Assembly (NCBI RefSeq): GCF_003966695.1
Contig: NZ_AP018828.1
Location: 526,001-590,000 of the forward strand
DNA from: Asticcacaulis excentricus
GTDB lineage: Bacteria; Pseudomonadota; Alphaproteobacteria; Caulobacterales; Caulobacteraceae
Direction of reading: 5' to 3'
DNA length: 64,000 nucleotides
In this document: piece by piece, positions 1-64,000 of the stretch
Position numbering within the stretch: the first letter of the stretch is position 1
Layout of the letters: each line of letters begins with the position of its first letter
The notes under the pieces: generated by a model
What the model saw: the letters and a program-made list of their open reading frames with translations, nothing else
Database searches by the model: none
Told to the model about the DNA's origin: nothing
Position numbers and translations under genes: made by a program

Positions 1-1587
1 TATGGCCGGGCCTGAGCCGCCGCTGACCGGGCCCGCCGACTGGACCGCCGAACTGGCGGCCGCGAAGGCGGTGGCCGAGGCCGGGCACGAACGGGTGCGG
101 CGATAACTGAGCGCCGTGCTGACCAGCCCCTCGGTCGCCAGACCCAGCTCCTTGCTCAGGTCATCGCTGGCGACGCAGCCGGGCAGTTTGACGCCCGTGG
201 CCGAGGTGGTGTTGTTCGGCACGAAGCCGTCGGCATAGTCACCAAAACCGAGATCGTTCACGCCCTGAAACTGAATGGTGTAGTAGGTCTCACCGCAATT
301 GTCCTGCGGGTAGAAGCCATAGGGTTTGCCGCAGGTCTTGCCGCCGATCAGGATGACTTCGACACCGACACCGCGCAGACCGTTAATCACCGCTTCCGAG
401 GCGCTGCACGTGTCTTCGGTGGCCAGCACATAGACGCGCGACAGATTCAGGGTCGGCAGCGACGTTCCCGCCGTTACGGTGAAGCCCAACCCCTGATTGT
501 AGAAGGGCACGGGGTTGTTGGCCTGACCTGTCACGGGATTGGTGTTACCGGCGGCCGCGTTGAATTTCAGCGTTTCAAAGGTGCGGTTGGCGGTGCGCGT
601 ATTGCCGGCGATCATGTAGCTGAGCTGTGATGCCACCGCCAGCAGACCGCCGCCATTATAGCGCAGATCGAGGATCAGGTCGCTGACCCCGGCAGTCTGC
701 ATGTCGCGCATGGCCGAAACGATTTCGGTTTCGCTGGAATAGGGGCTGAAGGTGTTGAACAGAATATAGCCGATTTTCGAGGAACCATCCGTCAGGACGC
801 TCGTCTTGTTGACCGGCTTGGGGCTGACATTGGCCGAGGTGAGGGTGACGGTCTTTGTTGACCCATCGACCAGACGCAGCCCAAAGGTCGTGGAGGTGCC
901 GGTCGCCGTCGGGAAAAGCCCGGCATTCAGTGCATTAACACCCGCCTGCGTATTGTCATTGACAAGGTCGATGCCGTTGACCGTCAGGATGCGCGCGCCG
1001 CGCGGCACTACACCGGCGGCGGGCGAGCCCGGCTCGGTATAGACAACGCGGAAATCGCGCGGCGTCGTGGTCGAATAGGCCGTCAGTTCCATGCCGTAGC
1101 TGGCGGTGGCCGCCGCATTGCGCCGCGCCAGATACTCCGTTGTCGGCTCGCTGAAATGGAAGTTGTCCTTGTCCTTGCCAGACGCTGTCTTGGCCGTGGT
1201 CTTCAGCGTAGCGAAATAGGCCGTCCGCGTGCCGCCGCTGGCCGGATCGGTGTCGGTGACCTCCGTGTTCCACAGGTAGGTTTCGCGCGTCCAGGAGCGC
1301 AGCCAGTTCTTTTCGTCGAGCGCCGTGCCGGCCTTGTCCGGGAAGCGGTTGCCCTCGATATCGACGCCGGTGCGCACGGTTTCGCACTTGTCCTTGAAGG
1401 TGCTGGCGGCCTGAAACACGCCGCTGACCCAGCCTGCGACGCCGCCGCCGCCGCTTCCGCCACCGCTCGATCCCGTTGCGGTCGAACCGCCGCCACCTCC
1501 GCCGCCTCCGCCGCCACAGGCGGTCAGGGCCGCCGCGGCGGCTGTCAGAACGAACATGCGGGCGAAGGTCATCAGGCGCTTTGTCAT
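1..1587 (-). CDS. S41-family C-terminal processing peptidase, lipoprotein (partial, runs off window)
   Basis: The frame is open from an ATG at 1587 to the window edge, 529 codons without a stop, so the C-terminus lies outside. A lipoprotein signal is visible: a basic start, a hydrophobic Ala-rich stretch, lipobox LTAC with Cys24, then ten glycines and a second Gly/Ser linker. A PDZ-like region (around RGARILTVNGIDL) precedes the protease core with DLILDLRYNGGG, DTCSASEA (likely nucleophile Ser395) and GGKTCGKPYG (likely general base Lys421). Ser-Lys spacing matches the CtpA/Tsp family. It is probably an envelope-anchored serine protease cutting periplasmic proteins. Substrate unknown. It lies downstream of the TonB receptor gene on the same strand but beyond a terminator, so it is probably a separate transcript. 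Confidence 0.85.
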   Translation of the reverse strand, partial: MTKRLMTFARMFVLTAAAAALTACGGGGGGGGGGSTATGSSGGGSGGGGVAGWVSGVFQAASTFKDKCETVRTGVDIEGNRFPDKAGTALDEKNWLRSWTRETYLWNTEVTDTDPASGGTRTAYFATLKTTAKTASGKDKDNFHFSEPTTEYLARRNAAATASYGMELTAYSTTTPRDFRVVYTEPGSPAAGVVPRGARILTVNGIDLVNDNTQAGVNALNAGLFPTATGTSTTFGLRLVDGSTKTVTLTSANVSPKPVNKTSVLTDGSSKIGYILFNTFSPYSSETEIVSAMRDMQTAGVSDLILDLRYNGGGLLAVASQLSYMIAGNTRTANRTFETLKFNAAAGNTNPVTGQANNPVPFYNQGLGFTVTAGTSLPTLNLSRVYVLATEDTCSASEAVINGLRGVGVEVILIGGKTCGKPYGFYPQDNCGETYYTIQFQGVNDLGFGDYADGFVPNNTTSATGVKLPGCVASDDLSKELGLATEGLVSTALSYRRTRSCPASATAFAAASSAVQSAGPVSGGSGPAI

Positions 1588-1640
1588 GGCGCGATGATGC
1601 CACGAAGTTGGCAGACCGCAAGTCCCTCTTTCGCGGGAGG

Positions 1641-1682
1641 AAAAGACAAAAAAGCCCCCGCAGAGAGGTCTGCGGGGGCTGG
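1641..1682 (-). terminator. Rho-independent terminator of the TonB receptor gene
   Basis: A perfect 12-bp GC-rich stem (1653-1664 with 1669-1680) has a 4-nt loop. On the minus strand it is followed by a run of T residues. It sits directly after the receptor stop codon. Confidence 0.9.
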
Positions 1683-1700
1683 GGCCGGAGCGGTTTTCGC

Positions 1701-4097
1701 TTACCAGTTGTGCGTTACGCGCGCATACAGATAGCGGCCATTGAAGCCGAAGGGCGAGAAGCGCGAGAAGGCCAGCGCGCCCTGTGACCCTTGCAGCGAA
1801 GCGATCGTCTTGTCCGGATAGACGTCGAAGACATTGTCCGCGCCGAAGGTGACCGAGGTCTTGTCCGTCAGCTTGTAGCTGGCCGACAGGTCGAGCAGGG
1901 TCTTTTCGCCGGTGTGGATATCGCTGGGGAAGTTCGCCGCCGCGTCGATCACGTCGCCATAATACGTGGCGCGACCGTTGACGCTCCACTTGCCGCCCTT
2001 CCAATCCACCGTAGTGCTGCCCTTGTTCTCAGGCGTCGAGTTGGTGAGGATATACTGACGGATGCGGGCGAACAGCGCCGGCGGGTTTTGCAGGCTCGAC
2101 ACCGTGTTGGCACCCGGCAGGCGGGTGATTTCGGTATTGCCGCTGTTCCAGGCGAGGTTGAAGTTGAAGCGGCCGTAATGGTCGGTCGGCAGACGATAAT
2201 TGGCTACCAGATCAATACCGGTCGTTTCGCTATCCACGCCATTGGTGAAAAAGCGGGCGGCCGTCACGCCATAGGGCTTCAGCAGGGCGGTGATTTCCGA
2301 CGTGCCCGACAGGTTTTCCGTCAGGACGATGCGGTTATCAATATTGATGCGGTAGGCATCCAGCGTCAGCTCAAACGGGCCCTTGCGATAGACGAAGCCG
2401 GCCGCATAGTTGGTGGACTCTTCGGCCTCCAGCGCCGGGGCGCCGAGCGCTCTGGCCACCGCAGACGAGGCCGGGAAGGTGCCGGTTTCAACCACGACAC
2501 CGCCCGACACGACCGAAGCCGTCGAGGTGAAGTACTGCTGTTGCAGGGACGGCGCACGGAAGCCCGTGGACACCGAACCGCGCAGGGCCAGATTGTCGGT
2601 CAGTTCGTAACGCAGCGACAGCTTGCCCGACAGGTTGTCACCAAAGTCCGAGTATTTTTCCGCGCGGGCGGCAAAGTCGAAGCTCAGTTGCGGCACGACC
2701 GTGGCGCTCAGTTCGGCATAGAGGCCGAAATTGTCGCGGTTGACATCGACCGCATTTGACGGCTGGAAGCCGATAAAGCCCTGCGCCCCGGCGGTGGCCG
2801 ACGTGATGGGGCCCAGCGCCCAGGACTGTTGCTCGCCGGCCTTGATCTGATAGTTTTCGTGGCGGCCTTCGACGCCCAGCGCGAAGGTCAGGGGGCTGTA
2901 GAAGCCAATCGGGAACTCACGGCTGATGTCGGCATTGAGCACCAGTTGGTCATAGATCACTTCGCCGTCATAGAAGCTGGTCTTGGAGGCCGTGCCGTAG
3001 GAGGCATTGACCGAATTGAGCGTGTTGTATTCCAGCTCGTTGCGGCCCCAGTTGACCGAATAGTCGGACGTCCAGTCGCCCCACTGCCCGCGGGTGCCAA
3101 AGGTCGCCGAATAGTTCTTCGACTTGACATTGATCAGCGGCAGGAAGCCGTTGGGATAGATGGCTGCGACATTACCGCTGTTGCCCGGTTGGCGGAAGAA
3201 GGCCGCGCTTTCGGACTCAAGGCTCTGTACGCCGCCGAAGCCATACAGCTTCCAGCCGTTCTCCAACGGCTTGGCGGCATTGGCAAACAGGGCGACGCTT
3301 TCCTGCTCCGGATCGCCATAACGGCCGGTCACGCGGTTGGGTGTGACGCGCGGATCGGTGTCGGCGCGGTTGGTCGCTTCGCGGTTACGGTACTCACCCG
3401 ATACGGTCAGGAAGCCGTCTTCGCCGAGCGGCAGGCCGACCCAGCCAGCGACATTATAGGTGCGGCCGTCGTTTTCCTTGCGCGATGAGCGGTCAGCTTT
3501 GACCTCGGTATTGTACTGGCCATAGCTGGCCGAGACGCTGCCGCCCGAACGGGCTTCGCGCAGACGCAGGTTGACGACGCCGGCAATGGCGTCCGACCCG
3601 TATTGCGCCGAAGCCCCGTCGCGCAGGATTTCGACCGTGCTGAGCGCCGAAGTCGGGATGGCGTTGAGGTCGGCTGGTGCCGAGCCGCGACCGGCGGAGC
3701 CATTGGTGTTGACCTGCGCCGAGGTGTGGCGACGCTTGCCGTTCAGCAGGACCAGAGTCTGGTCCGGGCTGAGGCCACGCAGAGAGGCCGGGCGCACGCT
3801 GTCGGTGCCATCCACGGCGGACGGGCGCGGGAAGGTGAGGGATGGGGCGACGCGCGACAGGGTCTGCGCCAGTTCAGTCGAGCCCAGCGCATCCAGCGCG
3901 TCCTTACGGATCACATCGACGGGGGCAAGGGTATCGAGGCGCGAGCGCGGCTGGGTGCGGCTGCCGGTGACGACCACTTCGGTGACGTCGTTGTCAGCGG
4001 TGGCTTCCTGCGCGAAGGCAGGCAGGGAAAGCAAGCTGAGGGCCGTCGTCGCAGTGAGTGCGGCGGCCAGTGTGCGATGGGAGGCACGGATGGACAT
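1701..4097 (-). CDS. TonB-dependent outer-membrane receptor
   Basis: 798 aa. A signal peptide ends at AFAQ, followed by a TonB-box-like stretch (TEVVVTG) and a plug domain with SLRGLSPDQTLVLLNGKRR and VEILRDGASAQYGSDAIAGVVN. A long beta-barrel ends in HNW; an aromatic last residue is usual for barrel insertion. It would import a ligand across the outer membrane using TonB energy. Nothing nearby identifies the ligand. The start at 4097 is chosen over an upstream ATG at 4121 because AGGAG lies 8 nt before it and the signal peptide then begins correctly. Family certain, substrate unknown. Confidence 0.92.
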   Translation of the reverse strand: MSIRASHRTLAAALTATTALSLLSLPAFAQEATADNDVTEVVVTGSRTQPRSRLDTLAPVDVIRKDALDALGSTELAQTLSRVAPSLTFPRPSAVDGTDSVRPASLRGLSPDQTLVLLNGKRRHTSAQVNTNGSAGRGSAPADLNAIPTSALSTVEILRDGASAQYGSDAIAGVVNLRLREARSGGSVSASYGQYNTEVKADRSSRKENDGRTYNVAGWVGLPLGEDGFLTVSGEYRNREATNRADTDPRVTPNRVTGRYGDPEQESVALFANAAKPLENGWKLYGFGGVQSLESESAAFFRQPGNSGNVAAIYPNGFLPLINVKSKNYSATFGTRGQWGDWTSDYSVNWGRNELEYNTLNSVNASYGTASKTSFYDGEVIYDQLVLNADISREFPIGFYSPLTFALGVEGRHENYQIKAGEQQSWALGPITSATAGAQGFIGFQPSNAVDVNRDNFGLYAELSATVVPQLSFDFAARAEKYSDFGDNLSGKLSLRYELTDNLALRGSVSTGFRAPSLQQQYFTSTASVVSGGVVVETGTFPASSAVARALGAPALEAEESTNYAAGFVYRKGPFELTLDAYRINIDNRIVLTENLSGTSEITALLKPYGVTAARFFTNGVDSETTGIDLVANYRLPTDHYGRFNFNLAWNSGNTEITRLPGANTVSSLQNPPALFARIRQYILTNSTPENKGSTTVDWKGGKWSVNGRATYYGDVIDAAANFPSDIHTGEKTLLDLSASYKLTDKTSVTFGADNVFDVYPDKTIASLQGSQGALAFSRFSPFGFNGRYLYARVTHNW

Positions 4098-4418
4098 GGG
4101 GAATGCTCCTGAACAGATCATGGCTTGAACTGGGCCATATCTTGGAGCGGCATAGACCCGTTTAAAGAGCTGAGCCGAGGCATATGTTCTAAGGGAGACG
4201 ATTAGTTTTGCTAATTCATGTCGGATATGGTTTTAAGTAAGGATATATAAATCAATAATTTAATTTGAATATAGGTGAACATTAATAAACGAAGCGGGGG
4301 CGTACGTACATATTTAAAATCAAATGAGTAGGAAAATAGTGGCAATTATGCGACGCCATTCCGGCGGCATCCGGTCGGGATGGCGACCTGAACGAGCAGG
4401 TGTCTTTGAAAAGGGAGG
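4098..4418. other. AT-rich intergenic region upstream of the TonB receptor
   Basis: About 320 bp, clearly more AT-rich than its surroundings. It contains a small inverted repeat (ATTAG, 5-nt spacer, CTAAT; 4201-4215) about 105 bp upstream of the receptor start that could be an operator. No gene recognised. The promoter is expected here but no exact box can be assigned. Confidence 0.4.
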
Positions 4419-4502
4419 TGGTGCGGCTAGAGGGACTCGAACCCCCACGCTTTTGGCGCCAGAACCTAAACCTGGTGCGTCTACCAATTCCGCCATAGCC
4501 GC
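4419..4502 (-). tRNA. tRNA-Leu (anticodon TAG)
   Basis: Cloverleaf on the minus strand with acceptor stem GCGGCTA pairing with TAGCCGC, D-arm GGCGGAATTGGTAGACGC, anticodon loop with TAG, a short variable arm typical of leucine tRNAs, T-arm GGTTCGAGTCC, and an encoded CCA at 4419-4421. Confidence 0.95.
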
Positions 4503-4634
4503 GCTGGCTCTCCTTTAGACATATCGGTTCGCTTTGGCTAGGGGGCGTGGTGCAATTGCTATCTGTGGGCGGAAAAAGCTGTGGCTAATCGCCCATCAGC
4601 GCCTTATCACGGCTTAAGACAAAAGGAGGCGGGC

Positions 4635-5171
4635 ATGACGGTCTATGTGGCGCTGCTGCGCGGGGTGAATGTCGGTGGCAATAACAAACTGCCGATGAAA
4701 GATTGGCGCGAAAGCCTTGCGGCACTGGGTCTCTGCAATCCCCGTACCTATATCCAGAGCGGCAATGCCGTCTTTGAAAGCGACAGGGCCGCCGAAAGCC
4801 TGCCCGACCTGATTACCGCCGACATAGGGGCGCGGTTTGGGTTTACGTCCGTTTGCCACGTGCTGAGCCTGGAGCAGGTCCGCGCCGCGCGTCAGGCCTG
4901 CCTCTACGTGCCGGAGGGAGAGGATGGCCACAAACAGGTGCATCTGATGTTCATCAAGGGCGGGATAAAGACCTATGACCCTGACGGACTCGCGGCGCTG
5001 GCTACACAGGGCGAGCGGTTCCACATGGGGGAGGGGGTCTTTTATCTGTACACGCCGCAAGGCTTTGGCAAGTCTGTGGTGGCCGAAAAGCTGCCGCGCT
5101 TCCTCAAGGCGGAACTGACGGCGCGCAATCTGAGGACCGTCGATGCGTTGATCGAACTGGCGCACGGCTGA
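4635..5171 (+). CDS. DUF1697 domain protein
   Basis: 178 aa. The N-terminus MTVYVALLRGVNVGGNNKLP and the following YIQSGNAVFES match the DUF1697 family, small cytosolic proteins of unknown biochemical function. An in-frame upstream ATG at 4581 is possible, but the start at 4635 has AGGAGG 5 nt upstream and coincides with the conserved family N-terminus. Its stop codon abuts the stop of the converging metallo-hydrolase gene with no spacer. Family assignment is firm, function unknown. Confidence 0.85.
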   Translation: MTVYVALLRGVNVGGNNKLPMKDWRESLAALGLCNPRTYIQSGNAVFESDRAAESLPDLITADIGARFGFTSVCHVLSLEQVRAARQACLYVPEGEDGHKQVHLMFIKGGIKTYDPDGLAALATQGERFHMGEGVFYLYTPQGFGKSVVAEKLPRFLKAELTARNLRTVDALIELAHG

Positions 5172-6482
5172 TTATCCAGCAGGAGCCGGGCCGCAGACCA
5201 GATAGTTCAGGCTGAAATCGACCGTCGGCATGTGGAGGTTGGGTGTGCGTTCAAACAGGGCCAGACTGAGGAGCTGGTTCCAGTTCGACCGCCCCGACAG
5301 CCCTTTGATAAACAGCTTGCGGTCCAGATGAATGTTGAAGACGTGGCCTTCGGCCCGGTGGTCGCTGAGAGTGAAACGCCCGATAATGTCATCCGATGGC
5401 AACCCGTCGGCGTCCACGCTCAGGCGTTCGTGCAGGATAAAGGTGACGGTCTGACCGATGATCACGCCGCCTTGCGCCATACGGGCGCTGTAGCGGGCAT
5501 AGGCGTCTGCAAACAGGGCGTCGAGCGCGGCCGCATCCACGTCACTGTCGTCGAAATCGTCGTGCGGATAGGGATCGGAGGCATGGGCCTTAACGGCTTC
5601 GGCCTTGCTTCGGGGCAGGGGGCTGAGGGGCTGGCTGAGCGTCAGATCACTGAGGTCCAGGCAACGACCGCCTTCGATATCAAAGGCCTGCGCTCGCCCG
5701 CTGAGCCTTTGGTGCAGGGCCGGAAAAGTCGGTTGAGCCACCCAGCGGTTGAGGGGCGCAAAGCGTCCCGGTACGACATAGGTGCCGCCCGCCGGTATGT
5801 AGAGACGCGGTTGCAGCACGTCGATAATGGCCGAAAACTTGTCGAGGGAGCGCGCAATAACGGCGGCCTGTTCGGCGGGACGATCAATATTGACAAAATG
5901 CTGGGGATAGCCGCTGGCGGCTCCGGTCATCAGGCAGGCGGCGTCCAGCGCCCCATAGGTGCGTGCAATGTAGTCGCGTACCGTGCGGTAGTTATCGAGC
6001 GAGAGGGGATTGTCGACCTGATTGAACAGGGTCAGGCCGTCACCATGCACGATAAGCGAGGTATCGAGATCGTAGTCAATCTGATCCTCAAAGCCCCCGC
6101 TATTGCTGGTCATCTGAGGCACGATACTCAGCGACAGGCCGCCTAAATCAAACCGCGTCAGGCCGGCCAGTTCGATCACCCGCGTGGCCCCCAGTCTGAG
6201 AAGACGGTTTTTGAGCGTCTTGCTGGTGAAGTCCTTTATGATGAAAGGCTTATCGAGAACACCTGAGGCTTTGAGCAGGGCCGGGTCGAAGTGATCGGCG
6301 TGGATGTGCGAAATATAGACGGCGTCTGCCGAGCGCATGAAGGCGTGAAGCGCATCGGGGTCATATTCCGGAAAGCTGTGCCAGCCGCCTTCATTGGCGA
6401 CGCCCGCCCACGGGTCGCACAGGAGGCGCGTGCCGCCCGCTTCGATCATCAGGAACGAATTGTTCAGGTGGGTGATCTTCAC
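5172..6482 (-). CDS. Metallo-beta-lactamase-fold hydrolase
   Basis: 436 aa, GTG start. The N-terminal half is a metallo-beta-lactamase fold with the metal-binding signature H59-x-H61-x-D63-H64 (ISHIHADHFD), preceded by the usual LLCDPW strand. About 200 further residues follow that I cannot assign to a named domain. The start overlaps the stop of the upstream methyltransferase gene by 4 nt (GTGA), so the two are translationally coupled and probably act in one pathway. The N-terminal pattern resembles UlaG-like or CMP-sialate-hydroxylase-like proteins found in surface-polysaccharide clusters, but no sugar genes are adjacent. Substrate unknown. Confidence 0.8.
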   Translation of the reverse strand: MKITHLNNSFLMIEAGGTRLLCDPWAGVANEGGWHSFPEYDPDALHAFMRSADAVYISHIHADHFDPALLKASGVLDKPFIIKDFTSKTLKNRLLRLGATRVIELAGLTRFDLGGLSLSIVPQMTSNSGGFEDQIDYDLDTSLIVHGDGLTLFNQVDNPLSLDNYRTVRDYIARTYGALDAACLMTGAASGYPQHFVNIDRPAEQAAVIARSLDKFSAIIDVLQPRLYIPAGGTYVVPGRFAPLNRWVAQPTFPALHQRLSGRAQAFDIEGGRCLDLSDLTLSQPLSPLPRSKAEAVKAHASDPYPHDDFDDSDVDAAALDALFADAYARYSARMAQGGVIIGQTVTFILHERLSVDADGLPSDDIIGRFTLSDHRAEGHVFNIHLDRKLFIKGLSGRSNWNQLLSLALFERTPNLHMPTVDFSLNYLVCGPAPAG

Positions 6483-7171
6483 AGGGGCTTTCGTCCTATG
6501 GCGAACATGGAGGTCGCGCGGCCTTTGAGCCAGTCGGGCGCCAGTCGGTTATCGCCGCGAAACGGCAGCAGATAGCGCGCCTTCCAGAAGCGGTTGTTCC
6601 CCTGATAGTACCAGTCCGGCTTGCATCTTAGGCCCGGATAGACCTGAACGTCCGCAAAACCGGCCAGCTTCAGCACAAGGGCCAGACTGTGGGGGGTGTA
6701 GGGTTTGACGTGGGTCGGGTCGTTATAGAAGTTGCGGAAATCCTGCTGGAAGTTGGGGGTAGAGATGACCACCGCACCACCGGGGCGCAGAAGGCGCAAG
6801 GCCTCGGAGAGGAACAGGCCGGGATCGCGCAGATGTTCGATCACCGCCAGAGACACAAACAGGTCAAGGCTTTGCGCCTCCAGCGGAAAGGCGTCGCTTT
6901 CGAAGTTCAGCGTGTCGATATCGTAACCCTGATAAGCGAAGCCGCGCGCGGCGGCACCGCTTTCCAGATAGCGGTCGCCGCATCCGGCATCGACGACACG
7001 CCCGGTGGAGGGCTGCATCACGTCGCCATAGCCGCTCAGGCGGGTGAGGGTTTCCAGCGTGCGCCATTCCCGTTCGCCCTGAGCGGCGCGGTCAGGCCCT
7101 GCCGACTGACGCAATTGGGCATTGCGGCGGTCAAAATAGCGATTTTTCAGGGCATGGGCGGCGTCTGACAT
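6479..7171 (-). CDS. Class I SAM-dependent methyltransferase
   Basis: 230 aa from the ATG at 7171; a TTG at 7207 would add 12 residues. SAM-binding motif I is VVDAGCGDRY, the acidic post-I strand is YQGYDID, and motif IV region is SLAVIEHLRDP followed by LRPGGAVVISTPN. This is the methyltransferase 11/23 type that acts on small molecules, lipids or sugars. It overlaps the metallo-hydrolase start by 4 nt. The C-terminal WYYQGNNRFWKARYLLPF is unusually aromatic and might help substrate or membrane binding. Acceptor unknown. Confidence 0.82.
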   Translation of the reverse strand: MSDAAHALKNRYFDRRNAQLRQSAGPDRAAQGEREWRTLETLTRLSGYGDVMQPSTGRVVDAGCGDRYLESGAAARGFAYQGYDIDTLNFESDAFPLEAQSLDLFVSLAVIEHLRDPGLFLSEALRLLRPGGAVVISTPNFQQDFRNFYNDPTHVKPYTPHSLALVLKLAGFADVQVYPGLRCKPDWYYQGNNRFWKARYLLPFRGDNRLAPDWLKGRATSMFAIGRKPL

Positions 7172-7351
7172 GGACGGAATCCGCCGCCGATTCTGACCGC
7201 AGAGCAAGCCTGCGGCCGCCCAAACCCCGCGCGCAGGGGCCTGAATTCAGGACCGGTTTCCTGTGCGGTGAATGGATTCATGGGGCGTACCCCTTGCTAA
7301 TACGCCGCACATGGGTAGTGTCGGGTGCAATTAGCTTAACCGGAGCCCTCC

Positions 7352-8596
7352 GTGAAAAACAAGTTCGCCCTCTTTATCATCGCGGCCATGGTGCTGGGTG
7401 TGGCCACCGGATGGGCCAGCAACCAGTATCTGGATGCGGCGCAACTCGAACAGGCCATTTCGATCTATGGCCTGCTGACCAAGGTCTTTCTGCTGCTGAT
7501 CAAGATGATCATTGCGCCCTTGGTGCTGTTCACGCTGGTGGCGGGGATTGGCCATATGGAAGACGCGGCGGCCGTGGGTCGCATCGGCGGCAAGGCGCTG
7601 GGCTGGTTCATCGCGGCCTCCATCGTGTCGCTGTTGCTCGGTATCGTGATGGTCGAGTGGTTGCAGCCGGGCGCAGGTATGAACCTGCAAACCGCAGCGG
7701 ACGCCATCAACGCCCCCAACACCTCGAACTTCACGCTGGAATCCTTCATCACCCACATGATTCCATCGTCGATCATCGACGCCATGGCCAAGAACGAGAT
7801 CCTTCAGATCGTTGTCTTCTCGGTGTTCGTCGGCACTGCCATCGCCATGCTGGATGACAAGTCGCCCGACATCATGCGCCTGGCCGAACAGGGCGCGTCG
7901 ATCATGCTCAAGGTGACCGAACTGGTGATGAAGTTCGCGCCGTTCGCCATCTTCGGTTCGCTGGCGGCGACGGTGGCCAAGCAGGGCCTGCCCATCCTCG
8001 TCACCTATGCCAAGTTCATCGGCGGCTTCTATTCGGCGCTGGGCGTGCTGTGGATCGTGCTGATTCTGGCCGGTCTGATCTTTGTTGGCGGGCGCATCTT
8101 CAAAATTCTGGCGGCGTCGCGTGAGCCGGCGCTGCTGGCCTTTTCGACCGCTTCGTCCGAAGCCGCCTATCCCAAGCTGCTCGACGGCCTGCCCAAGGTC
8201 GGCGTGTCGCGCAAGATCGTCTCCTTCGTCCTGCCGCTGGGCTATTCGTTCAACCTCGACGGCTCGATGATCTACTGCACCTTCGCCACCCTGTTTATCG
8301 CGCAGGCGCACGGGGTCGATTTCACCACAGGGCAACTGGTGATGATGCTGTTCCTGCTGCTCGTCACCTCTAAAGGGATCGCCGGTGTGCCGCGTGCCTC
8401 GCTGGTCGTCATTATGGCGACGCTCAGCTATTTCGGCCTGCCCGATGCGTGGATCGCCATCGTGCTAGGGGTTGATCACCTGCTCGACATGGGCCGCTCG
8501 GCAACCAATGTGGTGGGCAATACCGTCGCCTCGGCGGTGGTGGCCAAGTGGGAAGGCCAACTGGGCGACCCGGAGCCGGAAAAGGCGCAGGTTTAA
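7352..8596 (+). CDS. Dicarboxylate/amino acid:cation symporter (DAACS family)
   Basis: 414 aa, GTG start, multi-helix inner-membrane transporter. Family motifs are visible: AFSTASSEAAYPKLL in place of the usual serine-rich re-entrant loop, GYSFNLDGS in TM7, and LDMGRSATNVVGN in TM8. These belong to the GltP/DctA/GltT group, which moves glutamate, aspartate or C4-dicarboxylates with protons or sodium. The substrate cannot be decided from sequence alone. The ribosome-binding site is weak. The gene stands alone and is followed by a hairpin terminator. Confidence 0.9.
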   Translation: MKNKFALFIIAAMVLGVATGWASNQYLDAAQLEQAISIYGLLTKVFLLLIKMIIAPLVLFTLVAGIGHMEDAAAVGRIGGKALGWFIAASIVSLLLGIVMVEWLQPGAGMNLQTAADAINAPNTSNFTLESFITHMIPSSIIDAMAKNEILQIVVFSVFVGTAIAMLDDKSPDIMRLAEQGASIMLKVTELVMKFAPFAIFGSLAATVAKQGLPILVTYAKFIGGFYSALGVLWIVLILAGLIFVGGRIFKILAASREPALLAFSTASSEAAYPKLLDGLPKVGVSRKIVSFVLPLGYSFNLDGSMIYCTFATLFIAQAHGVDFTTGQLVMMLFLLLVTSKGIAGVPRASLVVIMATLSYFGLPDAWIAIVLGVDHLLDMGRSATNVVGNTVASAVVAKWEGQLGDPEPEKAQV

Positions 8597-8661
8597 AAGG
8601 CGGCAACCGTCTTTTATCGTTGACCTTATCCCCGCTCATGCCATAAGAGCGCATCTTTAAA

Positions 8662-8698
8662 TTTGCCGCCCGCGGTCTGCGCGGGCGGTTGTTTGTCT
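8662..8698 (+). terminator. Terminator after the symporter gene
   Basis: GC-rich stem GCCGCCCGC (8665-8673) with GCGGGCGGT (8681-8689), followed by TGTTTGTCT. Confidence 0.75.
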
Positions 8699-8765
8699 CT
8701 AACGGCGAACCGCGGAACGAACGCGATGTTCGGTAGCTGCCCTTCGCAACAGGTAAAATAGATCG

Positions 8766-10106
8766 ATGCAAGTCGTTGAAAAACTGAATGAAGGTCTGTC
8801 GCGCGTCTATCATGTGACCGTGGCCAAGGACGTCCTGGCCGCCAAGCTGGACGCCAAGATCAAGGACATCGCGCCCAAGATGCAAATCAAGGGCTTCCGT
8901 CCGGGCAAGGTGCCCGCGGCGCACGTTCGCAAGCTGTATGGCAAGGAACTGATGAGCGAAGTCCTTCAGGAGCAGCTCAACGAAACCTCGCAGGCGACGC
9001 TGGAGCAGCACAAGGTGCGCCCGGCCAGCCAGCCGGAACTGAACCCCATCGGCGACATCGACGCCGTGATCAAGGGCGAGGCCGACCTGGCCTATGAAAT
9101 CTCGGTCGAGCAAATGCCGGAATTCGAGCCGGTCGATCCTTCGACCCTCGAACTGAAGCGTCCGGTCTATGAGCCGACCGATGAGGAAGTGAACGAGCAA
9201 CTCGAAAACATCCTCAAGCAAACCAAGTCGTATGAGCCCAAGGGCGGCAAGGCCCCCAAGGCGGCGGACGGCGACAAGCTGAAGATCGACTTCGTGGGCA
9301 AGATCGACGGCGAAGTCTTCGAAGGTGGCTCGATGGAAGGCGCTGAGCTGGTCATCGGCTCGGGCCAGTTCATTCCGGGCTTCGAAGAGCAACTGATCGG
9401 CGCCAAGAAGGGCGAAGAGCGCGTGCTGAACGTGACCTTCCCGGCTGATTACGGCGCGGCCAATCTGGCCGGCAAGGCAGCGACCTTTGAAACCACCGTG
9501 CACGAAATCTCGGCCCCCAAGGACGCCGTGGCTGATGATGAGTGGGCCAAGGGCCTCGGCCTCGAAGGTCTTGACGCGCTGAAGGACCTGCTCAAGGGCC
9601 AGTTGCAGCAGCAATACGCGCAGGCCGCCCGTTTCAAGATGAAGCGCGCCCTGCTGGACATCCTCGACGAAAAGCATTCGTTCGAGCTGCCGAAGAAGAT
9701 GCTGGACGCCGAATTTGCCGGCATCTGGCAGCAGGTCGAGCAGGACAAGGCCGCTGGTCAACTGTCCGAAGAAGACGCCGCCAAGTCGGAAGACGAACTG
9801 AAGGGCGAATATATGAAGATCGCCGAGCGCCGCGTGCGCCTCGGTCTGGTCCTCGCCGAAATCGGCACCAAGAACAATGTGCAGGTGTCTGAGCAGGAAG
9901 TGGCGCAGGCCATCGCTCGCGAAGCCCGCAACTTCCCCGGTCAGGAACGTCAGGTGTTCGAGTTCTATCGTCAGAACCCCGCCGCCGCCGCTCAGATCCG
10001 CGCCCCGATCTATGAAGAAAAGGTCGTCGATCACATCTTCGCCATCGCCAAGGTGAGCGAAGAGCCGATCAGCAAGGAAGACCTGCTGGCCGACGAAGAG
10101 GACTGA
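8766..10106 (+). CDS. tig: Trigger factor, ribosome-associated chaperone/peptidyl-prolyl isomerase
   Basis: 446 aa, the usual family length. The N-terminal ribosome-binding domain includes [17 protein letters not shown], the trigger-factor signature that docks on ribosomal protein L23. The FKBP-type PPIase domain follows at about residues 160-250 ([20 protein letters not shown]), then the helical chaperone domain with arms. It binds nascent chains at the exit tunnel. Position next to clpP and clpX is the classical tig-clpP-clpX arrangement. A strong terminator follows, so it is probably its own unit. Confidence 0.97.
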
Positions 10107-10134
10107 TCCCGTTTCGACGGTATTGCCGGAATAA

Positions 10135-10170
10135 GAAAAGCGCAGGAGAAGCCTCTCCTGCGCTTTTTTG
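10135..10170 (+). terminator. Rho-independent terminator of tig
   Basis: Perfect 13-bp stem (about 10137-10149 with 10154-10166) with a 4-nt loop and a T run. Confidence 0.92.
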
Positions 10171-10227
10171 TGGGCACGCCGTTTGTATCTGCTATGCAAG
10201 GCTGTCATTTTTTTAGGGGGGAAGGCC

Positions 10228-10737
10228 ATGCGCCGTTTTCTGATCGCTGTCACACTGTTTTTCGCCGCCGCCGGGCTGGCGCCTTCGGCCATGGCTCAGG
10301 AAGCCGCCACGCCGGAAAAGATCGCGCTGGTGAAGCGTTATTTCAAAGCGATAGATTTTGAAAAAATGATGTCTCAGGTCACTGGCTCCATGGGACCAGC
10401 TATGGTCGAACAGATGAAGCGCGACAATCCTGAATTGGATGAGGAAAAAGCTCAGAAGCTTATGCAGGCCTCATTGGACGCGACTTCCGCCTACATGGTG
10501 AAAATGATGGATCGTTCCGCGGAAATATACGCAGAGGTCTACACATTGGAAGAGCTGGAATACATGGTGTCTTTCTATGAGGACCCGCGTGGCAAGAAAA
10601 TCCTAGAGAAAATGCCTCTGGTAATGCCTAAAGCCACGAAAATTGCCATGGACTTGTTGCCAGAGTTTCAGGAAGATATAAAAAAGCGCGTATGTGCGGT
10701 CATCGATTGTAAGACGGCTAAAAAGCCCAAGGCCTGA
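10228..10737 (+). CDS. DUF2059 domain exported protein
   Basis: 169 aa. An N-terminal signal peptide (MRRFLIAVTLFFAAAGLAPS, cleavage after AMA) precedes a helical region resembling DUF2059 (ELEYMVSFYEDPRGKKILEKMP). It should be periplasmic, function unknown. The start at 10228 is supported by an A/G-rich ribosome-binding site (AGGGGGGAAGG) and the signal peptide; a GTG further upstream lacks both. Codon use is more AT-rich than in tig and clpP. It lies alone between the tig terminator and clpP. Confidence 0.75.
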   Translation: MRRFLIAVTLFFAAAGLAPSAMAQEAATPEKIALVKRYFKAIDFEKMMSQVTGSMGPAMVEQMKRDNPELDEEKAQKLMQASLDATSAYMVKMMDRSAEIYAEVYTLEELEYMVSFYEDPRGKKILEKMPLVMPKATKIAMDLLPEFQEDIKKRVCAVIDCKTAKKPKA

Positions 10738-10753
10738 TCTGGGCGTTTCTCCA

Positions 10754-10783
10754 CTTGAAAACGCGCAGGCAAATTGCCAATTT
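10754..10783 (+). promoter_or_regulatory. Possible sigma-32 heat-shock promoter of clpP
   Basis: CTTGAAA, 15 nt, then GCCAATTT resembles a sigma-32 promoter (CTTGAAA-N11-16-CCCCATNT) with a weak -10. It lies about 90 bp upstream of clpP. Caulobacter clpP is known to be heat-shock inducible. This is a by-eye match only. Confidence 0.35.
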
Positions 10784-10869
10784 AAACGCGACAGGGACTG
10801 CGCACACCTTCGGTTAATCAAATCAGCCTTAGATGCGGTCTCATAACCCATAACGCTTTAGGGACTTCC

Positions 10870-11499
10870 ATGCGCGATCCAGTCGAAAACCTGACCAGCT
10901 ACCTGATCCCCACGGTCATCGAGCAATCGAGCCGCGGTGAGCGCGCCTACGACATCTATTCGCGGATGCTGAAGGAACGCATCATCTTCCTCACCGGCCC
11001 GTTCGAAGACGGCATGGCGACCTCGATCTGCGCCCAGTTGCTGTTCCTTGAATCGGAAAACCCGAAAAAGGAAATCTCCATGTATATCAACAGCCCCGGC
11101 GGTCAGGTGACCTCGGCGCTGGCGATCTACGACACCATGCAGTACATCAAGTCGCCGGTCACCACCGTGTGCATGGGCATGGCCGCTTCGGCGGGCTCGC
11201 TGATCCTGCAAGCCGGTGAAGCCGGTCAGCGTATCTCGCTGCCCAATTCCAAGATCATGGTGCACCAGCCGTCGGGCGGGGCGCGCGGCATGGCTTCGGA
11301 CATCGAAATCCAGGCCGAAGACATCCGCAAGACCAAGAAGCTGCTTAACGAAATCTACGTCAAGCACACGGGTCAGCCCTATGACGTGATCGAGCGCACG
11401 CTGGACCGCGACCGTTATATGACCGCCGCCGAAGCCAAGGAGTTCGGCCTGATCGACCACGTTTATGAAAAGCGTACCGACCCGGTCAGCAACGCCTAA
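10870..11499 (+). CDS. clpP: ATP-dependent Clp protease proteolytic subunit
   Basis: 209 aa. The catalytic triad is recognisable as Ser107 (GMAASAGS), His132 (MVHQPSGG) and Asp181 (LDRDRYM). [18 protein letters not shown] is the family handle region. It forms the tetradecameric chamber that degrades substrates fed by ClpX and ClpA; in Caulobacter ClpXP clears CtrA and other cell-cycle regulators. The stop overlaps the 3' end of the converging cicA gene by 4 bp. The clpP-cicA-clpX order matches Caulobacter. Confidence 0.98.
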
Positions 11500-12098
11500 A
11501 CAGGCTTTTTGACAAACAGTCTGTAATGACCCTGCCGGGCGGCCTTGAGCATCTCAAGGTCGCCCGCTGTGTCTCCATAGGCCGCTTCGAGGTCCAGCGC
11601 CTCGCCATAGACTTCCCGCAGGCGACGCATCTTTTCTTCGCTGCGACAGTTCAGACCGTCCAGATGCGGCGTCAGACGGTCATCAGCATCAAACCCCAGT
11701 CGCGTGCCGATGGTGCGCTCGGCCTCCAGTCTGTTGCCGAATTCCCCCACCAGCATTTCCGGGGAGGCGGTGACGATCACCCTTTCGGCGTGTTGCCCCA
11801 CCTCGGCCCAGGTGTGAAGGGCGTCCGGGCGGAACAGGCGATCCCCCATCGCGTCGGCAAAAGCGGTAAAGCGCGCTTGCAGATCGTCCCGGCGGACGGG
11901 CCCCATCAGGTGAAACAGCAGATGCGATTTCAGCGCCCCCCGGTCACGGGTGCGCAGATAGTCCGTCAGCATGTAGGGGTGGCGCACAAAGGCGAGGGCT
12001 AGCCGGGCATGGCCACATTGCCACACCAGAAAGGCGGTAAAGCTGTCTTTATAGGTCAGGGTGCCGTCGAAATCGAAGGCGTGGACGGGGAGGGGCAT
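11496..12098 (-). CDS. cicA: HAD-superfamily phosphatase, CicA-like
   Basis: 200 aa from the ATG at 12098. HAD motif I is [12 protein letters not shown] (nucleophile Asp9, acid/base Asp11), motif II is VTASPEM, and motif III is [10 protein letters not shown], all typical of HAD-IB phosphoserine-phosphatase-like enzymes. In Caulobacter crescentus a gene of this superfamily, cicA, sits antisense between clpP and clpX and its dosage affects growth and morphology. The position and family here match. The substrate is not known from sequence. A phosphatidylglycerophosphatase-like activity is an alternative reading of the HAD-IB assignment. Confidence 0.82.
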
Positions 12099-12357
12099 GG
12101 CTGACAATCCGGTTCCCTCTCCCCATATAGGCAACAGGGTTCGCAAAAAAGCCCCTTAACCATAGCTTGCGGCGCGGGGGTGGTTGAGGGCTGGTCTAAT
12201 CTGTGCATAGATGGCCAAAGCGGTGTGGGTCTGGCCCAAAATCGTACCGGAATGACCTTTTCTTAAGGGTCAAAGGTGCATAGTATCGGTTGAATAGTGC
12301 CTCGGCTTTTTCTCCGGAGAGGGAAACGGCCGGCGCAAACGAAGGTGAGAAGCGCTT

Positions 12358-13617
12358 ATGACGAAAGCCGCCAGTGGCGACAGCAAGAGCACCCTCTACT
12401 GCTCCTTCTGCGGAAAGAGCCAGCACGAGGTGCGCAAACTCATTGCCGGTCCGACCGTTTTCATCTGTGATGAATGCGTCGAACTGTGCATGGATATCAT
12501 TCGTGAAGAGCACAAGATCGCCTTCGTGAAATCCAAGGACGGCGTGCCGACGCCGAAGGAAATCCGCGAAGTTCTTGACGATTATGTCATCGGTCAGGCG
12601 CAGGCCAAGAAGGTCCTGTCGGTCGCCGTGCACAATCACTACAAGCGCCTGAACCACGCGGCCAAGGGCAATGACGTGGAACTGGCCAAGTCGAACATCA
12701 TGCTGATCGGGCCCACCGGCTCGGGTAAGACCCTGCTGGCGCAGACGCTTGCGCGTATTATCGACGTGCCGTTTACGATGGCCGACGCCACCACCCTGAC
12801 CGAAGCCGGTTATGTCGGTGAAGACGTTGAAAACATCATCCTGAAACTGCTTCAGGCCGCCGATTACAATGTCGAACGCGCCCAGCGCGGTATCGTCTAT
12901 ATCGACGAAGTCGATAAGATTTCGCGTAAGTCTGACAACCCCTCCATCACCCGCGACGTGTCGGGCGAAGGCGTGCAGCAGGCCCTGCTCAAGATCATGG
13001 AAGGCACCGTCGCCTCCGTACCGCCGCAGGGCGGGCGCAAGCATCCGCAGCAGGAATTCCTGCAGGTCGATACGACCAATATCCTGTTCATCTGCGGCGG
13101 GGCCTTCGCCGGTCTGGAAAAGATTATTTCGGGCCGTGGCAAGGGCACCTCAATCGGCTTTGGCGCCACCGTCAAGGACCCGGAAGAACGCCGTCTGGGC
13201 GAAGTCCTGCATCAGGTCGAACCCGATGACCTGATGAAGTTCGGCCTGATCCCGGAATTTATCGGTCGTCTGCCGGTTCTGGCGACGCTGGAAGACCTCG
13301 ACGAGGCGACTCTGGTCAAGATTCTGACCGAGCCGAAGAACGCGCTGGTCAAGCAATATGCCCGCCTGTTCGAGATGGAAAACGTCACCCTGACCTTCAC
13401 GGACGAGGCCCTGTTTGCCGTCGCCAAGAAGGCCATTGTGCGCAAGACCGGCGCGCGCGGCCTGCGTTCGATCCTCGAAGGCATACTGCTCGACACCATG
13501 TACGAACTGCCCAACATGCAGGGCGTCGAAGAGGTGGTGATCAATGCCGAGGTGGTCGAAGAACGCGCTCAACCGCTGCTGATCTATGCGGAAAAGCGTG
13601 GCGGCGGTGCGGCTTGA
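12358..13617 (+). CDS. clpX: ATP-dependent Clp protease, ATP-binding subunit ClpX
   Basis: 419 aa. The N-terminal C4 zinc-binding domain has Cys15, Cys18, Cys37 and Cys40. The AAA+ core shows Walker A GPTGSGKT (118-125), Walker [11 protein letters not shown], the pore loop GYVGEDVE and the ClpP-contact IGF loop (SIGFGA). It unfolds tagged substrates and threads them into ClpP. It is separated from clpP by cicA and has its own roughly 210-bp upstream region, so it is probably independently transcribed. A terminator hairpin follows. Confidence 0.98.
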
Positions 13618-13654
13618 GTCGGGGCGAACTGGCCCATTTCATAAAGACTAAAGA

Positions 13655-13707
13655 TGATAAAGAGTGGCTCTGGAAACGGGGCCGCTCTTTTTTGTGAAAA
13701 AAGAGCG
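13655..13707 (+). terminator. Terminator region after clpX
   Basis: A stem AGAGTGGCT/GGCCGCTCT (with one G-U pair) runs into TTTTTTG. The same T run is the left arm of a second perfect palindrome, CGCTCTTTTTT-GTG-AAAAAAGAGCG (13683-13707). Confidence 0.8.
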
Positions 13708-13776
13708 TTTTTTCCGGTGGTCAGTGAACCAGCGTGACCACGGCAGCGTATATAACCTCCAAAAATTGTAACGATG

Positions 13777-13792
13777 TTATTCCCTCGTTAAC
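13777..13792 (+). promoter_or_regulatory. Possible CtrA-binding site upstream of the chemoreceptor
   Basis: TTAT, 7 nt, TTAAC differs by one base from the CtrA consensus TTAA-N7-TTAAC. It is 58 bp before the chemoreceptor start, next to a GACTC (GANTC, CcrM-type) site. Chemotaxis and motility genes are often CtrA targets in Caulobacter. By-eye match only. Confidence 0.35.
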
Positions 13793-13849
13793 GACTCGGC
13801 GACACTCTGTGCGAAGTGCGTACATAAAGTGGCGACGGGAGGGTCGGCC

Positions 13850-15334
13850 GTGCTTTTCAACAAAACCAATAAAGTCTCCAGCCGGGGGAACGGCGTTACA
13901 GCAGAAAACATCCTTAAAGCCGTGGAAACCTCCATGGCGGTTATCGAATTCAAGCCTGACGGCAGCATTATCCGCGCCAATGAGAGCTTTCTGTCTGTCG
14001 TCGGCTATACGCTGGCGGAGGTCGCGGGACAGCATCACCGCATGTTCATCGAAGCGGACTACGCGCAATCATCGGATTACCGTCAGTTCTGGGAGGCTTT
14101 GCGCGCCGGCAAGCCGCAAAAGGGAGAGTTCAAGCGCCTCAACAAGGCCGGGCGTCAGGTGTGGCTGGAGGCCAGCTATTGCCCCGTCTTTGACGATAAC
14201 GGCCGCGTGGCCTCGGTGACGAAGTTCGCCTTCGACATTACCGACAAGAAGAACGAAGTGACGCGCCTTCTGACCATGATCGACGGTATGCCTGTGGCGG
14301 TCATGACGGTTGATCCGAAAAACGACTTCAAGATCAATTATCTCAACGAAACTTCCAAAAAAACGCTGAAGTCGATCGAACAGTTCCTGCCCATCAAGGT
14401 CAACCAGATGCTGGGTTCATCGGTGGACGTGTTCCACAAAAATCCCGAACATCAACGGCGTATGCTGACCACCGACGCCATGCTGCCCTTTTCGACCAAG
14501 ATCAAGATTGGCCCGGAAGTGCTGCGGCTTCAGATCACGGCGATCAAGGACTCCTTCGGTGCCTATATCGGCCCCATGCTGACTTGGGCGGTGATTACCG
14601 CACAGGAGACCGTCGCCAGTGAGGTGACGAGTGTGGCCGATGCCCTTCTGGCCTCCTCGATGTCGATGAGCGATTCCTCTCAGGGCCTGCGTGACGCGGC
14701 CGAAAACGCCAGCCAGCAGGCGGCTTCGGCGGCTGCCGGTGCGGAGCAGATGTCGAGCGCCATCCACGAAATCGTGACGCAGGTGACGCGGGTATCCGAC
14801 CGCGCGTCGGAAATCGCCTCTCAGGCACAGTCGATGGATGATCGAGTCAAGGCGCTGGCCGACAATGCGAGCCAAGTGGACTCGGTGGTGGCTCTGATCA
14901 AGGACATTGCCGCCCAGACCAATCTGCTGGCGCTCAACGCCACCATCGAAGCGGCGCGCGCGGGCGAGGCGGGCCGAGGCTTCGCCGTCGTGGCCTCCGA
15001 AGTCAAGGCTCTGGCCTCACAGACCAGCAAGGCGACGGACGAGATCACCCAGCAGGTGCTGGCCATTCAGACGTCGAGCCACGAAGCGGTGAAGTCGGTC
15101 GAAGAAATCTCCAACGCTGTGGCCGAACTGTCGGGCCTGACGACCTCCATGGCCGGCGCGATGGAAGAGCAGGCAGCCACCACCCAGCAGATGTCGAGCA
15201 ATATCGGCAATGTTTCGCATTCGGCCACGGAAACGGGCGCCCTGGCCTCCAGCGTTCAGGAAACCGCATCCGGCCTGTCCGGCCATGCCGAGCGTATGAA
15301 AACCAGCATTCAGGGCCTTCTGAAGGCGGGTTAA
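13850..15334 (+). CDS. Soluble methyl-accepting chemotaxis protein with PAS sensor domains
   Basis: 494 aa. No membrane segment is visible, so it is a cytoplasmic receptor. A PAS domain lies at about residues 15-130 ([20 protein letters not shown], then a WLEASYCPV core). A second PAS-like domain at about 135-245 begins [14 protein letters not shown]. The signalling domain carries the highly conserved hairpin tip [20 protein letters not shown], which contacts CheA/CheW. The GTG start at 13850 is chosen because GGGAGGG lies 6 nt upstream; an in-frame GTG at 13829 has no such site. Ligand or cofactor (heme, flavin) is undetermined. No che genes are adjacent. Confidence 0.92.
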
Positions 15335-16005
15335 ATGTTTAGTCCCGGTGATTGATGGTACGATTTTATCGCCATTGATGAGGGAGCGGTCCTTTCTCCC
15401 TTTTTCAGCCTTTCGAGATGTTCCCGGTGATAGTCGGGAGCGAAGATGGCCGGGTGGCGACGCAGTTCGGTGTCCGGCGGCTGACCCGTCTCTTCGAGGA
15501 TGCGTTTGTAATACTCACCCCACAGGTTCATGAGCTTGGTGACATCGGCTTCGACATAGCCTTCGTCGCGCCACAAGGCGAGGTGCATCCCCTTGGCAAT
15601 GGTGACGAGCTTATCAAACATTTCGCTACGGTGGGTTTCGTAGTGACTCTGACGGTTCAGTTCGGCCTCGGCGCGTTCCAAAGCCAGTTTCTGAGCCGCT
15701 TGTTCGTCGATGGTATAGTTTCTCAGACCGTAACGTTGCGGTTTCGCTTCTTCCGCGTCGTCAGAAGCGAGGGTGCGGGCAGCGGCTTTGAGTGATTTCG
15801 GCTCTGGCGGCGGGGCAAAGAGTTGACACAACATGCTGTCGGCCGCCATGACGGCGCGGGCCGTGCGTTCGGCTTCGAGCGCGGTTTCCGGTTTCGACAG
15901 CGCGGTCACGTGACCCAGCACCTTGTCGGCATAGTCGCGCAAGGCCGCACGACGCTCGGCCAGCATCGCTCTCAGTTCCGCCTTGTTTTGCGCGTGGACA
16001 TCCAT
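15331..16005 (-). CDS. Conserved-looking hypothetical protein, charged
   Basis: 224 aa, family not recognised. The protein is rich in Ala, Glu, Lys and Arg, lacks a signal peptide or membrane segment, and is probably mostly helical, so cytosolic. The central region has an aromatic/charged stretch ([20 protein letters not shown]). The N-terminal 60 residues could form a coiled coil. Its 3' end overlaps that of the converging chemoreceptor gene by 4 bp. Coding is supported by length, codon pattern and the tight abutment with its neighbour. No function proposed. Confidence 0.65.
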
Positions 16006-16106
16006 GCGCCCATGATGACACGGGTTGAACGCGCGGGGATAGATTCGCGTGAAACCCCTATTGGGGGTCTGGGGGCAAAGTCTCTTCGCTTACTTCGTCT
16101 TTTCTC

Positions 16107-16907
16107 TTACTTGGCCTTCTGACGCGCCGCCGTCACCAGAGTCTGGAGTTGCGGGATATCGCCGCCATTGACCAGTACGCCATCGACGATGAAGTTGGGC
16201 GTCGCTGCGATGCCCAACTTGTACCCCAGTTGCAGGGTTTCCTCGATCTTGGTCTGAATGGCGGGCGACTGCGCCTTGGCGTGCAATTCGGCCGGGTTGA
16301 CCCCGGCGGCGGTGAGGGCCGCATCGACATCGGCCTGAGAGCTGAGTTCGTGGCTATAGAGGGCGTTGTGCACGGCGGCGTAGTGGCCGGTATCGCGCGC
16401 GGCGAGGGCGAGGGCGGCCAGAACGCGCGAATTGTCCTTGCCGATGATCGGATATTCCTTGACCACCACGCGCACGTCGGGATTGGCCTTGAGGAAGCTC
16501 AGCAGGCTGGGGTGTCTGGCGCGGCAGGCTCCGCACAGATAGTCGTGGAATTCGATAATGGTGATGGGCGCTGACGGGTTGCCAAGGATGGGATCATCGG
16601 CGGCGATGATTGAGCCTTCATTGGCCTTGATGGCGGTTTCGACGCTCTTGCGCGTTTCGGCGTCCTGCTTTTCACGCAGAGCCGTCGAGGCATCGACCAG
16701 CACTTCGGGCCGCGTCATCAGGCCGCCGCGCACGATCAGGCCCTGAATATTGGGCAGGACGTACGGCGCTAACGCCAGCACAAAGGCCCCGGTTGCCAGA
16801 GCCAGCGCCAGATTGGCCTTGCTGAGCAGGGGCTCACGCGGGGCGGGGGCGGGCGCCTCTGTTTGGGTTTCGGGTGCAGGCGTCGGCGTCTCGGGGGTAT
16901 CGGTCAC
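16107..16907 (-). CDS. DsbA-family thiol:disulfide protein, membrane-anchored
   Basis: 266 aa. A Pro/Ala/Glu-rich cytosolic leader of about 28 residues is followed by a single transmembrane segment (about 32-52) and a periplasmic thioredoxin fold with the CXXC site Cys125-Gly-Ala-Cys128 (DYLCGACRARHP) and a cis-proline loop (ATPNF). This is the Com1/BdbD type of DsbA-like oxidoreductase, expected to form or exchange disulfides in exported proteins. It starts 12 bp after the M48 peptidase stop, so the two form an operon for envelope protein quality control. Confidence 0.88.
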   Translation of the reverse strand: MTDTPETPTPAPETQTEAPAPAPREPLLSKANLALALATGAFVLALAPYVLPNIQGLIVRGGLMTRPEVLVDASTALREKQDAETRKSVETAIKANEGSIIAADDPILGNPSAPITIIEFHDYLCGACRARHPSLLSFLKANPDVRVVVKEYPIIGKDNSRVLAALALAARDTGHYAAVHNALYSHELSSQADVDAALTAAGVNPAELHAKAQSPAIQTKIEETLQLGYKLGIAATPNFIVDGVLVNGGDIPQLQTLVTAARQKAK

Positions 16908-16919
16908 TTATCAACTTTC

Positions 16920-18323
16920 TTAGCGGCGAAGGCGGGTTTCTTCCTCCACCGGGTCGATACCCATGAGCGAGGAGGTGGTCAGGACGATGTCGCGGGCGCG
17001 GCGGTATTCGACGGAATCCTTGGGCAGGTTTTTCTGCGACCACACGGCGAAGGTGCGGGCCTGCGGGATATTGCCCTGATAGAATTCGGCTTCGGCGGAG
17101 GCCAGACGCGCCTGACCCGGCATTTTCAGACCGTCATAGCCCTGCGCCAGCAGGTTCCAGGCGAAGCTGTTGTCGGGTTCGTATTTCAGCGAGGCGTTGA
17201 GCCGGTCGATCCCTTCGCGCAGATTGTCGTCCCCGCCGGCAGCGATCAGGGCCTGCCCCAGATTGACCATCAACAGCGGCGCATCAGGCAGCAGTTCCAC
17301 CGATTTGCGGTGTGCTGGGATGGAGAGCGCCGTCTGGCCCGTTTCGAAATAGATCTGCCCTTTCAGTTCCCACAGATAGGGGTTGTTCGGCTGTTCGGTC
17401 AGAAGCTGATCCAGTTCGGCCAGCGCCTTTTTCACCTCGGTCTGCTTGTACCACGCAATGACGTGGGCGTAGCGGGCCGGGTAGGAGCGGTCGTTTTCGG
17501 GGTAGCGCATGAACACCTTTTGCGGGTGATCGAGGAAGCCCGACAGCTTGGCCTTGACGATGCTGAATTCGGCGATCAGTTCCGGTGAGTCCACCGCGTC
17601 CTTGTGCGGTTGCTGCTCGACCAGGCGGCGCAGCGTGGCCACGCGGTCACGCGACAGGGGGTAGGTGCGGAAATACTGATAGCGCTCGGCGTTGGAAAAG
17701 GTCTCGTAATTGCGCAGCTTGTCGAAAAATTCGACCAGACCGCGGCCGGACATGCCCGCACGCTCCAGCGCCTTGACGCCCGCGATGTCGGCGGCGGATT
17801 CCTGCGTCTGCATATAGCGCAGCGCCCCCAGCGTGCCGAAGGTCTGCGATGAACCCAGAAGGCCCACGCCTGCATCCCCGGCCCCGGCCAGAATGGCGAT
17901 AATGCCCAGTCCCAGTGAAATGGCCATCGGGGCCTTGGCCGCCTGATAGATTTCGTCGGAGCGCACGGTGTGACCGGCCGCCTGGTGGCCGGCTTCGTGG
18001 GCGATGACGCCGAACAGCTCATTGGGCGTTTCGGCTTCACCGATCATGCCGGTATTGAGGCCGATAATCTGACGCGAGGTGGCAAAGGCGTTGATCGACT
18101 GATCAGCGATCAGCAGGAACTGCACCTGATCGGCATTGAGGCCCGACGCGGTCAGAATGCCGCGCGTTTCCTTATGCAGGAAGCGCTCGATCTCGGTATC
18201 GCGGATGACGGTCTGTGCCTGCGCCTTGGGGGCAAGACCCGTGACGGCCAGAGTCATCAGCGAGGCCGCCGCCAGAGGCTTCAGCCAGCCGGACGCTCTG
18301 TTTTTAAGGCCGTTCCACACCAT
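16920..18323 (-). CDS. M48-family periplasmic metalloprotease with TPR repeats (BepA-like)
   Basis: 467 aa. A signal peptide ends at AQA (cleavage after Ala36). The zinc motif is H109-E110-x-x-H113 (IAHEAGHQ), with the third ligand probably the Glu in TQESAADI. The C-terminal half has TPR-like repeats (YLWELKGQIYFETGQ, PDNSFAWNLLAQGYDGL). This layout matches BepA/YfgC, which degrades or assists misassembled outer-membrane proteins. A longer frame runs upstream into rne, but the start at 18323 begins the signal peptide and has a purine-rich site before it. It is followed by the DsbA-like gene. Confidence 0.9.
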   Translation of the reverse strand: MVWNGLKNRASGWLKPLAAASLMTLAVTGLAPKAQAQTVIRDTEIERFLHKETRGILTASGLNADQVQFLLIADQSINAFATSRQIIGLNTGMIGEAETPNELFGVIAHEAGHQAAGHTVRSDEIYQAAKAPMAISLGLGIIAILAGAGDAGVGLLGSSQTFGTLGALRYMQTQESAADIAGVKALERAGMSGRGLVEFFDKLRNYETFSNAERYQYFRTYPLSRDRVATLRRLVEQQPHKDAVDSPELIAEFSIVKAKLSGFLDHPQKVFMRYPENDRSYPARYAHVIAWYKQTEVKKALAELDQLLTEQPNNPYLWELKGQIYFETGQTALSIPAHRKSVELLPDAPLLMVNLGQALIAAGGDDNLREGIDRLNASLKYEPDNSFAWNLLAQGYDGLKMPGQARLASAEAEFYQGNIPQARTFAVWSQKNLPKDSVEYRRARDIVLTTSSLMGIDPVEEETRLRR

Positions 18324-18359
18324 AGGCACGTCTCTGTCACGGATTTCGTTGAGCTTTAT

Positions 18360-18425
18360 ATGGGCGATAAGAGTGACAAATCTAAGGCCCCCACACAACC
18401 GGAAAAGCCGGAGGGCTGGCCGTAA
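18360..18425 (+). CDS. Possible 21-residue peptide
   Basis: An ATG-initiated frame reads MGDKSDKSKAPTQPEKPEGW plus a final Pro, in the gap between the M48 gene and rne, on the opposite strand. It is hydrophilic and Lys/Pro-rich and ends directly before a hairpin that can terminate both strands. The upstream GAGC is a poor ribosome-binding site. No family recognised. Reported as a candidate only. Confidence 0.25.
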   Translation: MGDKSDKSKAPTQPEKPEGWP

Positions 18426-18465
18426 ACAAAAGGCCCGCAACGCGAACATTGCGGGCCTTGTGCTT
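18424..18465 (-). terminator. Terminator of rne (possibly bidirectional)
   Basis: Stem AAGGCCCGCAA with TTGCGGGCCTT around an 8-nt loop, followed on the minus strand by TTTTGTTTA. Confidence 0.88.
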
Positions 18466-21147
18466 TTATCGGCGCCACCAGCCGCGTTTGGGCTTGGCGG
18501 GCGGGGTGTTGATTTCCGCCGGATCGGGCTCTGGCGCGGTGGGGGCGAAGCTGCCGCCCATCGGTTCGCTTTCCAGAACCGGTTCCGCAATGACGGGTTC
18601 CGGGGCGATTTCGACGACGGCTTCGACCGGCGCGGGTTCCACCGCCGGTTCGACGGCCAGTGTGGGTTCTGCGGCGATCTCGGCCACCGGCTCGTCGGTC
18701 TTCTTCTTGCGTGAGCGGGTCTTGCGCGCCGGTTTGACCACCTCTTCCGCAACGGCCTCGGCCACCACTTCCGGGACCGCGTCAGTGACCGGCTCAGGTG
18801 CGGTTTCCAGCACGGCAGGCTCAGCGGCGACCGTGACGGTTTCGCTCGCTTCGGCTTCGGCCTTGCCACGGCGCTTGCGCGGCGGACGCTTGCCCTTGGG
18901 GGCGGGCTGATCGCGCAGGTCTTCGGGCACCAGCGAGGTCGGGGCCTGAGTGGCGGCCCCCAGCACCGAGGCGGCTTCGGGGGTATCACCAGCGATCACC
19001 AGTGCGTCGGCTGCCACTTCGATCACATCGAAACCATCCGGGGTTTCGCCCGGTTGCGGCGCGCGCTTGCCCTGCGATTCGTCGAACGGGTCGATCCACA
19101 CATACGGCTCTTCCAGCGACGGCGTGCGGGCGCGCACCCAGGCATAGGCTTCGCGCGGACGGGCGTCGGGACCGTTGCGACGGCCACCGCGGCGGCCGCG
19201 ACGACGGCGACGGTTGCGGCGGAAATCGCCGTCCTCGTCACCATCCTCGTCTTCGCTGTCGGCCTCGGAGTCGCTGGCTTCGGCCTCAGCCGTGTCGGCT
19301 TCGACGCGCGGCTCGTTGTCCTGACGGCCACGGCGACGGCGGCGACGGCGGCCACGCCGGTCATCGCGGTCCTCACGCGCTTCGGCGCGTTCAGAGGCCT
19401 CATCATCGTCCGTGTCTTCGCGCTCGATGGCCTCTTCGTCGATGGCGATGACGTCTTCGTCCTCGTCCTCATCGTAGTCCGGGTCGGGGCCAAGGTCGAT
19501 GATCGGATCGGGGCGAACGGGCGGCGTGAACTCCACCTCATCGGCGTGCACAGTGCGCACGATCTCGAATTCCGCGTGGTTCAGGTCGGAGTCGATCTCG
19601 ACATTGACCTTCAGACCCCATTCGAGGCGCAGCTTGGCCAGATGCACCTGCTTTTCGTTGAGGATATACAGGGCCACGGCCTGCGGCAGCTTGATGGTGA
19701 TGGCGCCCGCGCCATTGGTCATGGCCTCAAGGTCGATGGCGCGCATGGCCGCCAGAGCCGAGGAGTCGGTCGAACGGACGCGGCCCATGCCTTCGCAGTG
19801 GGGGCAGATGACCGTCGTGCCTTCAAGGAAGCCGGTGCGGCGGCGCTGACGGCTGATCTCCATCAGGCCGAAGCCGGAAATCTTGCCCATCTGGATGCGG
19901 GCGCGGTCTTCACTGAGGGCGTCTTTGAGCTTCTTTTCGACGGCGCGGTTGTTCTTCGACTCATCCATGTCGATGAAGTCGATGACCACCAGACCGGCGA
20001 GGTCGCGCAGACGCATCTGACGCGCGGCCTCTTCGGCAGCCTCAAGATTGGTCTTGAGCGCCGTCGCCTCGATATTGCGCTCCTTGGTCGATTTACCGGA
20101 GTTGACGTCGATGGCGACCAGGGCTTCGGTCTGGTTGATGACCAGATAGCCGCCCGAGCGCAGCGGCACGACCGGCGAATAGATACGGTTGAGGATGTCG
20201 TCTATGCCGTGGCGCGCAAACAAAGGCATCCCGCCGTTATAGAGCTGGATCTTCTTCGCCTGCGACGGCATGATCATGCGCATGAAGTCCTTGGCGGACT
20301 TGTAGCCTTCGACGCCCTCGACCTGCACGTGGTCGAAATCCTTGTCAAACAGGTCGCGGATGGCGCGTTTGACGAGGTCTTCTTCCTCATAGATCAGCGC
20401 CGGGGCGTTGGAACGCAGAGTCGTTTCGCGGATGTTTTCCCAGACGCGCAGCAGGTAGTCGTAGTCGCGCTTGATCTCCTGCTTGGTGCGCTTGGCCCCC
20501 GCCGTACGCACGATCAGGCCCATGCCCTGCGGCACGTCGAGCGACTGCGCCACAGCCTTCAGCCGCTTGCGGTCGGCCCCGTTGGTGATCTTGCGGCTGA
20601 TGCCGCCGCCGCGCGCCGTATTGGGCATCAGCACGCAGTAGCGCCCGGCCAGCGACAGATAGGTGGTGAGCGCCGCGCCTTTGTTGCCGCGTTCTTCCTT
20701 GACCACCTGCACCAGCAGGATCTGACGACGCTTGATGACTTCCTGAATCTTGTAGCGCTTGATCAGGTGGGCGCGCAGGCGGCGCTCCTCATCGGGCAGG
20801 TCGTCGCCGTCGTCTTCGTGATCCTCGTCCTCGGCGTCATCATGGCCATTAGCGGCGGCCTGCGCCGCCAGTTCGGCCATCAGCTTTTCACGGTCGGCGA
20901 CCGGTATCTGATAATAGTCCGGGTGGATTTCGTTGAAGGCCAGAAAGCCGTGACGATTACCGCCATACTCAACGAAGGCCGCCTGAAGCGACGGCTCTAC
21001 GCGGGTGACCTTGGCGAGATAAATATTACCGCGCAACTGCTTGCGGGCATGGCTTTCAAAATCGAATTCCTCAACTTTTGAGCCGTTCAGAACGACGACG
21101 CGGGTTTCTTCCGCGTGCGTCGCGTCGATTAACATGGTTTTCGACAT
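18466..21147 (-). CDS. rne: Ribonuclease E (degradosome scaffold endonuclease)
   Basis: 893 aa from the ATG at 21147, with GGAG 9 nt upstream. The N-terminal catalytic half has an S1 domain interrupted by an acidic insertion (around DDAEDEDHEDDGDDLPDEE), the DNase-I-like site (VAIDVNSGKSTKERNIE and VVIDFIDMDESKNNR), and the zinc link CPHCEGMG that joins dimers. The C-terminal half is disordered: acidic blocks alternate with arginine-rich ones (RRGRRRRRRRGRQ, RRNRRRRRGRRGGRR), then a Pro/Ala/Glu-rich tail ends in KPKRGWWRR. In Caulobacter the terminal GWW motif binds PNPase and the charged tail drives RNP condensates. It initiates mRNA decay and rRNA/tRNA processing. Confidence 0.96.
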   Translation of the reverse strand: MSKTMLIDATHAEETRVVVLNGSKVEEFDFESHARKQLRGNIYLAKVTRVEPSLQAAFVEYGGNRHGFLAFNEIHPDYYQIPVADREKLMAELAAQAAANGHDDAEDEDHEDDGDDLPDEERRLRAHLIKRYKIQEVIKRRQILLVQVVKEERGNKGAALTTYLSLAGRYCVLMPNTARGGGISRKITNGADRKRLKAVAQSLDVPQGMGLIVRTAGAKRTKQEIKRDYDYLLRVWENIRETTLRSNAPALIYEEEDLVKRAIRDLFDKDFDHVQVEGVEGYKSAKDFMRMIMPSQAKKIQLYNGGMPLFARHGIDDILNRIYSPVVPLRSGGYLVINQTEALVAIDVNSGKSTKERNIEATALKTNLEAAEEAARQMRLRDLAGLVVIDFIDMDESKNNRAVEKKLKDALSEDRARIQMGKISGFGLMEISRQRRRTGFLEGTTVICPHCEGMGRVRSTDSSALAAMRAIDLEAMTNGAGAITIKLPQAVALYILNEKQVHLAKLRLEWGLKVNVEIDSDLNHAEFEIVRTVHADEVEFTPPVRPDPIIDLGPDPDYDEDEDEDVIAIDEEAIEREDTDDDEASERAEAREDRDDRRGRRRRRRRGRQDNEPRVEADTAEAEASDSEADSEDEDGDEDGDFRRNRRRRRGRRGGRRNGPDARPREAYAWVRARTPSLEEPYVWIDPFDESQGKRAPQPGETPDGFDVIEVAADALVIAGDTPEAASVLGAATQAPTSLVPEDLRDQPAPKGKRPPRKRRGKAEAEASETVTVAAEPAVLETAPEPVTDAVPEVVAEAVAEEVVKPARKTRSRKKKTDEPVAEIAAEPTLAVEPAVEPAPVEAVVEIAPEPVIAEPVLESEPMGGSFAPTAPEPDPAEINTPPAKPKRGWWRR

Positions 21148-21875
21148 TAACGCGATCTCCGCAGCGCGCACGCCTGAACGCCGCGCCGGACACAGGGCCG
21201 GGCGGTGAGAGGGGGCGCTGACTGATTTGGGGTGAAAGGCGTGCGCAAAGGCCCGGTCCGGCGCGCGAGGTGCGCGGAGCGGCAGAAGTCCGGAGCCTGT
21301 TCAAATGAGCGGCACAGCCCATAGGGTGTTAAATACCTTCGAGCCTCGTGCCGAAAAGCGCAGTGCACTCTTCGGGAACACATAAGGCGTTACAAAAAAT
21401 CAGAACCATACCGCGGCTCAACTGAGCCGACGAACGCCCTGACTACGCTTTGGCCGAAGCGTCCCGGTGCCGATAGAGGCCCCTTTGGCGGACGCGCCGG
21501 TGAATTTCATTCGGGTGGCGATTTATCCTGTGACGGACTATGTCGCCGGAAGACGGTCTGACCGGTCGCACAGGGCCGGAACAGGGCCTCTTCAAGGAGG
21601 TGTTTGGTCCGGTGTGGGGCGCGTGCGACCTTCAAAATCTCGCAGGCCAGACACCGGCAACGGACACAAACGTCTGTCAGAATCGTTTATAAGACAAGGT
21701 CTGACGGAGACACCGTGCACGGACGAGGCGAATATGCAACAAGGCGGCGCAAAAGAAAAGCACGCAATTATTTTTGTTGTTAACGAGATCGCTACCCGCA
21801 TCGTGTATCCATTCTGTCACAATGCAAAAGCAGCGGCACCAGAAAGGTGTCCACGGTGTTTGGTGGAGCGGGTGA
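21148..21875. other. Long divergent intergenic region between rne and amiC
   Basis: About 730 bp with no gene I can support. It must carry the promoters of both neighbours, and rne leaders are known to be long and autoregulatory in E. coli. Possible RNA structure: a nested inverted repeat CCGGTGT (21609-21615)/ACACCGG (21651-21657) enclosing TGCGA (21624-21628)/TCGCA (21640-21644), and a weaker hairpin CCGAAAAG/CTCTTCGG at about 21352-21376. One frame here (21467-21997) lacks a recognisable product and overlaps amiC. Confidence 0.5.
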
Positions 21876-23108
21876 ATGATCCGACGTGCGTGGCGTTTGG
21901 CCGGCAATGGTCAGTTATGGCTGGCCGCCCTGATGGCGGGGGCCATCGTAATTGCGACAGGGGACATCACCCCGGTCGAAGCGGCCTCCAGCGGTGATGT
22001 GGTCAATGTGCGTCTGGGCGGTGCGCCGAACCAGACGCGACTGGTCATCGACCTGCAATCCTCGGCCAAGGGGGAACTCCTCAGCCGCGAGGAAGACCAG
22101 CAGCGCGCCGTTCTGGGCCTGTCGGGTATCGGCGTCGGTTCGGCGCTGAGCGGGCAGGGGCAGGGGCTTGTCAAGGGCTGGAAGCTGGACACGACGGCCG
22201 GCATGACCCGTCTGCGCCTTGATTTCAGCCGCAACGCCCGTATTGCACGTCGCTTTCTGCTGCCACCGGCCGATGGGATCAGCACCTATCGCTACGTGAT
22301 CGACGTGGTTGCTGCGGATGCGCCTGCGCCGCAGGCGGTCGCTGCCAAGGCCGTGGCCGATGCTGCGCCCATACCCCCCGCCTTGCGCACCGAAGCGGCG
22401 GACAAACCCCGCACGGGCAAGAAAATCATCGTGGTCGATGCCGGTCACGGCGGTCACGATCCCGGTGCGCGTGGCGCGTTTTCGTGGGAGAAGGACGTCA
22501 ATCTGGCGGCGGCCAAGGCGCTGAAAGCCAGGCTGGAAGCCACGGGTCGCTATAAGGTCATCATGACGCGCGACTCCGATGTCTATGTCGATAAGGTCGC
22601 CCGCGTGCGCATCGCCCGCAACGCCAATGCCGACCTGTTTATTTCGCTGCACTCCGATTCCGGGCCAAATACGGCCACCAAGGGGGCGTCCATCTATACC
22701 CTGTCGGATTCCGGCACCGAGCGCGCGGCGCGAAACGCCATGAACCGCGGCGACTGGGCTTTACCGACGGGCGCGACGGACAAGACGGTCGGGCGCATCC
22801 TGATCGACCTGACCCAGCGCGCCACCAAGAACCGTTCGGCCACCTTTGCCGAACTGATGCTCGACAACATGGATGGCACAGTGCCCCTGCTCAAGGGTAG
22901 CCACCGTCAGGCCGGGTTTGTGGTCCTGCTGGCCGCCGATGTCCCCGCTGTGCTGCTGGAGATGGGCTTCATCACCAACCCCGAAGACGAGGCGCGTCTG
23001 AACGATTCGGGGGATCGCAACCGGATGGCCGCGCAACTGGTCAAGGCGATCGACCAGTACTTCGCCAATGATGTGCGCTACGCCTCGTTCGGGTTTGTCG
23101 CCCGCTGA
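21876..23108 (+). CDS. amiC: N-acetylmuramoyl-L-alanine amidase with AMIN domain
   Basis: 410 aa. A signal sequence is followed by an AMIN domain (about 40-145; VVNVRLGGAPNQTRLVIDL), a Pro/Ala linker and an Amidase_3 catalytic domain. Zinc and catalytic residues are visible: His191 (DAGHGGHDPG), Glu205 (WEKDVN), His259 (SLHSDS) and Glu362 (LLEMGFITNPED). It cleaves the glycan-peptide amide bond during daughter-cell separation, normally activated by an EnvC/NlpD-type LytM protein. A GGAG site lies about 8 nt before the ATG. Divergent from rne, as in Caulobacter. Confidence 0.95.
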   Translation: MIRRAWRLAGNGQLWLAALMAGAIVIATGDITPVEAASSGDVVNVRLGGAPNQTRLVIDLQSSAKGELLSREEDQQRAVLGLSGIGVGSALSGQGQGLVKGWKLDTTAGMTRLRLDFSRNARIARRFLLPPADGISTYRYVIDVVAADAPAPQAVAAKAVADAAPIPPALRTEAADKPRTGKKIIVVDAGHGGHDPGARGAFSWEKDVNLAAAKALKARLEATGRYKVIMTRDSDVYVDKVARVRIARNANADLFISLHSDSGPNTATKGASIYTLSDSGTERAARNAMNRGDWALPTGATDKTVGRILIDLTQRATKNRSATFAELMLDNMDGTVPLLKGSHRQAGFVVLLAADVPAVLLEMGFITNPEDEARLNDSGDRNRMAAQLVKAIDQYFANDVRYASFGFVAR

Positions 23109-23140
23109 CTCTTTTACGCCTTAACCCGCCTGAATTCTGC

Positions 23141-23262
23141 AATACCAAGGGTCATTGGAAATGACTCTTGGTATTCCGTTCGAGAATGTCTCATGTCACT
23201 GATACATATAAGACATTCTTGAGTTCTCAACGGCCGGATGCGGTCAGCATCTTCGGCCGTTG
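23141..23262. repeat. Three consecutive inverted repeats after amiC
   Basis: Hairpin 1: 23141-23156 with 23160-23175, 16 bp with one mismatch and a 3-nt loop. Hairpin 2: AGAATGTCT (23183-23191) with AGACATTCT (23211-23219). Hairpin 3: CAACGGCCG (23228-23236) with CGGCCGTTG (23254-23262), with an inner GATGC/GCATC. They separate amiC from the converging cytochrome gene. At least one probably terminates transcription. Confidence 0.75.
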
Positions 23263-23277
23263 GTATTATCACGTGTT

Positions 23278-23781
23278 TTATTTCTGCGCCGGAGTGGTTT
23301 CGACCTTGAGATAGGCGATCAGGTTATGGCGCTCCGTCTCGTCCTTAAGGCCCATAAAGCCCATCTTGGTGCCAGGCACCGTTGTTTGCGGATGGGCGAT
23401 ATAGTCGTCGAGCGTGGCGAAGTCCCACACCGCGTTGTGGCCCTTCATCGCGTCGCTATACTGATAATCGGCCTTGCTGCCTGACTTGCGCCCGAACACG
23501 CCATAGAGGTTGGGGCCGACCATATTGGCCCCCCCTTCGACCAGCGTATGGCACGAACGGCACTTGATCCACGCCTTCTCACCTGCCTTCAGATCGGCCG
23601 TATTGTAGGGGGCGGGCAGGGTGGCGAGTTTGGCCGCTTTTTCCGCCTCGGACGGCCCCTCGACCGCCGGCGCATTGGCTTGTGGTGCAGCGGTTTCACT
23701 TGCCGTCTCTGCGGGTTTATCGCCGCAGCCTGACAGACTGAGGGCAAGGGTCAGGGGGGCCAAAAACAAGGCGGCGCGCAT
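23278..23781 (-). CDS. Lipoprotein class I cytochrome c
   Basis: 167 aa from the ATG at 23781, which has GGAGA upstream. Lipobox LSGC with Cys19 gives a lipid-anchored protein. A linker of about 50 residues rich in Ala, Pro and Glu precedes the haem domain with C74-R-S-C77-H78 and a likely axial Met140 (PGTKMGFMG), plus the usual NLYGVFGR. This is the mitochondrial-like cytochrome c fold, similar to membrane-tethered cytochromes that carry electrons between the bc1 complex and cytochrome oxidase. It stands alone. Confidence 0.92.
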   Translation of the reverse strand: MRAALFLAPLTLALSLSGCGDKPAETASETAAPQANAPAVEGPSEAEKAAKLATLPAPYNTADLKAGEKAWIKCRSCHTLVEGGANMVGPNLYGVFGRKSGSKADYQYSDAMKGHNAVWDFATLDDYIAHPQTTVPGTKMGFMGLKDETERHNLIAYLKVETTPAQK

Positions 23782-23954
23782 CAAAGTCTCCATCGGTTCA
23801 CGTCAAGCGTTTAGCCGACACAGTCCCTTTTGGCGAGAGGCGACTCTGCGCGTGCCTGTGACGCCTTGCCACAGGCAGAGGGGGCGGAAGAGGAAAAGGC
23901 CACGCCCGATAGAAGCGTGCCCTGCTTAACATTCAATGGCTTTCGGTGAAAACC

Positions 23955-24224
23955 TCAGGAACGACGATAATTCTCGTCGATGTCCTGCGAATTGAGTCGC
24001 TCCTCAGAGCCGTCAATAAAGATGTGGTATTCGACGGCTCCCGCTGTGTTCACCTCGCCCTGTTCGATGCGATTGATCACTGCCGGGCCACCGTAGCGCG
24101 CCACAAGCTCCGGGTCGCGGATCAGGTGATTGACGGTCGGCATGGCGGCAAAATCAAAATCGTCCGAGGCGAACACCTCTTCACCGGTATTGTTGTCAAA
24201 AAAGCGGTAGGCCAGTCCGGGCAT
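23955..24224 (-). CDS. Small acidic hypothetical protein
   Basis: 89 aa, starts MPGLAYRFFDNNTGEEVFAS and has GGGAGATAG before the ATG. It is acidic and soluble, with alternating beta-like segments (AVEYHIFIDGSEE). I do not recognise a family. Coding is supported by the ribosome-binding site, codon pattern and absence of a competing gene. It lies between cytochrome c and threonine aldolase, all on the minus strand but with gaps of more than 120 bp, so an operon is not evident. Confidence 0.6.
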   Translation of the reverse strand: MPGLAYRFFDNNTGEEVFASDDFDFAAMPTVNHLIRDPELVARYGGPAVINRIEQGEVNTAGAVEYHIFIDGSEERLNSQDIDENYRRS

Positions 24225-24347
24225 GATCTATCTCCCATCTTGTGGTTGAGGGGGCAGGGTGCGCCCGGCCCGGTAAATAATCAATGCGCGCAATGCCGCA
24301 GGTGGTTTTGACAAAAGCGCAAGTGAAGTCTCAGAAAGTGCACCGGA

Positions 24348-25412
24348 CTATCTGTTTTCAGACGCGTTCTGAATATCGGCGGCCAGTTGATCCACTCGCG
24401 CCGGGTCGGCGTCCCAGGCGAACATGAAGCGCGCCCCGCCACCGATAAAGGTATAGAAGCGCCAGCCTTTGGCGCGCAGGGCGTCCAGAACAGATTCCGG
24501 CGCCTTGAGGAAGACGGCATTGGCCTGCACGGCAAACATGGGTTCTATTTCCGGCAAACCAGAAATTTTCTCGGCCAGTCGGCGGGCGCAGGCATTGGCG
24601 TGCTGACCGTTCCGCAGCCACGCCCCGTCCTTGATCATGCCCAGCCACGGCGCGGCCAGAAAGCGCATCTTGGAGGCCAGTTGCCCGGCCTGTTTGCAGC
24701 GATAGTCGAAATCCTGCGCCAGACCGCGATCAAAAAATAGAATAGCCTCGCCGACGCCCATGCCGTTCTTGGTGCCGCCGAAGCACAACACATCGACCCC
24801 GGCCTTCCACGTTATGTCCGCCGGGCTACAGTTGAGCGCCGCGCAGGCATTGGCAAAGCGCGCGCCGTCCATATGCAGACGCAGACCCAGTTCGCGGCAG
24901 ACGGCGGCAATGGCCTTCACTTCGTCGATGGCATAGACGAGGCCGGTTTCGGTGGGTTGGGTGATGGTGACGGCGCGCGGCTTGGGGAAGTGGATGTCGG
25001 AGCGGCTGGTGGCCAGCGCGCGGATGGCCTCCGGCGTCAACTTGCCGTCGGTCGAGGCGGCCACCAGCAGTTTGGAACCATTGGAGAAGAATTCCGGTGC
25101 GCCGCATTCGTCGGTTTCGACGTGGGCCGAGGCGGAGCAGATGACGCTGTGATAGGACTGACACAGAGACGCCAGGGCCAGCGAATTGGCCGCCGTGCCG
25201 TTGAAGGCGAAGAAGACCTCGGCCTCATGCTCGAACAGGTCGCGCAGGGCGTCCGCGGCGCGCTGTGTCCACGGGTCGTCGCCATAGGCGGGAACTGAGC
25301 CAGCATTGGCCTCATGCATGGCGTTCCACGCTTCGGGGCAGATGCCGGCATAGTTGTCGCTGGCGAATTGCTGCGGCGCTAAGGTCGTGAGGGGCAGGGC
25401 GGTGTCCGGCAT
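24348..25412 (-). CDS. ltaE: Low-specificity L-threonine aldolase
   Basis: 354 aa, PLP fold type I. Landmarks are FASDNYAGICPEAW at the N-terminus, HVETDECGAPEFF, LHMDGARFANA (the Asp that binds the pyridine nitrogen) and Lys215 in CFGGTKNGMG, the Schiff-base lysine. It splits L-threonine or allo-threonine to glycine and acetaldehyde. Divergent from lon, with about 400 bp between. The symbol is given by family; stereospecificity cannot be read from sequence. Confidence 0.88.
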   Translation of the reverse strand: MPDTALPLTTLAPQQFASDNYAGICPEAWNAMHEANAGSVPAYGDDPWTQRAADALRDLFEHEAEVFFAFNGTAANSLALASLCQSYHSVICSASAHVETDECGAPEFFSNGSKLLVAASTDGKLTPEAIRALATSRSDIHFPKPRAVTITQPTETGLVYAIDEVKAIAAVCRELGLRLHMDGARFANACAALNCSPADITWKAGVDVLCFGGTKNGMGVGEAILFFDRGLAQDFDYRCKQAGQLASKMRFLAAPWLGMIKDGAWLRNGQHANACARRLAEKISGLPEIEPMFAVQANAVFLKAPESVLDALRAKGWRFYTFIGGGARFMFAWDADPARVDQLAADIQNASENR

Positions 25413-25636
25413 GGGGCGTCTCTCAGATAGAATGAGTTTTGCGACGCATGAGCCTTGGTCCCGTTGGTTGCCGGTTCGGCCGCATCTCCGTTTCCGGACG
25501 CCACCTTGCCGGGAAGGGCAGGTTGGCGTTAAGCGCGTCGCTTAACTCTGGATGCCCTTTCGCCTTAGCCGTTCATAAGCACTTGCGCAAGCGAAAGTTT
25601 CTGCGGAAACCGGTAGAGTCGCCTGATCCGGCCTCC

Positions 25637-25665
25637 CTTGAATATGGGTGGGAAAGTCCCACATT
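25637..25665 (+). promoter_or_regulatory. Possible sigma-32 heat-shock promoter of lon
   Basis: CTTGAA (25637-25642), 15 nt, then CCCACATT (25658-25665) resembles the heat-shock consensus. It would give a leader of about 150 nt before lon. Lon is heat inducible in many Proteobacteria, including Caulobacter. The rest of the 407-bp ltaE-lon gap shows nothing else I can name. Confidence 0.45.
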
Positions 25666-25819
25666 CAGCCTAGGTTCAGCCGAGGAATCGTCTAAGGTGA
25701 ATGGTGAACCCCTGCGCAGACATTGCGCGTATATATCCGGAGAACGCGCCCTTTATCTTTACGCGGGGTGGTCGTTGGACGCCCTTGTCGAGGCGCGCTG
25801 TCCGGCTCAGGAGTAAGTA

Positions 25820-28213
<2,394 letters not shown>

Positions 28214-28264
28214 GCCGTAAGGGATAGCGCTATTTTGGCGTGCACTCGCCAAAACGGTTGAAAA

Positions 28265-28316
28265 TAAAGAGCGGAATTTGTTGGCTAAGCGCCTCAAATT
28301 TCGCTCTTTTTTGTGT
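28265..28316 (+). terminator. Terminator of lon
   Basis: AAAGAGCGGAATTT pairs with AAATTTCGCTCTTT with one mismatch, followed by a T run. Confidence 0.85.
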
Positions 28317-28477
28317 AAGTCCTTAAAAAAACTCGGTTTGCAGTGCAAAAAATGCGATTTCGCTTTTGACGAGCGGGGGTTTTTGTAGTCTCTATCGGGT
28401 CCACCCGCCGACGACTCGCTGAGTCCGACAGGGAACGGTTCACACAAATGCCCGTCATGGCGGGCAGGGAGAAACTT

Positions 28478-28756
28478 ATGACGACCAAAGCTGAACTCGT
28501 GGCCGCCATTGCCGATCAGGCGGGCCTGACCAAGGAACAAGCCAAGAAGGCCGTTGACGCCTTCACCGATTCCGTCGTGGACGCCCTGAAAAAGGGTGAA
28601 GAAGTCCGCCTCGTCGGCTTCGGCACCTTCCTCGCTGTGAAGCGCGAAGCCGGCACCGCCCGCAACCCGCGTACCGGCGAAACCGTTTCGCGTCCGGCTT
28701 CGGTCACCGCGCGCTTCCGCGTCGGCGAAGGCCTGAAGAACGCCCTGAACGGCTAA
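28478..28756 (+). CDS. hup: DNA-binding protein HU
   Basis: 92 aa from the ATG at 28478, with GGGAGAAA upstream. The sequence begins MTTKAELVAAIADQAGLT and contains the HU signature GFGTFLAVKREAGTARNPRT, whose Pro-tipped beta arms wrap into the DNA minor groove. It is a nucleoid-associated dimer that bends and compacts DNA. It lies downstream of lon with its own leader, and a terminator hairpin follows. Confidence 0.97.
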   Translation: MTTKAELVAAIADQAGLTKEQAKKAVDAFTDSVVDALKKGEEVRLVGFGTFLAVKREAGTARNPRTGETVSRPASVTARFRVGEGLKNALNG

Positions 28757-28796
28757 TATCACTCACAGAATTTAAGCCGAAACGGCTTGACTTCGG

Positions 28797-28834
28797 GACC
28801 GGAGGTTGGCATTGACCGGCCTCCGGTTTTTTAT
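28797..28834 (+). terminator. Terminator of hup
   Basis: ACCGGAGG pairs with CCTCCGGT, followed by TTTTTT. It lies only about 20 bp before tRNA-Val. Confidence 0.88.
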
Positions 28835-28852
28835 GTCCGGTCCCCTGTGGAG

Positions 28853-28928
28853 GGGCGATTAGCTCAGCTGGCAGAGCGGCTCGTTTACACCGAGTAGGTC
28901 GGCGGTTCGATCCCGTCATCGCCCACCA
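28853..28928 (+). tRNA. tRNA-Val (anticodon TAC)
   Basis: 76 nt, acceptor GGGCGAT/ATCGCCC, D-arm AGCTCAGCTGGCAGAGC, anticodon loop TTTACAC with TAC, T-arm GGTTCGATCC, encoded CCA. With hup's terminator so close upstream, it needs either a promoter within the hup tail or read-through. Its 3' half is repeated downstream. Confidence 0.96.
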
Positions 28929-29170
28929 TTTACCTCGACAGTTTGCGAACCGCCGCATTTTTGTTTGTTTGCTTGCGCAAACGGGGGTTCGATCCCGTCA
29001 TCGCCCACCATTTCTCTCGACAGTTTGCGAACCGCCGCATTTTTGTTTGTTTGCTTGCGCAAACGCGGCTTCGATCCTGCCATCGCTCACCATTTCTCTC
29101 GACAGTTTGCGAACCGCTGAATCTTTGTTGGTTGGTGTAACCGTGGGAGCGATCCCGTCATCGCTCACCC
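28906..29170 (+). repeat. Tandem repeats of the tRNA-Val 3' half plus spacer (82-bp unit)
   Basis: The tRNA 3' end from TTCGATCCCGTCATCGCCCA through CCA and the following ~60 bp recurs. Units start at 28906 (inside the tRNA), 28988 and 29070, with a decayed fourth at 29148. The first two 82-bp units differ at about four positions; the third is 78 bp and more diverged. Each of the first two contains GTTTGCG...CGCAAAC, a possible stem. No unit after the first has the tRNA 5' half, so none is a functional tRNA. Confidence 0.93.
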
Positions 29171-29253
29171 TTTGTCCCACACATCGTACCGTTTTTGCGC
29201 GTCCAAAGCGGCAATGAAAAACCGGCCTGAGTGCTCCCAGACCGGTCTGAATT

Positions 29254-29499
29254 TTAGTTCGTCGCCTTTTCGGCGTTACGTTTGATGTTTTCGGCGGGTG
29301 GCTGATCACCCAGTTCATCAGCGGCCTTGTCCACGCCCTGCGGCAGAGCCTCTACGGCATCACCCATGCGCTCGGAACCGCTACGGTTGTCCTGCATCAG
29401 AAACACGGCACCGACCGCCAGAAGGGCGATCACGGCCACGCCAATCAGGATGAGAATGCTGTTTGTGCCCTTACCGGGGGCCGTTGTTGTGCTCGCCAT
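29254..29499 (-). CDS. Small single-pass membrane protein
   Basis: 81 aa from the ATG at 29499, with AGGAG 8 nt upstream. After about 14 polar residues there is one transmembrane helix (ILILIGVAVIALLAVGAVFL), then a charged tail (GDAVEALPQGVDKAADELGD). I do not recognise the family. The amphipathic tail could associate with the membrane surface or pair as a coiled coil. It lies downstream of and antiparallel to the tRNA-Val array. No function proposed. Confidence 0.65.
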   Translation of the reverse strand: MASTTTAPGKGTNSILILIGVAVIALLAVGAVFLMQDNRSGSERMGDAVEALPQGVDKAADELGDQPPAENIKRNAEKATN

Positions 29500-29590
29500 G
29501 GGAAGGCTCCTCTGTCTCTTCGATGGACTGAGGATAGGCGCAAGCGTGAAAGCGCTCAGCACGGATAACAGCGGTGGCGAGTAGGAGGCG

Positions 29591-29625
29591 CATAAAAAAC
29601 CGCCGGGGTTACCGGCGGTTTTTGC
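29591..29625 (-). terminator. Terminator of the autotransporter gene
   Basis: AAAACCGCCGG pairs with CCGGCGGTTTT around a 5-nt loop, followed on the minus strand by a short T run. Confidence 0.88.
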
Positions 29626-29643
29626 GGTCCGATCTGAATGCGA

Positions 29644-32600
29644 TTAGAACTGGAAGCGGGCGCGTAGTGACAGCGAGACGTTGTTGTAGGCGTCGTACTT
29701 TTCATATTCGGCTTCGATACCGAAATAGCTGTATTCGTTGGAGGCCGCAAGGCGCACACCCGCAATCGGGGCGCCGCCCTTGATGTCGCCGCCTTTGAGC
29801 GTGAACGGGGTGGCGGTGCCAAAACGCGCCACCGTATCGGCGATTTCCGCCGAGAAGTTGTTACGGTAACCGACCCAGATTTCCGGACGGAAGAGGGCGT
29901 TCTTGTTGGAGCGGCCGATATTCAGCAAGGCGGTGCCGCTGAAGATATGGCCTGTACGCTCATCCACCGACAGGTCGAACGCCGTGCCGCCGCCGGTTTC
30001 GGTATGGGCGTCTTCCTTCAGGCCGAAATAGTCGGCACTAACCATGGGGGTCAGGCTCAGCCAGCCGGCATCGACGCTGTAGGAGGCCCCGATGCTGCCC
30101 GAATAGCTGACGCCCTTCCACTTGGCGGTCGAGCTCGCGATGAAGGCGGATTCGAGGATCTGACGCTTCGATTCGAAGTTGGCGTAGCCCACGCCGCCGC
30201 GGACCCAGCTTTTCAGGCCCGAACCGTTATCCAGGCGCCAATAGGCCCCAAGAGACAGGTCGGTCGAGCTGAGGTCTTCGTCCGGCGCGCCCAACGTACC
30301 CTTGGGGTTGGTGGCGGTGTAGGCCAGATAAAGACCGGCGGCCTGAGTCGCGGTAATGCCGCGTTCGACCCCACCGGCAAAAGCAAAGCCGGTCGATTCG
30401 AAGCCCGTGACGTCTGTGCGGTCGCGATTGATCTGGAAGCCGTATTCCTGCGCCCAGTACTGGTTGACACCGGCCTGCGGGATGATCGATTGGCTGGCCA
30501 TGGTGCGCGACAGGCCGTCATTGCTTTTGGACAGGGTCAGCAGCGTTTCGCCGGAATAGTCGGGCAGGAACGACAGATAGGCCTTGTTGAAACCTTCCGC
30601 TGTGGTCGGATTGAGCAGGGCGCGCGTGGCACTGGTATTGCCCTGGGCGGCAGTCAAAACGGCATCGAAGGCCGCGAACTCATTGACCGACAGGGCGGTT
30701 TCGCTCTGTGTGCGCAGGCGTACATCGGCATAGAGCGCCGTATTGGCCGTATTGGTCGAAAGGGCGGCCTTGTACAGATAGGGGATATTGCTGTCGAGGC
30801 TGGCCTTATCAAGCGTGCCGAGCGTTATGCTCGAAGCGGTAAGAAGCGTGTAGCGCGTCGCCGGCTTGACGATGCTGGACATGCCGATCTGCACCTTGGC
30901 CCCTGTTGCGAACACGGCGGCCCCGGAGGCGGCGATAAGGGGGGTGTTGGGATTGGCCGTATCCGGCACAAAGCGTAGCGTGCCGTCCGCACTTACATTT
31001 ACTGTTGTGGCGTTGAGCTTTGAGCCGGTATCGAGATTGAGTGCGCCCTTCACGATGTCGATGGACACCGTACCGGAACCCGTCATCTTGCCGCCAACAA
31101 TGCCGTTGGTGGTGATGCTCAGACTGTTGCTGCCTGCGCCGAAGTCGATATTGCCGATGACAAAGCCACCGTCGATCTTCACCACGTCATTGCCCGAGCC
31201 CAGACGGATATCGCCTGAGATAACGGGGGCGGCGACCGTATTGTCATCCGGTTTGAGGTCGGTCTGGACAAGGGTGACGCCGGCTGTATTGCCGCTCAGG
31301 TCGATGGCCACAGCCCGGTTGTTGGTCGGGTCAACCACGCCGTTAGCGTCATCGTCGGTTTGGGTGATCGAGGCCGTGATGTTGCCGGTATTGTTCAGGC
31401 GCACCAGCGTGTTTGAGCCATCAAAAATCGCTGTCGCGTTCGACTTTGAGCCCGTCGAAGTCGCGCTGATCGTGCCGCTGACATTGACTTCGGGTACCTT
31501 AGCCCCTGAGCCGATATAGAGGGCGTAGGCGGTTTCGTTCTTGGTGGAGCTGTTGGCGGCGCGTAGGTTGCCGCCGACATTAAAGGCATTGGCGACCGTA
31601 CCGGCCAGAAGATTGGCAGCCCGCGCTTCGGCCAGGTAGGAAGAGGCCGAAACGGTGCCATTGATCAGGATGCCGTTTTCAAAGGTGACCGTGCGACCCA
31701 TGCCGCCCGTTTCGATGGCCTTGGCGACCACGCCTTCGAATACGCCGGAAGAGGCGATGCTGCCGCGCACGACCAGGCCGAACTTCTGGTTCTTGTAGGT
31801 ATCGGTCGCGGTCGTTGCGATGTTGATGGCGTTGATAGTAATGTCCTGCGTGGCCGAACCGACCTTCAGGGCCGCCGCACCGCCATATTGCGACAGGCTG
31901 GCGGCACCATCGGCCGTGTCAGTGACGCCGTTGCCGTCTTCGTCATTATTACGTTCGGCTTCCGCCTTGGCCGCGTCCGTATCCGCAATGGTGGACTGAA
32001 TCAGTATGCCCTTGGTGACATTGCCGGCGATATTAACCAGTGGTCCCGCCTGCAGCTTGTCTTCGACCTGAAGCTTGTCCAGTGTCGCCTTGTCGGGAAC
32101 TGTAGTCAGGCGGTAGCCGGTGCCTGCGACCGTGCCGTCCAGGATCAACGCGCCGGTGAGGTTGCTGGCGAGATTGAGCGCCGTGGCGTTCAGCCCCTGA
32201 GCCGTGGTGGAACCGCCGATGACGATATTGCCCGTGACGCCGCCCTCAAACGAATAGGCCCGCACATTATCACCTACAACGGTCACCGTGCTGTCGGAGT
32301 TAAAATTACCCGTCAGGGCGTTTTCAAAGCGGACACCGTAGGAATTGTTGCCTTCGACCTGAATGGCGCTGGCCGAAGCGAGGCTGACATCGCCAATGAA
32401 GGGCGTTGTGCCGACCGACCGAATGCCGTAGCGCCGCTCACCTTTGGCAAAGACCCCATCGGCAATGCCATCGGTCGGAGAATCCGTATCCGTGGGGGTG
32501 TAATCGTCGGTGACCGTGATCTTGCCGGAGAGGGTCAGGCCACTGGTGCGGCCGCCGTCAATATAGATGCCCGTGGCGTCGTCGCCCGAAGACGACATGT

Positions 32601-32850
32601 CGATCGCACCGACCACATTCACCTTGTTGTTCGAATCGATTGTGATTGCGCGCGCGCCTGCGCCCTTGAGCGTAATCGTGCCGCCTGTATCCAGCTTGAT
32701 ATCATCCGCAGCGCCCGCCGTGGTCGCCGTTGAGGTTTTAACAGGGGCGGTCGTCGAAGTGTTTATAACGACTTCGGCCTGCGCCACACCTGCGGTAACC
32801 GCGATGACCAGACCAAGGGCGGTAGCATTGAAGAGATGAGATTTGCGCAT
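29644..32850 (-). CDS. Autotransporter (type Va secretion) outer-membrane protein
   Basis: 1068 aa. A signal peptide ends at AQA (about residue 26). The passenger of about 750 residues is Gly/Asn/Thr/Val-rich and repetitive, as expected for a beta-helix. The C-terminal 280 residues or so form the autotransporter beta-barrel, ending in the classic aromatic residue (ARFQF). Two calcium-loop-like motifs D-x-D-x-N-G-x-x-D lie at 303-311 and 499-507. No protease motif recognised, so an adhesin or surface-layer role is more likely than an enzyme. Monocistronic, with a strong terminator. Confidence 0.88.
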   Translation of the reverse strand: MRKSHLFNATALGLVIAVTAGVAQAEVVINTSTTAPVKTSTATTAGAADDIKLDTGGTITLKGAGARAITIDSNNKVNVVGAIDMSSSGDDATGIYIDGGRTSGLTLSGKITVTDDYTPTDTDSPTDGIADGVFAKGERRYGIRSVGTTPFIGDVSLASASAIQVEGNNSYGVRFENALTGNFNSDSTVTVVGDNVRAYSFEGGVTGNIVIGGSTTAQGLNATALNLASNLTGALILDGTVAGTGYRLTTVPDKATLDKLQVEDKLQAGPLVNIAGNVTKGILIQSTIADTDAAKAEAERNNDEDGNGVTDTADGAASLSQYGGAAALKVGSATQDITINAINIATTATDTYKNQKFGLVVRGSIASSGVFEGVVAKAIETGGMGRTVTFENGILINGTVSASSYLAEARAANLLAGTVANAFNVGGNLRAANSSTKNETAYALYIGSGAKVPEVNVSGTISATSTGSKSNATAIFDGSNTLVRLNNTGNITASITQTDDDANGVVDPTNNRAVAIDLSGNTAGVTLVQTDLKPDDNTVAAPVISGDIRLGSGNDVVKIDGGFVIGNIDFGAGSNSLSITTNGIVGGKMTGSGTVSIDIVKGALNLDTGSKLNATTVNVSADGTLRFVPDTANPNTPLIAASGAAVFATGAKVQIGMSSIVKPATRYTLLTASSITLGTLDKASLDSNIPYLYKAALSTNTANTALYADVRLRTQSETALSVNEFAAFDAVLTAAQGNTSATRALLNPTTAEGFNKAYLSFLPDYSGETLLTLSKSNDGLSRTMASQSIIPQAGVNQYWAQEYGFQINRDRTDVTGFESTGFAFAGGVERGITATQAAGLYLAYTATNPKGTLGAPDEDLSSTDLSLGAYWRLDNGSGLKSWVRGGVGYANFESKRQILESAFIASSTAKWKGVSYSGSIGASYSVDAGWLSLTPMVSADYFGLKEDAHTETGGGTAFDLSVDERTGHIFSGTALLNIGRSNKNALFRPEIWVGYRNNFSAEIADTVARFGTATPFTLKGGDIKGGAPIAGVRLAASNEYSYFGIEAEYEKYDAYNNVSLSLRARFQF

Positions 32851-33176
32851 AGTCTCGCTTTCGCTCGTCGATTTGAATTCTCAGACAGAACAACGCGTCG
32901 CGTCATGCAATGGCGCGCCTGCCCCCAAGGAAACAATATACTGGCGGCGTTTTCCCGCCCTTATGTCAGCGGCGACTCTTCGGGACGAATATGGGCTATT
33001 CTATGTCATTGCAGACATGCGCAGGCCCGTATGTGTCGTTTGCGTCAACCCTGTTTCGTCACAGACATACACGCGAAGACACAGATTTGCCTAATGCAAA
33101 TTTTGCGCGAAGATGAATTTTCATGAAGGAAAAAGAAAGGATATGCGGGGCCACCTGAGAGAGTGTATTCTCCAGG
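32851..33176. other. Intergenic region upstream of the autotransporter
   Basis: About 325 bp with no recognisable gene. It presumably contains the autotransporter promoter on the minus strand. A hairpin (CCACCTG/CAGGTGG, about 33151-33179) sits at the tRNA-Asp 3' end and may terminate the tRNA transcript. Confidence 0.4.
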
Positions 33177-33253
33177 TGGCGCGAGTGACGGGGCTCGAAC
33201 CCGCGACCTTCGGCGTGACAGGCCGACACTCTAACCAACTGAGCTACACCCGC
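33177..33253 (-). tRNA. tRNA-Asp (anticodon GTC), copy 1
   Basis: 77 nt on the minus strand, acceptor GCGGGTG/CACTCGC, anticodon loop CTGTCAC with GTC, T-arm GGGTTCGAGCCC, encoded CCA. Identical to the copy at 33314-33390. Confidence 0.96.
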
Positions 33254-33313
33254 ATTCCTGTTCGGGCAACGACGTCTTTGGATGCGAAGGCCACCGGCTT
33301 GGGTTACAAGGGG

Positions 33314-33390
33314 TGGCGCGAGTGACGGGGCTCGAACCCGCGACCTTCGGCGTGACAGGCCGACACTCTAACCAACTGAGCTACACCCGC
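33314..33390 (-). tRNA. tRNA-Asp (anticodon GTC), copy 2
   Basis: Identical in all 77 positions to copy 1, 60 bp away on the same strand. The two are probably cotranscribed. Confidence 0.96.
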
Positions 33391-33710
33391 ATCCATATAT
33401 TGTCGTTCTCTGCGTCAGGACGTTAGCCCCGCCGAAGAGGTGCGCTAGATAGTGCGGGGCGGCCTGCGGTGTCAAGCGCCATATTGCGGAAAACCGTCAA
33501 AAAGCCATTTGGCTGTGGAAGACCGGGGAAGGCCTGAGAACGATTTTCAAGTGCAGAAAATTCGACGACATTTTTGGCATTTCCCCCGATTTTAGGCTTT
33601 TGAGTGTTTGAAGCGCGGCGCGAGGTGGTCTAATAGGCTCAGTTGAGTCTGTCCCACGAACCTTTTGCGGTGCACCATGGGTGGGGCAGAGCCAAAAGTG
33701 GGATCGTACA
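33391..33710. other. Intergenic region between tRNA-Asp and nuoA
   Basis: 320 bp that must hold the divergent promoters for the tRNA-Asp pair and the nuo operon. I see no gene and no box I can name with confidence. Confidence 0.4.
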
Positions 33711-34088
33711 ATGGAAGCCCTCCTTATAAAGTATCTGCCGATTGTGATTTTCTTCGGCATCGCCCTCGTCCTTGGGCTGGGGTTCATCATCGCGGCGCTG
33801 GTTCTGGCGCCCAAGGCCCCCGACACCGAAAAGCTTTCGGCTTACGAATGCGGCTTCAACGCCTTCGACAGCGCCCGTCAGAAGTTTGACGTGCGATTCT
33901 ATCTCGTCTCGATCCTCTTCATCATCTTCGACCTCGAAGTGGCCTTCCTCTTCCCGTGGGCGGTGTCGATGTTCGACCTACCGCAGGCGGGTATGCAGTT
34001 TGCCTTCTGGTCGATGATGGTCTTTCTGGGCGTCCTGACGGTCGGCTTTATTTATGAGTGGAACAAAGGAGCCCTGGAATGGGAGTAA
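33711..34088 (+). CDS. nuoA: NADH-quinone oxidoreductase subunit A
   Basis: 125 aa, three transmembrane helices. The conserved loop [20 protein letters not shown] lies between TM1 and TM2 and helps shape the quinone-channel entrance. The ATG at 33711 gives the normal family N-terminus. First gene of a fourteen-subunit complex I operon running to 49.2 kb; its stop overlaps the nuoB start by 10 nt. Confidence 0.96.
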
Positions 34089-34639
34089 TCATTCCTGCCG
34101 GTCAGGCTGGCCGCACTACGGTTGAGGGCTACGATCCCAAGGTCCACGACAAGTTCTTTGAGGCCGTGTCCTCGGAGCTCAACGAAAAGGGCTTCCTTGT
34201 CGCTTCGGCGGACGATGTCATCACCTGGGCGCGCACCGGCTCGCTGATGTGGATGACCTTCGGTCTGGCCTGCTGCGCCGTCGAAATGATGCAGGCTTCG
34301 ATGCCGCGTTACGACATGGAGCGCTTTGGCATGGCCCCGCGCGCCTCACCGCGTCAGTCGGACCTGATGATCGTTGCCGGCACCCTGACCAACAAGATGG
34401 CGCCGGCTCTGCGCAAGGTCTATGACCAGATGCCCGATCCGCGCTACGTCCTGTCGATGGGCTCGTGCGCCAATGGCGGTGGCTATTACCACTATTCCTA
34501 CAGCGTCGTGCGCGGCTGCGACCGCATCGTACCGGTCGATGTCTATGTGCCAGGCTGCCCGCCGTCGGCCGAAGCGCTGTTGTATGGTCTTCTTCAGCTT
34601 CAGAAGAAGATTCGTCGCAACGGCACGATCCGCCGCTAA
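34079..34639 (+). CDS. nuoB: NADH-quinone oxidoreductase subunit B
   Basis: 186 aa. It binds iron-sulfur cluster N2, the last in the electron path before quinone. The ligands are visible as Cys65-Cys66 ([10 protein letters not shown]), Cys130 (MGSCANGGG) and Cys160 (VPGCPPS). The start at 34079 has AGGAG upstream and overlaps nuoA, which suggests coupled translation. Peripheral-arm subunit on the cytoplasmic side. Confidence 0.97.
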
Positions 34640-34654
34640 GAGGGATTTCACGCC

Positions 34655-35269
34655 ATGTCTGAAGAAAAATTCCTCAAGATCGCCGAACAGGCCCGCGCCG
34701 ACTTCAAGGAAGCGCTGATCGACGTCATCCACGCCTTTGGCGAGCTGACCCTGGTGGTAGAGCGTGAGCGCATCATCGAGGTGCTGACCAAGCTGCGCGC
34801 CGAGCCTTATCGTTTCCACCAGCTCATTGACCTGTGCGGGGCCGACTATCCGAAGCGCGAGCGTCGTTTCGACGTCGTCTATCACCTCTTGTCGCTGACG
34901 CAGAACCTGCGCCTGCGCGTCAAGGTGATGACCGATGAAGCCGTGCCGGTGCCCAGCGTGCGCAGCGTCTATCCGAACGCTGACTGGTACGAGCGCGAAG
35001 CCTTCGATATGTACGGTATGCTGTTTTCGGGTCAGCCGGACCTGCGCCGTATCCTGACCGACTATGGCTTCTCCGGTCATCCGCTGCGCAAGGACTTCCC
35101 GATGACGGGGCATGTCGAAGTGCGCTACGACGAAGAGCAGAAGCGCGTCGTGTACGAACCGGTCAAGCTGGTTCAGGAATTCCGTCGTTTCGACTTCCTG
35201 TCGCCATGGGAAGGGGCCTCCTACGTCCTTCCGGGCGATGAGAAGGCTGCCAATCCGAACAAGGCGTAA
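34655..35269 (+). CDS. nuoC: NADH-quinone oxidoreductase subunit C
   Basis: 204 aa, with the 30-kDa subunit signature around [19 protein letters not shown] and [11 protein letters not shown]. It is a structural subunit of the connecting module of complex I, without cofactors. It is encoded separately from nuoD, unlike the NuoCD fusion of E. coli, and lies 15 bp after nuoB and 9 bp before nuoD. Confidence 0.97.
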
Positions 35270-35278
35270 AGGGTTATC

Positions 35279-36538
35279 ATGGCTGAAGACATCAAAACCC
35301 CGCTGTCCTCCTTTGTCGATCCCCGCACCGGGGCCTTCGAAGAGGTCGAGGCACGCGCCAGTTTCGACGACCGTAAATTCACCATCAATTTCGGCCCGCA
35401 ACACCCGGCGGCACACGGCGTTCTGCGTCTGGTGCTCGACCTCGACGGGGAAATCGTCGAGCGCGTCGATCCGCATATCGGCCTGCTGCACCGCGGCACC
35501 GAAAAGCTGATGGAATACCGCACCTATCTGCAGAACACGCCCTATTTCGACCGCCTCGACTACGTGGCCCCGATGAATCAGGAGCACGCCTTCTGTCTGG
35601 CGATCGAGCGCCTGCTGGGCCTTGAAGTGCCCAAGCGCGCGCAACTGATCCGCGTGCTGTTCTCGGAAATCGGTCGTATCCTGTCGCACCTTCTGAACAT
35701 CACCACTCAGGCCATGGACGTCGGCGCCCTGACGCCGCCGCTATGGGGCTTTGAGGAGCGTGAGAAGCTGATGGTGTTCTATGAGCGCGCTTGTGGCGCG
35801 CGTCTGCACGCCAACTACTTCCGTCCGGGCGGCGTCCATCAGGACCTGACGCCGGAACTGATCGACGATATCGAACAATGGTGCAAGGCATTCCCGCGCG
35901 CGCTGGCCGATATCGAGTCGCTGGTCACGGAAAACCGCATCTTCAAGCAGCGCAATGTCGATATCGGCGTGGTCAGCAAGCAGGAAGCCTATGACTGGGG
36001 CTTTACCGGCGTCATGATCCGCGGTTCGGGCATCGAGTGGGACCTGCGCAAGTCGCAGCCCTATGAATGCTATGACGAACTCGATTTCGATATCGTCATC
36101 GGCAAGAACGGCGACTGCTGGGATCGTTACCTCTGCCGCGTCGAAGAGATGCGTCAGGCTGTGAAGATCATGGAGCAGTGCGTTGAAAAGCTTCGCGTAA
36201 CTGGCGGTGAAGTGCTGGCTGCCGATCACAAGATCACGCCGCCGCGCCGCGCCGACATGAAGAATTCGATGGAAGCCCTGATCCATCACTTCAAGCTGTA
36301 CACCGAAGGCTTCAAGACCCCGCCGGGCGAAGTCTATGCCGCCGTCGAAGCCCCCAAGGGTGAGTTTGGCGTCTATCTGGTGTCGGATGGCTCTAACAAG
36401 CCGTACCGCTGCAAGATACGCGCGCCGGGCTTTGCTCACCTTCAGGCGATGGACTGGATGAACCGTGGCCACCTGCTGGCCGACGTGTCGGCCATCCTCG
36501 GCTCGCTTGACATCGTGTTCGGGGAAGTGGACCGCTGA
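35279..36538 (+). CDS. nuoD: NADH-quinone oxidoreductase subunit D
   Basis: 419 aa, 49-kDa subunit. [14 protein letters not shown] near the N-terminus lines the quinone site, with [12 protein letters not shown] following; the C-terminus [16 protein letters not shown] is typical. It forms the quinone-binding pocket with NuoB and is related to NiFe-hydrogenase large subunits. The stop overlaps the next ATG by one nucleotide (TGATG), coupling it to the extra membrane protein that follows. Confidence 0.97.
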
Positions 36539-36906
36539 TGCAGGGCTTTCAACTCCAAACCTGGCAAACCTTCCTGCTCGTCCTCGTGTTCCTGGCGGTG
36601 GCGCTGGGTCTGCGTCTGTGGCTGGCCAAGGCTGCGTGGGGCTATCACCCCGGCGGTATGAAGGGCTATTTGCAGGATCTGGTGCTGGAAACCGTCATTT
36701 CCTACGCGCCCATGCTGCTGATCATCTTCGGCGTCCGCATCTATATCGACGCCAACCCGCAGTATGGCCAATCCCCCATGGTGTTTGCCTCCATCGCTGT
36801 CGCTGTCGTGTCGATGATGGTCGCGCGGCGCATCCCGCTGGTCAAGGCGGCCAGTGCGCGCATGATGAAGGCCCGCAACGATCGCTGGGAGGCTTATAAG
36901 CAATGA
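36538..36906 (+). CDS. Small membrane protein encoded inside the nuo operon
   Basis: 122 aa. Three hydrophobic segments are visible (about 9-28, 58-72 and 80-96) and the C-terminus is basic (VKAASARMMKARNDRWEAYK). It does not correspond to any standard complex I subunit I know. Its ATG shares a base with the nuoD stop, so it is translated with nuoD. It is either an alphaproteobacterial accessory or assembly factor for complex I or a passenger gene. A homologue in Caulobacter at the same place is likely but not checked. Confidence 0.75.
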   Translation: MQGFQLQTWQTFLLVLVFLAVALGLRLWLAKAAWGYHPGGMKGYLQDLVLETVISYAPMLLIIFGVRIYIDANPQYGQSPMVFASIAVAVVSMMVARRIPLVKAASARMMKARNDRWEAYKQ

Positions 36907-36954
36907 GCCTGCCCGCCTATAATCCTACCGTATCCCAGATGAGAGAGGCCTGAG

Positions 36955-37620
36955 ATGTCCGTTCGCCGTCTCGCCGCCGTTCAGCCGGATAGCTTTGCGT
37001 TCAAGCCGGAAACGCTTGAAAAGGCTAACTGGTGGATTGCCAAGTATCCCGAAAACCGCCGTCAGTCGGCGGTCATCCCCATCCTGTGGCTGATCCAGAA
37101 GCAGGAGGGCTGGGTGTCGGAACCCGCCATCGCCGTCGTCGCCGAAATGCTCGGCATGGCGCGCATCCGCGTGTACGAAGTGGCCACCTTCTACACCATG
37201 TTCATGCTGGAGCCGGTGGGCTCGGCGGCGCTGATTCAGGTGTGCGGCACGACGCCGTGCCAGTTGCGCGGCTCTGAGGCCCTGATGAAGGTATGCAAGG
37301 ACAAGATCGGCCCGAAGGACAAGCTGTCGGCCGATGGCAAGTTCTACTGGCAGGAAGTCGAGTGCCTCGGCGCCTGCACCAACGCCCCGATGGCGCAGAT
37401 CAACGACTATTTCTACGAAGACCTGACGCCGGACAATCTGGCCCAGATCATCGACGATTTCGCGGCGGGCAAGACGCCGAAGACCGGCCCGTACAATGGC
37501 CGCTTCACGTCCGAACCGCTGGGCGGCGCAACCACGCTGAAAGACCCGTCGCTGTATGACGGTTCGGCGGCCAGGCCGCTCAAAATTCCCAATGCTCCGG
37601 AAGCGGAGGTCAAGGCGTAA
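36955..37620 (+). CDS. nuoE: NADH-quinone oxidoreductase subunit E
   Basis: 221 aa, 24-kDa subunit with a thioredoxin-like fold. It binds 2Fe-2S cluster N1a through CGTTPCQ and CLGACTNAP. The C-terminal extension beyond about residue 165 (Pro/Ala/Lys-rich) is longer than in E. coli NuoE, as is common in alphaproteobacteria. A GAGAGAGG ribosome-binding site precedes the ATG. Two bases separate it from nuoF. Confidence 0.96.
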
Positions 37621-37622
37621 TC

Positions 37623-38936
37623 ATGGTGGGTATTCTCGAAGACAAGGACCGCATCTTTACCAACCTCTACGGCTTCCATGACTGGGGCCTTGAGGGGGCA
37701 AAGCAACGCGGCTGCTGGAACGCGACCAGGGACATCCTCTCCTACGGGCGCGACTGGATCATCACCAATGTGAAGAATTCGGGGCTGCGCGGGCGCGGCG
37801 GTGCCGGCTTCTCGACCGGTCTGAAGTGGTCCTTCATGCCGAAGGAGGTCAAGGACCGTCCGCACTATCTCGTCGTCAATGCCGACGAGTCGGAACCGGG
37901 CACCTGTAAAGACCGCGAAATCATGCGCCACGATCCGCACCTGCTGATCGAAGGCTGCCTGATCGCGTCTTTCGCCATGCAGGCGCACGCCTGCTACATC
38001 TATATCCGTGGTGAGTATGTCTTTGAGCGCGAGCGTCTCGAAGCGGCGATCAAGCAGGCCTATGAGGCCAAGCTGGTCGGCAAGAATAACGTCCACGGCT
38101 GGGATTTCGACATCTATGTCCACCACGGTGGCGGGGCCTATATCTGCGGTGAAGAAACCGCGCTTCTCGAATCGCTGGAAGGCAAGAAGGGCCAGCCGCG
38201 TCTGAAGCCGCCGTTCCCGGCCGGTGCCGGCCTCTATGGCTGCCCGACGACGGTGAATAATGTGGAGTCCATTGCGGTTGTCGGCACCATCCTGCGTCGT
38301 GGCGCGGCATGGTTTGCCGGTTTCGGCGCGCAAAACAATACCGGCACCAAGCTGTTCTGCATTTCGGGCCACGTTGAGCGCCCGTGCAATGTCGAAGAGG
38401 CCATGTCGATTCCCTTCCGTCAGTTGATCGAAGATCACTGCGGTGGCATCCGGGGCGGTTGGGGCAATCTGAAAGCCGTCATTCCGGGCGGCTCGTCCGT
38501 GCCGATGATCCCGGCCGAACAGTGCGAAAACATGCCGATGGATTTCGACACCCTGCGCGGGCTGGGCTCTGGTCTCGGCACGGCGGCGGTGATCGTGATG
38601 GACAAATCGACCGACCTGATCAAGGCCATCGCGCGTCTCAGCTACTTCTACAAGCACGAATCCTGCGGTCAGTGCACGCCCTGCCGCGAAGGCACGGGCT
38701 GGATGTGGCGCGTGATGGAACGCATGGCCAAGGGCGACGCCGACCCCAAGGAAATCGACATCCTGCTGGACGTGACCAAGCAGGTCGAAGGCCACACCAT
38801 CTGCGCGCTGGGCGACGCGGCGGCCTGGCCGATTCAGGGCCTGATCCGTCACTTCCGTCACGAAATTGAAGATCGTATCGCGCAATATCGTTCGTCGAAG
38901 GGCAACTTCGCCGGACACTCGATTGCGGCAGAGTAG
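37623..38936 (+). CDS. nuoF: NADH-quinone oxidoreductase subunit F (NADH/FMN-binding)
   Basis: 437 aa, 51-kDa subunit. The NADH/FMN site is seen in [15 protein letters not shown] and the following [15 protein letters not shown]. Cluster N3 ligands lie in [11 protein letters not shown] and GHTICALGD. It accepts hydride from NADH through FMN and passes electrons to the iron-sulfur chain. It is followed after 8 bp by the TM2-domain gene rather than directly by nuoG. Confidence 0.97.
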
Positions 38937-38944
38937 GGGACGTC

Positions 38945-39385
38945 ATGCGGGGCAAGGTACTCTCATTCAGCGATGCCACGGGTCAGGGCCTGATCAGTGG
39001 CGACGACGGTCAGCGCTACAGCTTTTCGCGCGCCGATCTGATGGGCGGTGCGCGCTCCGTGGCGGCCGGTATGGCGGTGGATTTCGAAGGCTCTGAAGGC
39101 GTCGCCGTCAGCGTCTATGTCATCAAGTCCGGCATCCCTGACAAGAACAAATGGGTGGCGGCCCTCCTGACCTTCTTCTTCGGGATCTGGGGCATCCACA
39201 AATTCTATCTCGGCAAGACCAATGCCGGCATCATCATGCTCGCATGCGGCACGATTGGCTGGTTCCTGATCCTGCCGGGTCTGGCGGTGGCGTTCATCTC
39301 GTTCATCGAGTTGATCATCTACCTGTTCAAGTCCGAACAACAGTTCCATGAGGACTATGTCGCTGGCGACAAGTCCTGGTTCTGA
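38945..39385 (+). CDS. Cold-shock-like/TM2 domain fusion protein inside the nuo operon
   Basis: 146 aa. Residues 1-55 (MRGKVLSFSDATGQGLISGD) resemble a cold-shock OB-fold: an opening GKV strand, a turn and a gly-loop, but without the full RNP1 motif KGFGFI. Residues 65-135 form a TM2 domain, two helices joined by a short turn with the family landmarks FFGIWGIHKFYLGKTNAGI. The combination suggests a membrane-tethered OB fold facing the cytoplasm. It is not a complex I subunit; its position between nuoF and nuoG, in frame spacing with the operon, suggests coexpression. Function unknown. Confidence 0.82.
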   Translation: MRGKVLSFSDATGQGLISGDDGQRYSFSRADLMGGARSVAAGMAVDFEGSEGVAVSVYVIKSGIPDKNKWVAALLTFFFGIWGIHKFYLGKTNAGIIMLACGTIGWFLILPGLAVAFISFIELIIYLFKSEQQFHEDYVAGDKSWF

Positions 39386-39423
39386 CGGTTCGGAATGCTT
39401 TTTTTGTATGAGGTTTGAGGCAG

Positions 39424-41487
39424 ATGCCGATAGCTAAAGTCAATGGTGTCGAGGTCGAGTTCGAACCCGGCATGACCGTGCTTCAGGTGGCGGAGCTGGC
39501 GGGTGAGGAGATTCCCCGTTTCTGCTACCATGAGCGCCTGTCGATCGCCGGCAACTGCCGCATGTGCCTCGTCGAGGTGAAGCCCGGACCGCCGAAGCCG
39601 CAGGCTTCGTGTGCGCTGCCCGCCGCTGACGGTCAGGAAATCTTCACCAACACGCCGATGGTCAAGAAGGCGCGCGAAGGGGTGATGGAGTTCCTGCTCA
39701 TCAACCACCCGCTCGACTGCCCGATTTGCGATCAGGGCGGTGAATGCGATCTTCAGGATCAGGCCATGGGCTATGGCCGCGATGGCTCGCGCTATCAGGA
39801 AAACAAGCGCGCCGTCGAAGAAAAGTATCTTGGGCCGACGATCAAGACCTTCATGACGCGCTGCATCCAGTGCACGCGCTGTGTCCGCTTCTCGACCGAA
39901 GTCGCCGGTGTCACCGAAATGGGCATGATTTCGCGCGGGGAAAACGCCGAAATCACCTCCTATCTGGAACAGGCCGTGTCGTCGGAACTGTCGGGCAATC
40001 TCAATGACCTGTGCCCGGTCGGCGCCCTGACGCACAAGCCGTGGTCGTTCAACTACCGCCCGTGGGAACTGCAAAAGGTCGAAACCATCGACGTGCACGA
40101 CGCCCTTGGTGCGCATATCCGTATCGATTACCGCGGTTCGACCGTGCTGCGCGCCCTGCCGCGCCTGAAGGACGACATCAACGAGGAATGGCTGACGGAC
40201 AAGTCGCGCTATGCCGTCGATGGTCTGAGCCGTCAGCGTCTCGACCGTCCCTATGTGCGCAAGAACGGCAGCCTGACCCCGGCCTCGTGGGATGAGGCGC
40301 TCGACGCTGTGGCGGGCAAGCTGCAAGCGACGTCTGCGGACAAGGTCGGCGTGATCGCCGGTGACCTTCAGGACGCCGAAAGCCTGAAAGCGGCCAAGGA
40401 CCTGTTCACCTCTCTGGGCGTGAAAAACCTCGATTGCCGTCAGGCGGGTGAGGCCTTCGGTCCGGTTTCGGCCAACACGCCGCGCGAAGCCTGGCTCTTC
40501 AATTCCGGCATTGCCGGTATCGAAGAGGCCGATGTCATCCTGCTGATCGGCACCAATCCGCGCCTCGAAGCGCCGCTGATCAATGCGCGCATCCGCAAGT
40601 CGTGGCTCAAGGGTAAGACTCAGGTCGCCGTGATCGGCGAAGCCTGTGATCTGACCTATGATTACGCGCACTTAGGAACCGGCCCGAAAGCTCTGAAAGA
40701 GTTCAAGAAATCGGCTTTCCGTGATCTTTTGAAGGACGCGAAGAAGCCCGCGGTTCTGATCGGTTCCGGCGCGGTGTCGGGCGAAGAGGGGGCCGCTGTG
40801 CTGGCCCTGATCGCCAGCGAAATCCTTAAGCCCTACACTGTGGTGCGCGACGACTGGAACGGCTTCAACATCGTGCATCAGGCCGCTGCGCGCGTCGCGG
40901 GTCTCGACCTCGGCTTCGTGCCGGGTGAGGGCGGGCTGGATACGCAAGGTATCCTGAACGGTAAGCTGGATGTTGTGGTCCTGCTGGGTGCCGACGAGAT
41001 CGACACGGCCAAACTTAAGGGGTCGTTCGTGGTCTATGTCGGCTCGCACGGCGATGCCGGGGCCTCGGCGGCCGACGTTATCCTGCCGGGCGCGGCCTAT
41101 ACCGAAAAGTCGGGCCTTTACGTCAATATGGAAGGCCGCGTGCAGATTTCCGAACGCGCCGTCTTCCCGAAGGGCGAGGCCAAAGAGGACTGGGCCATCT
41201 TCCGCGCCCTGTCGGCCAAGCTGGGCAAGACCCTGCCTTACGACAGCCTGTCGGACCTGCGCCGCACTCTGATCACCGATCATCCGACCTTTGGCCGCAT
41301 CGACGCGCGCCCGACGCCTAAGGCGTTCGACGTGGCGATACTGGGGGCCAAGGGCGAGATCACCGGCGAAACCTTCGCCAGCACTATCAAAGACTTCTAC
41401 CTGACCAACCCCATCGCGCGGGCGTCCGTGGCCATGGCCGATATTTCGGCCACCCGGTCCGGTCCGGTGAGCCTGGCGGCGGAGTAA
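39424..41487 (+). CDS. nuoG: NADH-quinone oxidoreductase subunit G
   Basis: 687 aa, 75-kDa subunit. The N-terminal ferredoxin domain binds N1b (CYHERLSIAGNCRMC and a later Cys). HPLDCPICDQGGECDLQDQ holds the N5 ligands. RCIQCTRCVRF and DLCPVGAL bind N4. The rest is a molybdopterin-oxidoreductase-like fold without cofactor. I prefer the ATG at 39424 over a TTG at 39415; the family N-terminus fits. It is 6 bp ahead of nuoH. Confidence 0.97.
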   Translation: MPIAKVNGVEVEFEPGMTVLQVAELAGEEIPRFCYHERLSIAGNCRMCLVEVKPGPPKPQASCALPAADGQEIFTNTPMVKKAREGVMEFLLINHPLDCPICDQGGECDLQDQAMGYGRDGSRYQENKRAVEEKYLGPTIKTFMTRCIQCTRCVRFSTEVAGVTEMGMISRGENAEITSYLEQAVSSELSGNLNDLCPVGALTHKPWSFNYRPWELQKVETIDVHDALGAHIRIDYRGSTVLRALPRLKDDINEEWLTDKSRYAVDGLSRQRLDRPYVRKNGSLTPASWDEALDAVAGKLQATSADKVGVIAGDLQDAESLKAAKDLFTSLGVKNLDCRQAGEAFGPVSANTPREAWLFNSGIAGIEEADVILLIGTNPRLEAPLINARIRKSWLKGKTQVAVIGEACDLTYDYAHLGTGPKALKEFKKSAFRDLLKDAKKPAVLIGSGAVSGEEGAAVLALIASEILKPYTVVRDDWNGFNIVHQAAARVAGLDLGFVPGEGGLDTQGILNGKLDVVVLLGADEIDTAKLKGSFVVYVGSHGDAGASAADVILPGAAYTEKSGLYVNMEGRVQISERAVFPKGEAKEDWAIFRALSAKLGKTLPYDSLSDLRRTLITDHPTFGRIDARPTPKAFDVAILGAKGEITGETFASTIKDFYLTNPIARASVAMADISATRSGPVSLAAE

Positions 41488-41493
41488 GAGCAT

Positions 41494-42579
41494 ATGACAG
41501 ACGCTAATTTCTGGGCCGGTCCGTGGGGCTGGACGATCATCACCATCGGGCAGGCTCTCGCCGTTATCGTCGGCGTGATGGTCTCTCTGGCCTTCCTGCT
41601 GTGGGGTGACCGCAAGGTGTGGGCCGGCGTGCAGATGCGCAAAGGACCGAACGTCGTCGGTCCCTTCGGCCTGATGCAGTCCTTCGCCGACTTCTTCAAG
41701 TTCGTGCTGAAAGAAGTGATCATCCCCGCCGGGGCTGATAAGCCGGTCTTCCTGATCGCGCCGCTTCTGACCTTCGTTCTGGCCTTCATGTCGTGGGCGG
41801 TCATTCCGTTTGCGCCGGGCTGGGTGGTGTCGAACATCAATGTCGGCATCCTTTACCTGTTTGCCATTTCGTCGCTCGGTGTCTATGGCATCATCATGGG
41901 CGGCTGGGCCTCGAACTCGAAATACCCCTTCCTTGGCGGCCTGCGGTCCGCCGCGCAGATGGTGTCCTACGAAGTGTCGCTGGGCTTCATCATCATCACG
42001 GTCGTGCTGCTGGCCGGGTCGATGAACCTGTCGGATATCGTCAACAAGCAGGCGGGGGGCTTCTGGAACTGGAACTTCCTCGGCGGCGGTGGGCTTCTGG
42101 GCCTCGGCATCATCAAGCTGCCGGTCATGTTCGGCATGATGGTCATGTTCTACATTTCGGCGCTCGCCGAAACCAACCGTCCGCCGTTCGACCTGCCCGA
42201 AGCCGAATCCGAACTGGTCGCCGGTTATCAGGTCGAATATTCCTCGACGCCGTACCTGCTGTTCATGATCGGTGAATACGCCAACATCGTGCTGATGTGC
42301 GCCATGATCACCATCCTCTTCTTTGGCGGCTGGCAATCGCCCATCCCGATGGACTCGATCATTGCCCCCGGCACTCTGGCCTACACCCTGATCAGCCTCG
42401 GCTGGTTCATCGTCAAGGTGGTGTTCTGGTTCATCATGTTCGCCATCGCCAAGGCCATCGTACCGCGCTACCGCTACGATCAGCTTATGCGTCTGGGCTG
42501 GAAGGTCTTTCTGCCCCTGTCTCTCGTTGCCGTCGTTATCATCGCGGCCTACCAGGTTTTCGGAGGTAATTTCGCATGA
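41494..42579 (+). CDS. nuoH: NADH-quinone oxidoreductase subunit H
   Basis: 361 aa, eight or so transmembrane helices. It forms the membrane side of the quinone cavity. Family motifs include [20 protein letters not shown], the acidic loop [20 protein letters not shown] and the [11 protein letters not shown] region. It links the peripheral arm to the proton-pumping antiporter-like subunits. Its stop overlaps nuoI by 4 nt. Confidence 0.97.
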
Positions 42580-43067
42580 TCGGCCGTCTTGTCCAAGCCG
42601 CCAAGGGCGCGCTGCTGCTTGACTTCGTCGGGGCCACGGGCCTTGCCGTGAAATATATGTTCAAGCCGAAGAAGACCATCAACTACCCGTTCGAGAAGGG
42701 GCCGATCAGCCCGCGCTTCCGCGGTGAACACGCCCTGCGTCGCTATCCTAATGGCGAAGAGCGCTGCATCGCCTGCAAGCTGTGCGAAGCGATCTGCCCG
42801 GCTCAGGCCATCACCATTGAGGCCGAACCGCGCGAGGACGGGTCGCGCCGCACGACGCGCTACGACATCGACATGGTGAAGTGCATCTATTGCGGCCTGT
42901 GTCAGGAAGCCTGTCCGGTCGATGCCATTGTCGAAGGCCCGAACTTCGAATTCGCCACCGATACGCGCGAAGAACTGTACTACGACAAGTCGAAGCTGCT
43001 GGCCAATGGCGACCGCTGGGAGCGCGAGATTGCACGCGCCCTCGAACTGGACGCGCCTTACCGTTAA
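42576..43067 (+). CDS. nuoI: NADH-quinone oxidoreductase subunit I
   Basis: 163 aa with two 4Fe-4S clusters, N6a and N6b. The ligands are in [16 protein letters not shown] and [16 protein letters not shown]. The N-terminal amphipathic helix anchors it at the membrane. It carries electrons from NuoG toward N2 in NuoB. A 199-bp gap with palindromes follows before nuoJ, the only long interruption in the operon. Confidence 0.97.
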
Positions 43068-43076
43068 GGCGCGTGA

Positions 43077-43160
43077 GCGCGTTCCGAAAAGTGTGAAGCG
43101 GTTTTCGGAAACAAACGCGCGACAAGAGAGTAAGAGCGCTTCCCAATCGGGAAGTGCTCT
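43077..43160. repeat. Palindromic intergenic mosaic element (RIME-like) between nuoI and nuoJ
   Basis: Two adjacent hairpins. The first (43077-43120) nests TTCCGAAAA/TTTTCGGAA inside GCGCGT/ACGCGC. The second (43133-43160) pairs AGAGCGCTTCCC with GGGAAGTGCTCT, with one G-T pair. The CCGAAAAGTGTGAAGCGG core recurs in intergenic repeats of many alphaproteobacteria. It may act as an RNA-stability or processing site inside the nuo transcript. Confidence 0.75.
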
Positions 43161-43266
43161 GGAATATCCACCGATTCCGTAAGGATATGCCTTGCGGGAT
43201 CACAGTCTGAGGGGCTAGGGAGCGATCCCGAACCCGCAAAGTAGAGAAGGGGCGGAGGTCCCGATC

Positions 43267-43875
43267 ATGCTGGCAATAGCCTTTTACATTCTGGCGGCCG
43301 TGACCGTCGTATCGGGGGCGCTGGTGATTACCGCGCGCAACCCGGTGCACTCGGTGCTGTTTCTGATCCTCGCCTTCTTTTCGGCGGCGGGCCTGTTCGT
43401 CCTGATGGGGGCGGAATTCCTCGCCATGCTGCTGGTCGTCGTCTATGTCGGCGCGGTGGCGGTCCTCTTCCTCTTCGTCGTCATGATGCTGGATGTGGAC
43501 TTCACCAAGCTGCGGCAGGGCTTCGCCAACTACCTCCCCATCGGCATGGTGGTCGGTATTCTTCTGCTGATCGAGCTGATCATGATCTCCTCGGCCGTGG
43601 CCCAGCGCGGTGCCGCTGCGGGTCAATCGCCGCAGGTTTATGGCGCGGAGATGAGCAATATCGAAGCCATCGGTCGCGTGCTCTACACAGATTACGTCTA
43701 TGTCTTCCAGGCGGCGGGTCTGGTGCTTCTGGTGGCCATGATCGGCGCCATCGTGCTGACGCTCCAGCACCGCACCTATGTTAAACGCCAAGACATCCAC
43801 ACCCAGGTGACGCGCCGCCGCAAGGACGCCGTGGCCATCGTCAAGGTCAAAACCGGCGAAGGAATCAAGGAATGA
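43267..43875 (+). CDS. nuoJ: NADH-quinone oxidoreductase subunit J
   Basis: 202 aa, five transmembrane helices. The third carries the conserved [18 protein letters not shown], whose pi-bulge links the quinone site to the proton channels. The hydrophilic C-terminal tail ([20 protein letters not shown]) is typical for the alphaproteobacterial version. It overlaps nuoK by 4 nt. Confidence 0.96.
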
Positions 43876-44180
43876 CTATCGGTCTTGAACACTATCTGAT
43901 CGTTTCGGCCATCCTGTTCACCATCGGGGTGTTCGGCATCTTCATGAACCGCCGCAACATCATCATCATCCTGATGTCGATCGAACTGATCCTGCTCGCG
44001 GTCAATATCAACTTCGTCGCCTTCTCGACGCACCTGCATAATGTGCAGGGTCAGATCATGGCGATGTTCGTCCTCACCGTTGCGGCTGCGGAAGCGGCGG
44101 TCGGTCTGGCTATTCTTGTGACGTTCTTCCGTAACCGCGGTGACATCGAAGTCGATGACGCCAGCATGATGAAGGGCTAA
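43872..44180 (+). CDS. nuoK: NADH-quinone oxidoreductase subunit K
   Basis: 102 aa, three transmembrane helices, normal length. It carries conserved membrane glutamates in [20 protein letters not shown] and [13 protein letters not shown], part of the proton path. An MrpC homologue. Translation is coupled to nuoJ; nuoL starts 8 bp later. Confidence 0.97.
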
Positions 44181-44188
44181 GGGAAGTC

Positions 44189-46261
44189 ATGCAAAATCTG
44201 GTTACGATCCTTGTTCTGGCCCCGCTTCTAGGGGCTCTGGTCGCGGGCCTGTTCGGGCGCAAGATCGGTGACATCGCCTCTCAGGCGGTGACCACCGGGC
44301 TGCTCTTCCTGTCCTGCGCCCTGTCGTGGTACACCTTTGCCCAGCACACTTGGGGCGGCCTTGAGCCCTTCACCGTAAAGCTGCTCGACTTTATCAATAT
44401 CGGCACCTTCCACTCGGCGTGGTCGATCCGTATTGATGCCCTGTCGGCCACCATGCTGATCGTGGTGACCTCGGTCTCCTCGCTGGTTCACCTCTATAGC
44501 TGGGGCTACATGGCCGAAGACCCCAGCCGTCCGCGCTTCTTCGCCTACCTGTCGCTGTTTACCTTCGCCATGTTGATGCTGGTGACGGCGGCCGACTTCA
44601 TGCAGCTCTTCTTCGGCTGGGAAGGCGTCGGTCTGGCCTCCTACCTGCTGATCGGCTTCTGGTTCCAGAAGGACTCGGCGTCTTCGGCGGCCATCAAGGC
44701 CTTCGTCGTCAACCGTGTCGGCGACTTCGGCTTCGCGCTGGGCATTATGACCATCTACTGGATGTTCGGGACCATCAACTTCCACGAACTGTTCCCGCTG
44801 ATCGCCGCCAAGGCCAACACCACTTGGATGTTCCTCGGCCACAGCTTCTCGGCGCTCGATCTGGCCGCCTTCCTTCTGTTCATCGGGGCCATGGGTAAGT
44901 CGGCGCAGTTCTTCCTGCACACCTGGCTGCCGGACGCCATGGAAGGCCCGACGCCGGTGTCGGCCCTGATCCACGCCGCCACCATGGTTACCGCCGGCGT
45001 GTACATGGTCTGCCTGCTGTCGCCGTTGTTTGAATACGCGCCGGTGGCCAAGATGATCGTCACCTATATCGGGGCCATCACCGCCATTTTCGCCGCCTCC
45101 ATCGGCTTCACGCAGAACGACATCAAGCGCGTCATCGCCTTCTCGACCTGTTCGCAGCTCGGCTACATGTTCTTCGCTGCGGGCGTCGGTGCCTATGAGG
45201 CGGCCATGTTCCACCTGTTTACCCACGCCTTCTTCAAGGCGCTGCTGTTCCTTGGGGCCGGGTCGGTCATCCACGGGATGCACCACGAGCAGGATATGCG
45301 TCACATGGGCGGTCTGGCCAAGTATCTGCCGGTCACCTATGCGGCCATGACCATCGGCACCATCGCCATCACCGGCTTGGGCATCCCCTACACGCAAATC
45401 GGTTTCGCGGGCTTCTTCTCGAAGGACATGATCATCGAAACCGCGTGGGCGGCCCATAATACGCCGCAGGGCATGTTCGCCTTCGTGATCGGTATTCTGG
45501 CAGCCCTTCTGACGGCCTTCTATAGCTGGCGTCTGGCCTTCATGACCTTCCACGGCAAGAAGCACTGGGAAGCGGCGCACGACGATCATCACGCGCACGG
45601 CCATGACGACCACGCGCACGCTGCTGTCGCTCACGCGCACGACGATCACGCCCACGCTCATGGTCACGACGATCACCACGGCCATGCGCATACGCCGCAC
45701 GAAAGCCCGATCGTCATGCTGATCCCGCTGATCGTGCTGTCGATCGGTGCGGTGGCGGCCGGTTTCGTCTTCGCGCCGTACTTTATCGGCGATCACGCGC
45801 ACGCCTTCTGGGGCCACGCCATCCAGCACGGACCGCACAACCACGTCCTGCATGAGGCGCACCACATCGAGGAAGCCTGGGTTAAGTGGGCACCGCTGGT
45901 GGTCACCCTGATCGGTACAGCTCTGGCTGTGTACTTCTACCTGCTGAAGCCCGCCCTGCCCAAGGCCATGGCCGCGCGCAAGGGGCCTCTGTACACCTTC
46001 CTGTACAACAAGTGGTTCTTCGATGAGCTGTATCAGGGGACCTTCGTCAAGGGGGCCAAGGCGCTCGGCGACCTGTTCTGGAAGGTGCTCGATGTGAAAA
46101 TCATCGACGGCCTGGGCCCGAACGGTGCCGCCTGGACGGCGCTGAAATCGGCGCAGCGTCTGGTCAAGACCCAGACGGGCTATGTCTATCACTACGCCTT
46201 CGTCATGTTCCTCGGCATCGCGGGTCTTCTGACCTGGGTTGTCTTCGGTATGGCGCGATAG
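44189..46261 (+). CDS. nuoL: NADH-quinone oxidoreductase subunit L, with histidine-rich insertion
   Basis: 690 aa, distal antiporter-like pump subunit with about sixteen helices and a lateral amphipathic helix. Core motifs are [38 protein letters not shown] and the helix-breaking lysine region. Residues 464-504 form a hydrophilic segment with 18 histidines among 41 residues, alternating with Asp and Ala, in a loop between helices near the C-terminus. A second His cluster follows at about 530-560. It is longer than E. coli NuoL (613 aa) largely because of this region. Confidence 0.96.
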
Positions 46262-46277
46262 GGGAGAGCTTTTAAGT

Positions 46278-47780
46278 ATGTCACCGGTAATCCCCAATCT
46301 TCTCAGCCTTATTACCTTCCTGCCACTGGTAGGGGCGTTGGCCATCCTTGGCGTCAAATGGGTTTCGCGCAAGGATGACGCCAGCGTCATCGAGCGCAAT
46401 GCCAAGTGGATCGCCCTGTGGACGACGCTGGCGACGCTGGCGCTGACGGTCGTCCTGCTGGCGGGCTTCGACCGCACCACTACCGACTATCAGTTCGTGG
46501 AAAAGGTGCAGTGGTTCAGCTTCCTGAGCTACCACATGGGCGTCGATGGCATTTCGGTGCTGTTCGTGGCCCTGACGGCGCTGCTGATGCCGCTGTGCAT
46601 CCTCGCCTCGTGGGACTCGGTCAAGACCCGCCTCGTCGAATATATGATCGCCTTCCTTGTGCTGGAAACGCTGGTCATCGGCGTGTTCACCGCGCTCGAC
46701 CTGTTCCTCTTCTACGTCTTCTTCGAAGGCGGTCTGGTCCCGATGTTCCTGATCATCGGTATCTGGGGCGGCAAGGACCGTATCTACGCGGCCTACAAGT
46801 TCTTCCTCTATACCCTTTTGGGGTCCGTTCTGATGCTGGCGGCCATGCTGTACATGGTCAGCGTCGCGGGCACGTCGGACATCCCGACCCTTTCGACCTA
46901 CGCCTTCTCGCAAGCGGCGCAGCCGTGGCTGTGGTTCGCCTTCTTCGCCTCGTTCGCGGTGAAGATGCCGATGTGGCCGGTGCACACCTGGTTGCCCGAC
47001 GCCCACGTGCAGGCCCCGACGGCGGGCTCGGTCATGCTGGCCGGTATCCTGCTGAAGCTCGGCGGCTACGGATTCATCCGCTTCAACCTGCCGATGTTCC
47101 CGCACGCCTCGGAGCTTTTCACGCCCTTCGTGCTGACCCTGTCGGTGATCGCCATCGTCGTGACCTCGCTGATCGCCTTCCGTCAGACGGATATCAAGAA
47201 GCTCATCGCCTATTCGTCAGTCGCGCACATGGGTTTCGTGACTATGGGGATCTTCGCCGGTAATCAGGCGGGCGTGCAGGGCGCGGTCTATCAGATGATT
47301 TCGCACGGCTTTATCTCTGGTGCGCTCTTCCTCTGCGTCGGTGTGGTCTATGACCGCTGGCACACGCGCGAAATCGCCTTCTACGGCGGTCTGACCAAGC
47401 TGATGCCGCACTTCGCCTTCGTCTTCCTGCTGTTTACCATGGCCAATGTCGGCTTGCCGGGCACGTCGGGCTTTGTCGGGGAAATCCTGACCATGACCGG
47501 CCTCTATCAGGCTTCGACCTGGGCCGCGCTGGTCGCCGCCACGGGTGTCATCCTGTCGGCCATGTACGCCCTGACCCTGTTCAAGCGCGTCATGTACGGC
47601 GAGGTGACCAATGAACAGCTCAAGGGCCATCCGGACCTGAGCTTGCGCGAAAAAATCATCTTTGCGCCCCTGATCGCGGGGACGCTGCTGCTGGGTATCT
47701 ATCCGGCCTTTGTATTTGACTTTACCACCGCCAGCGTGGACGCCGTTGTGGCGACGTACCGCGCTGTTATCGGCGGATAG
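46278..47780 (+). CDS. nuoM: NADH-quinone oxidoreductase subunit M
   Basis: 500 aa from the ATG at 46278. Antiporter-like pump subunit with MrpA/D-type helices; [20 protein letters not shown] and [18 protein letters not shown] are family signatures, the latter with the essential TM5 glutamate. An upstream ATG at 46239 lies inside nuoL and gives an atypical N-terminus. GGGGAGAG lies about 10 nt before the chosen start. Confidence 0.96.
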
Positions 47781-47791
47781 GAGCGCCCCTT

Positions 47792-49225
47792 ATGGATTTG
47801 ACATCGGCTCTTCATCTGGCCCTTCCGGAACTGATACTGGCGGTTTCCGTACTCGGCATCCTCGTCTATGGGGCGCTGCGCGGTGACAAGGCGGCAGGCT
47901 CGGTCGCGGCGCTATGCGGTGCGGCCCTGATCGCGGCGGCCTTTGCCGCGGCCTTTAACGGTCACGGTAAGGTCTTCAACGGGTCCTTCATCGCTGACGG
48001 CGTGGCCAATTTCGCCAAGACCTTCATCTACATCGCCTCGGCTCTGGTGGTGGTGCTGGCGCGCGGCTATTTCGAGCGTCAGAACAATAACCGCTTCGAA
48101 TTCCCGATCCTCGTCACCCTGTCGGCCATCGGCATGAGCATGATGGTCTCGGCAGGCGACCTGATCGCCCTCTATATCGGCCTCGAACTGAATTCGCTGG
48201 CGGCCTATGTCATGGCGGCCTTCCGCCGTGACGACGCCAAGGGTTCGGAAGCCGGTCTGAAGTATTTCGTGCTGGGGTCGCTGTCTTCGGGTCTGCTGCT
48301 CTACGGCATCTCGCTGGTCTATGGCTTTGCGGGCTCGATGAATTTCGACGCCATCGCCGCCTCGGCTCAGGCCAATATGCAGGTCGGCCTGATCTTCGGT
48401 CTGGTCTTCGTCATTGCCGGTCTGGCCTTCAAGGTCTCCGCCGCGCCGTTCCACATGTGGACGCCGGACGTCTATGAAGGCGCGCCGACCCCGGTCGTGG
48501 CCCTGTTCGCCGGCGCTCCGAAGTTTGCCGCTCTGGTGCTGCTGGCGCGCGTCCTCAACGACGCCTTTGCTGGTCTGCACGATCAGTGGGCGCAGGTGCT
48601 GCTCGCCATTGCCACCCTGTCCTTCCTGATCGGCGGCCTCGGCGGCCTGATGCAAAAGGACTTCAAGCGCCTGCTGGCCTATTCGTCGATTGCCAATATG
48701 GGGTACGCCATGCTGGCCCTGGCGGCCGGTACGGACAAGGGCGTCATGGCATTGCTGCTGTTCTCGGTCCTGTACATGGTCGATACGCTGGGCCTGTTCT
48801 CCGCGCAGATCGCCCTGTCGCGCAAGGGCATTGCCGTCAGCAAGATCGACGACCTGTCGGGTCTGTCCAAGGTCGATATGAAGCTGACCATCGCCCTCAC
48901 GGTGCTGGCCCTGTCGGTGCTGGGGATGCCACCCTTCTCAGGCTTCTGGGGCAAGTTCTTCGTCTTCGGGGCGGCCCTCGAAGCCGGTTACTGGGGCTTT
49001 GCCGTGGCCGGTCTGGTGGCTTCGGTCATCGCGGCCTTCTATTACCTGCGTATCATCAAGGTGATGTGGTTCGATGGGGATAAGGGCGAGCTGGACAAGG
49101 CCCCGTTCGAGGCCAAGTGGATTGCCTATGCGGCCGCCGCCTTTGCCTTCCCGATCGCGGCCTTCGCCCTGTCGGGGCTCTATCCCCTAGCGGAAATAGC
49201 GGTCAAAAGCTTTGGCCTGAACTAA
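47792..49225 (+). CDS. nuoN: NADH-quinone oxidoreductase subunit N
   Basis: 477 aa, about fourteen helices. Antiporter-like subunit next to NuoK; signatures include LYIGLELNSLAAYVM, APFHMWTPDVYEGAPTPV and LGMPPFSGFWGKFF. Last structural gene of the complex I operon, 11 bp after nuoM. A palindromic element with a T run follows within 30 bp of the stop. Confidence 0.96.
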   Translation: MDLTSALHLALPELILAVSVLGILVYGALRGDKAAGSVAALCGAALIAAAFAAAFNGHGKVFNGSFIADGVANFAKTFIYIASALVVVLARGYFERQNNNRFEFPILVTLSAIGMSMMVSAGDLIALYIGLELNSLAAYVMAAFRRDDAKGSEAGLKYFVLGSLSSGLLLYGISLVYGFAGSMNFDAIAASAQANMQVGLIFGLVFVIAGLAFKVSAAPFHMWTPDVYEGAPTPVVALFAGAPKFAALVLLARVLNDAFAGLHDQWAQVLLAIATLSFLIGGLGGLMQKDFKRLLAYSSIANMGYAMLALAAGTDKGVMALLLFSVLYMVDTLGLFSAQIALSRKGIAVSKIDDLSGLSKVDMKLTIALTVLALSVLGMPPFSGFWGKFFVFGAALEAGYWGFAVAGLVASVIAAFYYLRIIKVMWFDGDKGELDKAPFEAKWIAYAAAAFAFPIAAFALSGLYPLAEIAVKSFGLN

Positions 49226-49250
49226 CGCACTGTTGACGTAGCCTGATTTA

Positions 49251-49288
49251 TGGGGTGCAGGGGTTTGTAACCCCTGCATCTTTTTTTC
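49251..49288 (+). terminator. Terminator-like palindrome after nuoN
   Basis: TGCAGGGGTT pairs with AACCCCTGCA around a 3-nt loop, followed by TCTTTTTTT. It is also the inverted copy of the palindromic element found at 52478-52504 and 63894-63920. It ends only a few bases before the birA start codon. Confidence 0.8.
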
Positions 49289-49290
49289 AT

Positions 49291-50019
49291 ATGACACCTG
49301 TTGATCTGTTTGAAACCCTGACATCTACCCAGACTGAAGCCCTGAACCGGCTGCGGGCGGGAGATTGCGGCCCGCGCTGGATATGTGCGCAGCGCCAAAC
49401 CGCTGGGCAGGGGCGTATGGGGCGTCAATGGGACGGGCCGTCGGGCAATCTGATGGCCTCGTGGTACGGGGTGCTGCCGGTCGAGATGCGCCGCGTGACG
49501 CAACTGTCCTTTGTGGCGGCGCTGGCGGTAACCGACGCGATCCGTCCCTTGCTTAGCGTGCCCGACCCCCTGAAGATCAAATGGCCGAACGACGTCCTTT
49601 ACGATGGCCGCAAGCTGTGCGGTATTCTGGCCCAGAGCGAAACCCTTGCTTCGGGGCTGGGGGTGGTCATCGGCATCGGCATCAATATCGCCGAAGCGCC
49701 GAAGGGGCTGAGCTATGGCACGGCGGCGGTCAACGACCTAACGGCGCAACCGCAAACCGTCGAAAGCGTCCTCGAAGCCCTCGATGCGGCCCTGACGCGG
49801 CGTCTGGACGACTGGCTTGCGCATGGCTTTGAAGCCACAGCCGCGCAGTGGTGGGATCAGGCCTATGGCCGCGACCGCCTCTGTCTGATAGAGCAACACC
49901 CTCAGGCCCGGACGGGAACGATTCTTGGCCTTGATGACTATGGCGCGCTGCGCGTCAGAGACCCGGACGGCACGATCCACGTGATCGCCAGCGGGTCCGT
50001 TTCGTATCCGGAGGCCTGA
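49291..50019 (+). CDS. birA: Biotin--[acetyl-CoA-carboxylase] ligase
   Basis: 242 aa from the ATG at 49291. The catalytic core has [20 protein letters not shown] (the biotinyl-AMP loop, variant of GRGRxGRxW), [18 protein letters not shown] and VIGIGINI. There is no N-terminal helix-turn-helix, so it is a monofunctional ligase and not the E. coli-type repressor. No Shine-Dalgarno is visible and a T run immediately precedes the start. An in-frame GTG at 49255 lies inside the hairpin. Its stop overlaps coaX (TGATG). Confidence 0.9.
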
Positions 50020-50804
50020 TGCTGCTCGCCATCGAACAGGGCAATACCAATACATTGTTCGCCGTGCACGATGGCGAAGGCTGGCGCGCCCAATGGCGCA
50101 CGGCCACCGAATCGACGCGCACCGCCGACGAATACGCCGTCTGGCTCTATCAGCTCCTTCAGATGAACGGCCTCGATTTCAATCAGATCGAAGACTGCAT
50201 CATCTCCTCGGTCGTACCGCAGTCCCTGTTCAACCTGCGCAAGCTGGCCCAGCGCTATTTCAACAAGACGCCTTACGTTATTGGTGACAATACGCACCTT
50301 GGCATCGAGGTCCGCATTGACAAGCCGTCAGAAGCCGGGGCGGACCGTCTGGTCAATACGGTGGGCGCGTGGATCAAATACGGCGGACCACTGATCGTCA
50401 TTGACTCCGGCACCGCCACCACCTTCGATGTGGTGGCCGCCGACGGCGCGCTGGAAGGGACGGCGATTGCGCCGGGCATCAACCTGTCGGTTCAGGCCCT
50501 GCATTCGGCGGCGGCCAAGCTGCCGCGCATTGCGATCGAGCGCCCGGCGCACTATATCGGCAAGGACACGGTCAGCGCCATGCAATCGGGCATATTTTGG
50601 GGCTATATGGGCCTCATCGAATATCTGACCGACAAGATTCAGGCCGAATACGGACACCCCATGACGGTCGTGGCAACCGGCGGCGTGGCGTCGCTGTTCG
50701 AAGGCGCGACCGACCGCATCCATCATTTCGATCCCGATCTTACGCTGCGGGGTCTGCTCGAAATCTATCAGCGTACCCTCTCTAATCAAAAGAAAAATGA
50801 GTAA
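50019..50804 (+). CDS. coaX: Type III pantothenate kinase
   Basis: 261 aa of the ASKHA fold. The phosphate loop is [13 protein letters not shown] (usual form DxGNTxxxxG), [16 protein letters not shown] holds the substrate-binding [16 protein letters not shown] is the second phosphate motif, and [10 protein letters not shown] the adenosine motif. It makes 4'-phosphopantothenate in CoA synthesis. Type III enzymes are not inhibited by CoA. Sandwiched between birA and rnj with overlapping codons at both ends, a layout seen in other alphaproteobacteria. Confidence 0.93.
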
Positions 50805-52464
50805 AAACAAAGACGAACTGGTGTTTCTGCCGCTGGGCGGCTCAAACGAAATCGGTATGAACCTCAATGCTTATGGCTTCGGGCCAGAGCATGACCGGAA
50901 ATGGATTCTGGTCGATGTGGGCGTCACCTTCGGCGACCTGACCACGCCCGGCATTGAAGTCATCGTGCCTGACCCCAAATTCCTCGAAGGCGAGGAGATT
51001 CTGGGGGTCATTCTGACCCACGCCCACGAAGACCATATCGGGGCGCTCGGCTGGCTATGGGATCGCATCAAGGCGCCGCTCTATGCCACGCCCTTCACCG
51101 CCTTTCTTATCCGCGAAAAGCTGCGCGAAGCGGGGGTCGAAGACTTCGACCTGACCGAGGTGCCGCTGGGTGGCAAGGTGCATCTGGGTCCGTTTGAAAT
51201 CGACTATATCACCATCACCCACTCGATCCCGGAACCCAACGGCCTGTCCATCAAAACGCCGCTGGGGACTGTGCTGCACACCGGCGACTGGAAGATCGAC
51301 CCGGACCCCATTACGGGTAAACCCACCGACATCAGCCGCATTGTCGCGCTCGGCGATGAGGGCGTGCTAGCCATGGTTTGCGATTCGACCAATGTGTTCG
51401 TGGACGGGCAGGCGGGTTCCGAAGCCGATGTGAAGGTGGCGCTTGAGGCGGTGATCCGTACACTGAAAGGTCGCGTCGCCGTGGCCTGCTTCGCCTCGAA
51501 CGTCGCCCGCATGGACAGCGTCATCCGCGCCGCCGAAGCCTGTGGGCGCTCGGTCTGCCTCGTCGGGCGCTCCATGCACCGCATGGCGGCTGCCGCCAAA
51601 TTCGTGGGCCTGATGAAGGGCGTGCAGGAATTCGTCTCCGAAGCCGAAGCCGCCAAGATGAAGGACACCGACGTCCTTTATCTGTGCACAGGCTCTCAGG
51701 GCGAACCGCGCGCCGCCCTGTCGCGCATTGCCGACGGCAACCACCCACTGGTGCGTCTGGGGGCCGGGGATTCCTGCGTCTTCTCCTCGCGCGTCATTCC
51801 GGGCAACGAAATCGCCATCCGCAGCCTGCAAAACCGTCTGTCGGACCTTGGTGTCGAAATCCATACCGAAAAGGATCACCCTGGCATCCACGTCTCCGGC
51901 CACCCCTGCCGTGATGAACTGAAGCAGATGTACGCCTGGGCGCGCCCGAAAATCGCCATTCCGACGCATGGTGAACGCCGCCATCTGCAAAAGCACGCCG
52001 CTCTGGCCGCCGAAATCGGCATCCCGGAACAGGTCGTCCTGCGCAATGGCGACATGGTGCGCCTCGCCCCCGGCAAGCCCGAAATCATCGACGAAGTGCC
52101 CTCCGGCCGCCTGTTTGTCGATGGCGGTATGCTGGTCCCCGAAGCCTCCGAAGCCCTGCGCGAACGCCGCCACGCCGCCCACAACGGCATGTTGTTCGTC
52201 TCCTTCGCCCTCAACAGCAAGAACCAACTGGCCTCCTATGTCGAGGTGCGGGGTCTGGGTCTGGCTTTTGAGGACGAGGACAGCATCTCGGATCAGCTCG
52301 AAAAGCTGTGCGATATGGCCGAAAAGGCGGTGCAGAAGCTTTCGCGCGAAGAACGCGACGACGATCAGACCGTCGAAACCGCTGTGGCGCGCGTCCTCAA
52401 AAAGGCCGCTCAGAATACCTGGGGGCGGAGACCGATCGTTGAGACGATTATTTTGAGGCTGTAA
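50797..52464 (+). CDS. rnj: Ribonuclease J
   Basis: 555 aa. Metallo-beta-lactamase domain with [12 protein letters not shown] (HxHxDH), beta-CASP domain with [14 protein letters not shown] and TGSQGEP, then the C-terminal RNase J domain. It has 5'-3' exonuclease and endonuclease activity on RNA, coexisting here with RNase E, as in Caulobacter and rhizobia. The ATG lies 8 nt inside coaX, so translation is coupled. A REP-like element and a hairpin follow. Confidence 0.95.
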
Positions 52465-52477
52465 GGGTTTAAAAGAG

Positions 52478-52504
52478 GCAGGGGCCACAGGCCCCTGCAC
52501 CCCA
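52478..52504 (+). repeat. Palindromic repeat element (family copy 1)
   Basis: A 27-nt element formed by GCAGGGGCC-ACA-GGCCCCTGC followed by ACCCCA. Identical in all 27 positions to 63894-63920 and related to the inverted copy at 49251-49277. It lies just after rnj. Confidence 0.85.
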
Positions 52505-52549
52505 TATCGGGTTTGCAACCCCAAAAACCCGGCGTTTATCAGACTTCCG

Positions 52550-52580
52550 GTTTTGGGGTGTGGGGCCTGCGGCCCCACGA
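52550..52580. terminator. Hairpin between converging rnj and phaC
   Basis: GTGGGGCC-TGC-GGCCCCAC (about 52559-52577), likely the terminator for rnj and possibly phaC, which converge here. The preceding 45 bp also hold CGGGTTT...AAACCCG-type symmetry. Confidence 0.65.
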
Positions 52581-52589
52581 TCTTAAAGA

Positions 52590-54635
52590 CTACGACTTCA
52601 CTAGCACATAGCTACCCGGTGCATCCATATCGGGTTTGAATTTTCCCTTGGACGGGTCACGCGCCGGGACCATCGGGCCGGACTTATCGTGCAACCATTT
52701 GGCCCAGTAGTCCCACCACGACCCTTTATGCTCGACGGCGTCCTTTTGCCAGGCCTCAAGAGTCTCCGGTAAGCCCCTGGCATTGCTCAGTTCGTTGATC
52801 CAGTGCTGGTACTTCTGGGCCGCTGGCGGGTTGACGACGCCGGCGATATGGCCGGAGCCCGCCATGACGAAGGTGACCGGGCCGCCGAACAGGCGCGCCG
52901 ATTTGAACACCGAGCCCGGCGGGGCGATATGGTCTTCGCGGCCGGATTGTTCGAAGACGGGGATTTTGACGTTTTTCAGGTCGATGGGCACGCCCGCAAT
53001 GGTGAGCTTGCCCTGAGACAGCGCGTTTTCGTGATAGAATTTGCGCAAGTAGTACATATGCAGCGCCTTGGGCATCCGCGTCTGATCGGCATTCCAGCAG
53101 AGCAGGTCAAAGGCGGTCAGGTCCTTACCCATCAGGTAGTTGTTGACGAAGAAGGACCAGACGAGATCGTTGGCGCGTAAGGCGTTGAAGGTATCCGCCA
53201 TGGCGGCACCGGGCAGGACGCCTCCGGCGGCGTCCATCTGGCGCTCCAGCTCTTTCAGCCAGGCTTCATTGGTGAAGAGGAGGAGGTCTCCGGCTTCGGA
53301 AAAGTCGTGCTGGGCGGTAAAGAAGGTGGCCGATGACACGCTGTCGTCACCCTTGGCCGCCATGTGGGCCAGAGCGACGCCCAAAAGCGTGCCGCCGATG
53401 CAGTAGCCGACCGTATTGACCTTAGATGAACCCGTCTGTTCACGGACTAATGACACGGCCTTATAGATGCCGCCGAACATATAGTCCTCAAAGGTGACGT
53501 CTTTGAGGTCTGCGTCCGGATTGACCCATGAGACGACGAAAACCGAAAAGCCCTGATCCGTCAGCCACTTGATGAGTGAATTCTTCGATTGCAGATCGAG
53601 GATGTAGTATTTGTTGATCCACGGCGGGAAGATCAGCAGCGGCGTTTCGCGCACTTCGTCCGTAGTCGGATTATATTGCAGCAACTCGAACAACGGGCCG
53701 CGCCACACCACCTTGCCCGGCGTTGTGGCGACGTTTTCGCCGACCTTGAAATGGGCATAATCGGCCTGAGAAATCTTCAGCTTGCCGTCGCCTCGCGCCA
53801 GATCGTCGGCGAATTTCTGCATCCCCTTGACCAGACTTTCGCCCTTGGAGGTGAGCAGCGTATCGAGCGCTGCCGGGTTGGACATCAGGAAGTTGGAGGG
53901 CGAAAAGGCGTCGGTGACCAGCTTGGTGAAAAACTCGGCGCGGCGCTTATGCAGCGGATCGACGTCCTCGACAGAGGATACAAGGTTGTTGAGCCAGGTC
54001 GAGGACAGAAGATACGACTTGCGCATCATGTCGAAGACGAGGTTCTGCTGCCAGCGCGGGTCGGAGAACCGCTTGTCCTTGGGCATGGTGTCGGTTTCGC
54101 TTTCGACGCCCAGAGATCGGCGGGTCATTTCGGCCCACAACGACATGTAGCCGGTCATCAGGTCGGTCTGGGCTTCGATGACTTTTTCGGGGTTTTGCGC
54201 CAGCGAAGTCATGACACTGGTCATCGCAGGCGCGACCTGAAACGGATCGCCGTTCGGCGTGCCGTTGAAATCGGGTTGTTTCAAAACCGCGCTGGCCAAA
54301 GCCGTCTGGGCGGTAATCGCTGCCTTGGCGAGATTAATCGACAGGTCTTCCAGCGCCTTCATCTGCTCAGAATCAAAGGTGGATTCGGGCGGCGGTTCTG
54401 ACGCAGGGGTAGCGGGCGACGGTGCGGACTGCGCCGCAGGCTTTGGGGTCACGGGGGCTTCGACGGGGGCGGCCTTGGGGGCGGTCTTTGCCTTAGGCGC
54501 TGTTTTGCGTGTGGCTTTGGCCACGGGGGCAGGGGCCACTTTGGGCGTCGCTTCGGCGGCTACGGCTTTTTTGGGAGCGGTGGCCTTGCGGGTTTTGGCC
54601 TTGGAAGCGGGTTTCTCAGTGCTTTTTTCAGTCAT
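52590..54635 (-). CDS. phaC: Class I poly(3-hydroxyalkanoate) synthase with Lys/Ala/Pro-rich N-terminus
   Basis: 681 aa. The alpha/beta-hydrolase core carries the lipase-like box GYCIGGT with nucleophile Cys412, and later GREDHIAPP with the catalytic Asp region and SGHIAG with His. It polymerises (R)-3-hydroxyacyl-CoA into storage granules. Residues 1-85 are an extension rich in Lys, Ala, Pro and Thr (KTRKATAPKKAVAAEA), resembling histone H1 or the PhaF tail, and absent from the Cupriavidus enzyme. GGAGG precedes the ATG. No phaA, phaB or phasin gene is adjacent. Confidence 0.94.
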   Translation of the reverse strand: MTEKSTEKPASKAKTRKATAPKKAVAAEATPKVAPAPVAKATRKTAPKAKTAPKAAPVEAPVTPKPAAQSAPSPATPASEPPPESTFDSEQMKALEDLSINLAKAAITAQTALASAVLKQPDFNGTPNGDPFQVAPAMTSVMTSLAQNPEKVIEAQTDLMTGYMSLWAEMTRRSLGVESETDTMPKDKRFSDPRWQQNLVFDMMRKSYLLSSTWLNNLVSSVEDVDPLHKRRAEFFTKLVTDAFSPSNFLMSNPAALDTLLTSKGESLVKGMQKFADDLARGDGKLKISQADYAHFKVGENVATTPGKVVWRGPLFELLQYNPTTDEVRETPLLIFPPWINKYYILDLQSKNSLIKWLTDQGFSVFVVSWVNPDADLKDVTFEDYMFGGIYKAVSLVREQTGSSKVNTVGYCIGGTLLGVALAHMAAKGDDSVSSATFFTAQHDFSEAGDLLLFTNEAWLKELERQMDAAGGVLPGAAMADTFNALRANDLVWSFFVNNYLMGKDLTAFDLLCWNADQTRMPKALHMYYLRKFYHENALSQGKLTIAGVPIDLKNVKIPVFEQSGREDHIAPPGSVFKSARLFGGPVTFVMAGSGHIAGVVNPPAAQKYQHWINELSNARGLPETLEAWQKDAVEHKGSWWDYWAKWLHDKSGPMVPARDPSKGKFKPDMDAPGSYVLVKS

Positions 54636-54820
54636 GGTGGCCTCCGCGAGTCGGTTCTGGCTATTTTCTAACGCGCTTCATCAGGCGTTGCGCCACAATT
54701 TTCACTGTATAATATGCAACATCGCGTTATGACGTGTTTTAGGGCTGTTCAGGACTCGCAAAGTTTGCTTTTGATCAGCCCGGTTTTTATAACCGATGCC
54801 ATCGGTTGCGGAGCTTCCTC

Positions 54821-55216
54821 ATGATTAAGCGGTCAAAGATCCACGCGCTCTTGCTGCCCTGTGCGGTTATCGGAGCCTTTGCCGCGTCCGTTTCAGCGCA
54901 GGAAACGTCTTCGCCGCGCACCTATGACAGCTTCCCCAAATGGTCTGAATTCCCGCCCCCGCCTCAGAATGTGCCGACGCCGGAGCAGATCAGGCAACAG
55001 GTGGTGGCGTTGAAAGCCAGATCCGATCAGCTTCAAAAAACGGCTGATGCCCTGCCGTGGGAGCTTAAGGCCCCCGAAGCCATGGCTAAGGCGGCCAATG
55101 CGCGTATCGACCCCGTTCTGGGGGCACCGATCAAAACGGGCGCCGACAGTGCCGCCATAGAAAGCATGGCCGCCCGCCTGCGCGCGCGCGCCGAGCCGCC
55201 ACCCGTGGCGAAATAA
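54821..55216 (+). CDS. Small exported hypothetical protein
   Basis: 131 aa from the ATG at 54821, with GGAG 7 nt upstream. A signal peptide (MIKRSKIHALLLPCAVIGAF, cleavage near VSAQ) precedes a Pro-rich stretch (WSEFPPPPQNVPTPEQ) and a helical region with a possible coiled coil (IRQQVVALKARSDQLQKTAD). I do not recognise the family. Expected in the periplasm. It ends 27 bp before glpX and may share its transcript. No function proposed. Confidence 0.7.
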   Translation: MIKRSKIHALLLPCAVIGAFAASVSAQETSSPRTYDSFPKWSEFPPPPQNVPTPEQIRQQVVALKARSDQLQKTADALPWELKAPEAMAKAANARIDPVLGAPIKTGADSAAIESMAARLRARAEPPPVAK

Positions 55217-55243
55217 AAAGAACAAACCAACAGGGAAATGCCT

Positions 55244-56212
55244 ATGTCACAAACGGGTTTCGACCTGGCCCTCGACATTGTTCGGGTGGCCGAAGAGGCG
55301 GCTATTGCCGCGCACGGCTGGATCGGCAAGGGGGACGAGAAGGCGGCGGATCAGGCGGCGGTGGACGCCATGCGCTCGGCGCTCAATGCCATCGATATGG
55401 ACGGCCGTATCGTCATCGGCGAAGGCGAGCGTGACGAAGCCCCCATGCTGTTTATCGGTGAGACGGTCGGCACGGGCAAGGGCACGGCGATCGACATTGC
55501 CCTTGACCCGTTGGAAGGCACGACTCTGGCGGCCAAGGCCATGAACAACGCCCTGACCGTGGTGGCCTTCGCGCCGCGCGGCGGGCTGTTGCACGCGCCG
55601 GACACCTATATGGACAAGATCGCTATTGGTCCGGGCTATCCCGATGGTGTGGTCGATCTCGACGCCAGCCCCGAAGACAATGTGCGGGCACTGGCTGCGG
55701 CCAAGGGCGTGGATGTCTCTGAAATCGTCGCCTGTGTGCTGGATCGCCCGCGTCACGACCGCATCATCGCCTCGCTGCGTAAGGCTGGGGCGCGCGTGCA
55801 CCTGATCACCGACGGTGATGTCGCCGGCGTCTTCCACACGGCACAGCCGGAAACGGGTATCGACATCTATCTGGGCTCAGGAGGGGCGCCGGAAGGCGTG
55901 CTGGCCGCGGCGGCTTTGAAATGCGTCGGCGGTCAGTTTCAGGGCCGGCTGGTTTTCCGCAATGACGATGAGCGCCAGCGGGCCCAGCGTCTGGGCCTGA
56001 GCGACTTCGACCGTAAATACAGCCTGAACGAACTGGTCTCGTCGGATGTTGTCTTTGTCGCCACAGGCGTCACGCCCGGCGCATTGCTCGACGGGGTGCA
56101 AAAGGAGATGTCGCCCGACGGAGAGGTGTTTATCAGCACCGAAAGTCTGGTGATGATTTCGCGGACTCAGACTATCCGTAAGCTGTATATGCGTCGCCCC
56201 CTGCAATCGTGA
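55244..56212 (+). CDS. glpX: Class II fructose-1,6-bisphosphatase (GlpX)
   Basis: 322 aa from the ATG at 55244, with AGGG 8 nt upstream. Metal and substrate motifs are IGEGERDEAPMLFIGE (metal-binding acidic residues), ALDPLEGTTLAAKAMNNA (a variant of the lithium-sensitive phosphatase DPxEGT motif) and GSGGAPEGVLAAAALKC. It removes the 1-phosphate of fructose-1,6-bisphosphate in gluconeogenesis and may also act on sedoheptulose bisphosphate. It is 6 bp ahead of recJ, so the two are cotranscribed. Confidence 0.94.
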   Translation: MSQTGFDLALDIVRVAEEAAIAAHGWIGKGDEKAADQAAVDAMRSALNAIDMDGRIVIGEGERDEAPMLFIGETVGTGKGTAIDIALDPLEGTTLAAKAMNNALTVVAFAPRGGLLHAPDTYMDKIAIGPGYPDGVVDLDASPEDNVRALAAAKGVDVSEIVACVLDRPRHDRIIASLRKAGARVHLITDGDVAGVFHTAQPETGIDIYLGSGGAPEGVLAAAALKCVGGQFQGRLVFRNDDERQRAQRLGLSDFDRKYSLNELVSSDVVFVATGVTPGALLDGVQKEMSPDGEVFISTESLVMISRTQTIRKLYMRRPLQS

Positions 56213-56218
56213 TGTCCC

Positions 56219-58087
56219 ATGCCTGATGATCCTGCCCGCCAGAACCTGACCGACCTGCCGCCGTTTCTGGGGGTGGAGACGTCGGTAACGGGCCGTCTGT
56301 GGGTGGATCGTCGCGACAGCCAGCGCGTCGGCGCGCACGAACTGCGTCTGATCACGCAGCAAATCGCGCTCAAAGGCCTGATGGAAGAGGCCTTTGTCGA
56401 GCCGGTGGCGCGCTCGATTGCCGCGCGCGGCGTGACCTCAGACGGGCTCGACGACTATCTGCGCCCGACCTTGAAAGCGCTGTTCCCCGACCCTGATGGT
56501 TTCATGGACATGCCGCAGGCGGTGGCGGCCATTCTGGATGCGCTTCAGGCGCGTCAGAAGATCTACGTCTTTGCCGACTACGATGTCGATGGCGCCACCT
56601 CGGCGGCGCAACTGGTGCGCTGGTTCCGTCATATGGGGCATGAGCTGAGCGTCTATGTACCCGACCGGATGCTGGAGGGCTATGGCCCGTCGGAAAAGGC
56701 CTTTGACCGATTAAAAGCCGAAGGGGCCGATCTGGTCATCACGGTTGATTGCGGCGCGTCGGCGCACCGGGCGCTCGACTATGCGGCGCGCATCGGCCTT
56801 GAGGTCGTGGTGATCGACCATCACATCATGCGCGAAGACCCGCCCAGATGCCGTGCCGTGGTCAATCCCAACCGGCCGGGCTGCACCTCGGCGCAGGGCA
56901 ATCTAGCGGCGGCGGGCGTGGTGTTTGTGGTGCTGGCGGCGCTTAACCGCGAAGCCGAAAAGCGCGGGCTGTTTGCCGAGCGGCCTCGGCCTGACCTCAC
57001 CCAATGGCTCGATCTGGCGGCGCTGGGGGCCATCTGTGACGTAACGGCGCTTAGCGGCTTCAATCGCGCACTGGCCTCGCAAGGGCTGAAGGTCATGTCA
57101 CGCCTGAACAATCCGGGCATCCGCGCCCTGATGCAGGTGGCCGGGGGCGAGCCCAAGGACGCGGCGACAGCGCTCGGGGTGTTTCATTCCGGCTTTGTGC
57201 TGGGGCCGCGCATCAATGCCGGCGGGCGTATCGGTCGTGCGGATCTGGGGGTACGGCTTTTGTCCACCGACGATGCGGGCGAGGCGGCGGCTCTGGCGCA
57301 GGAACTGGATGAGTTGAACAAGACGCGCCGTGACGTCGAGGCCGCCGTGCAGGAACAGGCCTTGGCTTTGGCCGACGCAAAAGGCCTGGTCACGGCCGAA
57401 GACCACGTCATTATCGTGGCGCACGAAGACTGGCATCCTGGTGTCATCGGCATCGTCGCGGGCCGGCTGCGCGAACGCTGGCACAAGCCGGTTATCGTCA
57501 TTGGCATCGACCCGGTTACGGGCATCGGCAAGGGATCGGGTCGGTCGCAGGCCGGGATCAATCTGGGGCAGGCGGTGACGGCGGCCTTTGAAAGCGGGCT
57601 GTTGCTGTCGGGCGGCGGGCACGCGATGGCGGCGGGCCTGAGTATTGAGGCCGCGCGCATCCCGGAACTGCGGGTCTTTCTGAACGCGCATATTGCCAAT
57701 GCTACCGTCGAGGCTGACCGTAAGGACCGGCTGGAAATCGACGCGGCGCTCAGTGCCGCGACCTGCACGCGGGCCTTGCTGGAGCGTTTTGAGATCATGG
57801 CCCCCTTCGGTCAGGGCAATCCGGAGCCGATGTTTGTCCTGCCGGGGATGCGCGTGGGCTATGCCTCAGCGCTGAAAGGCGGGCACGTGCGTTGCGACCT
57901 GATCGACGAAGGCGGCAAGCGTCTGAAAGCCATCGCCTGGCGCGCGCAGGACACGGCGGTGGGGGCGGCGCTGCTCAATCCGGTGGGCACCATCCACGTG
58001 GCGGGGCGGCTAAAACCCGACGACTATATGGGGCGCAAGGGCGTGCAGTTCGAAATCGAAGATATCGCCCATATATTCACAAGTTGA
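56219..58087 (+). CDS. recJ: Single-stranded-DNA-specific exonuclease RecJ
   Basis: 622 aa. The DHH phosphoesterase motifs are visible: FADYDVDGATSAA (motif I), TVDCGASA (II), VIDHHI (III), ALGAICDVTAL (IV) and the DHHA1 domain with LLSGGGHAMAAGL. A C-terminal OB fold follows. RecJ degrades single-stranded DNA 5' to 3' in recombinational and mismatch repair. The frame begins right after the glpX stop. Confidence 0.95.
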   Translation: MPDDPARQNLTDLPPFLGVETSVTGRLWVDRRDSQRVGAHELRLITQQIALKGLMEEAFVEPVARSIAARGVTSDGLDDYLRPTLKALFPDPDGFMDMPQAVAAILDALQARQKIYVFADYDVDGATSAAQLVRWFRHMGHELSVYVPDRMLEGYGPSEKAFDRLKAEGADLVITVDCGASAHRALDYAARIGLEVVVIDHHIMREDPPRCRAVVNPNRPGCTSAQGNLAAAGVVFVVLAALNREAEKRGLFAERPRPDLTQWLDLAALGAICDVTALSGFNRALASQGLKVMSRLNNPGIRALMQVAGGEPKDAATALGVFHSGFVLGPRINAGGRIGRADLGVRLLSTDDAGEAAALAQELDELNKTRRDVEAAVQEQALALADAKGLVTAEDHVIIVAHEDWHPGVIGIVAGRLRERWHKPVIVIGIDPVTGIGKGSGRSQAGINLGQAVTAAFESGLLLSGGGHAMAAGLSIEAARIPELRVFLNAHIANATVEADRKDRLEIDAALSAATCTRALLERFEIMAPFGQGNPEPMFVLPGMRVGYASALKGGHVRCDLIDEGGKRLKAIAWRAQDTAVGAALLNPVGTIHVAGRLKPDDYMGRKGVQFEIEDIAHIFTS

Positions 58088-58155
58088 GGCGATATTGCCG
58101 AAAATAGCGCTTGCAACGAACAATGCGTGACGCTATCAAGCGCACCTCTTGACGC

Positions 58156-58230
58156 GGTCCCTTCGTCTATCGGTTAGGACGTCAGGTTTTCAACCTGAAA
58201 AGAGGGGTTCGACTCCCCTAGGGACTGCCA
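58156..58230 (+). tRNA. tRNA-Glu (anticodon TTC), copy 1
   Basis: 75 nt, acceptor GGTCCCT/AGGGACT with a G-U first pair, anticodon loop TTTTCAA with TTC, T-arm GGGGTTCGACTCCCC, encoded CCA. Identical to the copy at 58257-58331. Confidence 0.96.
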
Positions 58231-58256
58231 GTCAGGACTTGTTGATACGGACACGC

Positions 58257-58331
58257 GGTCCCTTCGTCTATCGGTTAGGACGTCAGGTTTTCAACCTGAA
58301 AAGAGGGGTTCGACTCCCCTAGGGACTGCCA
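58257..58331 (+). tRNA. tRNA-Glu (anticodon TTC), copy 2
   Basis: All 75 nt identical to copy 1, 26 bp downstream. The few bases before each copy are also shared, so this is a tandem duplication. Confidence 0.96.
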
Positions 58332-58579
58332 CCGTACCCTCACTCCCCACAATTTTCGCGCACATCTGATTTTCTGAACGGAATGTGCGGCCCTGTGTCA
58401 AAAACGTCATATTTTGCGTTCAGGCTGCTCTACGCGACATAATTACCGCTTTTTTACTCGCATTAAGCGATATTTTCGCATATCCTCTCAAAAAAGAGAG
58501 GGGCAGGGGCGCTGCCCATTTAAAAATATCCATGTTATAGTGCTCGCGCGGTAGATTATTTGTGGGCTTGGTGAGGAAT
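58332..58579. other. AT-rich leader region before the cold-shock gene
   Basis: 248 bp without a gene. It is more AT-rich than its neighbours and ends in GAGGA before the ATG. It presumably holds the cold-shock-gene promoter and 5' leader. No specific element assigned. Confidence 0.4.
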
Positions 58580-59140
58580 ATGAGTTTGTACGATTACGCA
58601 AAGAGCAGCGAGGCGGAAGACGTAAAGGCTATTTCCGGTCGCGTGAAATGGTTCGATGCCGGCAAGGGCTACGGCTTCATCGTGCCCCAATCCCCTGAAT
58701 TGACCGGTATGCGCGACGTGCTGCTGCATGTGTCCGCACTGCGTGATCTGGGGCGTGATCTGGCGCACGAAGGTGCCGCCATTGAATGCAAGATCGCCAA
58801 GCGCGCCAAGGGCTGGCAGGTTATTCAGATCACCGCACTGGAAGACAGCGGCAGCGGCCCTGTACGCGAAGCGCGTGACCCGGCGGCTGTGCGTTCGACG
58901 CATAACGTGCAGGCAACCATCGGTGATCTCGAAGCGGCGACCATCAAATGGTTCAACCGCACCAAGGGCTATGGCTTCGTGGTGCGTGGCAACGATCCGA
59001 CGGACATCTTCATCCATATCGAAACCCTGCGTCGCTTTGGTCTTGAGGACGTTCAGCAGGGCGATACCCTGATGGTGCGCTTCGGCGAAGGGCCCAAGGG
59101 GCTGGTCGTAACCGAAGTACAGCCCAAGGCGATGGCCTGA
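58580..59140 (+). CDS. Cold-shock protein with two cold-shock domains
   Basis: 186 aa. Two OB-fold cold-shock domains are visible: the first at about 18-85 ([19 protein letters not shown]1-like), the second at about 118-183 ([15 protein letters not shown], then DIFIHIETL as RNP2). Both RNP1 motifs keep the aromatic residues that stack on RNA or single-stranded DNA. Caulobacter has two such double-domain proteins, CspC and CspD; I cannot tell which this matches. The start is chosen by GAGGA. A terminator follows. Confidence 0.92.
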
Positions 59141-59185
59141 GCGGAAAAACGGCCTTGAAACGGCCATTGAATCCAGCGAATTTCC

Positions 59186-59218
59186 AACGGAGGTGAGGTT
59201 TCGCCTCCGTTTTTCTTT
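59186..59218 (+). terminator. Terminator of the cold-shock gene
   Basis: AACGGAGG pairs with CCTCCGTT, followed by TTTCTTT. Confidence 0.85.
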
Positions 59219-59231
59219 GCGGGTGTGAACG

Positions 59232-60074
59232 GTGAAGTCTGTGTTCAAAGCCTTTCGGTGGTCTCTGGCGCTCATGATGGCGGCGCTGTCACCCGCCTTG
59301 CCCGTCCACGCCCAGACCTCGCCCGCGACGGTTGCCGCATCGGCAGAGGTGGCGCACTACACCTACCGCGTCGTGAAGGTTTATCCTCACGACCCGCAGG
59401 CCTTTACGCAAGGCCTGCTCATTCAGAACGGCCGTCTGTTTGAAAGCACCGGCATGGCGGGGGCCTCGTCGCTGCGTGAGGTCGATCTGGCCACTGGCGA
59501 GGTCAAACGCAAACACGATATTGCGCGGCCCTATTTTGCTGAAGGCGTGGCGCCGTGGGGCAATGCCATCATCGGCCTGACCTGGACGCACGGAAAAGCC
59601 TTCATCTGGGATCGCGACAGCTTCGCGCCAAAGGGCGAATTTGCGTACACGGGCGAAGGCTGGGGCCTGACCGCTGACGGCACACATCTGATTCTCAGCG
59701 ATGGCAGCGACCGCCTGCGCTTCCTCGACCCGCAGACCTTCAAGGTGGTCAGCGACGTACCGGTGACCCTGCGCGGCGAGCCCATAGAGATGCTCAATGA
59801 GCTGGAATATATCGACGGGCAGGTCTATGCCAATGTGTGGCAAACCGACTATATTGTCCGCATCGACCCAAAGGACGGCAAGATCAATGGCATTGTCGAT
59901 CTGAAAGGTCTGATGGCCTATGGCCCGGCCATTACGCAGCGCATTGATGTGCTGAACGGCATTGCCTTTAATCCGGAAACCAAACACCTGCTGGTCACCG
60001 GTAAATACTGGCCGGCTCTGTTTGAGATCGAACTGATCGACAAGGCGACAGGTAAACCCTATGAGTTCCGGTAA
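59232..60074 (+). CDS. Glutaminyl-peptide cyclotransferase (plant/bacterial type)
   Basis: 280 aa, GTG start. The signal peptide ends at VHAQ. The rest is a five-bladed beta-propeller of the Glu_cyclase_2 family, with motifs PHDPQAFTQGLLIQNG, GEGWGLTADGTHLILSDGS, MLNELEYIDGQVYANVW and DVLNGIAFNPE, ending KYWPALFEIEL. It converts N-terminal glutamine of exported peptides to pyroglutamate in the periplasm. It abuts a DUF192 gene. Confidence 0.9.
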   Translation: MKSVFKAFRWSLALMMAALSPALPVHAQTSPATVAASAEVAHYTYRVVKVYPHDPQAFTQGLLIQNGRLFESTGMAGASSLREVDLATGEVKRKHDIARPYFAEGVAPWGNAIIGLTWTHGKAFIWDRDSFAPKGEFAYTGEGWGLTADGTHLILSDGSDRLRFLDPQTFKVVSDVPVTLRGEPIEMLNELEYIDGQVYANVWQTDYIVRIDPKDGKINGIVDLKGLMAYGPAITQRIDVLNGIAFNPETKHLLVTGKYWPALFEIELIDKATGKPYEFR

Positions 60075-60078
60075 CCTT

Positions 60079-60540
60079 ATGATCAAGAAAGTAAAATGGC
60101 TCCCGCTTTTTCTGCTTCTGGCGGCCTGTCAGCCGAAACCGCCGGAGCGCGAAGCGCTTCAGGTTCTATCGGGCGGTGCCACCCATGCGTTTCAGGTGGA
60201 AATCGCGGATGACGAACAGGAACGCGAAACCGGGCTGATGAACCGCGATAACCTGCCGGCCGGGCAGGGGATGCTGTTCCTGTTTCCGGATGCTCGCGAA
60301 CGCGCCTTCTGGATGAAGAATACGCACATACCGCTTGATATTCTTTATATTTCCAAGTCAGGCGAGGTGATTTCCATTCAGAAAAACACGATGCCAATGA
60401 ACGAAACGCCGCTGCATTCGTTCGGCCCGGCGGCGGCGGTTCTGGAAATCAATGGCGGTCAGGCAGATGCCTTGGGGATCAAGCCGGGCGACCGCATTAC
60501 GCACCGCTTCTTCGAAGGCAAGGGGCCGATGCCGCAATAG
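60079..60540 (+). CDS. DUF192 lipoprotein
   Basis: 153 aa from the ATG at 60079, giving a clean lipoprotein signal (MIKKVKWLPLFLLLAAC, lipobox LAAC). An ATG at 60061 overlapping the previous gene is an alternative. The DUF192 core is plain: ERETGLMNRDNLPAGQGMLF, FWMKNTHIPLDILYI, VLEINGGQADALGIKPGD. Members are small extracytoplasmic proteins of unknown function, found in bacteria and haloarchaea. Probably cotranscribed with the cyclotransferase. Confidence 0.88.
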   Translation: MIKKVKWLPLFLLLAACQPKPPEREALQVLSGGATHAFQVEIADDEQERETGLMNRDNLPAGQGMLFLFPDARERAFWMKNTHIPLDILYISKSGEVISIQKNTMPMNETPLHSFGPAAAVLEINGGQADALGIKPGDRITHRFFEGKGPMPQ

Positions 60541-60627
60541 ACGCTTGTTCTGTGGGTGGTGTGTAAAACGGCTTGCGGAACCGGCTATGAAGTGGCATGT
60601 AGCGCGCCTTGCCTGCGGGCAGGGTGT

Positions 60628-60750
<123 letters not shown>

Positions 60751-60950
60751 CATCCGGAGCTTGGTTCGACCCGATAAGAGGTTCGACGGCCAGTGATGAT
60801 CATTTTGCCGGAGGCACAATGATCACACGCAGACGCGGCGGAGCGAAGCGGAGCCAATCTCTCGCCTGACTCGGGCGCAATACCCTGTCTCAATTTCCCG
60901 ATACATCCGCGGCGACTCTGCGTTATCCTGTAACCCGTGGGAGGGATGCC
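60751..60950. other. Intergenic region before the YkuD-family gene
   Basis: 200 bp with no recognisable gene. It ends in GGGAGGG, the ribosome-binding site of the next gene. Confidence 0.4.
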
Positions 60951-61673
60951 ATGAACGGAAAGCGTGGGTTTTTACTGGTCATAGCCATCGTTGTACTTTG
61001 CGGCTCGCTTTGGGCCGTCAAGCCTTGGGAGTCGGGCGCGGCAGACCTTCAACAGGTACGCAAAGAGCGACTGAGCCATATCCGGGCGTCCTTGACTCAA
61101 AACGACCTGCAACTGGGCCAGCCCATACTCGTCCGCATCTTCAAGGAAACGGATGAACTGGAGCTTTGGGTCAAGTCGGGGACAAAATACCAACTCTACA
61201 AAACCTTTCGGATCTGTAGCTGGTCCGGTGCTCTCGGTCCCAAACAGAAAGAAGGGGATGGGCAGTCACCCGAAGGCTTTTATAGCGTCTCACGTGCGCA
61301 GATGAAACCCGATAGCCAATACCATCTGGCTTTCAACCTCGGCTATCCGAATGCTTTTGATCGAGCCAACGGCCGAACCGGCAGTTATCTGATGGTCCAC
61401 GGCAAATGTGCCTCAATCGGCTGTTATGCCATGACTGATAAAGGGATTGAGGAAATCTGGTTGATAGCTGATGAGGCCTTGAAAGGGGGGCAGACCGCCT
61501 TTCAGGTGCACGTTTATCCATTCCGCATGACCGACGCGAATATAAAACGCCATATGGGTTCGCAGTGGTTGGGCTTCTGGACGGACCTGAAAGCGGGTTA
61601 TGACCGGTTTGAGCAAAATCACGCCGACCTAAATGTTACGGTCGTCCATAAAAGATACAGGGTCGCCCCATGA
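60951..61673 (+). CDS. YkuD-domain protein, YafK/DpaA-like murein enzyme
   Basis: 240 aa. An N-terminal hydrophobic segment (FLLVIAIVVLCGSLWAV) exports or anchors it. The YkuD core has His150 (YLMVHGKC) and catalytic Cys158 (SIGCYAMTD), the HG-x-SxGC pattern. The local form MVHGKCASIGCYAMTDKGIEE matches E. coli YafK (DpaA/LdtF), which releases Braun lipoprotein from peptidoglycan rather than forming 3-3 crosslinks. Whether this organism tethers proteins that way is not known from the window. GGGAGGG precedes the start. It overlaps the next gene by 4 nt. Confidence 0.85.
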   Translation: MNGKRGFLLVIAIVVLCGSLWAVKPWESGAADLQQVRKERLSHIRASLTQNDLQLGQPILVRIFKETDELELWVKSGTKYQLYKTFRICSWSGALGPKQKEGDGQSPEGFYSVSRAQMKPDSQYHLAFNLGYPNAFDRANGRTGSYLMVHGKCASIGCYAMTDKGIEEIWLIADEALKGGQTAFQVHVYPFRMTDANIKRHMGSQWLGFWTDLKAGYDRFEQNHADLNVTVVHKRYRVAP

Positions 61674-62053
61674 ACCGCGCCATAGCCGTCCTCTCAGGTC
61701 TCGCTGCGCTTCTGCTGCTCACCGCCGGTGCGCCGTTACGTGGGCCGCTGACCGATCCGGAGTGGGTGGTCTGGGGGGCAGGGGTGGCGGCTTTTGTGGT
61801 CGTGATGCTGGGTTTATTGGCGGTGTTAAAGCGGGGCATACTGCACGCGCTGGTGCATCTGATGGTCGTGGCCCTTCTGACCATCGCCGCCAGTTGGATG
61901 ATCCAGCACGCGCAGAAGGCGGTTGTGGATCGGCTGGTCATCTGTCTTTTAGGCCTCGGTGTGCTGACCGTATGGACGCTGTGGGCCGCCAGCGGCTTTG
62001 CCGTCGGCAAGCGGCCACCCAATTCCGACGACGACAGCTTCCTGCCGCTTTAG
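61670..62053 (+). CDS. Small integral membrane protein, unknown
   Basis: 127 aa with four hydrophobic segments (about 5-22, 33-52, 58-77 and 88-108) and a short acidic tail (NSDDDSFLPL). I do not recognise the family. The ATG overlaps the stop of the YkuD gene (ATGA), so it is translationally coupled and may assist or localise that enzyme. A hairpin ends the unit. Confidence 0.7.
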   Translation: MNRAIAVLSGLAALLLLTAGAPLRGPLTDPEWVVWGAGVAAFVVVMLGLLAVLKRGILHALVHLMVVALLTIAASWMIQHAQKAVVDRLVICLLGLGVLTVWTLWAASGFAVGKRPPNSDDDSFLPL

Positions 62054-62100
62054 ATCGGGATGGTTTTAAAGGGGAGCCTGATCCCGATCTAAAATTTTGT
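62052..62100 (+). terminator. Hairpin after the small membrane protein gene
   Basis: AGATCGGGAT (62052-62061) pairs with ATCCCGATCT (62081-62090), then AAAATTTTGTTTTG. The long loop and interrupted T tract make it a weaker terminator. Confidence 0.6.
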
Positions 62101-62151
62101 TTTGTCGCGATATTTTTGTCGAAAACCGCTCAAACTTTTCGACATATCGCT

Positions 62152-62385
62152 TTAGCGCTTCCGGCCTTTGTAGTTTTCCGACCAGCTTATGATCGGCAGC
62201 ACCGGAATCCCCCACAGTATGCCGGACAGGCCGTAATACAGCAGGTGCACCCAATCGTTGTCGGGCAGCCTTTCGCCAATGCTGGAAACGATCACCACAT
62301 AGACGGCCAGAAACACCACAATGCCGATACAGGCGATGACGCGGCGCACCGGCAAGCTGAGACCCTTTGTCGCATCTTCGCTCAT
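62152..62385 (-). CDS. DUF2842 small membrane protein
   Basis: 77 aa with two transmembrane segments (IACIGIVVFLAVYVVIVSSI and LLYYGLSGILWGIPVLPIIS) and a basic C-terminus (ENYKGRKR). The spacing and the YYGLSGILWGIPVLPII pattern match DUF2842, a family restricted to alphaproteobacteria, function unknown. GAGG lies upstream of the ATG. It is 13 bp downstream of the other small membrane gene on this strand. Confidence 0.75.
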   Translation of the reverse strand: MSEDATKGLSLPVRRVIACIGIVVFLAVYVVIVSSIGERLPDNDWVHLLYYGLSGILWGIPVLPIISWSENYKGRKR

Positions 62386-62398
62386 TGATTGACCCGCC

Positions 62399-62668
62399 TC
62401 ACTTCTTGACGTTCACTTTTTCGATGGCGCGCGTCAGGTGAAACAGCGCCAGAAGACCGGCCGAGCCCGCGCCGGCGGCTCGGAGCGTTGTGTAGAAGCG
62501 ATCCGGATAAATATCGAGAATATGGATGAAAAACGTCATCAGGATCGCCCCGAAAATGCCCACAAACATATTGATGATGGCGCTATAGCGGCTCCTGGTC
62601 AGGTTGTTGGCGATCCAACCGACGATGAACCCCGTCATACCGGCCAGAATCCAGTCCTGAACACCCAT
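62399..62668 (-). CDS. Small membrane protein, GlsB/YeaQ-like
   Basis: 89 aa with three hydrophobic segments. The N-terminal MGVQDWILAGMTGFIVGWIA resembles the transglycosylase-associated/YeaQ family, and GIFGAILMTFFI fits its second helix, but the match is by eye and loose. It forms a two-gene unit with the DUF2842 gene. Function unknown. Confidence 0.6.
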   Translation of the reverse strand: MGVQDWILAGMTGFIVGWIANNLTRSRYSAIINMFVGIFGAILMTFFIHILDIYPDRFYTTLRAAGAGSAGLLALFHLTRAIEKVNVKK

Positions 62669-62830
62669 TTGTGGAACCTTTCACATTTTTCCGTCGCGCA
62701 TCGCTTGAATTTCACCCCTCCCTGTGGGCAAATCAAAACGCACGGCCAATGCCTATTACAGGTTATTTCGCCGCAGTTGAACAGGTCCGCCCGACGGAAC
62801 CCAACAATTATTTTTCAGTGAGGCGTAACG

Positions 62831-63880
62831 GTGAGGCTTCCGCTCAAATCTCCTTCCGTGGCCATCTGGCTCTCTATCGTGGCCGCTATGGTCGTGCTGA
62901 TCGTTATGGTCGGTGGCGCCACCCGCCTGACCGGCTCAGGCCTGTCGATCACCGAATGGAAGCCCATCCACGGCGTAGTGCCGCCGCTGAATGACGCCCA
63001 ATGGGCCGAAGAATTCACCAAGTACCAGCAGATACCGCAGTACAAGCAGGTGAATGCGAACATGTCCGTGGAGCAGTTCAAATTCATCTTCTGGTGGGAG
63101 TGGGGTCATCGCCTGCTGGGTCGCCTGATTGGTGCCGCGGTCCTGATCCCCTTTATTGTCTTCCTGTTTATGCAGGCCATTCCGCAGCGCCTGATCTGGC
63201 GCTGCGCCTTACTCGTCGGGCTGGTCGGCGTGCAGGGGACGATTGGCTGGTGGATGGTGCATTCGGGGCTGGCCAACCGCATCGACGTCGCCCCCGAACG
63301 CCTGATGACACACCTCAGTCTGGCCCTGGTCATTATGATCTTTGCCATATGGACGGCCAACGAAGCCCTTCACGGCCAATCGCGCGGGCATGGCGCGCCC
63401 GGTGGATGGGTCGCCGCCGTCGCCGGTCTCTTTGGCCTGACCTTCCTGCAATCCATGCTGGGCGCGCTGGTCGCCGGTAACGATGCCGGGCTGGTCTATA
63501 ATGACTGGCCGCTGATGGGCGGGCGCATCGTGCCCTTTGTCGATTACTCCAAAGGCCTGTGGCACGTGTTCGTCCACGATCAGGGCATGGTGCAGGTCCT
63601 GCACCGCTTCAATGCCTATATCCTGCTGCTCTACGCCACGGCTCTGGTCCTGTGGCTGTGGCGGCGCTGCCTCGATGACGGTATGCGCCTGATCGCCGCC
63701 GCCTTCGGTGTGCTGGTCTGGTGTCAGGCCGCCCTCGGCGTCGCGACCCTGTGGACCAATGTGCACATTGCCTTCGGCCTTCTGCATCAGTTGGGCGCCG
63801 TCGGGCTGCTCATTCTGGCCACCCTGCTGCTGTGGAAGGTCGCCCGCGCCGATCGCGACTTCCGCCGGCGGAATTTCTAG
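62831..63880 (+). CDS. ctaA: Heme A synthase (COX15/CtaA type)
   Basis: 349 aa, GTG start, eight transmembrane helices. VGGATRLTGSGLSITEWKPI is the COX15 signature, and conserved haem-ligand histidines are seen at EWGHRLLGR, MTHLSLAL, VLHRFNAY and LLHQLGAVG. It hydroxylates and oxidises the haem O methyl group to haem A for aa3-type cytochrome oxidase. This is the longer type 2 form found in alphaproteobacteria and mitochondria. No oxidase genes are adjacent in the window. Confidence 0.94.
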   Translation: MRLPLKSPSVAIWLSIVAAMVVLIVMVGGATRLTGSGLSITEWKPIHGVVPPLNDAQWAEEFTKYQQIPQYKQVNANMSVEQFKFIFWWEWGHRLLGRLIGAAVLIPFIVFLFMQAIPQRLIWRCALLVGLVGVQGTIGWWMVHSGLANRIDVAPERLMTHLSLALVIMIFAIWTANEALHGQSRGHGAPGGWVAAVAGLFGLTFLQSMLGALVAGNDAGLVYNDWPLMGGRIVPFVDYSKGLWHVFVHDQGMVQVLHRFNAYILLLYATALVLWLWRRCLDDGMRLIAAAFGVLVWCQAALGVATLWTNVHIAFGLLHQLGAVGLLILATLLLWKVARADRDFRRRNF

Positions 63881-63893
63881 GGTGAGTAAAGAC

Positions 63894-63920
63894 GCAGGGG
63901 CCACAGGCCCCTGCACCCCA
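63894..63920 (+). repeat. Palindromic repeat element (family copy 2)
   Basis: Identical in all 27 positions to 52478-52504. It lies 14 bp after the heme A synthase stop. Confidence 0.85.
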
Positions 63921-63967
63921 CACCTATCCGCGCTCAAACTGAGATACAGCGTGTGAGGGAAGGATTG

Positions 63968-63994
63968 TTTGGGGGCGAAGCCCCACCTTTTTAA
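63968..63994 (+). terminator. Terminator-like hairpin near the window end
   Basis: TGGGGGC-GAA-GCCCCA followed by CCTTTTTAA, the likely end of the heme A synthase transcript. Confidence 0.7.
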
Positions 63995-64000
63995 CGTCAA

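Follow-up and report, generated by a model that had tools for sequence, protein, structure and literature searches.

Behind the tRNA-Val(UAC) gene of Asticcacaulis excentricus lies a tandem array of 82-bp units, in which a short core stays constant and the variable parts copy whichever tRNA stands there. The array was studied within a window of 64,000 nt, the whole stretch of DNA analysed, to which the positions given here refer. From sequence comparison, we lean towards the view that the array represents a short class of tRNA-linked repeat (TLR), a small non-autonomous insertion element of Asticcacaulis that would have been multiplied by slippage. TLRs, described in 1978, stand directly behind a stable RNA gene and finish with a copy of its 3' end; except for the small RNAs of three rRNA operons, they have no known function (PMC8144298). 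On such repeats, the literature matches listed contained nothing beyond that paper and an editorial.

The tRNA-Val locus and the anatomy of its array

The tRNA-Val(UAC) gene, with its CCA encoded, occupies 28853..28928 on the forward strand (ARAGORN; RF00005, 64.5 bits). Tandem Repeats Finder reports a period of 82 at 28900-29133 with 92% matches and a score of 384, the top of 14 rows in the window. The original prediction of a period-82 repeat of the tRNA-Val 3' end, with two near-perfect units followed by decay, describes a real feature: at an offset of 82 bp, unit 1 agrees with unit 2 at 79/82 positions and unit 2 with unit 3 at 64/82, against a best value elsewhere in the window of 38/82 (mean 20.7, sd 4.7). 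Unit 4 is out of register at this offset (22/82), and a repeat search places the fourth occurrence of the 3' end at a spacing of 78 bp, with 77% identity over 53 nt. The spacer of unit 1 starts at the base right after the tRNA CCA, the immediate downstream position that characterizes a TLR, and the first copy is identical to the tRNA 3' end at 24/24 positions, where 18-19 bp or more are expected of a TLR. An Rfam scan of 28700-29500 returned nothing above the cut-off but the tRNA itself, leaving the array without a known RNA family.

Within each unit the order is a spacer, an inverted piece, a T-rich stretch, a hairpin of the form GTTTGC-NNNN-GCAAAC, GGGG and the 3' end of the own tRNA. The inverted piece, which we call rcT, is the reverse complement of the T-arm strand of that tRNA. 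At the Val locus it complements the 5' strand of the T-arm and the start of the T-loop (CGGCGGTTCG, 28900..28909, forward strand). All parts of the array are given on the forward strand. Unit 1 comprises a pyrimidine-rich spacer of about 17 bases (28929..28945), rcT 1 (CGAACCGCCG, 28946..28955, a 10/10 reverse complement of the T-arm strand), the T-rich stretch of the core (28956..28966), the 6-bp hairpin GTTTGC-TTGC-GCAAAC (28967..28982), which shows compensatory changes in relatives, the GGGG junction (28983..28986), conserved across the element and without a match to the tRNA T-stem, and the first 3'-end copy, GTTCGA..CCA (28987..29010, 24/24). Unit 2 repeats this arrangement with its spacer at 29011..29027, rcT 2 at 29028..29037 (CGAACCGCCG, 10/10), the hairpin GTTTGC-TTGC-GCAAAC at 29049..29064 and a decaying 3'-end copy at 29069..29092. 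Further on, rcT 3 carries one change (CGAACCGCTG, 29110..29119, 9/10), the hairpin position has decayed to GGTTGGTGTAACC (29130..29142) and the degenerate third copy (29149..29170), spaced at 78, is overlapped by a terminator-like hairpin at 29145-29168. The unit had originally been described as the 3' part of the tRNA plus a spacer; the repeat was correctly recognized, while the inverted T-arm strand and the 6-bp hairpin held in that spacer were overlooked. Past the array, one terminator scan places a terminator-like hairpin at 29221..29246 (+), which is absent from the 6 sites of a simpler scan and may also serve the convergent gene. On the opposite strand downstream of the array, 29644-32850 encodes a 1068-aa protein with an autotransporter beta-domain (PF03797, E 9.6e-25).

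The hairpin can be followed across 14 element-bearing loci. It pairs at 6/6 positions in 12 of them and at 5/6 in genome G010, and it is not recognisable in the degenerate Thr locus of G014. Both sides of the stem have changed together in GTTCGC/GCGAAC (Phe locus of G014, T-A to C-G) and in GTTGGC/GCCAAC (Gly locus of G011, T-A to G-C). Behind the tRNA-Met of G011 (L036), the hairpin segment is tandemly duplicated within the unit.

Absence of the array from all relatives had been named as a sign of chance duplication or an assembly artefact. Alignment of the region downstream of the tRNA, as the original prediction proposed, instead finds the same arrangement at the orthologous locus in G001, G010 and G023 and, more distantly, in G011, with the 3' end in one or two copies. 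An assembly artefact as the source of the array is therefore unlikely, judging from these alignments.

Both flanks follow the local tRNA

The contiguous matches of rcT to the T-arm of its own tRNA sum to 122 over the 14 loci, a value that none of 100,000 random draws attained when T-arms were sampled from 38 tRNA kinds of the A. excentricus genome. At 11 of the 14 loci no other T-arm equals the own match; the exceptions are Phe in G017 (2/36 others), Thr in G007 (9/37) and Gly in G011 (1/36). Counted by position, rcT forms 134/140 Watson-Crick cells with the tRNA, plus 3 G-T, compared with 109/140 for rcT against the adjacent copy. When tRNAs were shuffled among loci, 134 was reached in 0/20,000 cases, and with only the nine distinct combinations the observed 84/90 was reached by 2/20,000 shuffles; these figures apply to related loci chosen with a GAACC anchor, which fixes half of the rcT positions and leaves about five informative. 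The match is imperfect at two Thr loci (G018 and G007), at Phe of G017 and at Gly.

The 3' copy likewise tracks the local tRNA. An instructive case is the tRNA-Phe of G014, which alone among 23 tRNA-Phe genes compared has a CGGTGG..CCGCCCCC variant of the T-stem and acceptor, and whose two rcT copies and 3' copy share these changes. In G011, the last 18 nt of the tRNA recur exactly at Phe, Gly and Met and with 3 mismatches at Val. A genome-wide count of tRNAs with an rcT of at least 10 nt gave 2/44 in A. excentricus (swapped mean 0.29, maximum 2) and 3/31 in G011 (swapped mean 0.69, maximum 3), so that some of the 200 tRNA swaps made per set equal the observed counts in both genomes. All five of these tRNAs also have a copy of their last 15 nt, with 0-3 mismatches.

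Gene conversion or selection might also have made the flanks change together. One alternative is that slippage or template switching made the direct and inverted copies in place, with recombination homogenizing them and neither an element nor a function being involved. Array copy number does vary and distal copies decay, as such ordinary duplication would have it, and quasi-palindrome correction combined with gene conversion could make both flanks follow the tRNA. Against this, the same hairpin core and GGGG occur at five tRNA kinds, which is not expected from duplication in place, and we regard the explanation as unlikely.

The favoured reading, an inserted element, would account for the units as follows. 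A core of ~30 bp, consisting of the T-rich stretch, the GTTTGC-loop-GCAAAC hairpin and GGGG, would have come to lie behind tRNA genes. To its left stands an inverted copy of the T-arm strand of the local tRNA and to its right a direct copy of the local tRNA 3' end, from T-loop to CCA, so that the tRNA stays intact. The direct repeats would then allow tandem units to be gained and lost, through slippage or through unequal recombination. That the core was inserted and did not originate in place is our inference; an enzyme may have participated, and the array might in addition act in some way as RNA.

Distribution within and beyond Asticcacaulis

Relatives of the 82-bp class were sought by a DNA search of 61 genomes, by a pattern for the hairpin and by a covariance model, R1, built from 12 units. 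The hairpin pattern matched 8/25 Asticcacaulis genomes and, at the level of the order, 2/299 genomes, both of them Asticcacaulis. With E < 1e-6, R1 matched 10/25 Asticcacaulis genomes, all ten of which had contributed units to the model, so that R1 added no genome; what it gained were the Gly locus in G011, a second unit each in G000 and G010 and, at E 0.09, a degenerate Thr locus in G014. All 15 matches of R1 in the genus with E < 1e-6 stand behind a tRNA. The host tRNAs of the core are Val (5 genomes), Met (1), Phe (3), Thr (4, one degenerate) and Gly (1).

A family search of 199 genomes under stricter filters gave 12 matching genomes at E <= 0.01, namely 11 Asticcacaulis and 1 among 174 others. 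This sole match outside the genus, in G727, is weak (E 0.009) and unconvincing, and ARAGORN finds no tRNA in its locus. As far as these sequence searches extend, the 82-bp class thus appears confined to Asticcacaulis. A phage or plasmid origin was considered and set aside: the hairpin pattern has no match in viral contigs, and blastn of 28929-28986 against phage and plasmid records returned nothing at E values up to 1. These searches thus gave no vehicle for the element.

Variation at orthologous loci

Copy number differs among tRNA-Val loci with the same flanks, G023 having a single unit, G001 and G010 two each, and A. excentricus two good units plus a decayed one. The gene hup precedes tRNA-Val in 25/25 genomes. 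The gene that follows tRNA-Val was found solely in the five element-bearing genomes, in a comparison of about 1.5 kb per locus (less in G019). The downstream flanks of Phe and Thr, taken from five reference loci, differ between most species. Behind tRNA-Phe, the region of G014 from about +460 is common to G003 (77% over 1,053 bp) and to G009. The element is present here in G014 and missing from G003, whose surroundings agree on both sides, so that it is gained or lost at an orthologous locus. An empty site with exact borders was not found at the Val, Phe or Thr loci compared, and at Phe G003 and G009 have diverged too far from G014 close to the tRNA for the junction to be placed. In G009, a AAACGGGGGT stretch within 100 nt downstream of tRNA-Phe (L208) could be a remnant of the core.

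Transcription and predicted RNA folding

The first terminator-like hairpin behind tRNA-Val in the window is the one inside the decayed third copy. Since units 1 and 2 precede both this hairpin and the one past the array, transcription beyond the tRNA is plausible, and we infer that these two units are likely part of the transcript. Among the other Val loci, those of G001, G010 and G023 have the array ahead of their first terminator-like hairpin, and G011 has none within 330 nt.

These positions are relevant to the main rival of the insertion reading, in which the array is the 3' trailer of the pre-tRNA and pairing of rcT with the T-arm, and of the copy with the 5' acceptor strand, adjusts maturation or leads to the release of small RNAs; the original prediction envisaged one or more of ~82 nt. 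We consider such an RNA function possible, although on the doubtful side. In its favour, three of the five Val loci have their first terminator-like hairpin beyond the array, the variable positions of rcT covary with the tRNA, and predicted pairing reaches at least 0.84 between rcT and T-arm in 7/14 loci (Met, three Phe, Thr of G021 and G014, and Gly) and at least 0.74 between the 5' acceptor strand and the copy in 14/14. Where both pairings form, an alternative cloverleaf with an extra arm is predicted. E. coli, moreover, has RNAs derived from TLRs: rttR is annotated there, and rrA/B/F are described in PMC8144298. On the other side, the predicted pairing of rcT with the T-arm is low at the Val loci, including that of the window (0.01-0.23), and at two Thr loci (0.17 in G018, 0.45 in G007). 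The array RNA folds no more stably than shuffled sequences (z -0.86 for the whole array, -1.15 for one unit), and the conserved GGGG, by reading, spoils the T-stem of the copy.

The elements also occupy the position of a terminator, which raises the alternative that the array is a terminator borrowing the tRNA, with the T-arm strand and rcT as its stem and the T-rich stretch as its tail. Among the 14 element loci, the only terminator-like hairpin starting within 80 nt of the CCA is the element's own, at two Thr loci, compared with 17/43 other tRNAs in A. excentricus and 8/27 in G011, the latter counted from 30/46 of its tRNA loci. The detector behind these counts is crude and missed an obvious hairpin after tRNA-Ser(GCT), so that the counts are low. 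The loop of such a terminator would measure about 36 nt with the end of the tRNA inside it, and the tail, by reading, is T-poor at Thr, Gly and several Phe units. A reading as a terminator only is weak on the scans of these loci, and we hold it to be very improbable.

Longer elements and similar loci elsewhere

Among the 44 tRNAs examined in the A. excentricus genome, longer TLR-like elements stand behind Ser(TGA) (L141), Ser(GCT) (L152), Arg(CCG) (L132) and Pro(CGG) (L134). Each comes after a long hairpin directly behind the CCA, their 3'-end copies are full or degenerate, and inverted T-arm pieces occur at both Ser loci and at Pro. At the two Ser loci, the end of the core, GAGCGCAGCG.AGCC|AATCC, resembles the GAGCGAAGCGAGTC|ATCC of E. 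coli. As with these four elements, the TLRs at lysV, lysQ and proK each follow a terminator-like hairpin. Such a position favours an origin of the pattern at the level of DNA and, as several of the longer elements bear rcT, against a device acting in RNA. The core motif of this long class was rejected as a family marker: 30/398 genomes of the phylum match, but in the 30 loci examined only 5 matches lie at a tRNA 3'-end copy of at least 0.8, two are partial (0.61 and 0.78) and for 23 no tRNA was found in that orientation. Genomes of the same taxonomic class repeatedly contain a motif GAGCGNAGCGAGGCAATCC, at loci where no tRNA was found (L251, L252, L255, L257-L259 and L263-L265).

In the wider collection the hairpin pattern has 17 matches, of which 8 are the Asticcacaulis arrays already counted. 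Three of the 9 others stand behind a tRNA and combine inverted T-arm pieces, the GTTTGC hairpin, which the search itself required, and a full or partial 3' copy: L070 (Bacteroidales, tRNA-Arg, 2551-2815), L078 (labelled Cyanobacteria, tRNA-Glu, 2990-3230) and L065 (unclassified, tRNA-His, 1240-1560). Another, L063, has tandem units at 4570-4838 in a contig without a tRNA, and five of the 9 lack a tRNA within 500 nt. Across three of these MAGs, 3/29 tRNAs examined (of 84 matches) have an rcT of at least 10 nt, where swapping gave a mean of 0.09 and a maximum of 1; one of the three positives is the locus that brought its genome in, and it alone has a 3' copy.

Comparison with known repeats and mobile elements

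The nearest known kind to the array are the TLRs of E. coli, which likewise stand behind a stable RNA gene, carry a 3'-end copy and form tandem arrays; their full-length Tyr, lysV/lysQ and proK members also contain the inverted T-arm of the host tRNA. The likeness to the tyrT/rtT locus that was originally proposed holds for this architecture, that is, the link to a tRNA, the 3'-end copy and the inverted T-arm of full-length E. coli units, whereas the repeat itself is a different one. The tyrT unit of ~178 bp releases an RNA of ~171 nt, compared with a unit of 82 bp here, and the E. coli core (GCAACG / GAGCGAAGCGAGTC) is absent, its place being taken by the T-rich stretch, the GTTTGC hairpin and GGGG. 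The copies also start differently, at the 5' edge of the T-loop (GTTCGA) here and at (A)ATCC in the E. coli TLRs. Taking the E. coli sequence family as defined by a GCAACG hairpin, GCCCGAAGGGC and GAGCGAAGCGAGTC before ATCC, its core-end pattern occurs in two places of the A. excentricus genome, both tRNA-Ser loci, and does not match the Val array.

Tyr, Arg, Lys and Pro tRNAs are followed by copies of their last 18 nt in the 13 E. coli regions compared. The longest exact inverted T-arm of the full-length repeats measures 13 nt at Lys, 10 at Tyr and 9 at Pro, and that of the shorter repeats (Arg and most Lys genes) 0-8 nt. An rcT of at least 10 nt occurs at 6/46 tRNAs of these regions, within the range of the swapped control (mean 3.74, maximum 7), probably because the regions hold many tRNAs of the same kinds.

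Direct repeats of a tRNA 3' end also arise at integrase attachment sites, which can lie in tRNA T-loops, as described for phage Ms6 (PMC1762012). The repeat from T-loop to CCA, which restores the tRNA, is common to both; the 82-bp unit and the lack of a recognised integrase gene or cargo set the present array apart. No integrase was recognised among the ORFs of 24000-34000 by reading, with two ORFs checked against Pfam. To our knowledge, an inverted T-arm strand is not part of integrase attachment sites. Elsewhere, a tyrosine-recombinase gene (PF00589, E 4.7e-7; L194, 1708-2880, reverse strand) follows a tRNA-Phe, and a copy of the 3' part of tRNA-Phe lies about 39 kb from these two (G000:C1:511213-511264); together, they are probably a genomic island.

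Elements of the IS200/IS605 type and REP/RAYT elements are small, with a subterminal hairpin and an internal sequence complementary to the target flank, and membership among them involves a Y1 transposase partner acting on the hairpin ends. Their complementarity extends over ~4 nt, compared with ~10 nt here, and the location behind tRNAs is a further difference. By extension, rcT might be a guide, an internal ~10 nt that selects the insertion site by pairing with the T-arm strand of one given tRNA, the hairpin and GGGG binding a recombinase, and guide and 3' end being rewritten at each new tRNA; we rate this as decidedly improbable.

Implications

The array resembles a poorly understood type of repeat known in E. 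coli, and a small inserted element was probably its starting point. It also carries a caution, in that copies of a tRNA 3' end are not always the scars of an integrase. If the guide interpretation were true, the same rule of inverted T-arm, hairpin and 3' copy would underlie the E. coli TLRs and the MAG loci of other groups. As a compact, lineage-specific class with a short constant core, both flanks of which track the host tRNA, these repeats offer a clean model for the origin of TLRs, and they let one ask whether base pairing with the tRNA takes part in the formation of the repeat.
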